A program made the position numbers and the translations under genes. Below are positions 1 through 48,034 of a stretch of DNA of 48,034 nt, piece by piece (position 1 is the first letter of the stretch; every line of letters begins with the position of its first letter). The notes beneath the pieces were generated by a model. The model saw only the letters and a list, made by a program, of their open reading frames with translations. It ran no database searches and was not told where the DNA came from. Origin of the DNA: Brevinematales bacterium (GTDB taxonomy: Bacteria > Spirochaetota > Brevinematia > Brevinematales > GWF1-51-8); contig JABLXV010000053.1 of assembly GCA_013177895.1 (NCBI GenBank), forward strand, positions 1-48,034, given 5' to 3'.

Positions 1-30
1 ACCATCCTTCGACAAGCTCAGGATGACCAA
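1..30. repeat. Half copy of a dispersed palindromic repeat
   Basis: The first 30 bases carry CTTCGACAAGCTCAGG followed by ATGACC. This is one arm, slightly diverged, of the inverted repeat seen complete at 17226-17300. Its partner arm is not visible and may lie outside the window. Similar short palindromes occur in intergenic DNA of many environmental bacteria. Confidence 0.6.
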
Positions 31-110
31 TCTATTTACTAATAAACGTTAAGCCAATTTATCCCATCGTCACACCGAGCACCGTCGAGATGCGTTCAGC
101 CGAAACCCCC

Positions 111-180
111 GTCATTACGAGGAACGAGGTGACAAAGTAATCTTCTTCTATCGACTGCTTCGCCTGCGTCTCGCAGTGAC
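111..180. repeat. Imperfect inverted repeat, 'GTCATTACGAG' family
   Basis: GTCATTACGAG (111-121) and CTCGCAGTGAC (170-180) face each other as an inverted pair with 9 of 11 bases matching. Between them are ACGAGGTGACAAAGTAATC and GACTGCTTCGCC. The same words (ATTGCTTCG, CTCGCAATGAC) recur at 21863-21916, so this is a dispersed non-coding repeat family. The rest of 1-198 shows no gene. In particular there is no ferredoxin-type (NuoI-like) reading frame downstream of the oxidoreductase operon. Confidence 0.6.
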
Positions 181-198
181 ATGCAATGCGCGCAGGAC

Positions 199-1347
199 CT
201 AGCGGTCGATATCCGGCGGGCAGACCGCGAAACTCGCCATCCAGATCGCCACATCCGAAATATCCATGCCCGGCAGGTGCTTATGACAAAGCGTCAGCCC
301 CGCCGGCAGAGACGGCCCGCGTACCGATACACGGTACGGTTTCAGCCCGCCGTCCGATACGACATAGTACCCGTACTCACCTTTCGACGACTCCACGCGG
401 GCATAGGTATCGCCCGGGGGCACGACGAATTTCAGCGTATTCCCCACTTTAGCGCGGATTTCCTTCGATTTCGGCATCTTTTTGATAATCTGGCGCACCA
501 GCTTGATGGACATTTCATACTCTTTCCGCACCTGCACCGCTCTCGCGAGCGCGTCCCCGCCGTTAGTGACAGGAGTCTCGAAATCGAGGTACGGGTACGC
601 GGCGTATGGGTCGTCCCGTCGCACGTCGGCAAGATACCCTGTCGCGCGGAGATTCGGCCCTACGATGCCGTAATGGATCGCCTCTTCGGCGGTAATATAT
701 CCTATCCCCGTGAGACGCTTATGTACCACAGGGTTCTCGAATACGAGGTTATCCCATTCTTTGAGGTTGTATTCCAGCGTGTCGAGGACTTCCGTCAGCT
801 TGGTGAAAAACCCGTCGGGGATATCCCTGCGGACGCCGCCGGGAACGTTGTAGATATGATAAATACGCGCCCCGGTGAGCCATTCGAACATATCGAGCAC
901 GAAGTCGCGGTCGGTCATCATCCGGTACATCGAACTGTAGAGCCCCATCATCGCGCCGAGCGCGCCCATCCCCATCAGGAGGGAAGTCATCCTGCTCATC
1001 TCGAGCGTCAGGCTCCGGAGGTACTTCGCCTTTTCAGGGATTTCTATCCCGCAGAGGCGTTCCGCCGCCATACAGTATGCCACTTCATTCGGGTCGGGGT
1101 CGACCACACAGATACGCGGTATCAGACTCAGGTTCTGGAACCATCCCTTGGTCTCCATCAGCTTCTCGAACCCGCGATGCAATAGTCCGGCGTTCACCCT
1201 GACTTTGACCACAGTCGCGCCGACCGCCTCGACGACATACCCGAAATTCCCGTGCATACCGGGGTGGTTCGGGCCGAAGAACATCTCGTAAGTAGTGTAT
1301 CGGTCGTTCTGCGCGAGTTTAGTCAGTTCGTAAAATACGGGTTCCAT
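199..1347 (-). CDS. NuoD/NiFe-hydrogenase large-subunit-like protein (MbxL-like)
   Basis: A 382-residue protein of the complex I 49-kDa / group 4 NiFe-hydrogenase large subunit family, and the last gene of the operon. The GPNHPGMHG motif near residue 25 and the PRIC...GIEIPEKAKYLR block are typical of the family. True hydrogenases hold NiFe with two CxxC pairs. Here the first pair reads C80-V-V-D83 and the second C376-P-P-D379, so each keeps its first Cys and has Asp in place of the second. A NiFe centre is therefore unlikely. Keeping one Cys of each pair recalls the archaeal Mbx/Mbs large subunit, which does not make hydrogen, although ordinary complex I NuoD lacks all four. It would sit next to the NuoB-like subunit on the cytoplasmic face. 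The family is certain; the substrate is unknown. Confidence 0.9.
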   Translation of the reverse strand: MEPVFYELTKLAQNDRYTTYEMFFGPNHPGMHGNFGYVVEAVGATVVKVRVNAGLLHRGFEKLMETKGWFQNLSLIPRICVVDPDPNEVAYCMAAERLCGIEIPEKAKYLRSLTLEMSRMTSLLMGMGALGAMMGLYSSMYRMMTDRDFVLDMFEWLTGARIYHIYNVPGGVRRDIPDGFFTKLTEVLDTLEYNLKEWDNLVFENPVVHKRLTGIGYITAEEAIHYGIVGPNLRATGYLADVRRDDPYAAYPYLDFETPVTNGGDALARAVQVRKEYEMSIKLVRQIIKKMPKSKEIRAKVGNTLKFVVPPGDTYARVESSKGEYGYYVVSDGGLKPYRVSVRGPSLPAGLTLCHKHLPGMDISDVAIWMASFAVCPPDIDR

Positions 1348-1349
1348 AG

Positions 1350-1835
1350 CTATACCTCTTTATTACGTCGGGCGCCATACGCAATCCCGGAATACGCCTC
1401 GGTATCGAAATCCTTCCGCAACGGCGGGATATCCTTCCAGTTGTGCAGGAATAGGGACGAAAGGTCGGGATTGCCGATAAAGTCCACCCCGAACATTTCG
1501 TGAATTTCCTGCTCGTACGCCTGCGCCTGCGGCCATACATCCATGACCGTGGGGAGTTTCGGATCGTCGCGGTCGATACCCGCCTTTACGGTCGCCTGAA
1601 CCTGATGCTTGTACGACCAGAGATTGTACGTGACATCGAAACGGTTTTCCTCGAGCCAGTCCACGCAGGTCATGTTCGACATATGCTCGAACCCCAGCGA
1701 CTGCATATAATGGAGCATTCCCGCGATCGTGTCGGGGTTCCCGCAGGTCACCTCTATCTGGTTATGGTAACGGGGCACCGCTTCCGCGTCCGCCCATCCC
1801 CCGGCGATTACCGCCGCCATTTCCCTATTCGTCAT
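1350..1835 (-). CDS. NuoC-like 30-kDa subunit of the Mbx-like complex
   Basis: A 161-residue protein of the complex I 30-kDa (NuoC) / hydrogenase MbhK-EchD family. The block HxxEREIxDMFG that marks the family appears here as YEQEIHEMFGVDFIGNPDL near residues 107-125, followed by PLRKDF. It is a peripheral subunit that helps dock NuoB and NuoD and carries no cofactor ligands. Its ATG overlaps the nuoB-like stop by four bases, and the nuoD-like start follows after two bases, so translation is probably coupled. Confidence 0.88.
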   Translation of the reverse strand: MTNREMAAVIAGGWADAEAVPRYHNQIEVTCGNPDTIAGMLHYMQSLGFEHMSNMTCVDWLEENRFDVTYNLWSYKHQVQATVKAGIDRDDPKLPTVMDVWPQAQAYEQEIHEMFGVDFIGNPDLSSLFLHNWKDIPPLRKDFDTEAYSGIAYGARRNKEV

Positions 1836-2389
1836 TTTTTCCCTCCCAGCACCGGCTTAGTCCGTTCGAGAATCTCGCGCTGGTTCTTTTTATACCATTC
1901 GTTATTCATCTGATACTTTTTATAGCCGACCGCCTCGCCCTTCTTGATACTGTCCATCAGCGACAGCAGTCCGTCGATCACCGCCTGCGGCCGCGGCATA
2001 CACCCGGGGATACTGATATCCACCGGGATATACTTATCGAGCTGGTTGATAGTCGCGTAGCTGTTCCAGTAGATACCCCCGTTCACGGGGCACGACCCGA
2101 ACCCGACGACCCACTTCGGCTCGGGCATCTGCTCGTAGGAATAGACGATTCTTTTTAAGGTTTTTACCGATACATAGCCCGTGACCAATAAAATATCCGC
2201 CTGACGCGGGGTTGCCATCGGGCTGATCCCGAAACGCTCCATATCGAAACGGCTGGTCATCGTCGGGGGAAGCTCCACCGCGCCGCATCCGGTACAGTAG
2301 TACAGCATCCAGAGACTGCGGCTGCGGAAAAAGTTCAGCACCCGTTCGAATTTCCCATCTATGATTTCTTCCCTGCTGATTTTCAGCAT
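1832..2389 (-). CDS. NuoB/hydrogenase small-subunit-like [4Fe-4S] protein
   Basis: A 185-residue small subunit. The start at 2389 fits the family and overlaps the nuoH-like stop (TAATG); the longer upstream frame only reads nuoH out of frame. Four cysteines can ligate the proximal [4Fe-4S] cluster: C32 and C35 in YYCTGCGAVE, C100 in GSCPVNGG and C130 in PGCMPRP. Complex I NuoB has two adjacent Cys at the first site. The CxxC spacing here is the hydrogenase-type arrangement, which supports an Mbh/Mbx-type rather than a Nuo-type origin. It would pass electrons between the missing ferredoxin-like subunit and the modified active-site region of the NuoD-like protein. Confidence 0.9.
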   Translation of the reverse strand: MLKISREEIIDGKFERVLNFFRSRSLWMLYYCTGCGAVELPPTMTSRFDMERFGISPMATPRQADILLVTGYVSVKTLKRIVYSYEQMPEPKWVVGFGSCPVNGGIYWNSYATINQLDKYIPVDISIPGCMPRPQAVIDGLLSLMDSIKKGEAVGYKKYQMNNEWYKKNQREILERTKPVLGGKK

Positions 2390-3285
2390 TATTTCCTCCC
2401 GATGATCATGTTGATCACGAGCTGGACGAGCGCGAGCGAACCGGCGGAAATCCACAGGAACTTGGTCGCCTGCTCCACACGGTAACGCGCCCAAAGCTCG
2501 CTGAGCGACGACATGACGATATATACTGCGGCCTGTTTCGCGATAAACTCGAGGAAATTCGACCCGCCGCCGAGGAACAACAGTACGAACAGTCCTGTCT
2601 CGACAAATATCGCGGTAGCGTGCTGGAGGAACGCGAGGCCGAGAAATTTCCCGGACAGTTCGACCATCGGCCCGGACGCGATTTCCGACGGGGCGATCAT
2701 CGTATCGAACGGTTTCTTACCGAGCATGCCCATCAGCGCGATCAGCGCCGCAACGAACCCGAACGGCATCGTCGCCATGTGCCAGTTCGCGAACCCGCCC
2801 GCCTGCGCCGCCTGGAGCGACACGAGGCTGGTGCTGGAATAGGCCGCGATAAACGACAGCACGATGGTCGCGAACGGTACCTCGTAACCGATCATCAGGG
2901 TCAGCGCCCGTCCGATACCGATAGCGGTAAGTGGGTTTCCCGACGCGGATACGCCCATCGCCATACCGAGGTAACCTATCGGCATGAGGTAAAGGATCAC
3001 GATGATCGGGCCTTGCGACGGGAACGGCAGAAATCCCGCGATCGGGATAAACATCGCCGCCCCGAGAAGCCCCGAAAGCCCCATCATCGAACCGAGGTCC
3101 ATGATGAAGTTATGCGAGATACTTTTCCGCGAGAAACACTTGACGACGTCGATATAACACTGCCATACCGGGGGCCCGTAACGCCTGTGCAGGCGAGCCG
3201 CGACCTTCCGCCCGATACCCATGTATAATAACCCGGCCGCCATCGCAAAGAACGAGTAGCCGATTACGTTCAATACCTCCATCAT
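2389..3285 (-). CDS. NuoH-like membrane subunit (MbhM/MbxM type)
   Basis: A roughly 298-residue polytopic membrane protein of the NuoH / HycD family, which joins the peripheral redox arm to the ion-pumping arm. The segment RRYGPPVWQCYIDVVKCF near residues 30-50 is the conserved cytoplasmic loop that contacts the redox module. The start at 3285 is chosen because GGGAGG lies five bases upstream and the ATG overlaps the stop of the NuoL-like gene; a longer frame to 3363 reads into that gene. Several hydrophobic helices follow. It is shorter than bacterial complex I NuoH, as expected for hydrogenase-type complexes. Confidence 0.88.
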   Translation of the reverse strand: MMEVLNVIGYSFFAMAAGLLYMGIGRKVAARLHRRYGPPVWQCYIDVVKCFSRKSISHNFIMDLGSMMGLSGLLGAAMFIPIAGFLPFPSQGPIIVILYLMPIGYLGMAMGVSASGNPLTAIGIGRALTLMIGYEVPFATIVLSFIAAYSSTSLVSLQAAQAGGFANWHMATMPFGFVAALIALMGMLGKKPFDTMIAPSEIASGPMVELSGKFLGLAFLQHATAIFVETGLFVLLFLGGGSNFLEFIAKQAAVYIVMSSLSELWARYRVEQATKFLWISAGSLALVQLVINMIIGRK

Positions 3286-5177
3286 AACAGCCTCCCGAGC
3301 ACCAATGCGAGTACCGCGAGAACACCGAGCAGGATAATCCCAACCTGCGGGCTGTTGAACCATTTCTGTACCGCGTTACTGAGGCGTTTTGCCTCATGCG
3401 CGATACGCGTGAACAGTTTATCCATCGAGAACCCGTTCAGGAACGGTTCGAAGAACTTCTCTATCGGTTCGTAAAAGTTATACGCATAATGCAGTTTATC
3501 CTCGTTGACGCCCCAGTCTGACGGGGTTTCGCCGGACGTGTAGGTGTCCATCATACCGACATACCGCCGCTTCTTCCCGATCAGGAACAGGACGAACACC
3601 AGCGCGAACGCGCCGATGAACGCCAATCCTACCGAGGTGATATTCAGCGAACTCGTGACTCCGGTTATATTGGATAAATCCAGAGCGAGCGGCTTCATCC
3701 CGAGCTCCGCGAGAGTGTTATTGACAGGGATAAGCACCAGTCCGGGGAATAGCCCCACCGCGAAAACGCCGAGCATCAGGATACCCTGCGCGGCCGCCTG
3801 CAGGAACGGGGCTTCCTTCACGTCCTTGAAGCGCGGCGAGAGCTGCCCGAGGTAGATCGAGTGCAGGCCGCGGTAAAGATAGAGGAATGCCGCGGTCGAC
3901 GCGAAGAACCCGACTATCGCGGGAAGGAGCCACTGCTTCTCGAACATCGCCTGAAACACCATCCATTTCGACGCGAACCCGCTCATCGGGGGGATGCCCG
4001 CGGCGGCGATAATGCCCAGCAGGAACACGAAGAACGACAGCGGCATCTTGTACGCCATACCGCCCAATTTATGCATATCCCGCTCTCCGGTGCGGTACTT
4101 GACCGAACCCATCGAGAGGAAGATACTGCTCTTGAATACCATGTGATTGAACGTATGGAAGACGGCGGCGGCGATACCGAGCGCCGTATTGACCGATAAC
4201 GCGGTCAGTATAAACCCGATGTTCGATACGGTGGAATGCGCCATCAGCCGCTTCATATCGTTCTCGCGGATGGCATGGAGAGTCCCCCACAGCGCGGTGA
4301 ACATCCCGATGCACCCCAGAACGAACAGGAACACAGGCGAGTCGAATACCATCGGCCCGTTATACCCCGCGAAGAGCGGCAGGAGAAAGACAATCATACC
4401 GAATACGCCGTATTTTATCATAATACCCGAGAGGAACGCCGAGAAATCGTCCGGCGCCTCCGCGTGGGCTTTCGACGGCCACATGAAGAACGGGAATACC
4501 GCCGATTTGGTAAAAAATGTCAGAACGAGCAATATTGCGGCGACAGTTACTAGCCCCGGATTGGCCGCCCATTGCCCGGTATAGAACGCGATGGTATTTT
4601 TCACCGCGAACGAGCCGGTATTCGCCACCCCGATAAACACGAACGCCAATAGCGCGGCGGTGCCGACAAGGGATTGCGCGAAGTAGTACATACCCGCCTT
4701 CCCGGAACGCTCGCGCCCGTGCGAGATAATGAAGAACGACGTCCATCCCATCAATTCCCACGCCAGGAGGAAGGTCACCCAGTCCCCGGAGAAAAATATC
4801 CCCGCGTTCGCCCCCATCAGCATCGTCCATAACGGAGCGATACCGGTGGCATGGGCTTTATCGTTGTAGGACAGCGAAAACAGCGATATCACGACGGTCA
4901 CTATCGCGGTAATCAGGAAGAAAAGCATCCCTAGTCCGCCGTTCCGTACCGTCAGTTCGAGTTGGTTCAGGTTCATCACGGTTATCGGCAGGGAGATCGT
5001 CTCGGAGTGCGCCGGCGCGCCGAACATCGTAATCGCGAAGAACGCCTGCGCGGCGACCGTGAGCGCGAATAGTATCCATTGGACTTTTTTCGCCCATCCG
5101 AAAAATAAAAGCGATATAATGCCTACCCCGACGGGCACGGCGATATTTAAAAAGAGGATGTAATCCGACCAGATCAT
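3282..5177 (-). CDS. NuoL/MrpA-type antiporter-like subunit
   Basis: A 631-residue antiporter-like ion-translocating membrane protein. The main conserved charges are visible: E141 in LLAWELMGW (TM5 Glu), K224 in FFTKSAVFPF (TM7 Lys) and K255 in GIMIKYGVFG, with the HAEAPDDFSAFLSG motif between. About fourteen hydrophobic segments are present, ending in one last helix after a polar stretch (about 545-605). This is the second of two antiporter-like subunits in the operon, as in mbx/mbs operons, which have two in a row. It shares four bases with the mrpD-like gene upstream and overlaps nuoH downstream. Confidence 0.88.
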   Translation of the reverse strand: MIWSDYILFLNIAVPVGVGIISLLFFGWAKKVQWILFALTVAAQAFFAITMFGAPAHSETISLPITVMNLNQLELTVRNGGLGMLFFLITAIVTVVISLFSLSYNDKAHATGIAPLWTMLMGANAGIFFSGDWVTFLLAWELMGWTSFFIISHGRERSGKAGMYYFAQSLVGTAALLAFVFIGVANTGSFAVKNTIAFYTGQWAANPGLVTVAAILLVLTFFTKSAVFPFFMWPSKAHAEAPDDFSAFLSGIMIKYGVFGMIVFLLPLFAGYNGPMVFDSPVFLFVLGCIGMFTALWGTLHAIRENDMKRLMAHSTVSNIGFILTALSVNTALGIAAAVFHTFNHMVFKSSIFLSMGSVKYRTGERDMHKLGGMAYKMPLSFFVFLLGIIAAAGIPPMSGFASKWMVFQAMFEKQWLLPAIVGFFASTAAFLYLYRGLHSIYLGQLSPRFKDVKEAPFLQAAAQGILMLGVFAVGLFPGLVLIPVNNTLAELGMKPLALDLSNITGVTSSLNITSVGLAFIGAFALVFVLFLIGKKRRYVGMMDTYTSGETPSDWGVNEDKLHYAYNFYEPIEKFFEPFLNGFSMDKLFTRIAHEAKRLSNAVQKWFNSPQVGIILLGVLAVLALVLGRLL

Positions 5178-6706
5178 AGACCGCCTCCCGGTACTGCCGG
5201 TATCAGGTTCGGCAGGATATGCGCGATATATTGCGTCCGATCGACCAGATCGGCGGCGATTTTTTCGAACGACCAGACGATACTCTGGGGATATACCCCG
5301 AGGATCACGACGATCAGCGCGAGGACGAGTACCGGTAACGCGGTAACAAACGCGCCCTTAGCGTCGAATTTCTGAATGTCAACTCCGTCGGGCTTCACGA
5401 AGAACGAATGTCCCACCCGTAGCAGGTAAATTCCCTCGAAGATAGCGCCGAGCAGTACCGCCCCGAACGCGATTTTACCGAATATGTCGCCGGTCAGCAG
5501 GGTCTGGAAGAGCTCGAGCTTGCCCCAGAACCCGAAGAACATCGGCACTCCCATAATCGACAGCGACAGCGCGATAAACGCCCCCGCGAGGAACGGGAAC
5601 CTTCGCCCGATACCCTTCATATCCTTCCAGTTACCTTTATCCGACGACTTCGAGAAGAACCCGGCGATAAAGAGGAGACCCGGTTTCGCGACCGTATGCG
5701 ACACGATCAGGTAAATACCCGCGAGCGCGCCGTTCTGCCCGCCCGACGCGAACGCCATCAGGATCAGCCCGAACTGCGCGACTGTCGAGAAGCCGAGCAT
5801 CTTCTTGAGGTTCTGCTCGTTCAGCGCGGCGATCTCCCCGATCAATACGCTCGCTATCGCTACTATAAATATGATGACGCTGAGTTTCGGGAAAATGCCG
5901 TAGAAAACACTCCCGCCCTGTATGAGGGTGAAGATGATCCGGCCGAATACCCCCACTGCGGCGATTCCGCCGATACCCGCGATCGCGGCAGTCAGCGAGG
6001 ACGGCGTGCCCTCGTAGACCTCCGGCACCCATGTATTGAACGGGAACTGCTCGGTCTCGAAAAAGAGCGCGAATAACAGGCCCAGCCCTACGATAAACCC
6101 GAACGACGGGTTCAGTACGTCGGACGTGCGCGACGCGAGATGCGCGATATTGAGCGTACCGGTCGCGGAGTAAAGAAGCCCTATCGCGGCAAGCATCAGC
6201 ATCGACACCGCGCCCGACATCACGATATATTTGAAGCCGCCGCGCGAACCCATCCGCATACTCCCGGACGAGGCCATACCCACTACGGCGATACTGCCTA
6301 TTTCCATCATCACGAATAGGTTGAACAGGTCGGACGTCATCAGCATCGCTATCGACGAGAAGATGAACAGGTTGAACAGCAGGTGGAAGTAGGTCGTCCG
6401 GGACTTGTTCATATCGTTTATCTCGATTAGCAGCGCGATCAGGTAGATCACCAGTCCCGCGCAGAGGGCTAACGGCCCGAGGTACAGTACGATCCCATAC
6501 GGGGCGGGCCATCCGCCCATCTGGATGACGCTCCCGCCGGTTAAAAGGGTCGGCATGAGCAGGGTAATACCTATCGCCAATCCGATGACGTAAGTAACCA
6601 CATTCAGGAGCTTCCCGAAGCGTTTATGGATAATCGTCCCGAGCGGGAGAAGAAACGCCGCGATCAGCGGCAGTATGAGAAACAGAGTGGGATTTAAACC
6701 TTTCAC
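5174..6706 (-). CDS. MrpD/NuoN-type antiporter-like subunit with altered TM7 lysine
   Basis: A 510-residue polytopic protein of the proton-translocating antiporter-like family. The TM5 glutamate is present (E135 in FVMMEIGSIA). The TM7 site, where NuoL, NuoM, NuoN and MrpD normally have a lysine before the FPF/VPF turn, reads FFETEQFPFNTW, so the Lys position is Glu217. The downstream VPEVYEGTPSSLTAAIAG motif is intact, so the protein is not degraded. This change should affect the proton or sodium path of this subunit. It overlaps its neighbours by four bases on both sides. Confidence 0.87.
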   Translation of the reverse strand: MKGLNPTLFLILPLIAAFLLPLGTIIHKRFGKLLNVVTYVIGLAIGITLLMPTLLTGGSVIQMGGWPAPYGIVLYLGPLALCAGLVIYLIALLIEINDMNKSRTTYFHLLFNLFIFSSIAMLMTSDLFNLFVMMEIGSIAVVGMASSGSMRMGSRGGFKYIVMSGAVSMLMLAAIGLLYSATGTLNIAHLASRTSDVLNPSFGFIVGLGLLFALFFETEQFPFNTWVPEVYEGTPSSLTAAIAGIGGIAAVGVFGRIIFTLIQGGSVFYGIFPKLSVIIFIVAIASVLIGEIAALNEQNLKKMLGFSTVAQFGLILMAFASGGQNGALAGIYLIVSHTVAKPGLLFIAGFFSKSSDKGNWKDMKGIGRRFPFLAGAFIALSLSIMGVPMFFGFWGKLELFQTLLTGDIFGKIAFGAVLLGAIFEGIYLLRVGHSFFVKPDGVDIQKFDAKGAFVTALPVLVLALIVVILGVYPQSIVWSFEKIAADLVDRTQYIAHILPNLIPAVPGGGL

Positions 6707-7083
6707 TCGACCACCTCTTTCTGCTGATGTTCCCGTTCCTCGTTACCGAGGGAATGAACTTCCAGCGATTTATGGGTATGGAAATAATTCAGGCAGATTA
6801 CCAGCCCTACGGCGGTAGTCCCGAACGCGATCACTATAGAAGTCAGCACCAGCGCCTGCGGGAGCGGATCGACCATCGCCGCCGCGCTCGACACAGCCTG
6901 GGTGATAATAGGCGCGGCCGCGTCCTCCTTGTACCCTAACGCGATTAAAAGGATATTCACGCCGGTCTGGAGGATATTTATCGATAGCAGTATCTTGATG
7001 ATATTACTGCGGGTCAGGATGCCGAACACGCCGATTGTCATCACGGCGCCGGCGGTAATCAGGAACACGGTACCCGGATTCAT
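6703..7083 (-). CDS. MrpC/NuoK-like subunit
   Basis: A 126-residue protein with three transmembrane segments, of the NuoK / MnhC / MbhG family. The features are the GxxxILTRSNIIKILLSINILQTGVNILLI core (about residues 19-48) and a DPLPQALVLTSIVIAFG stretch (about 72-88), which is diagnostic for Mrp-type MnhC. The last 20 residues are polar. It lies between the mbhE/F-like and mrpD-like genes, the standard Mrp order, with four-base overlaps on both sides. Confidence 0.88.
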   Translation of the reverse strand: MNPGTVFLITAGAVMTIGVFGILTRSNIIKILLSINILQTGVNILLIALGYKEDAAAPIITQAVSSAAAMVDPLPQALVLTSIVIAFGTTAVGLVICLNYFHTHKSLEVHSLGNEEREHQQKEVVE

Positions 7084-7850
7084 ACGCTTTCCTCCCCGAT
7101 ACTTTCGCTGATAAAGTGAAAGCCTATATTAGAAATCTCGACCGCGACCTTGATACCGATCAGGATATAAAGGATGGTCGCGAAATAGCTGGAAAAGAGG
7201 TTGCCGATATTCCCGGTCGGGAAAAAGTCCTGAAGGAAATAATCGGAGTTGACCATCCCGAGAAGCCCGACGATGAGTATTCCCATCCCCGCGAGGCTTT
7301 CGAGCATCAGGTACATCGACGGACGGAACGCCTTACGGAACACCATCGATACGAGAATCACCCCGCTCGCGATCACCGCGCCTCCGGGGAAACCTCCGCC
7401 CGGCGTCAGGTGGCCGTGCAGGATAATAAACGCGCCGAGGATAAAAACGAGGAGATTGACGACCGGCACCGATGAGGTCATAATCTGGGTCGGCGGGGTC
7501 ACCTTTTTCGCGGTACGTTTGCGTATCAGCAGGCTGACCGCCGCGGACGACGCGAACAGGACGAGCACCTCGCCCAACGTATCGAAGCCCCGGTAATTCA
7601 CGACTATCGAGGTCACGATATTCGCGCTACTCTCCTCAAACCCCGCCTCGCCCCACTTGACTTCGGGCTTGGCCGACGGGTTTACCGACTTGATAATATA
7701 ACGGTACGAGACCCGTTTATTGAGCTCGGAAGAGTTGAGTCCCTTACCGCCGCCGGAGGTATCGGTTAACGCGACTGTTATCAGGTAAACCGCTATCGCG
7801 AGGAATATCAGGGCGGCGACGTTGATCAGCGACTGGTATCTAGTTTTCAT
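7080..7850 (-). CDS. Fused MbhE-MbhF-like (MnhB domain) subunit
   Basis: A 256-residue membrane protein. The N-terminal part (about 1-115) has one helix, a polar stretch ending in GFEESSANIVTSIVVNYRG, then FDTLGEVLVLFASSAAV, the pattern of MbhE / the C-terminal end of MrpA. The C-terminal part (about 120-256) is an MnhB domain with LVFILGAFIILHGHLTPGG and GFPGGAVIASG. In Mrp and Mbh operons these are often separate genes; here they form one frame, as in several Mbx-type operons. It overlaps mrpC downstream by four bases and mbhD upstream by eleven. Confidence 0.85.
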   Translation of the reverse strand: MKTRYQSLINVAALIFLAIAVYLITVALTDTSGGGKGLNSSELNKRVSYRYIIKSVNPSAKPEVKWGEAGFEESSANIVTSIVVNYRGFDTLGEVLVLFASSAAVSLLIRKRTAKKVTPPTQIMTSSVPVVNLLVFILGAFIILHGHLTPGGGFPGGAVIASGVILVSMVFRKAFRPSMYLMLESLAGMGILIVGLLGMVNSDYFLQDFFPTGNIGNLFSSYFATILYILIGIKVAVEISNIGFHFISESIGEESV

Positions 7851-8109
7851 CGCGTTCCCCCTTCCCGGGCTTGTAGCCGTCCTCTTCGAGGCGGCGGAGC
7901 GCGAAAAAGTACAACGCCGTGGAAAGCACCGCGCCTATCGAGGCTTCGGTGATCGCGACGTCGAACGCCTTCATCAGGACGAAAAGGAGCGCGGCTATCA
8001 GGCTCACGACCCCTGTGATGAGCGCGGCGGATTTGAGCGAGCGGACGAACAGTACCGCGATACCGCCCGCGCAGATGACTGCGCCGATTACTATAATAAA
8101 CGCGGTCAT
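7840..8109 (-). CDS. MbhD-like (DUF4040) membrane subunit
   Basis: An 89-residue protein with about three transmembrane helices. It contains the motif KAFDVAITEASIGAVLSTALYFFAL (about residues 47-71), typical of the MbhD / MrpA middle domain (DUF4040). It is a small structural part of the Mrp-type ion-translocation module. It overlaps both neighbours, so its translation is probably coupled. Confidence 0.85.
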   Translation of the reverse strand: MTAFIIVIGAVICAGGIAVLFVRSLKSAALITGVVSLIAALLFVLMKAFDVAITEASIGAVLSTALYFFALRRLEEDGYKPGKGERDEN

Positions 8110-8450
8110 TTCTTTCCCCCCAATTCTTCACTTTTCCCTTCGGAAGGAGTCTTATCCCTGCCGCCGGCGAACGGGATACCCGAATTCTTCGCGGCGCGAG
8201 CGAGAGCATGACTGCCGATCGGGTTGGTCAGTACGACAAACCCCGCGATCACGAGCGCGCGTAGTATCCATGACGGCTCCCAGAAGATCAACCCCACGCA
8301 CACGGACAGGAATCCCATCGTGGTGGCCTTCGTCCCGGCCTGGAGCTTATTGTACACGTCGGGCATACGCACGATACCTAGCGTGCCGACAAAGATAAAA
8401 AACGCGCCGATAAAGAAAAACACGAACGCGATAATTTTCATTACGATCAT
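8106..8450 (-). CDS. MrpG-like subunit
   Basis: A 114-residue membrane protein of the MnhG/PhaG family. It has the FIGAFFIFVGTLGIVRMPD segment followed by VYNKLQAGTKATTMGF, the family signature 'R-x-P-D-x-y-x-R-x-x-A-x-T-K-x-x-T-x-G'. Three transmembrane helices are followed by a polar tail (about 85-114). The ATG lies in the stop of mrpF. Confidence 0.88.
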   Translation of the reverse strand: MIVMKIIAFVFFFIGAFFIFVGTLGIVRMPDVYNKLQAGTKATTMGFLSVCVGLIFWEPSWILRALVIAGFVVLTNPIGSHALARAAKNSGIPFAGGRDKTPSEGKSEELGGKK

Positions 8451-8707
8451 CAGAAGCCTCCCTCACGGTAGCGCGCGACAACCAGCACCGCCCCGAACGA
8501 AAGTATAGCGTAGATTATCGCGATATCCAGCACGAACGAATTGCCGGTCAGCGCCGCGATAACCAGAAGTACGGCGGTAATTAAAGTGGTTAACACGTCG
8601 AGGGACACCATTTTCTCGACCGGATGCCTGAGCCGGATCAGGGCGAAGACGCCGAGCGAGAGGGATACCGCGAAAAATGCAAAGAGAATCGCGAATACTA
8701 TTTCCAT
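8450..8707 (-). CDS. MrpF-like subunit
   Basis: An 86-residue MnhF-family membrane protein with three helices, including the FVLDIAIIYAILSFGAVLVVARY stretch near the C-terminus, where the Asp is family-conserved. The start at 8707 (MEIVFAIL) is preferred to the upstream ATG at 8830 because GAGGT lies just upstream and the extra 41 residues are polar and would overlap mrpE. A 37-base gap separates it from mrpE. Confidence 0.87.
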   Translation of the reverse strand: MEIVFAILFAFFAVSLSLGVFALIRLRHPVEKMVSLDVLTTLITAVLLVIAALTGNSFVLDIAIIYAILSFGAVLVVARYREGGF

Positions 8708-8744
8708 TATTACCTCAAATCGATCTATTATCGAACTATAAAAT

Positions 8745-9224
8745 TCACTCCGCGATACGGCGGATATGTTTCTCGAAGGGAGCCATGATCTGTTCGGCGG
8801 TTTCGGCGGTATCGACGCAATGAATCTCAAGCTCGTCGTTCTTCATATCGACCGATAACGTGCCGGGGGTCAGTGTGATCGAATTGGCGAGAAGCATCCT
8901 CGCGCCCTCGTTGGAAAGTTTCATGCGGCCGCGTTTGATAGTGGGATGAATCGGGAGCTTGGGATTAAGCACAATACCCGCGATATGAAAATTCGCCCTG
9001 ACCATCTCCTTGAGGAAAAATGGGATATAGACGATCATCCAGAACCATCGCACGGGATTGAGAATCTTGACGCTGATGTCGAAAAAGTTCAGGATGGCGA
9101 TAGCGCCGATCAGGGAAACAACGCCGCCGGCGATCAGTTCCTCAACCGCGAAACTGCCCGCGAAAATGAAATAAACCGCCAAGCACAGGATAAAAGCTGT
9201 GAAAAATTTCACAATCTGCTTCAC
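8745..9224 (-). CDS. MrpE-like subunit; first gene of the Mbx-like operon
   Basis: A 159-residue MnhE-family protein. Two or three helices are followed by a cytoplasmic domain with NPKLPIHPTIKRGRMKLSNEGARMLLANSITLTPGT (about 88-123), strongly diagnostic for MrpE. The start codon is GTG at 9224, with AAGGAG five bases upstream. It is the promoter-proximal gene of a twelve-gene run (mrpE to the NuoD-like gene) in which most genes overlap. A strong promoter lies at 9254-9282. Confidence 0.88.
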   Translation of the reverse strand: MKQIVKFFTAFILCLAVYFIFAGSFAVEELIAGGVVSLIGAIAILNFFDISVKILNPVRWFWMIVYIPFFLKEMVRANFHIAGIVLNPKLPIHPTIKRGRMKLSNEGARMLLANSITLTPGTLSVDMKNDELEIHCVDTAETAEQIMAPFEKHIRRIAE

Positions 9225-9253
9225 AACGGCTCCTTAGATATTCTTAGATATAT

Positions 9254-9282
9254 ATATTATCAAATAATAATGCGTATGTCAA
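9254..9282 (-). promoter_or_regulatory. Promoter of the Mbx-like operon
   Basis: On the minus strand TTGACA (9282-9277) is followed after 17 bases by TAATAT (9259-9254). It lies about 30 bases upstream of the GTG start of the mrpE-like gene, with an AT-rich flank. No operator is evident. Confidence 0.7.
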
Positions 9283-9361
9283 TACTTGACAATAAAAATA
9301 TCCAGAAATATTTTAATGCAGAACAGGAATAAAGCAATAATACGACTGAATTGATAAAAAA

Positions 9362-9402
9362 AAGGCCGCTTGCTTGTCCCGAATGAAATGAGGGATGGCC
9401 TT
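9362..9402 (-). terminator. Weak hairpin, possible second terminator
   Basis: AAGGCC (9362-9367) pairs with GGCCTT (9397-9402) around an inner TCCC/GGGA pair. On the minus strand it is followed by a run of T. It lies beyond the strong terminator at 9440-9466 and upstream of the Mbx-like promoter, so it could act as a back-up. The stem is weak. Confidence 0.3.
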
Positions 9403-9439
9403 ATCCGATATACCCGTCATACCGGACTTGCCGAGGGAT

Positions 9440-9466
9440 AAAAAAGGCCGCCCACGAAGGGCGGCC
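9440..9466 (-). terminator. Rho-independent terminator after the double-TlpA gene
   Basis: A perfect 8-bp stem GGCCGCCC/GGGCGGCC (9446-9453 with 9459-9466) closes a five-base loop. On the minus strand it is followed by six T (9445-9440). It starts ten bases after the stop of the gene at 9476-10492. Confidence 0.85.
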
Positions 9467-9475
9467 CGATGATTA

Positions 9476-10492
9476 TTACTTTATCACTTTCTTTATCTTT
9501 CCTTCTAACTCTTTTTCGGATACCCCGCCGACAATTTTCTCGACCAGATTACCCTTGCTGTCCAGTATAACAGTAACCGGTATAGCGGATATTCCGCCGT
9601 AAGCGGATTCTATTTCCGCCTTGCTCATAATCACGGGATAATTGACGCCTTTGTTCTTGATAAATTTCTTAGCGACGCCGGCTTCATCATCCAACGAGAT
9701 ACCGATAAACTGGATTTTACCGCCGTACTTTTTCTGGAGATTGACAAATCCGGGGATTTCTTCTACACAAGGCCCGCACCAGGTCGCGAAGAAATTCACG
9801 ATCACCGGCTTGCCTTTGTAATCGGAAGGGGAAACATTTTTCCCGCTGGTTACATCCTGACCCTTGAAATTATACCCGCCCTTTGATTCAGGCTCGGGCT
9901 TATCGGGGGTCGGAGGGCCGTCAGGGGTGATTTTTTCGTTCACATAAGATTTCACTTTTTTAACAAACGTATCATACCCGGTACCGCCGACGATTTTATC
10001 GACAATCTGACCCTTTTTATCGATAATAAAGGTAGTCGGTATACTCGGTATTCCGCCGTAAGCCTTCTGCATTGCGGCGTCGGCCATAAACACGGGATAA
10101 TCGACTTTATTCTTCTTAACAAAACCCTTCGCCACATCGGCGCCGTTGTCGAGAGACGCCCCGAGCACGATCAGGTCGCTTTTATAAACCTTATTGAGCT
10201 TGACGAGATCGGGGATTTCACTGACACACGGAGGGCACCATGTCGCCCAGAAGTTCAGGACAACAACCTTACCCTTATAATCGCTCAGCGATACTTTTTT
10301 ACCGGAGGTAACATCCACAGCCTTGAAATCAGACGCAAGCTTAGAGTTATCGATCTTATCCTCTTTTTTGTCGTCTTTCGGCTTATCTTTTTTCGGCTTG
10401 TTCCAAAACTTCGCCGAAGCCAGGCCGGTAACAAAAAATACGCCCGCCATAGCCAGCAACACACCCATTACCCATTTGCGGTCTTTTTTCAT
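9476..10492 (-). CDS. Exported protein with two TlpA/ResA-type thioredoxin domains
   Basis: A 338-residue protein. A signal peptide or N-terminal anchor (about 1-27) is followed by a Lys/Asp-rich linker (about 30-50). Two thioredoxin-like domains in the AhpC-TSA/Redoxin style come next. Domain 1 has the active site ATWCPPC and IPTTFIIDKKG with its cis-Pro; domain 2 has ATWCGPC and IPVTVILDSKG. A Pro-rich linker joins them. Both redox pairs are intact. It is probably an extracytoplasmic thiol-disulfide oxidoreductase that could take electrons from the CcdA-type protein encoded just upstream (10609-12195). It has its own promoter and a strong terminator, so it is a separate transcript. The domain duplication parallels that of its neighbour. 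Confidence 0.88.
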   Translation of the reverse strand: MKKDRKWVMGVLLAMAGVFFVTGLASAKFWNKPKKDKPKDDKKEDKIDNSKLASDFKAVDVTSGKKVSLSDYKGKVVVLNFWATWCPPCVSEIPDLVKLNKVYKSDLIVLGASLDNGADVAKGFVKKNKVDYPVFMADAAMQKAYGGIPSIPTTFIIDKKGQIVDKIVGGTGYDTFVKKVKSYVNEKITPDGPPTPDKPEPESKGGYNFKGQDVTSGKNVSPSDYKGKPVIVNFFATWCGPCVEEIPGFVNLQKKYGGKIQFIGISLDDEAGVAKKFIKNKGVNYPVIMSKAEIESAYGGISAIPVTVILDSKGNLVEKIVGGVSEKELEGKIKKVIK

Positions 10493-10523
10493 AAAATCCT
10501 CCTGAAAATTTCAACCTACGATA

Positions 10524-10551
10524 AGTATATCATAACAGGAGAATATTTCAA
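10524..10551 (-). promoter_or_regulatory. Promoter of the double-TlpA gene
   Basis: TTGAAA (10551-10546) and TATACT (10529-10524) on the minus strand are 16 bases apart, about 30 bases upstream of the ATG. A Shine-Dalgarno AGGAGG precedes the start. Confidence 0.6.
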
Positions 10552-10608
10552 CTAAATTTCCACATTTGTCCGGTAAAATCAAATTTAAGCGGCTTTGTAC
10601 GCCGTTAT

Positions 10609-12195
10609 TTATTTGGCGTACTTCAATATCAGCGCCTTGAACTCCTCGTAGCTCTTCGAACCGATTATCCTTCCGGCAATCGTCCCGTCGGGGCCGACTA
10701 TGACAGTCGTCGGGATCGCGCTGACGCCGCCGTACTGCTGGGTCAGGTTATAATCGCCCAGCCCCACCGGGTAATTCATATTCATATCGAGCGCGAACTG
10801 CTTCACGGCGGCCGCCCCGATCGTATCCACCGATACCCCGATAATCTGGAGCTTGTCCTTCATCTCCGCCTGGAGACGGATGAACGCCGGGATTTCGGCT
10901 CTGCACGGCGGACACCATGTCGCCCAGAAGTTCACGAATACGACCTTTCCTTTATACTGCGAGAGCGTAATATTCTGCCCGCTCAGCAGGTTCTGCACCG
11001 TAAAATCGGGGGCAAGGTTCGCGGACTGAGGCTGAGGAGCCGTGTCGGACGTACCGCCGCCCGCGCCGATAAACGGTATCAGCATCTCCTCGAACTGTTC
11101 GAGCGAACGGGCGCCTACGAATTTCTTCGCGGGATTGCCGTTACGGTCGATAATGAAGCTGGTCGGCACCCCGGTAATATCGCCGTACCCCTTCTCCATC
11201 CCGGGAACCTGCATCACGACAGGGTACTGTATCCCGGACTGGCGGATATAATCGTCCACCGGATCGACCGTGTTATCGATCGATACCCCGATAATCACGA
11301 TATCGTTGGAATATTTATTCTGGAGCGCGATCAGATCGGGGATTTCCTCTCTGCACGGGTCGCACCATGTCGCCCAGAAGTTCACGAGCACCACTTTTCC
11401 CTTATAATCGGACACCTTCACCGTCTTTCCGGTTAAAATATCCACTCCCGTAAAATCGATAGCGTTCTTCGGGTCGGCAGTCTGCCCGTTAGCCGCGGGA
11501 GTATCCGTCTTCGGGAGGAAAGTCGGTATCGCGATAAAGAGCGCAATCCCGATGAGGAATATCCCGCTGATGATCTCCACGGTTTTCATATGTTTCTTAA
11601 TCGACTTGAAGAGCGAAAGGAGTTTCTTGGTCGCGACTCCGGTCAGGATAAACGGTACCCCCAATCCGAGGGAGTACACGACCAGCATGATTACCGCGCC
11701 GGCCATATTGCCCGAATCGGTCGCGGTCATCAGAATACCGCTGAGTATCGGGCCGATGCACGGGGTCCATCCCGCGCCGAACACGATACCCATAATGAAC
11801 GACGAGATGATCGACGGGTCTTTCTTCGCGTCGGACTTCATCCTCGCCTCATAGTTCAGGAACGGGATTGTGATGACGCCCATGACGTGAAGGGCGAAGA
11901 TAATCAGGATCAGCGCGACCGCCCTGTCCACCCAGACGCGTATACCGCCGAGATTATCGAATATTATATAGAAGACGGACGCGAATATCGTAAAAATAAC
12001 GGTAAACCCGAGCACGAAAAACACGGAGTTCAGCAGGGCTTTCTTGATGGGTTTTTTATCGGTATCGAGGTCTTTCACCGATACCCCGGTCATATACGCC
12101 AGGTACATCGGGATAAGCGGCAGGACGCACGGGGATACGAACGATAAGATTCCTCCCCCGAACGCGATAAACAGATTAACTATACTGAATTCCAT
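10609..12195 (-). CDS. CcdA/DsbD-type transporter fused to two TlpA-like thioredoxin domains
   Basis: A 528-residue protein. Residues 1 to about 225 form a CcdA (DsbD beta) membrane domain: FVSPCVLPLIPMYLAYMTG holds the first redox Cys and GAGWTPCIGPILSG the second, with about six helices. Two TlpA-like domains follow: ATWCDPC with VPTSFIIDRNG, then ATWCPPC with IPTTVIVGPDG. CcdA moves electrons from cytoplasmic thioredoxin across the membrane, and the two attached domains would be its first extracytoplasmic acceptors. A single CcdA-TlpA fusion is known in several phyla; two tandem acceptors are less usual. It has its own promoter. Together with 9476-10492 it forms a thiol-reducing path, probably for cytochrome or envelope protein maturation or oxidative repair (inference). 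Confidence 0.9.
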   Translation of the reverse strand: MEFSIVNLFIAFGGGILSFVSPCVLPLIPMYLAYMTGVSVKDLDTDKKPIKKALLNSVFFVLGFTVIFTIFASVFYIIFDNLGGIRVWVDRAVALILIIFALHVMGVITIPFLNYEARMKSDAKKDPSIISSFIMGIVFGAGWTPCIGPILSGILMTATDSGNMAGAVIMLVVYSLGLGVPFILTGVATKKLLSLFKSIKKHMKTVEIISGIFLIGIALFIAIPTFLPKTDTPAANGQTADPKNAIDFTGVDILTGKTVKVSDYKGKVVLVNFWATWCDPCREEIPDLIALQNKYSNDIVIIGVSIDNTVDPVDDYIRQSGIQYPVVMQVPGMEKGYGDITGVPTSFIIDRNGNPAKKFVGARSLEQFEEMLIPFIGAGGGTSDTAPQPQSANLAPDFTVQNLLSGQNITLSQYKGKVVFVNFWATWCPPCRAEIPAFIRLQAEMKDKLQIIGVSVDTIGAAAVKQFALDMNMNYPVGLGDYNLTQQYGGVSAIPTTVIVGPDGTIAGRIIGSKSYEEFKALILKYAK

Positions 12196-12222
12196 GACGG
12201 CCTCCGGATAACATATTAGAGA

Positions 12223-12251
12223 ATTATAATATATTATAAATAAATCGTCAA
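12223..12251 (-). promoter_or_regulatory. Promoter of the CcdA-TlpA fusion gene
   Basis: TTGACG (12251-12246), 17 bases, then a perfect TATAAT (12228-12223) on the minus strand. It lies about 28 bases upstream of the start codon, which has GGAGG before it. Confidence 0.75.
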
Positions 12252-12293
12252 GGGGAAAGAGGATTTTTTAGAGATGAGACGGGAAATTCCATG

Positions 12294-12320
12294 AAAATCC
12301 CGGATAAACACCTATCCGGG
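12294..12320 (-). terminator. Terminator of the dapA operon
   Basis: CCCGGATA (12299-12306) pairs perfectly with TATCCGGG (12313-12320) around a six-base loop. On the minus strand it is followed by ATTTTC. It lies ten bases after the stop of 12331-12918. Confidence 0.65.
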
Positions 12321-12330
12321 AATAACGATG

Positions 12331-12918
12331 TTATTTCATGTCCTTTTCTATGTGAGATGTAAGCCCGTTGATATCGATAACGCCGGTATAGGTTTTCAGC
12401 AGGGTGCGATCCAGCCCGATCAGGGCGCAGTAGGAATTGCCGGGATCGGCCATATACCCGGTTTCCATTTCGGCAGTGGACAGGATGACGGGGAAGTTGA
12501 TCTTGTTATCCTTGATAAACGACTTGACCGCGTCCGCGTCGTCAGTCCGGGCTACCCCGATCACCGCGACCTTTCCCATCATCGCCTTCTGTATCTCGAT
12601 CAGACGCTCGATACGCGCGGACTGCTTGGTATCGGAGGGGTCCCAGAAATAGAGAATCACGTCCATCTTCGCGAAACGCGCGAGGGAAATCTCCTTACCG
12701 AGCTTGACATCCGTCGCGGAGAATTCCGGCGCCTCGGGAACCACCTTGGTGACCTGTACCTGGTCAGCAGTCAGGGAATTATTATCGGAATCGTCCTGTT
12801 TGTCCCCTTCGGAATTTATCAATGAAGAAAACACGATTCCGCCGATTAACAGAACAGTAAAGGCGATAAACATTACCGCGCCTTTATTCAGCTTCTTCTG
12901 ATCGAATATAGTCTGCAT
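12331..12918 (-). CDS. Membrane-anchored thioredoxin-fold protein without active-site cysteines
   Basis: A 195-residue protein with an N-terminal helix (about 14-32), a short acidic linker and one TlpA-like domain. The fold pattern is recognisable: FSATDVKLGKEISLARF, then ILYFWDPSDTKQSARIERL, VAVIGVARTDDADAVKSFI and INFPVILSTAEMETGY. The usual FWATWCPPC is replaced by FWDPSDTKQS, so no redox Cys pair remains. It cannot be a normal oxidoreductase; a binding or scaffold role is possible. It follows dapA by nine bases and shares its promoter and terminator, but its closest relatives are the thioredoxin proteins just downstream. Confidence 0.75.
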   Translation of the reverse strand: MQTIFDQKKLNKGAVMFIAFTVLLIGGIVFSSLINSEGDKQDDSDNNSLTADQVQVTKVVPEAPEFSATDVKLGKEISLARFAKMDVILYFWDPSDTKQSARIERLIEIQKAMMGKVAVIGVARTDDADAVKSFIKDNKINFPVILSTAEMETGYMADPGNSYCALIGLDRTLLKTYTGVIDINGLTSHIEKDMK

Positions 12919-12927
12919 ATCCGCCCC

Positions 12928-13806
12928 CTATTTGATCAGACCCTGCGCTATCAGGGTTTCTTTCAGCTTCGCGAGCGTATCCGGCGCCATCTCGCATAAC
13001 GGGAGTCTGAACTCCAGCGTATCGATCAATCCCATCAGATGCGCGGCGGTTTTCACCGGTATCGGATTGGTCTCGATAAATAAATTCCTGTGGAGCGGGA
13101 GTACCGAATAATGCGCTTTTTTCGCGCCCTCGATATCGCCCTTTTCCCAGAGATTCCAGCATTCGGCGAGTTTTTTCGGGGCGATATTCCCGGTGACCGA
13201 GATAAAACCCCGCCCGCCTACGGCAAGAATAGGAAAGTTGAGAAAATCCTCGCCGGAAAGTATCGTGAAGTCCGGCCCCGTCAGTTCGAGTATCTCCATG
13301 ACCTGTTTCACCGAGCCCGCAGCTTCCTTCAGCGCGACAATATTCCGCACTTTCGCGAGCTTCGCCACAGTCTGCGGGAGCATATTCAACCCGGTGCGCC
13401 CTGGCACATTATAGACCACCATCGGCAAATCGACCGCCTCGGAGATCGCGGTAAAATGACGGATAAGCCCTTCCTGCGTGGGTTTGTTATAGTAGGGCGT
13501 GATCGACAGGTGCGCGTCGGCGCCCGCCTTCTTCGCCTCGGCGGCAAGCTCGATCGCCTCGGCGGTGGAGTTCGACCCGCTCCCCGCGATCACCTTGATG
13601 CGTTTATTGACCTTCGCGGTCACAAACCGGACGATTTCCTTATGTTCCTCGTGGGTGACAGTCGCCGATTCCCCGGTGGTGCCCATCGGCACAACCCCGT
13701 GGGTCCCGCTCTGGATATGGAACTCCACCAGCTTCTCAAGCCCCTCGTAATCCACTTTACCGTTTTTGAACGGCGTAATCAGCGCGACAAACGATCCTTT
13801 AAACAT
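12928..13806 (-). CDS. dapA: 4-hydroxy-tetrahydrodipicolinate synthase
   Basis: A 292-residue TIM-barrel aldolase, the same length as the E. coli enzyme. It condenses pyruvate with aspartate semialdehyde at the first step of the lysine/diaminopimelate branch. Visible catalytic residues are T43-T44 in MGTTGES, Y132 in VYNVPGRTG with R137, and the Schiff-base lysine K160 in VALKEAAG. The ATG at 13806 is preferred to the one at 13818 because it gives the usual N-terminus (MFKGSF) and the upstream GGAGAG then acts as its ribosome-binding site. It is the first gene of a two-gene transcript with the cysteine-less thioredoxin-fold gene. Confidence 0.95.
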   Translation of the reverse strand: MFKGSFVALITPFKNGKVDYEGLEKLVEFHIQSGTHGVVPMGTTGESATVTHEEHKEIVRFVTAKVNKRIKVIAGSGSNSTAEAIELAAEAKKAGADAHLSITPYYNKPTQEGLIRHFTAISEAVDLPMVVYNVPGRTGLNMLPQTVAKLAKVRNIVALKEAAGSVKQVMEILELTGPDFTILSGEDFLNFPILAVGGRGFISVTGNIAPKKLAECWNLWEKGDIEGAKKAHYSVLPLHRNLFIETNPIPVKTAAHLMGLIDTLEFRLPLCEMAPDTLAKLKETLIAQGLIK

Positions 13807-13836
13807 GGCTCTCTCCATTTGATTACTTGACGAATT

Positions 13837-13865
13837 ATCATATAGGGGAACGGCCTTTTCGTCAA
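13837..13865 (-). promoter_or_regulatory. dapA promoter
   Basis: TTGACG (13865-13860), 17 bases, TATGAT (13842-13837) on the minus strand. The predicted start of transcription is about 25 bases before the dapA ATG. Confidence 0.7.
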
Positions 13866-13912
13866 GAAATATAACGAGTTAGGTGATTTTTAAAATTATT
13901 TCTAACGGTTAC

Positions 13913-13941
13913 TTTCATTTTTATGTTTACGGTTTTATAAT
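13913..13941 (+). promoter_or_regulatory. Probable promoter of the gene at 13977
   Basis: A perfect TATAAT at 13936-13941 lies about 35 bases upstream of the ATG. The best -35 match, 17 bases away (TTTCAT, 13913-13918), is poor. It is divergent from the dapA promoter. Confidence 0.45.
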
Positions 13942-13976
13942 ATCATCAGGGGAAATATTGAATAAAGGGGAAATCA

Positions 13977-16265
13977 ATGAAAAGACGTTCAGTATTATTA
14001 TTCGTACTTATAACGGGCATCCTTTCGCAGGCATATCCGCAGACCCAATCCCGGCTCGTGGTATTCCCGGCGATCCACAATCTCTCCGCGGGTAAGGACG
14101 CCGAAAAAACCGAAAAATACGCGCTGATGATATGGAAGTCGCTCTATAACTTCCTGAACATCGTCCCTATGCTCGAAGTACCCAACGCGGACGAAATATC
14201 CGGGCTGGAATGGCAGACCGAAAGTATCCCGCAGATCGCGTCCAACTACCAGGCCGCGTTCGTCATTTCCGGCGGGACATTCCTATCCAATAACCGTCTC
14301 GTCGTCAATATCGCCCTATGGGATAACGTGAAAAACTCCACGGTGTTGAATAAGACGTACATAACCGGCACCGATTACGAACTTCTCGACACCCTCGACC
14401 GCATTATCGACGATACGGTCGGGGCGATCCTCAACACTCCCATTAAAACCGCCGTCCTTAATTTCACCGATATTAAAATCAGCGATAAAACCCTTGAAAT
14501 CCTCCTCAACGGCAAGACGGTCGCCAATGTGGGCAAGAGCGGGTACAGCGAAAAAATGAAAGTGCTCGCGGGAAACACCTACCATATCGAGTTCGTCCTG
14601 TCCGGCGGGAAGTCCGCCTATACGCTGGACGTAATCCCGAAGCCCGACGAGACGGTCAATATCCACTATGCCGCGCTCCCCGACCCGTCGAAGATGATCG
14701 GGGGCTTATGGTACTATTCCGCGGTCTCGGCGAATAAGGCCGTACCGCCCGACGCGTACCGCTTTAACCCCGATTTTAGTTGGGAATCCGGCTCCGAGAC
14801 TAAAGGAAAATTCAAGCCTAAATCGAAGGGAAACTGGGCGATGGACGCGGATAATAAAACGTTATCCTTCGGCGGCGGCGAATGGGGATTCACGTTCGGG
14901 AGCGAAACCGCCCTAGTACTGTCGAACTCCTCCGGCGCGGTGCTCTACCTGGCGAAACAACCCTCGTCCGTCCAGCAGGCAAAATCCGTGCTCGCGTTGC
15001 CGTTCGGGTATACCACCGACGATAAAATTATGAAAAAGCCGCCGCAGGAAGCGAAGATTATCCGCGATTTCCTCGATATTTATTTCGGGGGTTTGAACGG
15101 CATCCTCTACGAGTCCACGTTCATAGGATTAGACCAGCCCGGCGATAAAAAAGCCCTCCAGGAACTCGCGTTGAGTAAGGGCGCGCAGTATCTGGTTTAC
15201 GGCGAACTCGCGATGAAAAAGGATGTGCTAGGCGGGACTGTCCATGTATGGTCGTCGCAGAAGAACAAGGAAGTATATTCCGAGAAGTTCACCGTGAAGG
15301 ACGGGGCCGACCTGCTGAAGAAGATCGACGCGGTTTGCGGGAATATCTGCTCGAAGGGATTCGGTCTCAAGCCCGCGCTCGGCACGCTGACGTTCAATAT
15401 ACCCAAAGGGATCTATAGTATAAAAATCTCTGAAAAACTGATCTATAACGCCGATTACGAGGCTCTTCAGATAAAACTGATGCTTCCCGCGGGCGCGGTC
15501 TATAAAATAATCGCGCGGAATAAATCCCTCAAGCAATTCTATAAAGAAAATATATCCCTGACTAACGGAAAAAGCTATACGATCGCCGCCGCCGCCCCTA
15601 AACCCAACATACAGATATATGAAAAAGCCTTCCAGAATATCTGGGGCGTCTGCGAAAAAGGCGGCAATCCCTACCGGAGCGAGGTTTTCCTGAAGTTCGG
15701 GAAGGACGGGGTTGTCGACGCGGGAAAAATCTCAGCGGGCGAGTTCAAATCGCTGGACGCTGGGAAATGGGAGGTTATCGACGAAACCCGCGTGATGATT
15801 ACCGGTATCGACCCGAAGAAAACTAAAGGTACGGCGTTCGATAAAGCGTGGATTTTTAAATTCACGTCGAAGAACGACGATTATTACCTGACGATGAGCG
15901 ATAAAAATATGAACGATGTCGCCACCCTCGGGCTTGTAGCGGATATGGAGTTGGTGGTCAATCCCGAAGCGGTGAAGGCGCTGATGAAGAATTTCGCCGG
16001 AGTCTGGGGCGCGTCGGACTCGGTCAAAGGGAAGACGTTCCAGAAGTACTACCGTTTTACCGCCGACGGAATTTTCGAGGCGGGCGCGTTCGAGAAGGGA
16101 AAGTTTAAAAAGCAGAAATCGGGGAAATGGAAAATTCTCGACAATTCTACCCTCACATGGACGATTAATAATATGGAGAGCGTGCTGAGTTATGATATTT
16201 CCCCGAACGGAGTGATCCGGGTCAAGGGCGAAGGGATCCTGCTTTACCTGAACCCGGTGAAATAG
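13977..16265 (+). CDS. Large secreted protein with three repeated beta-rich units; function unknown
   Basis: A 762-residue protein with a signal peptide (about 1-22, ending near QAYPQ). I do not recognise a named family over the full length. The N-terminal region (about 28-165) and a middle region (about 335-465) both read like a FlgO/TolB-N-type nucleation: LVVFPAIHNLS...YALMIWKSLYNFL...FVISGGTF and VLALPFGYTTDD...IIRDFLDIYFGGL...LVYGELAM. A second unit occurs three times (about 240-325, 550-635 and 672-758): GLW/NIW/GVW, then YRF or FLKF, a 'D-G' turn, G-K/EFK, GKW and a final strand, like small lipocalin-type sheets. So the protein looks like an internal duplication with a third copy of the second unit. 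It is probably periplasmic or surface-exposed. It stands alone, followed by convergent nadD. Confidence 0.7.
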   Translation: MKRRSVLLFVLITGILSQAYPQTQSRLVVFPAIHNLSAGKDAEKTEKYALMIWKSLYNFLNIVPMLEVPNADEISGLEWQTESIPQIASNYQAAFVISGGTFLSNNRLVVNIALWDNVKNSTVLNKTYITGTDYELLDTLDRIIDDTVGAILNTPIKTAVLNFTDIKISDKTLEILLNGKTVANVGKSGYSEKMKVLAGNTYHIEFVLSGGKSAYTLDVIPKPDETVNIHYAALPDPSKMIGGLWYYSAVSANKAVPPDAYRFNPDFSWESGSETKGKFKPKSKGNWAMDADNKTLSFGGGEWGFTFGSETALVLSNSSGAVLYLAKQPSSVQQAKSVLALPFGYTTDDKIMKKPPQEAKIIRDFLDIYFGGLNGILYESTFIGLDQPGDKKALQELALSKGAQYLVYGELAMKKDVLGGTVHVWSSQKNKEVYSEKFTVKDGADLLKKIDAVCGNICSKGFGLKPALGTLTFNIPKGIYSIKISEKLIYNADYEALQIKLMLPAGAVYKIIARNKSLKQFYKENISLTNGKSYTIAAAAPKPNIQIYEKAFQNIWGVCEKGGNPYRSEVFLKFGKDGVVDAGKISAGEFKSLDAGKWEVIDETRVMITGIDPKKTKGTAFDKAWIFKFTSKNDDYYLTMSDKNMNDVATLGLVADMELVVNPEAVKALMKNFAGVWGASDSVKGKTFQKYYRFTADGIFEAGAFEKGKFKKQKSGKWKILDNSTLTWTINNMESVLSYDISPNGVIRVKGEGILLYLNPVK

Positions 16266-16368
16266 GCTCCCGGTAGTTTTCCGTTTTGCCTAATTTGGGT
16301 GTACCGCTGCGTTAATCATATCCGGTTCGTTCGCAATGATAATGATTCCGCAATATAGATACCTGTTA

Positions 16369-17094
16369 TCAAAAATATCTCCTGATAGATTCGTACCCGA
16401 GAAGGGTCTCCACACATACCGGAACCATCCCGGCGAGCGGCAGTCCCGCGCGTATCCGTCCGCGTATCATCGTGGACGAAATATCGCACTTCGGGAACGT
16501 AAAATCCCTGATATAAGGGAATTTTTCCTTCAGCACACGTATATCCTGATGACGCCCATCCGCCGTGTCCGGGATATCCCTGCGCGCCACCGCGAACTCC
16601 GCGATCTTCGACAGTTCACCGATCCGCCGCCATGTATCCAGGGTCGCGGCCTGATCCTCCCCGATAATAATCGTGATCTCCCAGTCCGGCTTCATCCGCC
16701 GCAGTTCCCCGACAGTATCGACTGTATAGGAGGGAGTCTCGTCGGTCCGCGCGATCTCGATATCCGACACCTCCATCCGGTTATCGTGCCGCGCGAGGTA
16801 CGCCCCGCTGTACAGTGTGGAAAAGTACCGGAGCTCGGGAGAATCGTAAGGGAGGAAACCCCTATCGATCAGGAAATCCTTCGCGTCCGACGGGGCTACC
16901 GCGCAGAGCGCGACTCGCGCGAGAAGCGAGCGCAGTTCCGGCGGTGCGTCCGATGCAACCTGTTTATGCGGGGGGATACGGGTGGGGATATAGATCACCC
17001 GTTCGAGGGAAAGCTGCTCGAGCGCGTAACGCCCCAGCAGGATATGCCCGTTATGAGGGGGGTCGAACGCGCCCCCGAGGATACCGACACGCAT
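16369..17094 (-). CDS. nadD: Nicotinate-nucleotide adenylyltransferase
   Basis: A 241-residue nucleotidyltransferase that makes deamido-NAD from nicotinate mononucleotide and ATP. The N-terminal GGAFDPPHNGHILLG carries the GxFDPxHxGH motif. IPPHK (about 42-46), EVSDIEIARTDETPSYTVDT and the C-terminal SSTMIRGRI (ISSTxIR signature) are all present. The start at 17094 is chosen because GGAGG lies four bases upstream and the product then begins directly with the nucleotide-binding strand; the longer frame to 17145 adds 17 polar residues. It ends convergently with the gene at 13977-16265. Confidence 0.93.
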   Translation of the reverse strand: MRVGILGGAFDPPHNGHILLGRYALEQLSLERVIYIPTRIPPHKQVASDAPPELRSLLARVALCAVAPSDAKDFLIDRGFLPYDSPELRYFSTLYSGAYLARHDNRMEVSDIEIARTDETPSYTVDTVGELRRMKPDWEITIIIGEDQAATLDTWRRIGELSKIAEFAVARRDIPDTADGRHQDIRVLKEKFPYIRDFTFPKCDISSTMIRGRIRAGLPLAGMVPVCVETLLGYESIRRYF

Positions 17095-17225
17095 AGCGCC
17101 TCCGTGATGTCCGTATATTTTGCGGGGTTTCCTGAAAAATTGCAACTGCCGGCTAACCCTGATATTGTCAACCCGTGATGCACGGGAGAGCCGGTAAAAA
17201 TGTCAATCAGTAACTAGCGAAATGA

Positions 17226-17300
17226 GTCACCCTGAGCTTGTCGAAGGGTGTCAGCCTGAGTATACAGAAATGAAACACCCTTCGACAAGCTCAGGGTGAC
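17226..17300. repeat. Perfect 26-bp inverted repeat (palindromic element)
   Basis: The arm 17226-17251 (GTCACCCTGAGCTTGTCG...) is an exact reverse complement of 17275-17300, with a 23-base spacer. A half copy is at 1-30, and the related core GAGCCTGTCGAA occurs at 38850 and 39164. It lies in the 317-base gap between nadD and the lipoprotein genes. That gap also holds a small CCCGTG/CACGGG hairpin near 17171-17186 and the promoter at 17331. No gene is seen in the gap. The element could fold in RNA or be a remnant of a small non-autonomous mobile repeat. Confidence 0.85.
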
Positions 17301-17330
17301 TTTATAATGAAAATATATTCAATCCGCCGC

Positions 17331-17359
17331 TTTAAAATATTTATTTTCCGTGCTATACT
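17331..17359 (+). promoter_or_regulatory. Promoter of the lipoprotein cluster
   Basis: TTTAAA (17331-17336), 17 bases, TATACT (17354-17359). TGC directly before it gives an extended -10. It is about 50 bases upstream of the first lipoprotein start. Confidence 0.65.
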
Positions 17360-17411
17360 TCCTTAGTTGAGGGTATCGTGCGGGGTGTCCGCGCATTTAA
17401 TGGAGGGTCGT

Positions 17412-18065
17412 ATGGGTGATTTTAAGGTCGAGAAGGTAACTGACGTACCGGGGTATTCCGCGAAGCTGACGAAACGGAAAAAGTTCCTCGCGCGTGTGGC
17501 ATTGGCAATTCTTTCATCTTTAGTTATCGGAGCAAATCTAGGATGCTCTCCAATGGGAGGAATACCAATACCAGTGCCTCCAACACCTAACGTAAATATC
17601 TATATCAAACTCTCCACCGTCGATAATGCTCAAGATCTGTATGAACCCGTGGGAGGAGTTACCAACGCGATTTACGCGGTCGGTAACTTCGGAGGATTGA
17701 AAGTTAATGGAGTAGCTATTCCTGTTTGGGATCCATCCTCTGCAGTCGCTCAACTGACGAGAGTCAGCGCCGACATGTTCAAGCTGGAACTTCTCAACTA
17801 TTTGACGAACAATGCCTCACTTTCATTTAGGTTCGTGAACGGATCTCCTGGTTTCGGCGGAACATGGACGAACGAGGAGCAGGAATTCACCGATGATGGT
17901 TCAACGTTTGAAGGTGTTTCCAACCGCACCTTAACTATATTTCCAGCTTATTCCTATTGGAATTTTACCAACATCTATATGACGAATGATGTCGTGTCGA
18001 ATATCGGCGGTACCGCGATGGGGTGTATCACCCATTGGAAGGGTGTAACCTCCACTATGCCTTAA
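17412..18065 (+). CDS. Lipoprotein with family leader but a different body
   Basis: The product, about 217 residues, starts at 17412; GGAGGG lies four bases upstream, and the identical arrangement precedes the gene at 18126. The leader MGDFKVEKVTDVPGYSAK is followed by TKRKK, a hydrophobic stretch and a lipobox ending IGANLGC at Cys45. The body (PVPPTPNVNIYIKLSTVDNAQ onward) does not resemble the next three genes, although it is also Asn/Thr-rich. The N-terminal region before the hydrophobic stretch is unusually long for a lipoprotein signal. Function unknown; an envelope-anchored binding protein is the simplest reading. Confidence 0.75.
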   Translation: MGDFKVEKVTDVPGYSAKLTKRKKFLARVALAILSSLVIGANLGCSPMGGIPIPVPPTPNVNIYIKLSTVDNAQDLYEPVGGVTNAIYAVGNFGGLKVNGVAIPVWDPSSAVAQLTRVSADMFKLELLNYLTNNASLSFRFVNGSPGFGGTWTNEEQEFTDDGSTFEGVSNRTLTIFPAYSYWNFTNIYMTNDVVSNIGGTAMGCITHWKGVTSTMP

Positions 18066-18125
18066 CACACTGAGTATTGGAGAAGCTGGTAATATTCACA
18101 ATGTAGTTCTATTCAGGAGGGTCAT

Positions 18126-19238
18126 ATGGGTGATTTTAAAGTCGAGAAGGTAACTGACGTACCGGGGTATTCCGCGAAGCAGACGAAACGGAAAAAGTCC
18201 CTCGTGCGGGTGGCATTGGCTATTCTTTCCGGGTTGATTATCGGGAGTGTCGGAGGGTGTGTTTTCATTGATGATGTGCCCACTGGAGGTACTTATAACC
18301 CATTAAAAATCAAGTTCGATTTCTCCGGGACGTTCAATCCCGAAACCTACGGAGTTCTTCCGTTCCTTGTCGGCGACATCAATGAAGTAATCATGGGCAC
18401 AAGCGATTGGGGATGGACCGGCAATATCAACGCGGCCGGTGTAAAGGGTGCGGATGCCGTTGCGATGCTGACTAAGGAATATGACGGTACGTGGTCGATC
18501 ATCTTAGCTCCCACCAACAATAATATCGCATGGGGTATCGCGTTCAGGGCTGCAAACTATCTGACCAGTGAATGGACTGCCGTTACTAATGACTTCTGGA
18601 ATAATATCGGCATGCAGTTGACCGGTGTTAACAACGAGCAGATCTTCATCTCCAACAATATGATTATCGGGGTTCAGAAACCCGTGGGTGTTTTAACTAA
18701 TTTTAGTAATACATGGGGAAGTATTAGCTTCGACGGATTTTATGTTTCTTGGGATCATAAGACTGTTACTATAGACGTCGGCGCTCATGGCGGATGGTCA
18801 ATATGCACTGGGGATCCTATTGATATGGATATAAATGTCACAATAATATGGACAAACATTCCCGCATGGAACCACAATCCCACGAAGATAGTAGGCTGGC
18901 TGCCTTTGCTCGGCTTGGTATCCAATACCAATACCGGCGCGACCACTGCTGTTATTCCTACTATCACCGGCGGCGCGGGATTCCTGCACACCAACGGTGT
19001 CGCTACATGGGATCCTAAGCAAGGTAATCCTGTAACTATCAATGCGGGATTAAAAACCGCGTATGTTACCTTCACGGTTCCTTCCGGTTCCGCCCAGACC
19101 TTCGAGTTCAAGATGGCGAATACCAACGGTTGGGATTCCGGCGAAGAAGCCAACAACCAGTTTTGTGTAATGCCATTGGGTGTTACCAGTTATACCCAGA
19201 CTGTGAATTTTTCGAAGTCGAGTGTTTATTTACCGTAA
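18126..19238 (+). CDS. Lipoprotein, tandem family member 2
   Basis: A 370-residue predicted lipoprotein. It has the same leader as the gene at 17412 (MGDFKVEKVTDVPGYSAK) and a lipobox IGSVGGC. The body begins LKIKFDFSGTFNPE and contains two similar halves of beta-rich sequence. It ends with a segment AYVTFTVPSGSAQTFEFKM...NTNGWDSGEE that looks like an immunoglobulin- or carbohydrate-binding-like sheet. Aromatic residues (Trp, Tyr) are frequent, which suits glycan binding, but no family is certain. Its body is very similar to the next two genes, at DNA level too. Confidence 0.75.
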   Translation: MGDFKVEKVTDVPGYSAKQTKRKKSLVRVALAILSGLIIGSVGGCVFIDDVPTGGTYNPLKIKFDFSGTFNPETYGVLPFLVGDINEVIMGTSDWGWTGNINAAGVKGADAVAMLTKEYDGTWSIILAPTNNNIAWGIAFRAANYLTSEWTAVTNDFWNNIGMQLTGVNNEQIFISNNMIIGVQKPVGVLTNFSNTWGSISFDGFYVSWDHKTVTIDVGAHGGWSICTGDPIDMDINVTIIWTNIPAWNHNPTKIVGWLPLLGLVSNTNTGATTAVIPTITGGAGFLHTNGVATWDPKQGNPVTINAGLKTAYVTFTVPSGSAQTFEFKMANTNGWDSGEEANNQFCVMPLGVTSYTQTVNFSKSSVYLP

Positions 19239-21340
19239 TAAAGGATGGTTGTATATGAAAAGTTTTAAAAAGATTGGAGTCGTTTTTGCTGCTTTGTTCA
19301 CATTGATTTTGGGAGCTTGCCCTCCCCTTCTTCCTCCGGAGAATAATGAGCCTATCCCGCTCAAGATCAAGTTCGATTTCTCCGGGACGTTCAATCCCGA
19401 AGCCTATAATGCCATCCCTTTCATTCTCGGGGATGTAAACGAAGTGATTATGGGCGCGGGCGATTGGGATCAGGCTGATGATGCTGGCGGTATTACCGCC
19501 TCTGGCATCGGCGGCGTCCAGTTGCTGACCAAGGAAGCGGACGGCACATGGTCGATCACCTTAGCTCCCACCAACAATAATATCGCATGGGGTATCGCGT
19601 TTAAGGCTGCAAACTATTATACTGAATTGTGGTCAGCTACTACCAATGACTTCTGGAATAGTATCGGCACGCAGTTGACCGGTGTTAACAACGAGCAGAT
19701 CTTCATCTCCAACGGAATGATCATCGCGGTTCAGAAGCCCGGCGGGACATTATCTAATGTATCCGGCGCTTTGGTATATGACGGCTTCACCGTAAGCGGG
19801 GATCAGAAGTCTGTTACTATCGACGTCGGTGCCCATGGCGGATGGTCGGTATCCAGCTTAGATGGTTTTACTAATGATATAAGCGTCACAATAATCTGGA
19901 CAAACATTCCCGCATGGAATCATAATCCCTCGAAGGAGTGGGGTTGGCTGCCTTTGCTCGGCTTGGTATCCAATACCAATACCGGCGCGACCACTGCTGT
20001 TATTCCGACTATTACCGGCGGCGCGGGATTCCTGCACACCAACGGTGTCGCTACATGGGATCCTAAACAAGGTAATCTGGTTACTCTTGATCCTGTTCTG
20101 AAGACCGCTTATGTAACCTTCACGGTTCCTACCGGTTCCGCCAGAACTTTCGAGTTCAAAATGGCGAATACCAATGGTTGGGATTCCGGCGAAGAAGCCA
20201 ACAACCAGGCAGGTATCCTTCCTATTGGCGGTGGTGTTTATACCCAGATAGTGAATTTTTCAAAAGCAGCTGATTATTTACCATAGAGTTAGGAGGGTTG
20301 TATGAGTGATTTTAAGGTCGAGAAGGTATTTGACGTACCGGGGTATTCCGCGAAGCAGACGAAACGGAAAAAGTCCCTCGCGCGGGTGGCATTGGCTATT
20401 CTTTCCGGGTTGATTATCGGAAGTACCGGGGGATGTGATAGAATTGGAATTGGCGGTGATGTTGCTTTTTATCCGCCACCTATTAAAATCAAGTTCGATT
20501 TCTCCGGGACGTTCAATCCCGAAACCTACGGTGTTCTTCCGTTCCTTGTCGGCGACATCAATGAAGTAATCATGGGCGCAGGCGATTGGGGATGGACCGG
20601 CAATATTAACGAGGCCGGTGTAAAGGGTGCGGATGCTGTTTCGATGCTGACCAAGGAAGCGGACGGAACATGGTCGATCACCTTAGCACCTACCAACAAT
20701 ACTGTTGCATGGGGTATCGCGTTCAAGGCTGCGAACTATCTGACCAGCGAATGGACTGCTGTTACCAATGACTTCTGGAATAATATCGGCGCGCAGTTGA
20801 CCGGTGTTAACAACGAGCAGATCTTCATCTCCAACGGTGTGATCATCGCGGTTCAGAAGCCCAGCGGAACATTATCTAATGTATCCGGCGCGTTGGTTTA
20901 TGACGGCTTCACCGTCAGCGCGGATCAGAAGACTGTTACTATCGACGTCGGCGCTCATGGCGGATGGTCGGTACGCGCTCCCGGCGTTACCACCAACGAT
21001 ATTGCCGTAACCATTATGTGGAGTGGAATTCCTTCATGGAACCAGAATCCCACGAAGACCTTAGGATGGCTCCCTCTTCTTGGATTAGTTTCTAACACCA
21101 ATACCGGCGCGACCTTGGTTGTTATTCCTACTGTCACCGGTGGCGCTGGCTTCCTGCACACCAACGGTGTTGCTACATGGGATCCCAAGCAAGGTAATCT
21201 GGTTACTCTTAATGCTGGTCTGAAGACCGCTTATGTAACCTTTACGGTTCCTGCCGGTTCCGCCAGAACCTTCGAGTTCAAGATGGCGAATACCAATGGT
21301 TGGGATTCCGGCGAAGAAGCAACAACCAGGCTGGTATCCT
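18300..21340 (+). repeat. Three tandem direct repeats of about 1 kb
   Basis: The bodies of three adjacent genes (about 18300-19190, 19360-20260 and 20485-21400) share long identical runs, such as the stretches beginning AAGTTCGATTTCTCC and ACCGGCGCGACC. They are recent duplications, prone to recombination, slippage and assembly collapse. Confidence 0.85.
19255..20286 (+). CDS. Lipoprotein, tandem family member 3, with a different leader
   Basis: A 343-residue product from the ATG at 19255. An upstream ATG at 19222 overlaps the previous gene and lacks a good ribosome site. The leader here is an ordinary lipoprotein signal (MKSFKKIGVVFAALFTL, lipobox ILGAC), not the long family leader of members 1, 2 and 4. 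The body is nearly the same as in members 2 and 4 (KIKFDFSGTFNPE..., NTNGWDSGEEANN, ending VNFSKAADYLP). Leader and body have therefore been exchanged independently within the cluster. Function unknown. Confidence 0.75.
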   Translation: MKSFKKIGVVFAALFTLILGACPPLLPPENNEPIPLKIKFDFSGTFNPEAYNAIPFILGDVNEVIMGAGDWDQADDAGGITASGIGGVQLLTKEADGTWSITLAPTNNNIAWGIAFKAANYYTELWSATTNDFWNSIGTQLTGVNNEQIFISNGMIIAVQKPGGTLSNVSGALVYDGFTVSGDQKSVTIDVGAHGGWSVSSLDGFTNDISVTIIWTNIPAWNHNPSKEWGWLPLLGLVSNTNTGATTAVIPTITGGAGFLHTNGVATWDPKQGNLVTLDPVLKTAYVTFTVPTGSARTFEFKMANTNGWDSGEEANNQAGILPIGGGVYTQIVNFSKAADYLP

Positions 21341-21375
21341 TCCTGTTGGTGGCGCGGCTTACACTCAGGCCGTAA
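20302..21375 (+). CDS. Lipoprotein, tandem family member 4, frameshifted near the C-terminus
   Basis: A 357-residue frame with the long leader (MSDFKVEKVFDVPGYSAK, lipobox IGSTGGC) and the common body. It follows member 2 closely until WDSGEEA at about residue 340. Members 2 and 3 have GAAGAAGCCAACAACC there; this copy has GAAGAAGCAACAACC, one C short between 21320 and 21321. The frame then reads TTRLVSFLL and stops at 21375. Restoring the base gives NNQAGILPVGGAAYTQAV and a normal ending in NLP with a stop at 21405-21407. This is a recent mutation, phase variation or a sequencing error; the lost part is about 27 residues. Confidence 0.75.
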   Translation: MSDFKVEKVFDVPGYSAKQTKRKKSLARVALAILSGLIIGSTGGCDRIGIGGDVAFYPPPIKIKFDFSGTFNPETYGVLPFLVGDINEVIMGAGDWGWTGNINEAGVKGADAVSMLTKEADGTWSITLAPTNNTVAWGIAFKAANYLTSEWTAVTNDFWNNIGAQLTGVNNEQIFISNGVIIAVQKPSGTLSNVSGALVYDGFTVSADQKTVTIDVGAHGGWSVRAPGVTTNDIAVTIMWSGIPSWNQNPTKTLGWLPLLGLVSNTNTGATLVVIPTVTGGAGFLHTNGVATWDPKQGNLVTLNAGLKTAYVTFTVPAGSARTFEFKMANTNGWDSGEEATTRLVSFLLVARLTLRP

Positions 21376-21414
21376 CGTTCAGTCTCGCTCCTGTTAATCT
21401 TCCGTAAAAAAAGG

Positions 21415-21454
21415 CTTAAATATGAGGAAGGCGTAAGCCTTCCTCATATTTAAG
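21415..21454. terminator. Perfect 18-bp hairpin with GTAA loop
   Basis: CTTAAATATGAGGAAGGC (21415-21432) pairs with 21437-21454 without mismatch around GTAA. Seven A directly upstream (21406-21412) would make it a T-tailed terminator on the minus strand. On the plus strand it is followed only by TTTT. It is most easily read as the end of the lipoprotein transcript, but it also covers part of the AAGGAG of the gene at 21463, so it may limit translation of that gene. Confidence 0.65.
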
Positions 21455-21462
21455 GAGTTTTG

Positions 21463-21741
21463 ATGCCGAACGATAAAAACGATTTCACGGTCGAGCCGGT
21501 CAAGCAGAATCCCATAGATCATTCTGCGGACACCGGCGATAAAAACACCCCGCCGCAAATCCCCCTCGCGGGAGTCCCGGCTATCCCACGGGATACCCAA
21601 CCTGTCCCGGAACCGATCCCCGGCGTAACTGTAACCGATGAGAATGGAAAGCAGCAATTCATCCCGTTACCCGGCATCCCGGTAGTCAACCCGAAGTTCC
21701 GCGATAATATGGTCAAGCCGAAGAAGCCCCCCGCCCGATAA
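21463..21741 (+). CDS. Small Pro-rich hydrophilic protein, unknown
   Basis: A 92-residue, proline-rich product without membrane segment or signal. It contains repeated short motifs (PLAGVPAIP, PEPIPGVTV, PLPGIPVV) and ends KPKKPPAR. Its start (MPNDKNDFTVEPVKQ) is faintly like the DFKVEKV leader of the lipoproteins before it. The ATG at 21463 has AAGGAG five bases upstream. Codon use agrees with neighbouring genes, which supports a real gene. Probably disordered; function unknown. Confidence 0.6.
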   Translation: MPNDKNDFTVEPVKQNPIDHSADTGDKNTPPQIPLAGVPAIPRDTQPVPEPIPGVTVTDENGKQQFIPLPGIPVVNPKFRDNMVKPKKPPAR

Positions 21742-21862
21742 AGGGTGTGTTGACGAAGCCGGAAATTTAACTATTTTCCGTCCCTGCGATACCCCGCGCT
21801 GCATTACTTGTTGATGCGAGGGATAAAGCCGTCTATATAATATGATACATATTAATAAAATA

Positions 21863-21916
21863 GATTGCTTCGTCCCGCGCTTTAAAAATACAATGTATCG
21901 CGGGACTCGCAATGAC
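21863..21916. repeat. Second copy of the ATTGCTTCG/CTCGCAATGAC repeat
   Basis: GATTGCTTCG at the left and CTCGCAATGAC at the right recall the element at 111-180, and GTCCCGCG (21872-21879) pairs with CGCGGGAC (21899-21906). It lies in the 272-base gap before the ygiQ-like gene, which has no coding signal. Confidence 0.6.
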
Positions 21917-21967
21917 ATTATGAGTTCGTCATAAAGCCTTAATAAACTGTTCCATATATGCGCTAAC

Positions 21968-21997
21968 TTGTCTATCCCGTCCAAACCATGCTACAAT
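21968..21997 (+). promoter_or_regulatory. Promoter of the YgiQ-like gene
   Basis: TTGTCT (21968-21973), 18 bases, TACAAT (21992-21997) preceded by TGC as an extended -10. The ATG is 17 bases downstream, so the leader is very short, although a GGAG lies before the start. Confidence 0.55.
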
Positions 21998-22013
21998 ACT
22001 GCCGGAGTAAAAT

Positions 22014-23714
22014 ATGTTCCTGCCGACCACGCCCGCCGAGGTGAAAAAACTCGGATGGGACACCCTCGACATTATTATCGTCACAGGCGACACCTATATC
22101 GACAGCCCCACTATCGGCGCGTCGCTGATCGGGCATGTGCTCGCCGACGCGGGCTACCGTGTGGGCATTATCGCTCAGCCCTCGGCAGACAACCCCGCCG
22201 ATATCGCGCGTCTGGGGGAACCCAGGCTGTTCTGGGGCGTGACCGGTGGAAGCGTCGACTCGATGGTCGCGAACTATACCGCGTCGAAAAAATTCCGCAA
22301 GTCCGACGATTACACCCCCGGCGGGCAGAACAACCGCCGACCCGACCGCGCGTCGATGGTCTATACCAACCTTATCCGCCGGAATTTCAAGGCGACAGTC
22401 CCTATCGTCCTCGGAGGTATCGAGGCGAGCCTCCGGCGTATCGCGCATTACGACTTCTGGGACAATTCCGTCCGACGCTCCATCCTATTCGACTCCAAGG
22501 CGGATATCCTGCTGTACGGGATGGCCGAGACATCGGTGCTCGCCCTCGCGGCGGCGCTACGGGATAACACCGATTGGCGCGGTATCGGCGGGCTTTGCTA
22601 TATATCGAAGGAACTCCCCGGCGGCGCGCTCGAACTCCCGTCCTACGAGGAGGTCAAGGCCGATCAGGAAAAATTTCTGCGGATGTTCCGCGATTTCTAT
22701 ACGAACAACTCCCCCGGCGGCAAAGCCCTCGCCCAGCGGCATAACGACCGTTACCTCGTGCAGAATCCCCCGTCCCCGCCGCTGTCCGGCGATTCCCTCG
22801 ATAAAATCTACGAGCTCGGCTACGAGTACGAGGCGCACCCGTACTACCGCGCGATGGGCGATGTGCGCGCGCTCGACACGGTACGTTTTTCGGTCACCGC
22901 GCACCGGGGATGCTACGGCGAGTGCTCGTTCTGCGCTATATCGATGCACCAGGGCGCGGCGGTATCGTCGCGAAGCCCCGACTCGATAGTCCGCGAGGTC
23001 ACCCGTCTCAGCCGCCTGCCGGGATTCCGCGGGGTGATCAGCGATATCGGCGGGCCGACCGCGAACATGTACGCCTCGTACTGCCGGAAACACCCGGGCA
23101 TCCACTGCGGGAAGCGGCTCTGCCTGTACCCGTCGAAATGCCCCCAGCTCGAAACCGGACACGTCGAGCAAATCGCACTTCTGCGGAAACTCCGCAGGAT
23201 ACCCGGCGTTAAGCATATCTTTATCGCGTCGGGAATCCGTTACGATATGATACAGGGCGACACCGCGCACGGGATGGAATACCTGCGGGAAATCCTCGCG
23301 CATCACACGTCGGGGCAGATGAAGGTCGCGCCGGAGCATGTCAGCCCGAAGACGCTCGCGCTGATGCGAAAGCCGGAAGTGAAAAAGAGCCTAGCGGAGT
23401 TCCGCGGGCTGTTCGAGCAGTCGACCCGCGAGTGCGGGAAGGAGCAGTTTCTGACCTACTACTTTATCATCGGGCATCCGGGAAGCGGCGGAGACGAAGA
23501 AGCCGAACTCGCACGGTATGTATCGAACGAACTGCGACTCAACCCGGAGCAGGCGCAGATATTCACCCCGACCCCATCGACATGGTCGAGCGTGATGTAC
23601 CATACAGGGATAGACCCGTTCACGGGGGTAAAAATTTCCGTCGAGCGGGATATGAAGCGGCTGGAGGAGAGGAAAGCGAGGATAACGGGCTATCGAGAGA
23701 GCAGAAAAAGGTAG
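22014..23714 (+). CDS. YgiQ-family radical SAM protein
   Basis: A 566-residue protein of the YgiQ family (UPF0313). The N-terminal domain (about 1-200) begins LDIIIVTGDTYIDSP and has LGGIEASLRRIAHYDFW, highly typical of YgiQ. The radical SAM core follows, with the [4Fe-4S] motif CYGECSFC near residue 300. A second Cys-rich stretch (GIHCGKRLCLYPSKCPQL, about 365-382) may bind another metal or cluster. The C-terminal QIFTPTPSTWSSVMYHTG block is also a family mark. Full length. The reaction is not established for the family. It appears to be a single-gene transcript. Confidence 0.9.
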   Translation: MFLPTTPAEVKKLGWDTLDIIIVTGDTYIDSPTIGASLIGHVLADAGYRVGIIAQPSADNPADIARLGEPRLFWGVTGGSVDSMVANYTASKKFRKSDDYTPGGQNNRRPDRASMVYTNLIRRNFKATVPIVLGGIEASLRRIAHYDFWDNSVRRSILFDSKADILLYGMAETSVLALAAALRDNTDWRGIGGLCYISKELPGGALELPSYEEVKADQEKFLRMFRDFYTNNSPGGKALAQRHNDRYLVQNPPSPPLSGDSLDKIYELGYEYEAHPYYRAMGDVRALDTVRFSVTAHRGCYGECSFCAISMHQGAAVSSRSPDSIVREVTRLSRLPGFRGVISDIGGPTANMYASYCRKHPGIHCGKRLCLYPSKCPQLETGHVEQIALLRKLRRIPGVKHIFIASGIRYDMIQGDTAHGMEYLREILAHHTSGQMKVAPEHVSPKTLALMRKPEVKKSLAEFRGLFEQSTRECGKEQFLTYYFIIGHPGSGGDEEAELARYVSNELRLNPEQAQIFTPTPSTWSSVMYHTGIDPFTGVKISVERDMKRLEERKARITGYRESRKR

Positions 23715-23739
23715 AAAGCAGGTTTACGTAAATATAATT

Positions 23740-23765
23740 GCCACAGAGACACAAAGTTCACAGAG
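23740..23765. repeat. Left inverted repeat of the GxxExxY cassette
   Basis: GCCACAGAGACACAAAG at 23740 onward matches the reverse complement of 24169-24194 at 22 of 26 positions. It begins 25 bases after the ygiQ-like stop. Confidence 0.75.
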
Positions 23766-23783
23766 AATTAAAAAGGGGAGTGT

Positions 23784-24155
23784 ATGAAAGATATCAATGA
23801 GCTTAGCCATGAAATTATCGGATATGCCATCGAATTACATAAAAATCTCGGTCCCGGTTTATTAGAATCACTTTACGAGAAAGCTATGATTTACGAGTTA
23901 AAAACAAACAACGTCAAGTTTGTTTCTCAACCTGTCATTCCCGTGTTTTATAAAAACCATAAAATCGGCGAACACAGATTAGACCTTCTAATCGAAGATA
24001 CTATCATTGTAGAATTAAAATCAGTCGAACGCCACGACCCGGTTTTTGAGGCTCAACTATTATCTTACCTGAAGATTGCCGATAAAAAACTCGGGCTTCT
24101 TATTAATTTCAACACGCGTCTGCTCAAAGACGGAATCATCCGAATGATTTTATAA
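23784..24155 (+). CDS. GxxExxY family protein
   Basis: A 123-residue protein of the GxxExxY family, named from the motif seen here as GLLESLYEKAM (about 29-39). It shows a PD-(D/E)xK-like nuclease pattern: E...RLDLLIEDTIIVELKS has an Asp and an ExK, and FEAQLLSYLKIADKKLGLLINF follows. The family has no settled function. The gene has its own AAGGGGAG ribosome site and sits exactly between two inverted repeats (23740-23765 and 24169-24194). It is more AT-rich than the genes on either side, which fits transfer as a unit. Confidence 0.85.
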   Translation: MKDINELSHEIIGYAIELHKNLGPGLLESLYEKAMIYELKTNNVKFVSQPVIPVFYKNHKIGEHRLDLLIEDTIIVELKSVERHDPVFEAQLLSYLKIADKKLGLLINFNTRLLKDGIIRMIL

Positions 24156-24168
24156 TCTCTATTTCTTA

Positions 24169-24194
24169 CTCTGTGATCTCCGTGCCTCTGTGGC
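24169..24194. repeat. Right inverted repeat of the GxxExxY cassette
   Basis: CTCTGTGATCTCCGTGCC to GGC at 24194 forms the mirror of the left arm. It ends three bases before the convergent argD-like stop, so the cassette fills the whole gap between ygiQ and argD. Confidence 0.75.
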
Positions 24195-24197
24195 TTA

Positions 24198-25376
24198 CTA
24201 TTTTAATATCTCCCCGAGGGCGGCGAATAATTCGTCGACATCGGCCTCGCCGATAGTGAACGGCGGCACGAGCCGGAGCGTATTCTCCCCGCACCGCAGG
24301 ACGCATATCCTCCGTTCGAGCAGCTTCGCGATCACATCCCCTACGTCGATACCGTTCATATCTATCCCGACGATCAACCCCCGAATCCTGACCTCGCCCA
24401 CCTTTTCGGGATAGTTCGACTGGAGCTCATACGCCTTCGAATGGATATACTCCGACATCTCCGCCACCCTTTCGAGCACCCGTTCGCTCATCTCGTGCAA
24501 CACCGCGATACCTGCGGCGCAGGCGGTGTAGTTCCCGCCGAACGTGGACATATGCAGGCCGGGCGATACCATCGCGGAGACCTCGTCACGGATATGCGCC
24601 GCGCCGATAGGAATACCGTTACCGAGCGCCTTCGCCATCGTGATCATATCCGGCTCGAGCTTGTACCACTGGTATCCGAACATTTTACCCGTCCGCCCGA
24701 TCCCCGTCTGGACCTCGTCGACAATAATATATGCGTCGTGCTTCTTCGCGAGAGTCTTCAGCTCCGCGACAAACTCCGGGGTCATTATCCGCACCCCGCC
24801 CTCTACCTGCACGGTCTCGATAAACACCGCCGCAACCGTATCGTCGAACTTCGACCGCAGGGAGTCGATGTTATTGAACTCGATATGCTCGATATCCGCG
24901 AGGAGCGGTTCGAAACCCTTCCGGTACTTGGGCTGGCCGGTGAGCGTGATGGTCGCGATCGTCCTGCCGTGGAACGACCCTTCGAGCGCGAGGAGCTTCG
25001 TCTTACCCGGCGATTTCTTGAGCGCGGCGTACCTCGCCACCTTGAGCGCGGTCTCGTTCGCCTCAGCGCCGCTGTTCAGGAAGAACGTCTTGCCGGGGAA
25101 CGACCGCGCGGCGATCAGCTTCGCAAGCTCCGCCTGCTGGGGGATGACATAGATATTCGATATATGCTGGATCGCGTCGATCTGGCGCTTGACCGCCTCG
25201 TTGACGCGCTCGTTACAGTGCCCGAGATTGACGACCGCGATACCGGCGGTAAAATCGATATAGCGATTACCGGCCTCGTCGTACAGGTAATGGTCTTTCG
25301 CCCTGACAAACGCCGCGGGCTGCCGTTTGATAAACGGGATCAGGTTGTCGTCGGCGTCCTTCATAAAGTCGCTCAT
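24198..25376 (-). CDS. argD: Class III aminotransferase, acetylornithine aminotransferase type
   Basis: A 392-residue PLP enzyme of the ArgD/GABA aminotransferase class. Motifs: FTAGIAVVNLGH (start of the family core), NSGAEANETALKVAR, LEGSFHGRT, IIVDEVQTGIGRTGKMF and the PLP lysine in MAKALGNGIPIGA (about residue 245). Later STFGGNYTACAAG and GLIVGIDM follow. Length and motifs fit acetylornithine aminotransferase (arginine synthesis, with N-succinyl-diaminopimelate activity in some bacteria). The neighbours do not confirm the arginine pathway, so a GABA- or succinylornithine-type role is not excluded. It has its own promoter. Confidence 0.82.
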   Translation of the reverse strand: MSDFMKDADDNLIPFIKRQPAAFVRAKDHYLYDEAGNRYIDFTAGIAVVNLGHCNERVNEAVKRQIDAIQHISNIYVIPQQAELAKLIAARSFPGKTFFLNSGAEANETALKVARYAALKKSPGKTKLLALEGSFHGRTIATITLTGQPKYRKGFEPLLADIEHIEFNNIDSLRSKFDDTVAAVFIETVQVEGGVRIMTPEFVAELKTLAKKHDAYIIVDEVQTGIGRTGKMFGYQWYKLEPDMITMAKALGNGIPIGAAHIRDEVSAMVSPGLHMSTFGGNYTACAAGIAVLHEMSERVLERVAEMSEYIHSKAYELQSNYPEKVGEVRIRGLIVGIDMNGIDVGDVIAKLLERRICVLRCGENTLRLVPPFTIGEADVDELFAALGEILK

Positions 25377-25403
25377 GGGAGTCTCCTCAATATTGTGCCG
25401 GAT

Positions 25404-25432
25404 ATTGTAACATTAATGATTACCGGAATCAA
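25404..25432 (-). promoter_or_regulatory. Promoter of the argD-like gene
   Basis: TTGATT (25432-25427), 17 bases, TACAAT (25409-25404) on the minus strand, followed by GAGGAG before the ATG. The gap 25377-25538 otherwise contains nothing I recognise. Confidence 0.65.
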
Positions 25433-25538
25433 GCGGGAGAAGGGGATATTTTAGGAATATTTACTGATAATGGGTTAATAATTATTTTTTGAAATAACTC
25501 ATGTGCATTCTAGAGAGAAGTCTGTCACATTAAACATT

Positions 25539-27350
25539 TTACCACCTTAACAAATAGAATGAACCCGATTCGCCGCCCATATCGTCATCCAAGTTCGCTC
25601 CCGCGATAATACTTTTCCCGTCAGCGGAGATCGCGACACTGATACCGAAATTATCACCCGCCGCGCCGTCCTGCGCTAAGAATTTGTTCATATCCCATTC
25701 CGAACCATTCCAATGAAAACAATAAACCGAACCGGAATCGAGACCTTTATCATCATCATAGTTTGCCCCGGTGACAATCGTTCCTCCGTCAGCCGAAACC
25801 GCGACGCTGATACCGAAATTGTCACCCGCCGCGCCGTCCTGCGCTATAAATTTATTCGTCTCCCAACTCCATCCGTTATAATGAAATCTATAGACCGACC
25901 CAGAATGGTTACCCTTATCGTCATCGCCATAAGCCCCGGCCACAAGCGTATTCCCGTCAGCCGAAACCCCCACACTTATACCGAATTCATCTAAATCAAG
26001 TCCATCGTACGGTATAAATTTATTCGTCTCCCATCCCAACCCGTTATAATGAAACCGATATATCGAACCGGAATTAGCTCCCATATCGTCATCTCCGAAT
26101 GCACCAACGACAATCGTATTCCCGTCGGGGGACATTGCCAGACTAAAACCAAAATAATCTGCACCGCTATAGTCATAGGCGTAAAATTTATTTGTCTCCC
26201 AAGTCGAATCGTTCCAATGAAAACAATATACCGAACCGGAGTACCCATTATCTCCGTAGGCTCCCGCAAGTACCGTATTCCCGTTAGATGATACCGCTAC
26301 GCAATACCCCACGTTATCATAAAAATCCCCGTCTATTGTAATAAATTTATTCGTCTCCCATTCAGACCCGTTCCAATGAAAACGATAGAGAGTTCCTATG
26401 CCAAGATCCCCCGGCGCTCCCGAGATAATCGTATTCCCGTCCGCTGAAATAGCGGTACTATATCCAAAACTTTCACCCATAACACCATCGGGCGCTACGA
26501 ATTTATTCATCATCCAACTTGAACCGCTTTTATGGTAATAATAGACCGCACCCCCGTCTGCTCTTGTATCATCATCATGATATGCACCAGCTACCATGCA
26601 ATTTCCATCTGCTGAAATCGAGGTGCTAAATCCGAAATAATCGCCGGTTAATCCGTCCGGCGCGATAAACTTTTCCTGGGACACGTACAATACCCTTGAT
26701 CCGGCAGTTTCGTTAGTCTTACTGTCGCTGCTTATAACACGAGCCTTCAGCATATTTACACCCAAAATTAAATTTTCCAAAATCGACCAATTCGTTGTTC
26801 CTGTTACATTCTTCCAAATACCGCCATTTAACTGTATCTGTACTTTAGCCACAGTATAGGGTAAATCCACCGATGAAGTCCCCTCTATCAGGATGTTCGA
26901 TATATTCATACAGCTTTTATTGGTCGGGGATAAGATAATAATCGATGGGATACTGATATACTCTACGATAACCAATACAGGAATACTTTTATTACCCGCG
27001 TTATCCTCAGCATAAATATAGTTTGTGTGAATTCCGAATTGTTCGACTGAAATATTAGCTGACCAATTACTCGCAGTCAGGGCGGCGGAAAAATATTCCC
27101 CATTGTCGGTTTTTAAATAGACTCTTTTTATACCGGAATTCCCCGAATCGCTGACTATACCGCTGATCTGGTAATTCGACCCTACTTCCTGATAATTGGA
27201 TGGCGAACTGATAATTACAACCGGGGGAGTTATATCATCCTTTTTATCATTGATTAGGTTTACCAGATCACTAGGTTCGATGAGTTCTTGAAATAAGGTA
27301 CATCCCAAGAAAAATAATACCGAAAGTAGAGTAATAAATATCTTCTTCAT
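25539..27350 (-). CDS. Lipoprotein with Ig-like and seven FG-GAP repeats (beta-propeller)
   Basis: A 603-residue lipoprotein; the signal peptide ends in the lipobox FFLGC (Cys17). Residues about 40-225 hold two Ig-like domains with the motifs TPPVVIISSPSNYQEVGS and IPSIIILSPTNKSCMN. Residues about 228-603 hold seven FG-GAP-type repeats of some 54 residues, each with DxFG, 'S-x-D-G-N-T-I', GAxxDDD, GSVYxFHWNG and W(E/D)xN. Seven copies are the number needed for a closed integrin-alpha-type propeller. The protein is probably surface-exposed and adhesive or glycan-binding; Asp-rich loops suggest calcium. The gene is more AT-rich than the tdk and argD genes beside it and has its own promoter. Confidence 0.83.
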   Translation of the reverse strand: MKKIFITLLSVLFFLGCTLFQELIEPSDLVNLINDKKDDITPPVVIISSPSNYQEVGSNYQISGIVSDSGNSGIKRVYLKTDNGEYFSAALTASNWSANISVEQFGIHTNYIYAEDNAGNKSIPVLVIVEYISIPSIIILSPTNKSCMNISNILIEGTSSVDLPYTVAKVQIQLNGGIWKNVTGTTNWSILENLILGVNMLKARVISSDSKTNETAGSRVLYVSQEKFIAPDGLTGDYFGFSTSISADGNCMVAGAYHDDDTRADGGAVYYYHKSGSSWMMNKFVAPDGVMGESFGYSTAISADGNTIISGAPGDLGIGTLYRFHWNGSEWETNKFITIDGDFYDNVGYCVAVSSNGNTVLAGAYGDNGYSGSVYCFHWNDSTWETNKFYAYDYSGADYFGFSLAMSPDGNTIVVGAFGDDDMGANSGSIYRFHYNGLGWETNKFIPYDGLDLDEFGISVGVSADGNTLVAGAYGDDDKGNHSGSVYRFHYNGWSWETNKFIAQDGAAGDNFGISVAVSADGGTIVTGANYDDDKGLDSGSVYCFHWNGSEWDMNKFLAQDGAAGDNFGISVAISADGKSIIAGANLDDDMGGESGSFYLLRW

Positions 27351-27393
27351 CTACACCCTCTCTATCATAAATTAATTTTTTCATTCGAAATAC

Positions 27394-27422
27394 ATTATTT
27401 ATGCATTCTACATTATTGTCAA
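27394..27422 (-). promoter_or_regulatory. Promoter of the FG-GAP lipoprotein
   Basis: TTGACA (27422-27417), 17 bases, AATAAT (27399-27394) on the minus strand, with GAGAGGG before the ATG. Confidence 0.65.
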
Positions 27423-27451
27423 GAATATAATTTAGCGTATTCGTTTTCTCC

Positions 27452-27480
27452 TTGACGGGATTCCTTTTCCGGTATATAGT
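27452..27480 (+). promoter_or_regulatory. Promoter of tdk
   Basis: TTGACG (27452-27457), 17 bases, TATAGT (27475-27480). The ATG at 27500 follows GGAGG by four bases. It is divergent from the promoter at 27394-27422. Confidence 0.65.
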
Positions 27481-27499
27481 AATCCATTCAGGAGGAACT

Positions 27500-28066
27500 A
27501 TGCCCGAACCGTCACTCACCCTCATCCTCGGCCCCATGTTCGGCGGGAAAAGCACCGAGCTCCTTCGGCGGATCGAACGCGCCACGCTCGCCAAGCGCGG
27601 CGTCATCGTCATTAAGCCGAAGCTCGACGACCGTTACTCCGCGAACGAGGTGGTCGCGCACTCGGGGACCAAGGTACCCTGCGAGGCGCTCCCCGACACG
27701 CTCGATTTCGAGGACTTCGTCCGTTCGCATGGGAATCTTGACGGGATAGACGGCGTTTTTATCGACGAGGCGAACTTTTTCAACGGGCTGCACCTGTTCT
27801 GCTTCGGGCTGATGAAAATGGGAATCAATATCACGATATCCGCGCTCAGCGGGGATTTCCGGCTCGGCCTGATCGGCGAGACCCATACCCTGCTCCCGCT
27901 CGCCACCGAGATTGTGCTCCTCCCGGCGGTGTCGCCGTTAAGCGGCGCCGACGCGTACTATAACTCGTATTCCGGACCGACTGTCGATGGCAATATCGCG
28001 GTCGGGGGAAAGGAATGCTACAAGACCCTGACGTTCGGCGAATGGGTCGCGCGGAACAAGAAATAA
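27500..28066 (+). CDS. tdk: Thymidine kinase lacking the zinc-binding cysteines
   Basis: A 188-residue type II thymidine kinase that phosphorylates thymidine using ATP. The start at 27500 follows GGAGGAACT; the frame upstream to 27452 covers the promoter. The Walker A motif is G11PMFGGKST, the catalytic acid is E90 in FIDEANFF, and the loop GDFRLGLIGE is present. Type II enzymes normally have a C-terminal zinc ribbon made of two CxxC pairs. Here the region reads LPAVSPLSGADAYYNS and later GGKECYKTLTFGEW, with no CxxC at all. The nucleotide-binding core looks intact, so it may still act without zinc. It is convergent with the AT-rich island, with only one base between the two stops. Confidence 0.85.
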   Translation: MPEPSLTLILGPMFGGKSTELLRRIERATLAKRGVIVIKPKLDDRYSANEVVAHSGTKVPCEALPDTLDFEDFVRSHGNLDGIDGVFIDEANFFNGLHLFCFGLMKMGINITISALSGDFRLGLIGETHTLLPLATEIVLLPAVSPLSGADAYYNSYSGPTVDGNIAVGGKECYKTLTFGEWVARNKK

Positions 28067-28067
28067 A

Positions 28068-28859
28068 CTATTTTATTCCTAACTTATCAAATAGAATTCT
28101 ATTTCGTTTTTTCGCATCTTTTAACATTTTATCAAATGAAATAATTTCTACATTTGCTCGATATTCATCATTATATCCAATATAACCTAAATTATCTGGG
28201 GTTTTATGCAATGATGCACGTTTTGCATATTTTTCTATATTATTTGTAATATCACATATAATATAAACAAAAAATAACGTTGAATTTGTAGTTATTATTT
28301 GTCTGCCATCTTTATTCATTGCAGTTCCAGCATTTATTTCTTCAATGTATTCATATATTTGTCCTATTGGATTTGAATCATCATTATATTCTTTTCTTTC
28401 AGGTTTTTTTAATTCAATTATTACCACAGAATTAAAAGGTGTTTCATATCCTTCAGTATAAGTTACCTTCTTATTGAAAATTGTAATATCAGGTCTTATT
28501 TTACTTTCTGATTCTATTAATGGAAACTTTTTTAATTCTAGATCAGAGGCTAAATAAAGATGGTAAGCTAATCTTTCATCAATTAACCAAAGATTTTCAT
28601 TTTCTATTTCAATTTCATCACTTGTATATTTCATAGGAAAAATAATATTATGAATTACTTTTTCATCATAATATTTATCTTCACGATTTCTTTTTAAGCT
28701 ATTTTCAAATAGGTCAAGAACTAATTTTCTAAAAATAATATATTGTGCCAAATTTGATTTTCCAATTTCATTAATTTCATTTAAATATGTATTGTATTCC
28801 TCTTTAGCTTTTTCTAGTTCATTAGTATTTGTAATATTCATTTCTAATATTTTTTTCAC
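28068..28859 (-). CDS. PD-(D/E)xK nuclease-like protein, probably the C-terminal part of the gene before it
   Basis: A 263-residue frame with a nuclease pattern: IRPD124ITIFNKK, then VVIIE149LK151KPER and NPIGQIYEYIEEI with a conserved-looking Gln167. This D...ExK...Q arrangement is that of PD-(D/E)xK restriction-type enzymes. A coiled-coil-like Glu/Lys stretch precedes it. Reading the same frame upstream without a stop gives LDIKLHEIKHELEIEAKSEVKKILE, which joins the ATPase gene at an A6 run (28918-28923) by a -1 shift. So this ATG is probably not the true start, and the ancestral protein would be one chain of about 664 residues. About three quarters of the bases are A or T, unlike all flanking genes. 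Nuclease activity is inference. Confidence 0.7.
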   Translation of the reverse strand: MKKILEMNITNTNELEKAKEEYNTYLNEINEIGKSNLAQYIIFRKLVLDLFENSLKRNREDKYYDEKVIHNIIFPMKYTSDEIEIENENLWLIDERLAYHLYLASDLELKKFPLIESESKIRPDITIFNKKVTYTEGYETPFNSVVIIELKKPERKEYNDDSNPIGQIYEYIEEINAGTAMNKDGRQIITTNSTLFFVYIICDITNNIEKYAKRASLHKTPDNLGYIGYNDEYRANVEIISFDKMLKDAKKRNRILFDKLGIK

Positions 28860-28891
28860 TTCGCTCTTTGCTTCTATTTCTAATTCATGTT

Positions 28892-30061
28892 TTATTTCAT
28901 GTAGTTTAATATCAAGATTTTTTCGCTGGTATCAAGAGCAATTTTACTTATTTTATCTTCTGCTTTTTTTAGTAAAAATCTATATTCTGGGTTATCGGAA
29001 ATATAATCTTGAACTTTTCTATATGCTTTTTCTTTTAAAGGTGTTATATATTTTTCTAATTGCCTTTCTATTTCTTTTGTAATTTCATTGATTATTTCTT
29101 TTTCATTTATATTATTAAAGTTCAATTCATCCTCACTTTTATTAATATTAAAATCTGTTCTATTTGATTTTACCGTCTCATCCAGAAACGAGCTGGTTAC
29201 ATAAGTTAATGTATAGAAACTACTATCATCAGATTCATAAAATTTTGAAGATAATAAAGGAAGGCATTTTTGTAATTGAATAAATTTTACAACTCTCTCA
29301 TTTGCGCATAAAAATATTTTATGTTCGCTTCTTTCCACAACTACTAATTTATAAATTGCGATATTAAATTCTTGCTCTTTAAAAGTAATTCTTGAATTAT
29401 AACTCTCAGAATTAATCTCTTCTATAAATACCTTATTTAAATTAAAAACTTCATTGGTAGTCATATCAATAACCTCAATCCTTGGACATTTATTAGTAAT
29501 AAAATATATAAGGATATGTTCAATTATTTTGTTTGCAATAATATCAGATCCTTTTGGAAGATAATCTTTATATGTAGTTATATAATCAATAAGTGAAATT
29601 CTGGTAATATTTTTTGCTAAAGATACTTCTTCATTTTTATGATTTTCTATTCCTTCATCAGTTAATATAAAATCAAAACTTCTATTAAAATATTTTCCGT
29701 TGTGTTTGTAGTTACTTGAGATATTTACTTTTTTAAAGGCTTTTAACCACATAAATCGTCCAATTCCTTTTCCACCTATTCTTGATTTTTTCACAGAATC
29801 TGATGTTAAAAAAGATTCATAATTTATTTCAGTAAAACCAACTCCATTATCTTCAATTATAAAACTATTAATATTCATAAGATTACTTTCATCTGAATAT
29901 AATCCTTCTTCTCTTTTTATGTATACCTTTACAAATCCATTCTTTTCATCAGCTTCTTCAATAGCTTGAATCGAATTAATAACAGCTTCAAATAACGGTT
30001 GTAAACAATCTGTCTTGTTTAAAGATTCATTATTAACGCGATTAACTACATTTACCTTCAT
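28892..30061 (-). CDS. GHKL-type ATPase, probably the N-terminal part of an ATPase-nuclease
   Basis: A 389-residue frame with a clear Hsp90/MutL/histidine-kinase-type ATP site: motif N at E25-AVINSIQA, motif G1 at D71NGVG and motif G2 at GG97KGIG. Its distribution and length resemble the MutL/MORC-like GHKL proteins linked to DNA processing and restriction-like systems. A coiled-coil-like region (about 325-380) closes the frame. The last eight residues (ILILNYMK) come after the A6 run and look like a frameshift tail, because the other frame continues straight into the nuclease-like protein. It has a consensus promoter. The gene is AT-rich and was probably acquired by transfer. Confidence 0.75.
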   Translation of the reverse strand: MKVNVVNRVNNESLNKTDCLQPLFEAVINSIQAIEEADEKNGFVKVYIKREEGLYSDESNLMNINSFIIEDNGVGFTEINYESFLTSDSVKKSRIGGKGIGRFMWLKAFKKVNISSNYKHNGKYFNRSFDFILTDEGIENHKNEEVSLAKNITRISLIDYITTYKDYLPKGSDIIANKIIEHILIYFITNKCPRIEVIDMTTNEVFNLNKVFIEEINSESYNSRITFKEQEFNIAIYKLVVVERSEHKIFLCANERVVKFIQLQKCLPLLSSKFYESDDSSFYTLTYVTSSFLDETVKSNRTDFNINKSEDELNFNNINEKEIINEITKEIERQLEKYITPLKEKAYRKVQDYISDNPEYRFLLKKAEDKISKIALDTSEKILILNYMK

Positions 30062-30082
30062 TTTGTTTCCTTTTTTTTAATA

Positions 30083-30110
30083 ATTATATCGAAAAAGAAT
30101 TTTTTGTCAA
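30083..30110 (-). promoter_or_regulatory. Promoter of the GHKL ATPase island
   Basis: TTGACA (30110-30105), 16 bases, TATAAT (30088-30083) on the minus strand: both boxes match the consensus exactly. AAGGA precedes the ATG. Confidence 0.75.
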
Positions 30111-30138
30111 GGTATTTCAATAAATACGAATATTTCAA

Positions 30139-30900
30139 CTAAAATAAAAACGGTATCAGCGCCTTCCGCTTCACGGGATAGTCCGGGAAGTTCGACTTGT
30201 ACCATTTATGGTGCGAGAACGCGCGCGGGGCGAGGTTCGCCAATGTCCAGAACAGGAACGTCCATCCCGCTATCGACCATGTCATCACCGCCCACCCCAT
30301 CCATATAATGATCTCCCCGAAGTAGTTCGGGCATGTCACTAGTTCGTACAATCCCCCTCGCGGAACCGTGTACCGATCGGGATGCTCGCGTTTCAGGCGC
30401 AGGATGACCGAGTCCGCCCAACGGTTGATGATATACCCCGCGATAAAGAGCGCCGCCCCTATGATAAAACGCGGGTCGACGAACCATCCCGCGGAATAGC
30501 TCTCCCCGGATACCGGCGCGAAAAGCCACCGCCCCTGAAGGTAGGTGTTCAGCATATTGAATATCATCCCGAACAGGACGACCGCCAGCGGCATCTTTTT
30601 ACTCCGGTTCAGCAGGAACGGATAGATAAAGGCGCGCTCGGCGTAATGGGTCTCCCAGAGGAGGAGGAGCACGACCGGCACGAGGTCATGCCGGGTGCCG
30701 GTAATGAAGTAGAACAGCATCATCAACGCCGCCGGGGATTCCATCAGGATCCAGCCGAGACGGTTTCCGAGCGCGGGACCCCATCCGGGACGGACGTAAC
30801 GGCCGTAGGGCGCGGAGAAGAAGAACAACATGACGAACACGACCGCCCCGATCCCGATAAACCCGTAGGCGATCCCATGATACCACATCATCTCGCTCAT
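30139..30900 (-). CDS. Steroid 5-alpha-reductase-like membrane enzyme
   Basis: A 253-residue polytopic membrane protein of the 3-oxo-5-alpha-steroid 4-dehydrogenase (SRD5A, DUF1295-related) family. The C-terminal half has the marks of that group: CPNYFGEIIIWMGWAVMTWS, LANLAPRAFSHHKWYKS and FPDYPVKRKALIPFLF as the last residues. Such enzymes reduce double bonds of lipids with NADPH; in bacteria the substrate is generally unknown. GGAGG lies four bases before the ATG. It follows the SpoIIE phosphatase gene by ten bases and is probably co-transcribed with it. Confidence 0.85.
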   Translation of the reverse strand: MSEMMWYHGIAYGFIGIGAVVFVMLFFFSAPYGRYVRPGWGPALGNRLGWILMESPAALMMLFYFITGTRHDLVPVVLLLLWETHYAERAFIYPFLLNRSKKMPLAVVLFGMIFNMLNTYLQGRWLFAPVSGESYSAGWFVDPRFIIGAALFIAGYIINRWADSVILRLKREHPDRYTVPRGGLYELVTCPNYFGEIIIWMGWAVMTWSIAGWTFLFWTLANLAPRAFSHHKWYKSNFPDYPVKRKALIPFLF

Positions 30901-30910
30901 TATGCCTCCA

Positions 30911-32989
30911 TCAGATATCCATGCAGATTACGCAGACGTCGTCCTCGAACGTGTTCCCCCCTCGGAAACGCACCAGATTTTCTATCAGATCGTCAATTAA
31001 TATATTCGCGGAGGATTTTCTATTTTTTTCCAGTATGGGTATCAGCAGTTCGGAACCGAAATCGCGGGTATCGGCTAACGGGAGCGCTTCGCTATCGTTG
31101 ATATTCACTGTTTCTATCAGACCATCGGTATAGAGAAGGATTTTATCGCCTTTCGCGAACGTCACCGTTTCATTCCGGTAAACCTCACGCCGGCTGGTCA
31201 GTTCGTCATTATCGAAAATACCGAGCGGCACGCCCCTGAATTCCGTCTCCATCATGCGGATACCCTTCCGCTCGATAATATACGGAGAATTATGCCCGGC
31301 ATTGGAAAATACCAGCTTCCGCGTCGAAGTGTTGATGATGCCGTAGAACGCCGTAACGAAATTCCCGCCGGTCTGGTTTACCAGCAGTTGGTTCAGCTGC
31401 ATCATGAATTCGGCGGGATTATCGATCACATCGGCGAACTGGAGTGTGTAGCTTTTTATCATCGACGTGATAAACGCGGCGGGTACGCCATGCCCGGAGA
31501 CGTCGCTGACCAGTATACCGAGGTTATCGCCGCCGAGACGGATAAAGTCGAAAAAGTCGCCGCCGACCATCTCCATCGGCTGATAATAGAACGCAAGGCT
31601 GGGTAACGGACTTTTCGATGGAATAAACTGCTTCTGGATCACCTTCGCCATCTGCAGGTCGCGCCTCATCATCTCGTTCTTCACCTGGAGCTTGTTGCGC
31701 TCGGTTTCAAGTTCGCTCGTCCGTTCCTTCACCCTCGCATCGAGCACGCCCGACAGGTTTTCCGCGGTGGATAACGCGCGCGCTATCCGCATCGAGAGCA
31801 CCAGCGACTGGAAAAAGATAAACACGAGCAGTCCGAGCGGCAGCAGAAATCCTGTAAGTATAATCCGGTTATAATACAGCAGGTCGTTGATAACCACACC
31901 GAACAACAGAATAAACGCCACCAGAATAAAGATTGCTCCCTCGCGGTTCTTTATAGTCAACCGGATGAGAGTAATGATTACATAGGCGCCGCTCGCGAGC
32001 ATGACCGCCTCGAAACCGGGAAACAGCATGACATAGAAACGCGTCGGGGCTATCAGTGACACTAATATGTAAATCCCGCTGATAATGACGTCGATCCATG
32101 TAAACCATTTCCACACGGTCTCGCGGAACAATTCGCGGAAAAAGAGCACAAACGTCATCACCGCAAGATAGATCGTGATAAACGCGATTCGCACCTGAAC
32201 CACCCACTCCAGCGCGGGTAATAACGCCCCCAGGATACCTTCTCCGCTGACGGTTGCACGTAACGCGATGGCGATGCAAAAGAGACTGAAATAGAGCGAC
32301 GATTTTTCTTTGCGGCGGTTAAAATACAGCACCAGATGATAGAGCGCCATGATGAATAACGCCCCGATGAGAAATATCTCCGAGAACATCGCGTAATCCC
32401 GTTGCAGGATAATCGCGCTCTCCGATCCGATAAATACGCCCTGAAACAGTCCGCCTATCACATCGATCTTATTCCCGACCTGTAGTACTATTTCGATTAT
32501 CCGGTTGGTATTGTAGAAAAAGGCTATCCTATTAGCATAGGATTCCCGCAACTCATCGAGATTAGTGGAAACATTACCCCCGTCTATGACCATTATCCCG
32601 TTAGCAAACAAACGGTAACATGTGGATACCTCGGGGAGTTTCAGCCCGAGCATTTTGTTTACGTACTTATTGGTGATCAGGATACGATAGGTGGCGTACC
32701 CTGTTTCGCCGACAGGTTTACCGTCGACAACATATTCGTTCCATACCCCCGGGACTTTAATATACCCGTCCGGCGTGGGTTTGGTAACACTGCCGAAATC
32801 CCCCGGCAGCAGGAGACGGTTCCAGTAGAACTCCCATTCCCCGTCCAACCGGAATATTTTATCCGCGTCCCAGTCGTACCCGGACATATCGATCACCCCT
32901 TTCGATACGTTCGGGGTATCGGCGATAGTTTGACAGGATGCAAGCGTAGTATATAATATAATCAGTACGAATACCCAAGCCTTTTTCAC
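30911..32989 (-). CDS. 7TMR-DISM receptor with SpoIIE/PP2C phosphatase domain
   Basis: A 692-residue membrane signalling protein. A signal/lipobox-like N-terminus (TTLASC, Cys19) is followed by an extracytoplasmic 7TMR-DISM extracellular domain (about 35-190, with FRLDGEWEFYW and GYATYRI). Seven membrane helices come next (about 200-400), then a coiled-coil (about 415-450) and a SpoIIE-type PP2C phosphatase (about 470-692). The catalytic acids are visible in VGGDFFDF, SDVSGHG and the terminal FEDDVCVICMDI. It would dephosphorylate an anti-anti-sigma-type partner in response to an external ligand. The start codon is GTG at 32989 with AGAGG upstream. Such proteins are common in spirochaetes. 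Confidence 0.88.
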   Translation of the reverse strand: MKKAWVFVLIILYTTLASCQTIADTPNVSKGVIDMSGYDWDADKIFRLDGEWEFYWNRLLLPGDFGSVTKPTPDGYIKVPGVWNEYVVDGKPVGETGYATYRILITNKYVNKMLGLKLPEVSTCYRLFANGIMVIDGGNVSTNLDELRESYANRIAFFYNTNRIIEIVLQVGNKIDVIGGLFQGVFIGSESAIILQRDYAMFSEIFLIGALFIMALYHLVLYFNRRKEKSSLYFSLFCIAIALRATVSGEGILGALLPALEWVVQVRIAFITIYLAVMTFVLFFRELFRETVWKWFTWIDVIISGIYILVSLIAPTRFYVMLFPGFEAVMLASGAYVIITLIRLTIKNREGAIFILVAFILLFGVVINDLLYYNRIILTGFLLPLGLLVFIFFQSLVLSMRIARALSTAENLSGVLDARVKERTSELETERNKLQVKNEMMRRDLQMAKVIQKQFIPSKSPLPSLAFYYQPMEMVGGDFFDFIRLGGDNLGILVSDVSGHGVPAAFITSMIKSYTLQFADVIDNPAEFMMQLNQLLVNQTGGNFVTAFYGIINTSTRKLVFSNAGHNSPYIIERKGIRMMETEFRGVPLGIFDNDELTSRREVYRNETVTFAKGDKILLYTDGLIETVNINDSEALPLADTRDFGSELLIPILEKNRKSSANILIDDLIENLVRFRGGNTFEDDVCVICMDI

Positions 32990-33012
32990 AATTTACCTCT
33001 TCCGATGGTACT

Positions 33013-33040
33013 ATTATAAGGGAGAGCAATAAAAAGTAAA
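33013..33040 (-). promoter_or_regulatory. Promoter of the SpoIIE phosphatase gene
   Basis: TTTACT (33040-33035), 16 bases, TATAAT (33018-33013) on the minus strand, about 24 bases upstream of the GTG start. Confidence 0.55.
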
Positions 33041-33050
33041 TAGCGGGGTA

Positions 33051-33079
33051 TTTTCATTCGTAAATAAATATGATATAAT
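33051..33079 (+). promoter_or_regulatory. Promoter of the lipoprotein at 33109
   Basis: TTTTCA (33051-33056), 17 bases, TATAAT (33074-33079). It is divergent from the SpoIIE promoter. Confidence 0.55.
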
Positions 33080-33108
33080 AATGAGCAGTTACTCAGGAGG
33101 TAAGGCAG

Positions 33109-33954
33109 ATGAAAGCTAAAATATATATCGTGGCGGTACTACTCGGGATTGCGATGATGGGATGCACCAATCTGCGTCCGGCAGAGGATACGACTATTCC
33201 GCCGGTAGAGACATGGTCTACCCTCAATGTCACAGTCCGGCTCGCGGGCGCGGGATGGGACATCAGCGGGTCTACCAACGTCGGCCTCGTACTCGTCCCG
33301 ATGACGAACACGAATTCTTTAGCGGCCTTCGATATCCGTTACGATTGGTCGAATCAGACCGTCTATCTGAATCCCTCAGGGTCGTTCTCGCATACCTTCT
33401 CGAATATCTCGAAAAATCCCGCTCCTGCCGGCGCGGGTAAGTACGGCCTTTTCATTTTCAAGGATACCAATATGAACGGGTCTCCCGAAGCGAATGCGAT
33501 AGGTTTTACCGAACCACAGCCCGATGGTTCCACCAATATCGTTATCGACGGTAAATCCGCCTATAACGTGACGTTCCAGAAGATCCGCGCGACATTCAAT
33601 ATCACCATGCTTTCTACGAATGACGGGAAACCTTACTATTTATATACGGATAAGTTACCGATTGATATAGGTGCATATCCATTGATAGGAGCATTCCCAA
33701 ATTATCTTATACCCGCTATAGGAACAGTTCCAACCGATTCAGGATTATCATTTTCACATATTCTGACCTTCGATTATGCTACCAATCTGTATATTGCTTG
33801 TTATATAGATATAACAAATAATCTCACGAAGAATAGTAACGACATGGATGGATTCTATAATACTGAAGTCTTAGGAAATAAAATAGCCATTATGGCCAAT
33901 ATTACTCTGGTATCGCCTAATATCTTTTCGTTTGACGTAACCAACGCTATGTAA
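33109..33954 (+). CDS. Lipoprotein, unknown function
   Basis: A 281-residue predicted lipoprotein; the signal ends IAMMGC with Cys19. The body is beta-rich (WSTLNVTVRLAGAGWD, then GKYGLFIFKDTNMNGSPE and NGDS/Asp-rich loops) and resembles calcium-binding or fibronectin-like sheets of surface proteins, without a clear family. Base composition changes inside the gene: up to about 33640 it is GC-rich like its neighbours, then it becomes AT-rich to the stop. GGAGG is present before the start. A two- or three-gene run of envelope proteins follows. Confidence 0.75.
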   Translation: MKAKIYIVAVLLGIAMMGCTNLRPAEDTTIPPVETWSTLNVTVRLAGAGWDISGSTNVGLVLVPMTNTNSLAAFDIRYDWSNQTVYLNPSGSFSHTFSNISKNPAPAGAGKYGLFIFKDTNMNGSPEANAIGFTEPQPDGSTNIVIDGKSAYNVTFQKIRATFNITMLSTNDGKPYYLYTDKLPIDIGAYPLIGAFPNYLIPAIGTVPTDSGLSFSHILTFDYATNLYIACYIDITNNLTKNSNDMDGFYNTEVLGNKIAIMANITLVSPNIFSFDVTNAM

Positions 33955-33972
33955 TAACCCATAGGAGGCTTC

Positions 33973-34128
33973 ATGCTGACCCGCGCGATAACATTCACCC
34001 TTTTCCTGTCGATATTCCTATCCCCCGCCCCCGTGCCGGAGTTTTATCCCTCCGCGCGCAAACCGCATATCATACCGGTAAATTTCTTGATAAAAACTTC
34101 AAATGTAAGTATTCTATTTGAAATATGA
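33973..34128 (+). CDS. 51-residue secreted-like peptide, possibly truncated
   Basis: An ATG at 33973 with AGGAGG four bases upstream begins MLTRAITFTLFLSIFLSPAP, a typical signal peptide. After about residue 37 the frame becomes AT-rich and ends NVSILFEI at 34126-34128. The abrupt ending and composition shift suggest a gene whose 3' part was replaced or deleted, though a small peptide is possible. It starts 18 bases after the lipoprotein at 33109-33954. Confidence 0.45.
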   Translation: MLTRAITFTLFLSIFLSPAPVPEFYPSARKPHIIPVNFLIKTSNVSILFEI

Positions 34129-34190
34129 ATCCCACACCATGTTAATGAAGAAATAGCAGCCCATAACATCGAAAAGTGTCATTTCGCGCC

Positions 34191-34209
34191 GCGGCGCACG
34201 CCGCTTTTT
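34191..34209 (+). terminator. Short terminator hairpin
   Basis: GCGGC and GCCGC (34191-34195 and 34200-34204) close a four-base loop and are followed by five T (34205-34209). It separates the gene or peptide before it from the lipoprotein at 34235. Confidence 0.5.
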
Positions 34210-34234
34210 ATCGAAACCCTGCGGGAGGAAATCG

Positions 34235-34771
34235 ATGCGGAAATTTACGGTAACGGTTTTCATTCTATCGGTCATATTTTCCGGCTGCGCGAAGCCTCCG
34301 GTTAAGGAAAGCGGTACGGATATGGTGGTGAACCGCATCGTGCCGGGAAATTACACCGCGAACTTGGAACTCAATCTGAACATGGATGATTTTACTATTC
34401 TGGGGGCGGTTACCGGCAAGGGATCGGCGCTGGAGGTTTTTAACGGGAACACGTTCGTGTTTATCGCGGAGAAGCAGCTCGCCTTTTTCGGCGATGAAAG
34501 TACGATATTCGGCTTCACGATGAAGGAGGGGAAATCCTCATCGGTCTCGTTCGGGAAAGCGGAGGAGCTGGCGGCGCGGGCGGCGCTTTACAACGCGATG
34601 CTGGCGTATCCCAGCGCGGATTTCATCATATTTCCTCACTTCAGCTTCGATTACGAACGCGCGGTAGAGTATGACAGTCAGGGCTCGGCGGTTATCTGCT
34701 ACACGAATAAAATTACGGCGACAGTCTACGGGAAGGCGATCCAGTTAAAAGGAACTCCCGCCGGAAACTGA
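34235..34771 (+). CDS. Small lipoprotein, unknown function
   Basis: A 178-residue lipoprotein with signal MRKFTVTVFILSVIFSGC (Cys18). The mature part contains VVNRIVPGNYTANLELNLN and a region EELAARAALYNAMLAYPSADFIIFPHFSFDY like the C-terminal part of secreted proteins that bring a Lys/Asp-rich domain to the surface; I cannot name a family. It has GGAGG upstream and ends 11 bases before the next gene, so the two form one unit. Confidence 0.7.
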   Translation: MRKFTVTVFILSVIFSGCAKPPVKESGTDMVVNRIVPGNYTANLELNLNMDDFTILGAVTGKGSALEVFNGNTFVFIAEKQLAFFGDESTIFGFTMKEGKSSSVSFGKAEELAARAALYNAMLAYPSADFIIFPHFSFDYERAVEYDSQGSAVICYTNKITATVYGKAIQLKGTPAGN

Positions 34772-34782
34772 AGGAGCGCGCG

Positions 34783-35370
34783 ATGAAGTATTGGATAATC
34801 GTTCTGATGTGTATCATCCCGACGTCTCCGGCCTATTCCGGGGATTTTATCAATCCCGCGCCAGGCGGGAATGATTTCCTGAACCCGGATTATACGTCGT
34901 CCGAAGCGGATAAAAAAGCGAAAGCGTTAAATACCCCCGGCGGTATTCTCGAGGGAATTTACGTCGCGCCGGGCTTCGACATTTTAAGTATGGCTCCTAA
35001 CGTGCTTCTCGAATTCTGGAATCAGAATTTCGCGGTCGATATCTGGATTTACGGGCACATGTATTCCAGATTAGTAACCTATTACGATTATTATCTGGCT
35101 CAGAATAAAAGCTATATCGCGAATTACACGGGGGTTTCTTTTGGCGTCGAGGCGAGGTATTTCTTGATTACCGGGATTTTTTCGCCCAGCGTGAGCGCCG
35201 GGATTTCCCCCGATATCGTGGATATATTCCGCGTCGGGTTGAACGGACGGGTTTCCCTGAGAATCTGCCCGGCGGATTTTCTCTTTATCGAGCCCTTCGC
35301 GGGGATTCATCTGACTATCGGAGATAGTACCTATTTTCAGGCGGGTTTTTTACTGGGATTCAAGCTGTAA
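34783..35370 (+). CDS. Probable outer-membrane beta-barrel protein
   Basis: A 195-residue protein with a signal peptide (about 1-19, cut near AYSGD). After a polar segment (20-60) it shows alternating hydrophobic strands with aromatic girdle residues: VLLEFWNQNFAVDIWIYGHMY, VSFGVEARYFLITG, FLFIEPFAGIHLTIG, and FQAGFLLGFKL at the C-terminus. That pattern suits a small eight-stranded barrel. It is probably transcribed with the lipoprotein before it and ends convergently, two bases from the deacetylase stop. Confidence 0.65.
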   Translation: MKYWIIVLMCIIPTSPAYSGDFINPAPGGNDFLNPDYTSSEADKKAKALNTPGGILEGIYVAPGFDILSMAPNVLLEFWNQNFAVDIWIYGHMYSRLVTYYDYYLAQNKSYIANYTGVSFGVEARYFLITGIFSPSVSAGISPDIVDIFRVGLNGRVSLRICPADFLFIEPFAGIHLTIGDSTYFQAGFLLGFKL

Positions 35371-35372
35371 AC

Positions 35373-36185
35373 CTATTCCCCCGCCCCGGCGAGCTGGCCT
35401 ATATAGTCCTTCAGGTGCACGAAACGGTACCCCTTCGCAATAATCCCCGGCAATGCGATCTTCAGCCCCTCGAGCGTGTTCCGTTCGGGAAAGTTCATAT
35501 GCATGAGGATAATCGCGCCGGGCTTCGTCCCTTTGGTCAGACAGTCCGCGATCTTTTTCGCGCTCGACGACTTGTCGAAATCGTAGGTAAATAAATTGAA
35601 GCCCCCCGCCTCGTAGCCGAGCTCGTTTACTATTTTCAGCGCGACGTCGTCGAATACCGCGGTACCGGGACGGTAAAACAACACCTTTTTCCCCGTCAGC
35701 GCCTCTATTTTTTGCGCGGACAGCACCACCTCGTCCACCACCTCGCCGACATCCTTCGTGCCCTTGACCCCGTAGTACTCCTTGCCGGTTACCACGCAGG
35801 GTTTATGATACAGCCCGTGATTCTCGATCTCGAACAGTGGATTCGCCGCCAGTTCCGCGAATATATCGGGATTCGCGTCGATCCAGCGGGCGTTAATAAA
35901 AAGGGTCGCGGGGATATTCTTCTCGATCAGGAAATCGATGAGTTCCTTGTCGTACTTCGACCCCTTGGGGCCTCCGCACGCGTCGAAGGTCAGCGCCATA
36001 ATTTTTTCTTTCGTCTTGATTTTCAGCTTCACCCCGGCGATATACGCGCCGCTCGTCTTGGGCTTCATATTTTTGTACTTCTCTATCATGGATTGCTTCA
36101 ACGCCTGATAGTCCGCGCTTTCGGAGGGCTTTTCCGCCGATAGAAGAAGAAAAGGCATAAAAAGTAAAAGTATTATATAACGCAT
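35373..36185 (-). CDS. Polysaccharide deacetylase-like protein (NodB fold)
   Basis: A 270-residue exported protein (signal about 1-17) with a NodB-homology domain. Motif 1 is TFD68ACGG, where most members have TFDDG, so the metal-binding second Asp is Ala. Motif 2 has H123 and H127 in ENHGLYHKP, and motif 3 is YRPGTA. The C-terminal GAIILMHMNFPE motif is present. It could remove acetyl groups from cell-wall or surface glycans, but the missing Asp leaves activity uncertain, although TFDAC variants occur in many genomes. It is the last gene of the three-gene unit with the GDT1-ferritin fusion and the ankyrin protein. Confidence 0.83.
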   Translation of the reverse strand: MRYIILLLFMPFLLLSAEKPSESADYQALKQSMIEKYKNMKPKTSGAYIAGVKLKIKTKEKIMALTFDACGGPKGSKYDKELIDFLIEKNIPATLFINARWIDANPDIFAELAANPLFEIENHGLYHKPCVVTGKEYYGVKGTKDVGEVVDEVVLSAQKIEALTGKKVLFYRPGTAVFDDVALKIVNELGYEAGGFNLFTYDFDKSSSAKKIADCLTKGTKPGAIILMHMNFPERNTLEGLKIALPGIIAKGYRFVHLKDYIGQLAGAGE

Positions 36186-36194
36186 TTGCGCTCC

Positions 36195-36959
36195 TTATAC
36201 AATCTGTTTCCGAAGATCGATCAGCTTCCGCATATGGAGGGATTCCCGTTCTGCGAGGCTTCCGAACGCGGCGGCGAGTTTCGGTAACGGGGTATGCGCG
36301 GCGAGCGATCGGTAAAATTCCACCGAGTCGTTCTCATGCGCGATCGCCCGTTCTACCGCAGTCTGTAAATCTCCTATCGACGCGATACCCGCGCCGCCGG
36401 GATGTTTCCCGGGATATCCCTCCGGCAGAGTTTCTATTGCCTCAGCGGTATCTTGAATATCCGCGCTTACCAGCGCTTCCAGTTCGCGGTGATGCTTCAG
36501 TTCGTCGCCGGCGATCTCACGGAACACCGCGCACACGGTTTCGTTATCGAACGTACAGGCATATTTTTCGTAATCGTTGACGCTGCTCTTCTCGAACTCG
36601 AGCGCCATCCGCAGGGCGAAACGTTCCAGCGCGCCGGGTTTCCATTCCCGCTCGGCGGGCGCGGCCTTGATAATCCCCTCCTTTCCGGTGAGGGTGGTAT
36701 AGAGCAGGATTCCCCCGAAGACGAGGAACAGCACGGCGGCGGCGATTTTTATCACTTTCTCCGGGAGCACCGATTTCAGCGCGGAACCGACCAATGTCGC
36801 GATCAAAGTCGATACCACAAGCGCGAGCGACGCGCCGATAAACACCGACCACGGGGATTTCGACCCCGCTGACGCGGCAAGCGCGGTCAGTTGGGTTTTA
36901 TCTCCGAGTTCGGCGAGAAATACCAGGGCGAACGTACTGAATAACAGTTTCCAATCCAT
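36195..36959 (-). CDS. GDT1/TMEM165-type membrane domain fused to a ferritin-like domain
   Basis: A 254-residue protein. The first about 90 residues are half of a UPF0016 (GDT1/TMEM165) transporter: LAELGD20KTQL carries the family motif ExGDK(T), and three helices follow. The family moves Mn2+ or Ca2+; the usual second half with its own ExGD motif is missing. From about residue 108 to the end there is a ferritin/rubrerythrin-like four-helix domain, with Glu/His residues spaced for a di-metal site: LEFEKSSVNDYEKYA, IAGDELKHHRELEAL, RAIAHENDSVEFYRSL and LAERESLHMRKL. The combination suggests coupling of metal sensing or storage to export. It is analogous to, but distinct from, known ferritin-VIT1 fusions. 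It overlaps no gene; gaps are 21 and 9 bases. Confidence 0.8.
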   Translation of the reverse strand: MDWKLLFSTFALVFLAELGDKTQLTALAASAGSKSPWSVFIGASLALVVSTLIATLVGSALKSVLPEKVIKIAAAVLFLVFGGILLYTTLTGKEGIIKAAPAEREWKPGALERFALRMALEFEKSSVNDYEKYACTFDNETVCAVFREIAGDELKHHRELEALVSADIQDTAEAIETLPEGYPGKHPGGAGIASIGDLQTAVERAIAHENDSVEFYRSLAAHTPLPKLAAAFGSLAERESLHMRKLIDLRKQIV

Positions 36960-36980
36960 TTTTACCCTCCGCTCGGCGGA

Positions 36981-38657
36981 CTATTTTAATATATCCGCGA
37001 TAGCTGAAAATCCCGACGTTACCGCGATATCGTAAGGCGTTTTATTATGAAAGTTCCGCTTCTCTTTATCGATTCCCATCGTTAGCAGGAATTTCAGCGC
37101 GCCGTAATTCCCGCATCCCGCCGCGACATGCAGGAGGTTTTCTCCCATCGTGTCGGCAGATTTCACGTCCGCGCCGTGTTCCGCGAAATACTTCACCGCG
37201 TCGTTATTCGCGCGCAGCACCGTATAGAAAATAGGCGTCCAACCATACTTGTCCTTGATATTCGGGTTCGCGCCCTTCGAGATCAGCATATCGACCGTGA
37301 AAACATCCCCGTTATACGCGGCGTAAAATAACGGAGTCCATCCGTAGGCGTCCGGCGGGTCGATAACCGCCCCGTGCTGTATCAGGATGTCCGCGATACC
37401 CGTATTCCGGTACTTGACCGCGATATGAAGCGGGGTGAGTTTATCATGATCCGCCGCGTTCTGTTTAATCCCCATCGACAGCATGAGTATTACAGCATCG
37501 GAAATCCCCGATTTCACCGCGTAGCAGAGCGGCGTCCATTCCTTATTATCCTTCGCCTCGAGCGCCCCCTTGTTACTGCAAAGGGTTTCTATCGCGGCGT
37601 ACATTTTATATTCGGCGGCGTAATGCAGGGTGTTCTTCCCGCTGTAGTCCTGCGCGTACAGCCCCGCCCCTTTCCGCGCGAGCATCAGGAAGATATTAGT
37701 ATCCCCGCCGATTATCGCGTGATGGATACAAAGCCGGCCGGCGTTATCCGGCGATGTGAACGACGCGCCTTTCGAGTTGAGGAGCAGCGCGGCGTCGAGA
37801 TTCCCGAAATGGCACGCCAGATGCGCCGCCTGCTGGCCGTACATATCCGCCGTATTCACGGGAATTCCCGCCTTGAGCGCATTCTCAAGCGCAGTCATGT
37901 CCCCGATTGCGGAGTACCAATGCAGTACCGACGATTTATTTTCACTGACATATAAATCAATGGGTGTCTGCCCGGCGGAATTAGTCGCCGACGCATCCGC
38001 TCCCCGATCGATGAGGAGTTTCGCCGTGGTAAAATTACCCTGCCATGCCGCGAGATGCAGGGGAGTTTCGCCGTACCCGGCCTTCGCCCCGATTTTCGCG
38101 CCCTTCGACAGCAGGTATTCCGCGATCTCCGGGTATCCGTAGAACGCCGCGTTATGCAGGGGAGTCCAGCCCTTGTGGTCGGCGTCGCTCACCCCCGCGC
38201 CCTTCTCGGTCAGCGCTTTGACGATCAGCAGGTCCCCCGCCTGTACAGCGTCATGCAGAGGGGTTTTCATGTAAATATCCTTCGCTTTGACATCCGCGCC
38301 CTTCTTTATCAGCAGGTTCGCCATACCGGCGTATCCATGCGAGGCCGCGATATGCAGCGCGGTTTCCATCCCGCGCCGCCCGCATAGCTCGTTCACCCCG
38401 ACCCCGTGGGAGAGTAAAAACTCCGCGAGCGGGATATGGTTCTTCTCGGCGGCGTAGAACAGCGGCGTTATCACAGTCACCTCGCGGGTCTCATAGTACG
38501 CGACAAACGAGAAGTGCAAATCCGCGCCTTTCGACGCGAGCGCCGCGACCCATTCGGCATCGCCCTTGTCGCACGCCTGTATCAGTTCCATATTAATACC
38601 CGGATACGCGGACGTCCCGGCGGTCAGTAATAATAACAAGATGAATACGTATTTCAT
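36981..38657 (-). CDS. Secreted ankyrin-repeat protein (about 16 repeats)
   Basis: A 558-residue product from the ATG at 38657, which gives a good signal peptide (MKYVFILLLLLTAGTSAYPG). A longer frame to 38846 only reads repeat DNA. About 16 ankyrin repeats follow, most with the TPLHxAAxxG core (for example WTPLHNAAFYGYPEIAEYLL and ETPLHLAAWQGNFTTAKLL), running to the C-terminus without another domain. It is probably periplasmic and a protein-binding scaffold. It heads a unit with the GDT1-ferritin fusion and the deacetylase and has a consensus promoter. Confidence 0.87.
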   Translation of the reverse strand: MKYVFILLLLLTAGTSAYPGINMELIQACDKGDAEWVAALASKGADLHFSFVAYYETREVTVITPLFYAAEKNHIPLAEFLLSHGVGVNELCGRRGMETALHIAASHGYAGMANLLIKKGADVKAKDIYMKTPLHDAVQAGDLLIVKALTEKGAGVSDADHKGWTPLHNAAFYGYPEIAEYLLSKGAKIGAKAGYGETPLHLAAWQGNFTTAKLLIDRGADASATNSAGQTPIDLYVSENKSSVLHWYSAIGDMTALENALKAGIPVNTADMYGQQAAHLACHFGNLDAALLLNSKGASFTSPDNAGRLCIHHAIIGGDTNIFLMLARKGAGLYAQDYSGKNTLHYAAEYKMYAAIETLCSNKGALEAKDNKEWTPLCYAVKSGISDAVILMLSMGIKQNAADHDKLTPLHIAVKYRNTGIADILIQHGAVIDPPDAYGWTPLFYAAYNGDVFTVDMLISKGANPNIKDKYGWTPIFYTVLRANNDAVKYFAEHGADVKSADTMGENLLHVAAGCGNYGALKFLLTMGIDKEKRNFHNKTPYDIAVTSGFSAIADILK

Positions 38658-38679
38658 TATAGGCCTCGCAGAAGCGATT

Positions 38680-38708
38680 ATTATATCGAATATCCCCATT
38701 CCTGTCAA
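38680..38708 (-). promoter_or_regulatory. Consensus promoter of the ankyrin operon
   Basis: TTGACA (38708-38703), 17 bases, TATAAT (38685-38680) on the minus strand: both boxes perfect and spacing ideal. It lies 22 bases from the ATG and its upstream edge touches repeat DNA. Confidence 0.75.
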
Positions 38709-39354
38709 CCCGCTGCGTGTGCTGCGCACACTAATCCCATTACAAACACTATTATTAATTCGCCCGCCAGCCTGCGACAAACCGTACACTGAGCGAAGTC
38801 GAAGTGCCGTCACACCGAGTAACCAGTGGTCAAGTATTTCTGTCATAGTGAGCCTGTCGAACTATGACAGTAAATCCCCCGCTGAGCGGGTTCAATCCCG
38901 ACTGCTGCGCAGGCTAAACCCGATATCAAACTGGCACAAGTACCAATAAATAGCCCGTGGTCAAAAAAGTCTGTCACCGCGAGCCGTAAGACGGCGAAGC
39001 GGTCTGTTAAAGATTGCATCGCTATCCTAAAGTATAATTTCACAGTGACTTATCAGCCCGCTCCTGAGCGGGTTCAATCCCGACTGCTGCGCAGACTAAA
39101 CCCGATAACAAGCAGATTCTCAATACATGGATATAGCCCGTGATCATACTCGTTCGTCATAGTGAGCCTGTCGAACTATGACAGAAAATCATATCGCAGG
39201 CTCCTACTCTATTCTTCCTTATACGCCGGTAATGGGTCAGACGCCGCTCAGCCGCTCTCCCTTGGTACTTGGCACTTCTACCCGTCTTGAGCACGGGTGA
39301 TTTATTCATATAGCAAATCAGTTAGAAATCGGGTCAGATGCCGCTCAGCGGCTC
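38709..39354. repeat. Repeat-rich non-coding region
   Basis: About 650 bases without a gene. A 43-base block (TGAGCGGGTTCAATCCCG...) occurs at 38883-38925 and 39065-39107 with a single difference. A palindromic element, CTGTCATAGT...ACTATGACAG, is complete at 38840-38870 and almost so at 39156-39182. A similar block appears at about 47630-47690. GGGTCAGAYGCCGCTCAG occurs at about 39234 and 39331. All frames here look like repeat translations, not proteins. Confidence 0.75.
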
Positions 39355-39477
39355 GTCCTGCGGCTCGCCCTTCGCGCAATACCGTCGTGGCGCGCGAAGG
39401 ACTCACGCGTCCTGCGGCTCGCCCTTCGCGCAATGCCGTCGTGGCGCGCGAAGGACTCACGCGTCCTGCGTTTCGCG
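39355..39477. repeat. Tandem 54-bp repeat overlapping the end of mfd
   Basis: Two 54-base units (39355-39408, 39409-39462) differ at one base, and a partial third unit follows. Each contains CCTTCGCGC and GCGCGAAGG as an inverted pair. The third unit holds the last codons and stop of mfd (39457). The array therefore looks like duplication of the 3' edge of mfd, or an insertion next to it. Confidence 0.8.
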
Positions 39478-42400
39478 TATATCGTCGAGGAACGCGGACA
39501 ACCGCCTGACCTTGATCGATATATCCGACTCGAACCGTTCGTAAAATATTTTATTCTTCTGCACCGGGTCGATTTTTATCGGGTGCTTCCCCGTGGCTAC
39601 CAGGTTCAGCACCTTCCCGGGGTCGACTTTCGAGTACTTCGAGAACGATATCTCGATCCATTTGCCCTTCTCCATCAATGTCTCGATCCCCATATCGCAC
39701 GCCTTGATCTTCATCCGCGATATTTCGAACAATGTCGCCACCTCGTCGGGGACGCGCCCGAAACGGTCGGCGAACTCGGCGGATAATTCGCGGATATCCT
39801 GCTCGTCCCGCACGGACAGCACCTTTTTATAGACCTCCATCTTGAGGGACGGTTCCGCGATATATCCGTCGGGAATAAACGCGTGATAGTTCAGGTCGAT
39901 CATGGTATCGGTCGATGCCTTAAACTCGCCCTTGAGGCGCTGGATTTCCTCGCGGAGCATGCGGATATACGAGTCGTACCCGACCGCCGCGATATTTCCA
40001 TGCTGTTCGCGTCCGAGGATATTCCCCGCGCCGCGTATCTCAAGGTCTTTCTTCGCTATCTGGAATCCCGCGCCGAGGTCGGTGTATTCGTTGATGACAT
40101 AGAGACGCTTCTGCGCTTCCTCGGTCAGCACCCTGTCCTTCGGAAACAGGAAGTACGCGTATCCCTGCCGTTTCGCGCGGCCGACGCGACCCTTGAGCTG
40201 GTAAAGCTGGGATAGCCCGTAACGCTGGGCGTCGCTGATGATGATCGTGTTCGCGTTGGGGATATCCAGCCCGGACTCGATGATGGTCGTGCAGACGAAC
40301 ACGTTGTAGTGCCCTTTCACAAAACCGAGGAAAGCCTCGTCGAGCTGTTCCTCCTCCATCTGGCCGTGCCCGATAGCGACCTTCGCCTTCGGTATCATCT
40401 TCTCTATCGAGTAGGCGTACTCCGGGAGACGCTTGATCGAGTTATGCACGAAATAAACCTGCCCGCCGCGGTCAAGCTCCCGTTCTATAGCGAACTTGAC
40501 CACCTCGCCGGCATAGTCCGCGACCTGCGTCTCGATAGGGATACGCATATCCGGCGGGGTCTGGAGGAGCGAGATGTCGCGAATCGACGACAGCGCGAGG
40601 TTCAATGTGCGCGGGATCGGAGTCGCCGACAGCGAGAGGAAGTCCACATTGGGGTGGCGTTCCTTCAGGTTCTCCTTGTGCTCCACCCCGAACTTGTGCT
40701 CCTCGTCGATAATCACGAGGCCGAGCGAGTGAAACTTGAAGCTGTCGGAGAACAGGATATGCGTCCCGATAATCACATCGAGCTTATGCTCCGCAAGCTC
40801 GCGCTTGAATCGGGTCACATCCTTTCGGGGTGTGAAACGCGATACCGAGGCGATTTTCACCGGAAAACCCTGGAAGCGTTCGGTAAACGTGTAATAATGC
40901 TGTTCGACCAGCACCGTAGTGGGAGCGATCAGCGCGACCTGCATCCCGTCCATCACGGATTTGAACGCCGCGCGCATCGCGACCTCGGTCTTACCGAAGC
41001 CGACGTCCCCGCACAGCAGGCGTTCCATCGGTTTGGGGCTTTCCATATCCTTCTTGATTTCCTCGAGCACGCGCACCTGATCGGGCGTCTCGATATATTC
41101 GAACTGGTCCTCGAATTCCTTCTGCCATCCGGTATCGTCGCCGAAACGGTGCCCCTGAAGCTCGGCGCGTTTCGCGTAGATAGCGATCAGCTTCCGCGCG
41201 AATTCCTCGACGCTCCGCTGTACCGCGTCGCGCTTCTTCGCCCAGCTCTTGCTTCCTATCGAGTCGAGATGCGGCTTGGTTACGCCCGCGCCGATATATT
41301 TCCCGATCATCCCCGCCTGTTCGAGCGGCGCGAACAGCTTCTCGTTATCGGCGTACTCGATCAGGATATAATCCTTCTCCTTGCCGAGCACATTGATACG
41401 CCGGATGCCCAGGAACACCCCGATACCGTGATTGAGATGCACCACATATTCGCCCTCGGCGATATCCTCGACGCCCTCGAAGAACGAATCGATCTGGCGG
41501 ATACGCTTGCGGAACAGGCGCTTTTTTCCGCTGATGTCGCTTTCGCTGTAAACCCGCCATATCTCGCCGTCCGGGGCAGTCAGTTCGAAGCCCGTCTCGA
41601 TATTCGCGACGACTATCAGCGTATCCTTATCGACGGGGATCGCGTCCTCAGTGTAGACGACCTTCGGGTCTGAGCGGCGCAGGATTTTTTCCAGCCGGAG
41701 CGCGAGGTCCTCATACTCGGCGAAAATGAACGTTTTTTTCCGTTCGCCGTCGCGCGCGCTTTCCTCGAGGAAACGGACGAAATTGGTGAACCCGCCCTCC
41801 AGCACCGACGGATGCCGGACATTGAGCGTCACCGCCTCAGCCGCGGGATTTCCCGTCAGCTCGATTATCCTGTCCGGGTTCAGGTCCTCGAAACGGTGCA
41901 GCAGGTACTCCGCGGGGATATCCTCCGGCATATAACGGGTATATTTATTAAATACTTCCTCGCCCGTATGAATCCATCCGTCCGGCAGAACTACCGCTGT
42001 CGGGAGCACCGAGTACGCGGGTATCCCGTCCGTGCGGGAATAGAACTCCGGGAAGCGGGAATGCATGATCGTATCGTCGAACTCCCCGTCGGGGATCTTT
42101 TTCTCCTTCCAGAGCGAGAATTCCGACGCGGGGATAATAGAAAGTTCGGGGATTTCGTCGATCGACTTCTGCGTGACCGGGTTGAAGACGCGGATCGACT
42201 CGATCTCGTCGCCGAAAAGGCTGATACGCACCGCGTCCTTGAAGTGCGGCGGGAAAATATCGATAATATCCCCGCGAATGGAGAAACATCCCGGCTCAGT
42301 GACCTTGTACTCGCGGATATAGGACAGCCCCGCGAGCGTCCGCGCGAGCCCGGCGGGGTCTTTCGTCATACCTTTTTTCAGGTTGAGGATGCTTTTCTCG

Positions 42401-42795
42401 AGTGCGGCCTTCGGCGGGAGTTTCCGCAGGAGCGATTCGATTGTGGTCACTACGATCAGCGGTTTACCGGTATTCGCCATACTGAATAACGCGCTCATCC
42501 GGTCGGCGAGTTTGTCCGCCGACGGGAATATATTCGTGAACGGGATAACGTCGATATCGGGAAAGAACAGCGCGCGGTCCTTTTCGAGGGTTTTCGCGGT
42601 CTCGAACACCCCTTCCGCCTGAATCTCGTCGATAGCCGCATAGATAGCGGTGTGCGTATTCGACAGTACGGACAGCAGAAACGGGATTACCCCGAGCGGC
42701 GCGCGGAGATGGGTGACGCGGTTCGAATTCAGTTCCCGCAGAAGGGATTCCCATTCGATATGGTCGCGGATGGTTTCGAACAGGGGACTTTTCAT
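39457..42795 (-). CDS. mfd: Transcription-repair coupling factor
   Basis: A 1112-residue SF2 translocase that removes stalled RNA polymerase from damaged DNA and recruits UvrA. The N-terminal UvrB-like region (about 1-330) has RGDIIDIFPP. A CarD-like RNA-polymerase-interacting domain (about 445-510) has YVVHLNHGIGVFLGI. The motor (about 560-930) has the Walker A GDVGFGKTE, DEEH in VIIDEEHKFG, LSATPIPRTL, and GRVGRAKRQGYAYF. The TRG and C-terminal D7 domain follow, with ILGREQHGNIAAVGYDSY. Full length. It is the last gene of a packed run beginning at rpsO, starting 12 bases after the lipoprotein gene. Confidence 0.96.
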   Translation of the reverse strand: MKSPLFETIRDHIEWESLLRELNSNRVTHLRAPLGVIPFLLSVLSNTHTAIYAAIDEIQAEGVFETAKTLEKDRALFFPDIDVIPFTNIFPSADKLADRMSALFSMANTGKPLIVVTTIESLLRKLPPKAALEKSILNLKKGMTKDPAGLARTLAGLSYIREYKVTEPGCFSIRGDIIDIFPPHFKDAVRISLFGDEIESIRVFNPVTQKSIDEIPELSIIPASEFSLWKEKKIPDGEFDDTIMHSRFPEFYSRTDGIPAYSVLPTAVVLPDGWIHTGEEVFNKYTRYMPEDIPAEYLLHRFEDLNPDRIIELTGNPAAEAVTLNVRHPSVLEGGFTNFVRFLEESARDGERKKTFIFAEYEDLALRLEKILRRSDPKVVYTEDAIPVDKDTLIVVANIETGFELTAPDGEIWRVYSESDISGKKRLFRKRIRQIDSFFEGVEDIAEGEYVVHLNHGIGVFLGIRRINVLGKEKDYILIEYADNEKLFAPLEQAGMIGKYIGAGVTKPHLDSIGSKSWAKKRDAVQRSVEEFARKLIAIYAKRAELQGHRFGDDTGWQKEFEDQFEYIETPDQVRVLEEIKKDMESPKPMERLLCGDVGFGKTEVAMRAAFKSVMDGMQVALIAPTTVLVEQHYYTFTERFQGFPVKIASVSRFTPRKDVTRFKRELAEHKLDVIIGTHILFSDSFKFHSLGLVIIDEEHKFGVEHKENLKERHPNVDFLSLSATPIPRTLNLALSSIRDISLLQTPPDMRIPIETQVADYAGEVVKFAIERELDRGGQVYFVHNSIKRLPEYAYSIEKMIPKAKVAIGHGQMEEEQLDEAFLGFVKGHYNVFVCTTIIESGLDIPNANTIIISDAQRYGLSQLYQLKGRVGRAKRQGYAYFLFPKDRVLTEEAQKRLYVINEYTDLGAGFQIAKKDLEIRGAGNILGREQHGNIAAVGYDSYIRMLREEIQRLKGEFKASTDTMIDLNYHAFIPDGYIAEPSLKMEVYKKVLSVRDEQDIRELSAEFADRFGRVPDEVATLFEISRMKIKACDMGIETLMEKGKWIEISFSKYSKVDPGKVLNLVATGKHPIKIDPVQKNKIFYERFESDISIKVRRLSAFLDDIRETQDA

Positions 42796-42807
42796 GTAAA
42801 ATCCGTG

Positions 42808-43278
42808 TTAGATATTCGTAAATGTCACGTTTGTGATATTGCTGGGTTTGCTCAGCAGGTTGTATTCGTAGGAATAAGCCTTAATCATAAAGAAATAATC
42901 GTACCCGTTTTCTAGTTGCGTATCGTCGATCTCGCGTTCTATGTAGTAAACAATCTTCGTCGGTTGTGTCATCGTAATAATACCGCTCCAGATAGTGGGT
43001 TTATTCTGCACCCCTTCGGTGTTCGGATATTTCACGCCCTTATCGGCGAGAAGATTGTCGCGGGTATCGGACACATAGACCCAGTACCCCGTAATATACG
43101 ATTCGTCGTTCATCGCCCAGAATTCGAGCTTGATCTTGCCCGATTCCACCGACGCGGTCAACGCGAGGGGCGGCTTGACATCGCGAATCGGTTCCGGGGC
43201 TTCTATACCGCATGCGGCAAGTCCGAGAAGCAGGATAATACCCGTTATAACGGGGTTGAACCATTTAGATTTTTTCAA
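42808..43278 (-). CDS. Lipoprotein with fibronectin-III-like domain
   Basis: I prefer a TTG start at 43278, which gives a lipoprotein signal KKSKWFNPVITGIILLLG ending LAAC and has AAGGG upstream. An ATG at 43365 would add 29 residues that read like repeat DNA (SSRACLPLLREVRRG) before the signal. The mature part (about 30-156) is one Fn3-like domain: PPLALTASVESGKIKLEFWA, YITGYWVYVSD, and YDYFFMIKAYSYEYNLLSKPS. It is a paralogue of the gene just upstream and probably an envelope protein; its role next to mfd is unknown. Confidence 0.7.
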   Translation of the reverse strand: MKKSKWFNPVITGIILLLGLAACGIEAPEPIRDVKPPLALTASVESGKIKLEFWAMNDESYITGYWVYVSDTRDNLLADKGVKYPNTEGVQNKPTIWSGIITMTQPTKIVYYIEREIDDTQLENGYDYFFMIKAYSYEYNLLSKPSNITNVTFTNI

Positions 43279-43377
43279 CGGTAACCCTTTTTTATCATCA
43301 ATCCCCCGCCGAACCTCCCGTAAAAGCGGAAGACAGGCGCGGGATGATAATTTATTCTCTTTCATATTTCCGTTCCG

Positions 43378-43869
43378 TTAAAATGTCACATTCGTCGCGT
43401 TGCTGGGCACACTGTAGACCGTCTCGCTCAGGCTATACCCGTACGCCTTCACATGGATATAATAGGTATTTCCGCCCTGAAGCGCGGTGTAATTCGTGTC
43501 GTTCGTCAGGTTGAGCGTCTTCTTCAGGGCTTCTGTCATCGCGACCAGCCCCCCGAGAGTGGGAAAGTTGGTCTGTCCGTCGAGACTGGGAAGAGCGCGG
43601 TAGGAATTCGTCTGCGCGGTTAAATCGGAAAGGTTATCGGCAAAACACACCTGATAGCCCTCGAAATAGGTCTCATCGTTGAACGCCCAGAAGACGATTC
43701 GGATCGTCTTATTGGTGACCGTATTAGTTGACCCGCTTACCGTATAGACGATATTAGTCACCACCGCGGTCAATCCCAACGGGGAGTTCAAGTCGATAAC
43801 CGAATTAATCGCCTCGACGCCGCATGATATAAGCAGGAAAAATAATCCTAACGCGGCAAACTTTTTCAT
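43378..43869 (-). CDS. Lipoprotein with fibronectin-III-like domain, paralogue
   Basis: A 163-residue lipoprotein: signal MKKFAALGLFFLLISC with Cys16 at the lipobox. The single Fn3-like domain (PLGLTAVVTNIVYTVSG, IRIVFWAFNDETYFEGYQV, YYIHVKAYGYSLSETVYSVPS) matches the downstream gene 42808-43278 in order and in the final NVTF. The pair is a tandem duplication. It starts nine bases after the pnp stop, so it is probably in the same transcript. Confidence 0.75.
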   Translation of the reverse strand: MKKFAALGLFFLLISCGVEAINSVIDLNSPLGLTAVVTNIVYTVSGSTNTVTNKTIRIVFWAFNDETYFEGYQVCFADNLSDLTAQTNSYRALPSLDGQTNFPTLGGLVAMTEALKKTLNLTNDTNYTALQGGNTYYIHVKAYGYSLSETVYSVPSNATNVTF

Positions 43870-43878
43870 TCGACCGGC

Positions 43879-45963
43879 CTATTGTACCTGTGCGAGCGAT
43901 AAACGTTTCTTTTCGTCGATACTGTCCACTTTCACTTTCAGCACTTCGCCCATCTTGAAGATATCACGGGGATTTCCTCTCTGGATCATGCGGCTCTTAT
44001 GAAGGAGCGCGGACTGTCCGGGGGCGACTTCGACAAAAATGCCGTAGTCTTCTATACGGACGACCGTCCCATCCATTTCGTCGCCGACCGCGAGGCCGAA
44101 CGCGAGTTTCTTCACCATATCGGCGGCATAATCGAGCTTCGAAGCATCCTTACTGTAGATCATCACCTGCCCGGTTTCTTCTATCGATATATCGGTCTCG
44201 CTCAGTTCGGTAATCTTCTTGATATATTTCCCGCCTGGGCCGATGACCGCGCCGATTTCGCTCTGCGGTATCGTCAATACTCTTACCTTCGGGGCGCTCT
44301 CGCTGACACTGGCGCGGGGCTTATCGAGCACTTTATCCATCACGCCGAGCACGTACAACCGTCCGGCTTTCGCCTGCTGTAACGCCTCTCTCATAATCTC
44401 ATAGGTGATTCCTATGGTCTTGACATCCATCTGGAACGCGGTGATACCTTCTTTCGTCCCGGCGACCTTGAAGTCCATATCGCCGTGGTGGTCTTCCAAT
44501 CCCTGAATGTCGGAAAGAACGACATACTTGCCGGTTTCCTTATTCCATACCAGACCCATCGCGATACCCGCGACGGCGGCCTTGATCGGGATACCCGCGG
44601 ACATCATCGCGAGACTGGCGCTGCACACGGTCGCCATCGAGGACGACCCGTTGGATTCGAGCACCTCGGAGACCATACGGATAGTATAGGGGAATTCCTC
44701 CAGCGACGGGAGCAGGCTCTCGACCGCACGTTCCGCAAGACGGCCATGCCCGATTTCGCGGCGTCCCGGAGGGCCCATCCGCTTGACTTCGCCCACGCTG
44801 AACGAGGGGAAGTTATAATGAAGCATGAAAGTCTTTTTTAAAGTGTCCTCGGCTTCGATAGTATCGACATACTGGAAGTTATCGACCGCGCCGAGAGTGA
44901 TGATACCCAGCGACTGGGTCTGGCCGCGTGTAAACAGGGTCGAACCGTGCACGCCGGGAAGGATATCCACATCGATAGTGATATTGCGGATATCGGCGGA
45001 CTTACGCCCGTCCGCGCGGACGCCTTCGTCGAGTATCTGGGTGCGGACTATTTCTTCCTCGAGCTCCTCAAGGTAGACCTTCGCCTCTTTATATTCGGGG
45101 CTTTCCTTCGTGATTTCGAGCTTTTCCAATGCGCCTCTGCCGGCCGCTTTAACATTCGCCGCGCGGCGCAGTTTATCGGCATCCGAATTGACCGCCTTCA
45201 TCGCGGGAAGCGCGATATCGCGGATTCCTTTCTTTTTCTCGTCGGTCAGCAGGTTCTCCGCCGGTTTATACTGGGCTTTTTCAGGCTTGATCTTCGCGAC
45301 CAGTTCTTCTATCAACCCGATGATCTCGAGGTTGGTGTTATGCCCGAGCTCGAGAGCGCCGAGAAGGATTTCCTCGGATACGGTCCTCGCTCCGCCTTCC
45401 ACCATACAAATACCCTCGCGGGTACTCGCGACCACAATATCGAGGCCGGAGTCTTTTATTTCGTCGAACTTGGGGTTAACGATATATTTACCGTCCAGAT
45501 AAACCACGCGGCATCCGCCGACGGGCCCGAGGAACGGTATCTTGGATATCGCGAGCGCGGCGGAAGCGCCGATAATGCTCAACGTATCGGGAGGAGTAAT
45601 CAAATCGGAACAGAGCGTGGTCGCGACCACCTGAAGCTCATGGAAAAAGTCCTTCGGGAACAAGGGGCGTATCGGACGGTCGGTCAACCGTGAAATGAGT
45701 ACGCTGTTATCCGAGGGCTTGCTCTCGCGCTTCAAATACCCGCCGGGAATTTTTCCCGCCGCGTAATACTTTTCCTGGTACATCACGGTCAGCGGGAAAA
45801 AGTCCGCTCCCTCCAACGGGTCGGGACTCATACACGCGGTAACCAGTAATACGTTACCCCCGCTCTTTATAACAACAGAACCATCGGCCTGTTTTGCCAT
45901 CTGCCCGGTTTCGATAATCAGGTCCATTTCCCCGATTTTCTTTCTGACATTAATAATAGCCAT
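43879..45963 (-). CDS. pnp: Polyribonucleotide nucleotidyltransferase
   Basis: A 694-residue PNPase that degrades RNA by phosphorolysis. Two RNase PH domains (about 1-230 and 300-540) flank an all-helical linker; the second has FTRGQTQSLGIITLG and DHHGDMDFKVAGT with the catalytic acids. A KH domain (about 550-610, IGPGGKYIKKI) and an S1 domain (about 615-694, GDEMDGTVVRIEDYGIFVEV) follow. Full length. AAGGAG lies upstream of the ATG. It lies third after rpsO in the run. In E. coli rpsO and pnp are adjacent; here a DUF2156 gene separates them. Confidence 0.97.
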   Translation of the reverse strand: MAIINVRKKIGEMDLIIETGQMAKQADGSVVIKSGGNVLLVTACMSPDPLEGADFFPLTVMYQEKYYAAGKIPGGYLKRESKPSDNSVLISRLTDRPIRPLFPKDFFHELQVVATTLCSDLITPPDTLSIIGASAALAISKIPFLGPVGGCRVVYLDGKYIVNPKFDEIKDSGLDIVVASTREGICMVEGGARTVSEEILLGALELGHNTNLEIIGLIEELVAKIKPEKAQYKPAENLLTDEKKKGIRDIALPAMKAVNSDADKLRRAANVKAAGRGALEKLEITKESPEYKEAKVYLEELEEEIVRTQILDEGVRADGRKSADIRNITIDVDILPGVHGSTLFTRGQTQSLGIITLGAVDNFQYVDTIEAEDTLKKTFMLHYNFPSFSVGEVKRMGPPGRREIGHGRLAERAVESLLPSLEEFPYTIRMVSEVLESNGSSSMATVCSASLAMMSAGIPIKAAVAGIAMGLVWNKETGKYVVLSDIQGLEDHHGDMDFKVAGTKEGITAFQMDVKTIGITYEIMREALQQAKAGRLYVLGVMDKVLDKPRASVSESAPKVRVLTIPQSEIGAVIGPGGKYIKKITELSETDISIEETGQVMIYSKDASKLDYAADMVKKLAFGLAVGDEMDGTVVRIEDYGIFVEVAPGQSALLHKSRMIQRGNPRDIFKMGEVLKVKVDSIDEKKRLSLAQVQ

Positions 45964-46010
45964 AATTTCTCCTTAGAAATCGAAACCGTAATGAGATGCT
46001 TGCGGTCTCT

Positions 46011-46889
46011 TTATCTTTTTATTATATATTTTTCTACATATTTACAGGGAAGGTAACTCAGTTTCGCCTTCCTCAGCCCGGGGATGCCCATATCCTGTTC
46101 CCGGTTGACATACTCGTACTTCCCCAGGAGGACGTCCCGCGCGAAAAGGAAATTGATCGCCTGGTAACTCCCCTCGTATGAGGTATCCGCTTTCTCGAAG
46201 TGGACGACGCAGGTGTCCGGGGTGATGCGTTCCCCGAACGTAAACGCCACCATACTGCCTTCGACGAATAACACGCCGCTATCGAGGTTCATTTCCCCGA
46301 AGTTCCGGAGAAGCTCCCTGACCGCGTGATACTCATGGTCATAGGCAGGATCGGCGGCTCCTTTGCGTTCTATCCATCGGCGGCAGAGATTGAGACAATC
46401 CTCGAAATCGGAGGTCTCGTAAGGACGGAAGCTGAAGTCGTAATTCGACATAAACTTCCTGATAAATCCCCTTTTCCCGTCGTAATGACGCCCTTTCAGG
46501 TAGGCAAGGTCTTCGACCCGGTAGATATAATCGAAATTATCCCTATCCGGCTCCGCGGAATAGCCGTGCCCGTCTAAAATCTCCGCATGTTCCATAGGGG
46601 CGCGCCGCACCACCTGCGGCCACCCCGTTCCCTCCGCGAAATCGAAACACGCCGCATAGGCGGCGGGTATATCGTTCACGCCGAGAGGGGGAAAGAACCG
46701 TTTATGATTTTCATACTCGGTCTTTATCAGAATTCCGCCGTCCCACTCCGAAAACTCGACGGGACGGAATTTGGCCCATATATAAAGGTTGCCGAATAAT
46801 AATTCTGAAACCCCCGTAGGATTATCCGAGACCAGCTTATCGAAAAAGCGTTTATCTCTCCATTCGAGGGGCTTCCAATCCCGAATCAT
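46011..46889 (-). CDS. DUF2156-family protein (GNAT-like)
   Basis: A 292-residue cytoplasmic protein of the DUF2156 / phosphatidylglycerol lysyltransferase C-terminal-like family, which has a doubled acetyltransferase-like fold. Marks are LLFGNLYIWAKF in the N-terminal half, the RHYDGKRGFIRKFMSNYDF stretch (about 135-155), and C-terminal FEKADTSYEGSYQAINFLFARD with EYVNREQDMGIPGLRKAK. No membrane helix is present, unlike MprF. Many such stand-alone proteins are uncharacterised. It sits between rpsO (35 bases) and pnp (47 bases). Confidence 0.83.
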   Translation of the reverse strand: MIRDWKPLEWRDKRFFDKLVSDNPTGVSELLFGNLYIWAKFRPVEFSEWDGGILIKTEYENHKRFFPPLGVNDIPAAYAACFDFAEGTGWPQVVRRAPMEHAEILDGHGYSAEPDRDNFDYIYRVEDLAYLKGRHYDGKRGFIRKFMSNYDFSFRPYETSDFEDCLNLCRRWIERKGAADPAYDHEYHAVRELLRNFGEMNLDSGVLFVEGSMVAFTFGERITPDTCVVHFEKADTSYEGSYQAINFLFARDVLLGKYEYVNREQDMGIPGLRKAKLSYLPCKYVEKYIIKR

Positions 46890-46924
46890 TCAATCCTCCG
46901 GTTTATACCCTGCACCGGACGTAA

Positions 46925-47200
46925 TTAGAATGAGCCGCGGATTTCCAAACTCTCGATGAGAGTCTTATAACGTTCGACATCGATACTGTGCAGGTAACGG
47001 AGCAGGCGTTTCCGCTGTCCGACCAGCTTCATCAGGCCGCGCTTTGAATTATTGTCGTTCTTGAAGTCTTTGAAGTGACGGGTCAGGTTATTGATCCTTG
47101 TCGTCAGGAGCGCAATCTGAACCTCGGGAGACCCGGTGTCCCCGTCGTGCTTCGCGTACTTGTCCATAACAGCTTTTTTGTCCGAACTTGTAATCGGCAT
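46925..47200 (-). CDS. rpsO: 30S ribosomal protein S15
   Basis: A 91-residue S15, slightly longer than the usual 88-89. It has the signature DTGSPEVQIALLTTRINNLTRHF and LLRYLHSIDVERYKTLIESL. It binds 16S rRNA and helps assemble the small subunit. CGGAGG precedes the ATG. It heads a long run including pnp and mfd. S15 often represses its own mRNA; see the leader feature. Confidence 0.97.
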   Translation of the reverse strand: MPITSSDKKAVMDKYAKHDGDTGSPEVQIALLTTRINNLTRHFKDFKNDNNSKRGLMKLVGQRKRLLRYLHSIDVERYKTLIESLEIRGSF

Positions 47201-47276
47201 TTTTTCCTCCGTGCCGGAATTATTACCCGTCGATAGGGTTGGTACCCTAAAAACAGGCTCTCGTTTTAGAACTATT
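47201..47276 (-). promoter_or_regulatory. rpsO leader with small hairpin
   Basis: The leader of about 65 bases after the promoter contains TAGGGT-ACCA-ACCCTA (47233-47248), a 6-bp stem that could form part of an S15-binding structure. S15 autoregulation is known in several bacteria but has different RNA structures in each, so this is only a possibility. Confidence 0.35.
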
Positions 47277-47305
47277 ATTATAACGGGTAAACCCTAATTA
47301 TTCAA
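47277..47305 (-). promoter_or_regulatory. rpsO promoter
   Basis: TTGAAT (47305-47300), 17 bases, TATAAT (47282-47277) on the minus strand, about 75 bases upstream of rpsO. It is the only clear promoter I see for the run down to mfd. Confidence 0.7.
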
Positions 47306-47940
47306 CAAATGAGCCCGATTTTGTGCCGCGCACCCTAATTCCGTAATTTTATTAAGGGCGGTGGCGGGTTCTAAAAACCCAATGGAGTCATTTAAAAAGA
47401 GATTCTTCATTTCTTTCTGAACGGCCAGAAAGAAATGAAGCAAAGAACCCCGCACAAGAATGCGGGACAAGCGAGCCGCCGCGCCGATAAAGCTTAGGAG
47501 AAGAACCGGGAAATCCGAGTCGGGCGCAACTAGCGTGAAAGTTCCATGCGAAGTGAAAGCGAGCCTGCGTCGCACATGCGCCCTTAGTTGGATTTCCCGG
47601 CAGTAAGAAGCGCTTTATTGTGCGCGGTGTGCTGCGCACGCTAAGCCCGGTCTCAGCGGGTTACCGATCCAGAATCATAGCCCGTGTTGGCTACGACTCG
47701 CAGGACGCGAGAAGTGCTATCGAGAGCCACGGATGGCGAAGACTGTGTTCTCTCCCGCCGCTGTGACGCGACTTTTGCTAAGCGAAACGGAAAGAAACGA
47801 CGTCTGTTCGAGCCTTGCTTTCTCGCGCTTAGTGATTTCTTCGCGGCGAGTTACGGCGTTTCCCGTTTCGCGCTCCTGTGCTTTGGAGCGTCATTCCGGC
47901 GGAGAACCTCTTTCTTTGTGACTTTCTCCTCCTATGATAA
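47306..47940. repeat. Repeat-rich non-coding region upstream of rpsO
   Basis: No convincing gene lies here. An imperfect large inverted pair is CCGGGAAATCC (about 47507) with GGATTTCCCGG (about 47590), each next to GGGCGCA or its complement. At about 47630-47690 lies a relative of the 38709-39354 repeats (GTGCTGCGCACGCTAAGCCC...). Several overlapping frames with Arg/Ser-rich products (such as one with FLSGRSERNEE) are likely spurious; similar translations are common where this repeat family occurs. Confidence 0.65.
47406..47439. repeat. Perfect 14-bp inverted repeat
   Basis: TTCATTTCTTTCTG (47406-47419) pairs exactly with CAGAAAGAAATGAA (47426-47439) around AACGGC. There is no T-run directly after it on either strand, so it is not a standard terminator. 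Confidence 0.75.
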
Positions 47941-47952
47941 AAAACAATCTAC

Positions 47953-48034
47953 TTATGTATTTTTCAGTATAAAATTCGGGAAGTCCTCGAACACCCATCC
48001 ATTCTTGAGAGTATCATAGATAATCCCGAGCAGT
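47953..48034 (-). CDS. C-terminal end of an unidentified gene (partial)
   Basis: The minus-strand frame from the window edge reads LLGIIYDTLKNGWVFEDFP and ends NFILKNT with TAA at 47953-47955. The residue mix and base use look coding, unlike the repeat DNA beside it. Only 26 residues are visible, so I cannot assign a family. Confidence 0.4.
   Translation of the reverse strand, partial: LLGIIYDTLKNGWVFEDFPNFILKNT

Follow-up and report, generated by a model that had tools for sequence, protein, structure and literature searches.

The 48,034-nucleotide stretch of Brevinematales DNA analysed here, referred to as the window, contained a single-gene insert encoding a GHKL ATPase joined to a PD-(D/E)xK-like nuclease. 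The gene probably represents a laterally gained, single-gene anti-phage protein of the paraMORC3/VcSduA type (GHKL-Shedu, type I-D) with about 664 residues. Its frame was broken once in the coiled-coil linker, and it is likely a recent pseudogene. The 5' part (28892..30061, minus strand) was an ORF of 389 amino acids with an ATG start, covering the GHKL ATPase, an S5-like transducer and the beginning of the coiled coil. Residues 1-381 followed the ancestral frame and were succeeded by an out-of-frame tail of eight residues. The stop was located 26 bases past a run of six adenines (A6; 28918-28923, minus strand), identified as the frame-joining site from the sequence and from the alignment of the bridge to relatives. 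A -1 shift at this run led stop-free into the nuclease frame down to 28068 and yielded a joined chain of 664 residues, confirming the frames and coordinates given by an earlier sequence-only reading of this DNA. The 3' part (28068..28931, minus strand) comprised the remaining coiled coil and the C-terminal PD-(D/E)xK-like nuclease domain, with 287 codons without a stop from 28931 to the stop at 28068. GTG at 28859 was the only near-cognate start in this frame and would yield 263 amino acids. Over 2000 trials with Markov sequences of the same composition, stretches of 860 nt contained a longest open frame of 44 codons in the median and 102 at most; the 283-codon open path was therefore not attributable to chance. 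A sigma-70-type consensus promoter, TTGACA-16-TATAAT, was located within the insert (30083..30110, minus strand) and, as read previously, matched at 12/12 positions. The ribosome-binding-like motif AAGGA (30068..30072, minus strand) preceded the ATG.

Related loci were obtained from a genome scan, of which the best 80 of 216 confirmed loci were retained, and from a viral-contig scan with 29 loci. Both halves were covered by a single one-frame tblastn match spanning the junction in 109/109 loci, a set biased toward unbroken copies by the choice of the best 80 of the 216 genomic loci. The window locus is therefore one gene that was broken once here. Two of the 109 loci held one in-frame stop each, away from the junction. 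Nearly all intact members were 649-709 amino acids long, the typical one-frame size being about 670 residues with the bridge included. In tblastn searches with the halves and the joined chain, the latter aligned end to end with relatives, providing the unbroken homologues that had been sought for it. The bridging residues EKNLDIKLHEIKHELE aligned with a Spirosoma relative at equal length, residue for residue and without gaps. A natural two-gene organisation of the family, which would have contradicted the sequence-only reading, was ruled out, as none of the 109 loci was split. The sole exception seen was a C-terminal fragment in genome G036, which looks truncated.

Relatives were located on plasmids, chromosomes and viral contigs, the plasmids including those of Spirosoma, Hymenobacter, Acinetobacter, Vibrio, Rhodococcus and others (tblastn). 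In most cases their annotation was a single 'ATP-binding protein' or a hypothetical protein. In the tree, the window gene grouped with a viral contig (support 93, moderate) on a long branch, surrounded by members from many phyla. The sample of the phylum (393 genomes) contained four clear members: two intact genes (G244, G360), one without the N-terminal half (G036) and the window gene. A scan of viral contigs with the nuclease half alone returned no relative; relatives there were detected with the family alignment. The search of a phage collection gave one weak match, and a Vibrio fluvialis relative had no DNA-level match in E. coli genomes. Several relatives adjoined type I restriction genes, Shedu, CBASS-like genes, Abi genes or integrases. 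Such neighbourhoods, seen without the rate in a control set, are no more than suggestive of a defence context.

Some further loci were observed in this survey. The C-terminal half in G036 (L022, 6203-7168) begins in the coiled coil, and a small gene pair ahead of it (5527-6051) resembles a toxin-antitoxin module. A locus from an Erysipelotrichaceae MAG (L094, 5001-6953) has an in-frame TGA at the conserved Trp of the family (W105), either a lesion or a TGA read as Trp. Three divergent relatives with 24-26% identity (L025 in G003:C77, L026 in G209, L027 in G137) share the GHKL-nuclease architecture and apparently form a sister family; a distant paralogue is present within the same genus.

The gene is an alien insertion. 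Its approximate limits were 28067..30142, giving about 2.07 kb between a methyltransferase-like gene (30139-30900) and tdk (27452-28066). In the same-genus genome G001, these two flanking genes were separated by a few bases and the site was empty; in G003 of the same genus, they were close together and the GHKL-nuclease gene was absent there. The GC content of the insert was 24% versus about 52% in the surrounding sequence, in agreement with the earlier description of an AT-rich region between GC-rich genes. Third-position GC was 9-14% versus about 80% in flanking genes. By codon position, the two halves had GC fractions of 0.34/0.26/0.14 and 0.38/0.23/0.10, and host genes about 0.56/0.40/0.79. 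Neither an integrase nor a terminator was detected in the insert, and it had no convincing terminal repeats. By composition and synteny, the window gene is laterally acquired, and the empty-site comparison shows that it came in by itself, bringing its own promoter, at a site flanked by two ordinary genes. One-frame relatives, empty sites and GC content together back the proposal, already made from the letters of the window, of one laterally transferred protein with a GHKL ATPase and a PD-(D/E)xK-like nuclease.

Other differences from the same-genus genomes were seen along the window. Another insert, roughly 2 kb long (25452-27451), carries an ORF for a lipoprotein-like protein of 603 amino acids (25539-27350, minus strand) and lies between argD and tdk. 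These genes are adjacent in G001, and in the window two single-gene gains flank tdk. At 17367-21735, a gene matching G001 over 206/322 residues seems truncated, and three ORFs at that truncation (18126-21375) were unmatched in the syntenic G001 contig. The window gene at 46011-46889 is open, whereas the match to its homologue in G003 (L029/L151, G003:C31) is spread over two frames; this may come from a broken frame in G003 or from open frames that overlap.

Both halves retained their motifs, as the sequence-only reading had claimed. In the alignment of relatives, the N-box E25/N29 and the motifs D71xGxG75 and G96xxGxG101 were conserved; D71, G73, G75, G96, G99 and G101 were invariant in 100 intact relatives and E25 was kept in 99/100. 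The AlphaFold2 model of the N-terminal half (pLDDT 90.9, pTM 0.88) matched Hsp90/TRAP1, GyrB, Topo VI-B and SMCHD1 in Foldseek with E-values of 1e-12 to 1e-10. Judged from this model, the N-terminal half is a GHKL domain plus an S5-like transducer. In the nuclease half, D525, E550 and K552 were invariant in the 100 intact relatives, corresponding to D124, E149 and K151 of the 263-residue ORF. E467 was likewise invariant and position 496 held E or D. In a set of 63 sequences, D124, E149, K151 and Q167 (numbering of the 263-residue ORF) were invariant. The C-terminal model (pLDDT 87.3) showed alternating strands and helices, and the D...ExK signature in an alpha/beta core that characterises the PD-(D/E)xK superfamily was present. 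Foldseek was weakly supportive, with weak matches to McrC, NucS, Can2 and NucC.

Scans with Pfam, NCBIfam, PADLOC and PHROGs assigned no named family beyond weak HATPase matches and one unnamed PHROG, and no PDB chain was convincingly matched in a sequence search. The gene agrees with two published descriptions. The paraMORC3 family was described as GHKL-S5 proteins with a C-terminal E-D-ExK domain, often standalone and sporadically distributed (Iyer, Abhiman and Aravind 2008; PMC2292703). Compared with that description, the window gene shares the N-terminal GHKL ATPase and S5 domain, supported by motifs and fold, the C-terminal E-D-ExK residues (E467/E496, D525, E550xK552) and the sporadic, often standalone occurrence. 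The single continuous chain was found in all 109 related loci but not in the window copy, which is split by the frameshift, so the window gene is a broken copy of a paraMORC3 member and not an intact member. VcSduA of the Vibrio cholerae WASA lineage, a GHKL-Shedu protein of type I-D, carries a GHKL ATPase, a middle domain and a PD-(D/E)xK nuclease on one chain and protects both its native host and E. coli against phages (PMC12137116). Infected cultures were protected at every phage dose tested, and the mutations E27A and K557A abolished defence, demonstrating that both active sites are required (PMC12137116). The window gene has the same domain order, and the positions of its catalytic Glu and Lys nearly coincide with those of VcSduA (E25 and K552 versus E27 and K557), whereas the window copy is frame-broken, alien and AT-rich. 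The likeness runs through architecture, motif positions and Vibrio relatives. E27 and K557 occurred at exactly those positions in four relatives, from Vibrio albus, Vibrio lentus, Aliagarivorans and a viral contig (L091, L096, L074 and L116, the last being the viral contig). Because the architecture fits, E25 and K552 correspond, and positions 27 and 557 are exact in the Vibrio, Aliagarivorans and viral relatives, the window gene can be placed with fair confidence in the VcSduA/paraMORC3 type. The earlier and broader label of a restriction-like MutL/MORC system was narrowed to this type, for which anti-phage activity has been published.

Other known systems were more distant. The Pfam model of the Shedu nuclease, SduA_C (PF14082), matched nothing among the window proteins, the members of the family alignment or the proteins of the same genome, and no Shedu structure was among the 50 Foldseek matches listed for the C-terminal model. 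In hhalign, the D...ExKxP...Q core aligned to SduA_C with the catalytic residues in register (probability 51%, E 1.5e-4). The window gene has a GHKL ATPase at its N-terminus, and any link to canonical Shedu is remote. McrC, NucS and other PD-(D/E)xK nucleases were the best yet weak structural matches (McrC with E 0.0098 and probability 0.87; none with E < 0.001) and their partner domains differ from those of the window gene. MutL/MORC, Hsp90, gyrase B and Topo VI-B share the GHKL and S5 fold (Foldseek E about 1e-12 to 1e-10) but are separate families, and the window gene is without a mismatch-repair or topoisomerase partner.

The break, read from one draft assembly of one strain, is most likely a real inactivating mutation. 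The contig has about 28 genes syntenic with G001, one of them 1112 codons long, and their frames are unbroken relative to G001, which makes pervasive sequencing error unlikely; a single error is still compatible. Both halves were otherwise intact over 664 codons, a state also compatible with an assembly error or with continued function. A sequencing or assembly error, with the organism carrying an ordinary intact GHKL-nuclease defence gene, is a minority reading that deserves some weight: the assembly is a draft of 112 contigs, the break falls at a homopolymer, no other lesion occurs in the gene and all motifs are kept. It is countered by the unbroken syntenic genes, which indicate that the assembly is not generally error-prone, and by the presence of nine A runs of at least six in the gene (three of them A7), just one of which is at the break. 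With so many runs, the idea that the A6 is special was rejected, although the sequence-only reading had placed it correctly. The nuclease half could also be re-initiated at GTG 28859 and reassemble with the ATPase half into a functional pair. Both frames are long and open, the GTG is 33 bases past the first stop and within reach of translational coupling, and G036 encodes a lone C-terminal half. This two-protein function is nevertheless improbable, as such a split occurred in 0/109 relatives (best 80 of 216 genomic plus 29 viral), no clear ribosome-binding site precedes the GTG, the split falls within the conserved linker and the G036 fragment, lacking any N-terminal half, looks truncated.

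The remaining explanations concern the A6 itself. The earlier reading had left mutation and slippage side by side; mutation proved the better option. A programmed -1 frameshift or slippage during transcription could act at the A6 and give both a short ATPase and the full protein of 664 amino acids; this would fit the zero-frame AAA codon and a -1 frame that opens exactly here. A run of six adenines is short for slippage by the polymerase. In the context GAA AAA ATC, the zero frame holds no canonical X XXY YYZ heptamer and allows no two-tRNA slip, and the 88 nt downstream had a predicted fold of only -4.3 kcal/mol. When relatives were compared for A6 or A7 in this stretch, as the earlier reading had suggested, A6 was present in only 5 of 100 and a longer run in none. 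As neither a canonical heptamer, a substantial downstream structure nor a conserved A run was present, and no relative conserves or uses the feature, programmed slippage is disfavoured and very unlikely. A heptamer A AAA AAA at 28970 was rejected as a slip site; a shift there hits a stop before 28931. Defence genes are often phase-variable, and a single lesion in an otherwise intact sequence is what a contingency tract in its off state would leave. Usual phase-variable tracts are longer than A6, no long tract occurred at this site in the 100 relatives examined, and the A7 runs elsewhere in the gene remained in frame; we regard a currently switched-off, phase-variable gene as highly unlikely. 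None of two-protein function, programmed slippage and phase variation had positive support. Similarly doubtful is a functional break, in which the A6 would let a free GHKL ATPase arise alongside or alternating with the full ATPase-nuclease, as a brake or an on/off switch.

In intact relatives, the GHKL-S5 module would probably act as an ATP-dimerised clamp on DNA or on a phage-induced ligand. The clamped dimer may license the C-terminal nuclease, which would then cut phage DNA. For the window copy, we infer that translation of the message from the consensus promoter would produce the ATPase half (389 amino acids) only. With no good start for the nuclease half, this copy most likely provides no defence.

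Taken together, the window gene probably belongs to a known and widespread defence family, as an ordinary member that was gained laterally and has probably been inactivated, and does not represent a new kind of system. It would gain in importance only if the shift turned out to have a function. The patchy single-gene GHKL-nuclease family is now placed in one more lineage, and the breakage of the window gene fits the gain and loss of defence genes.
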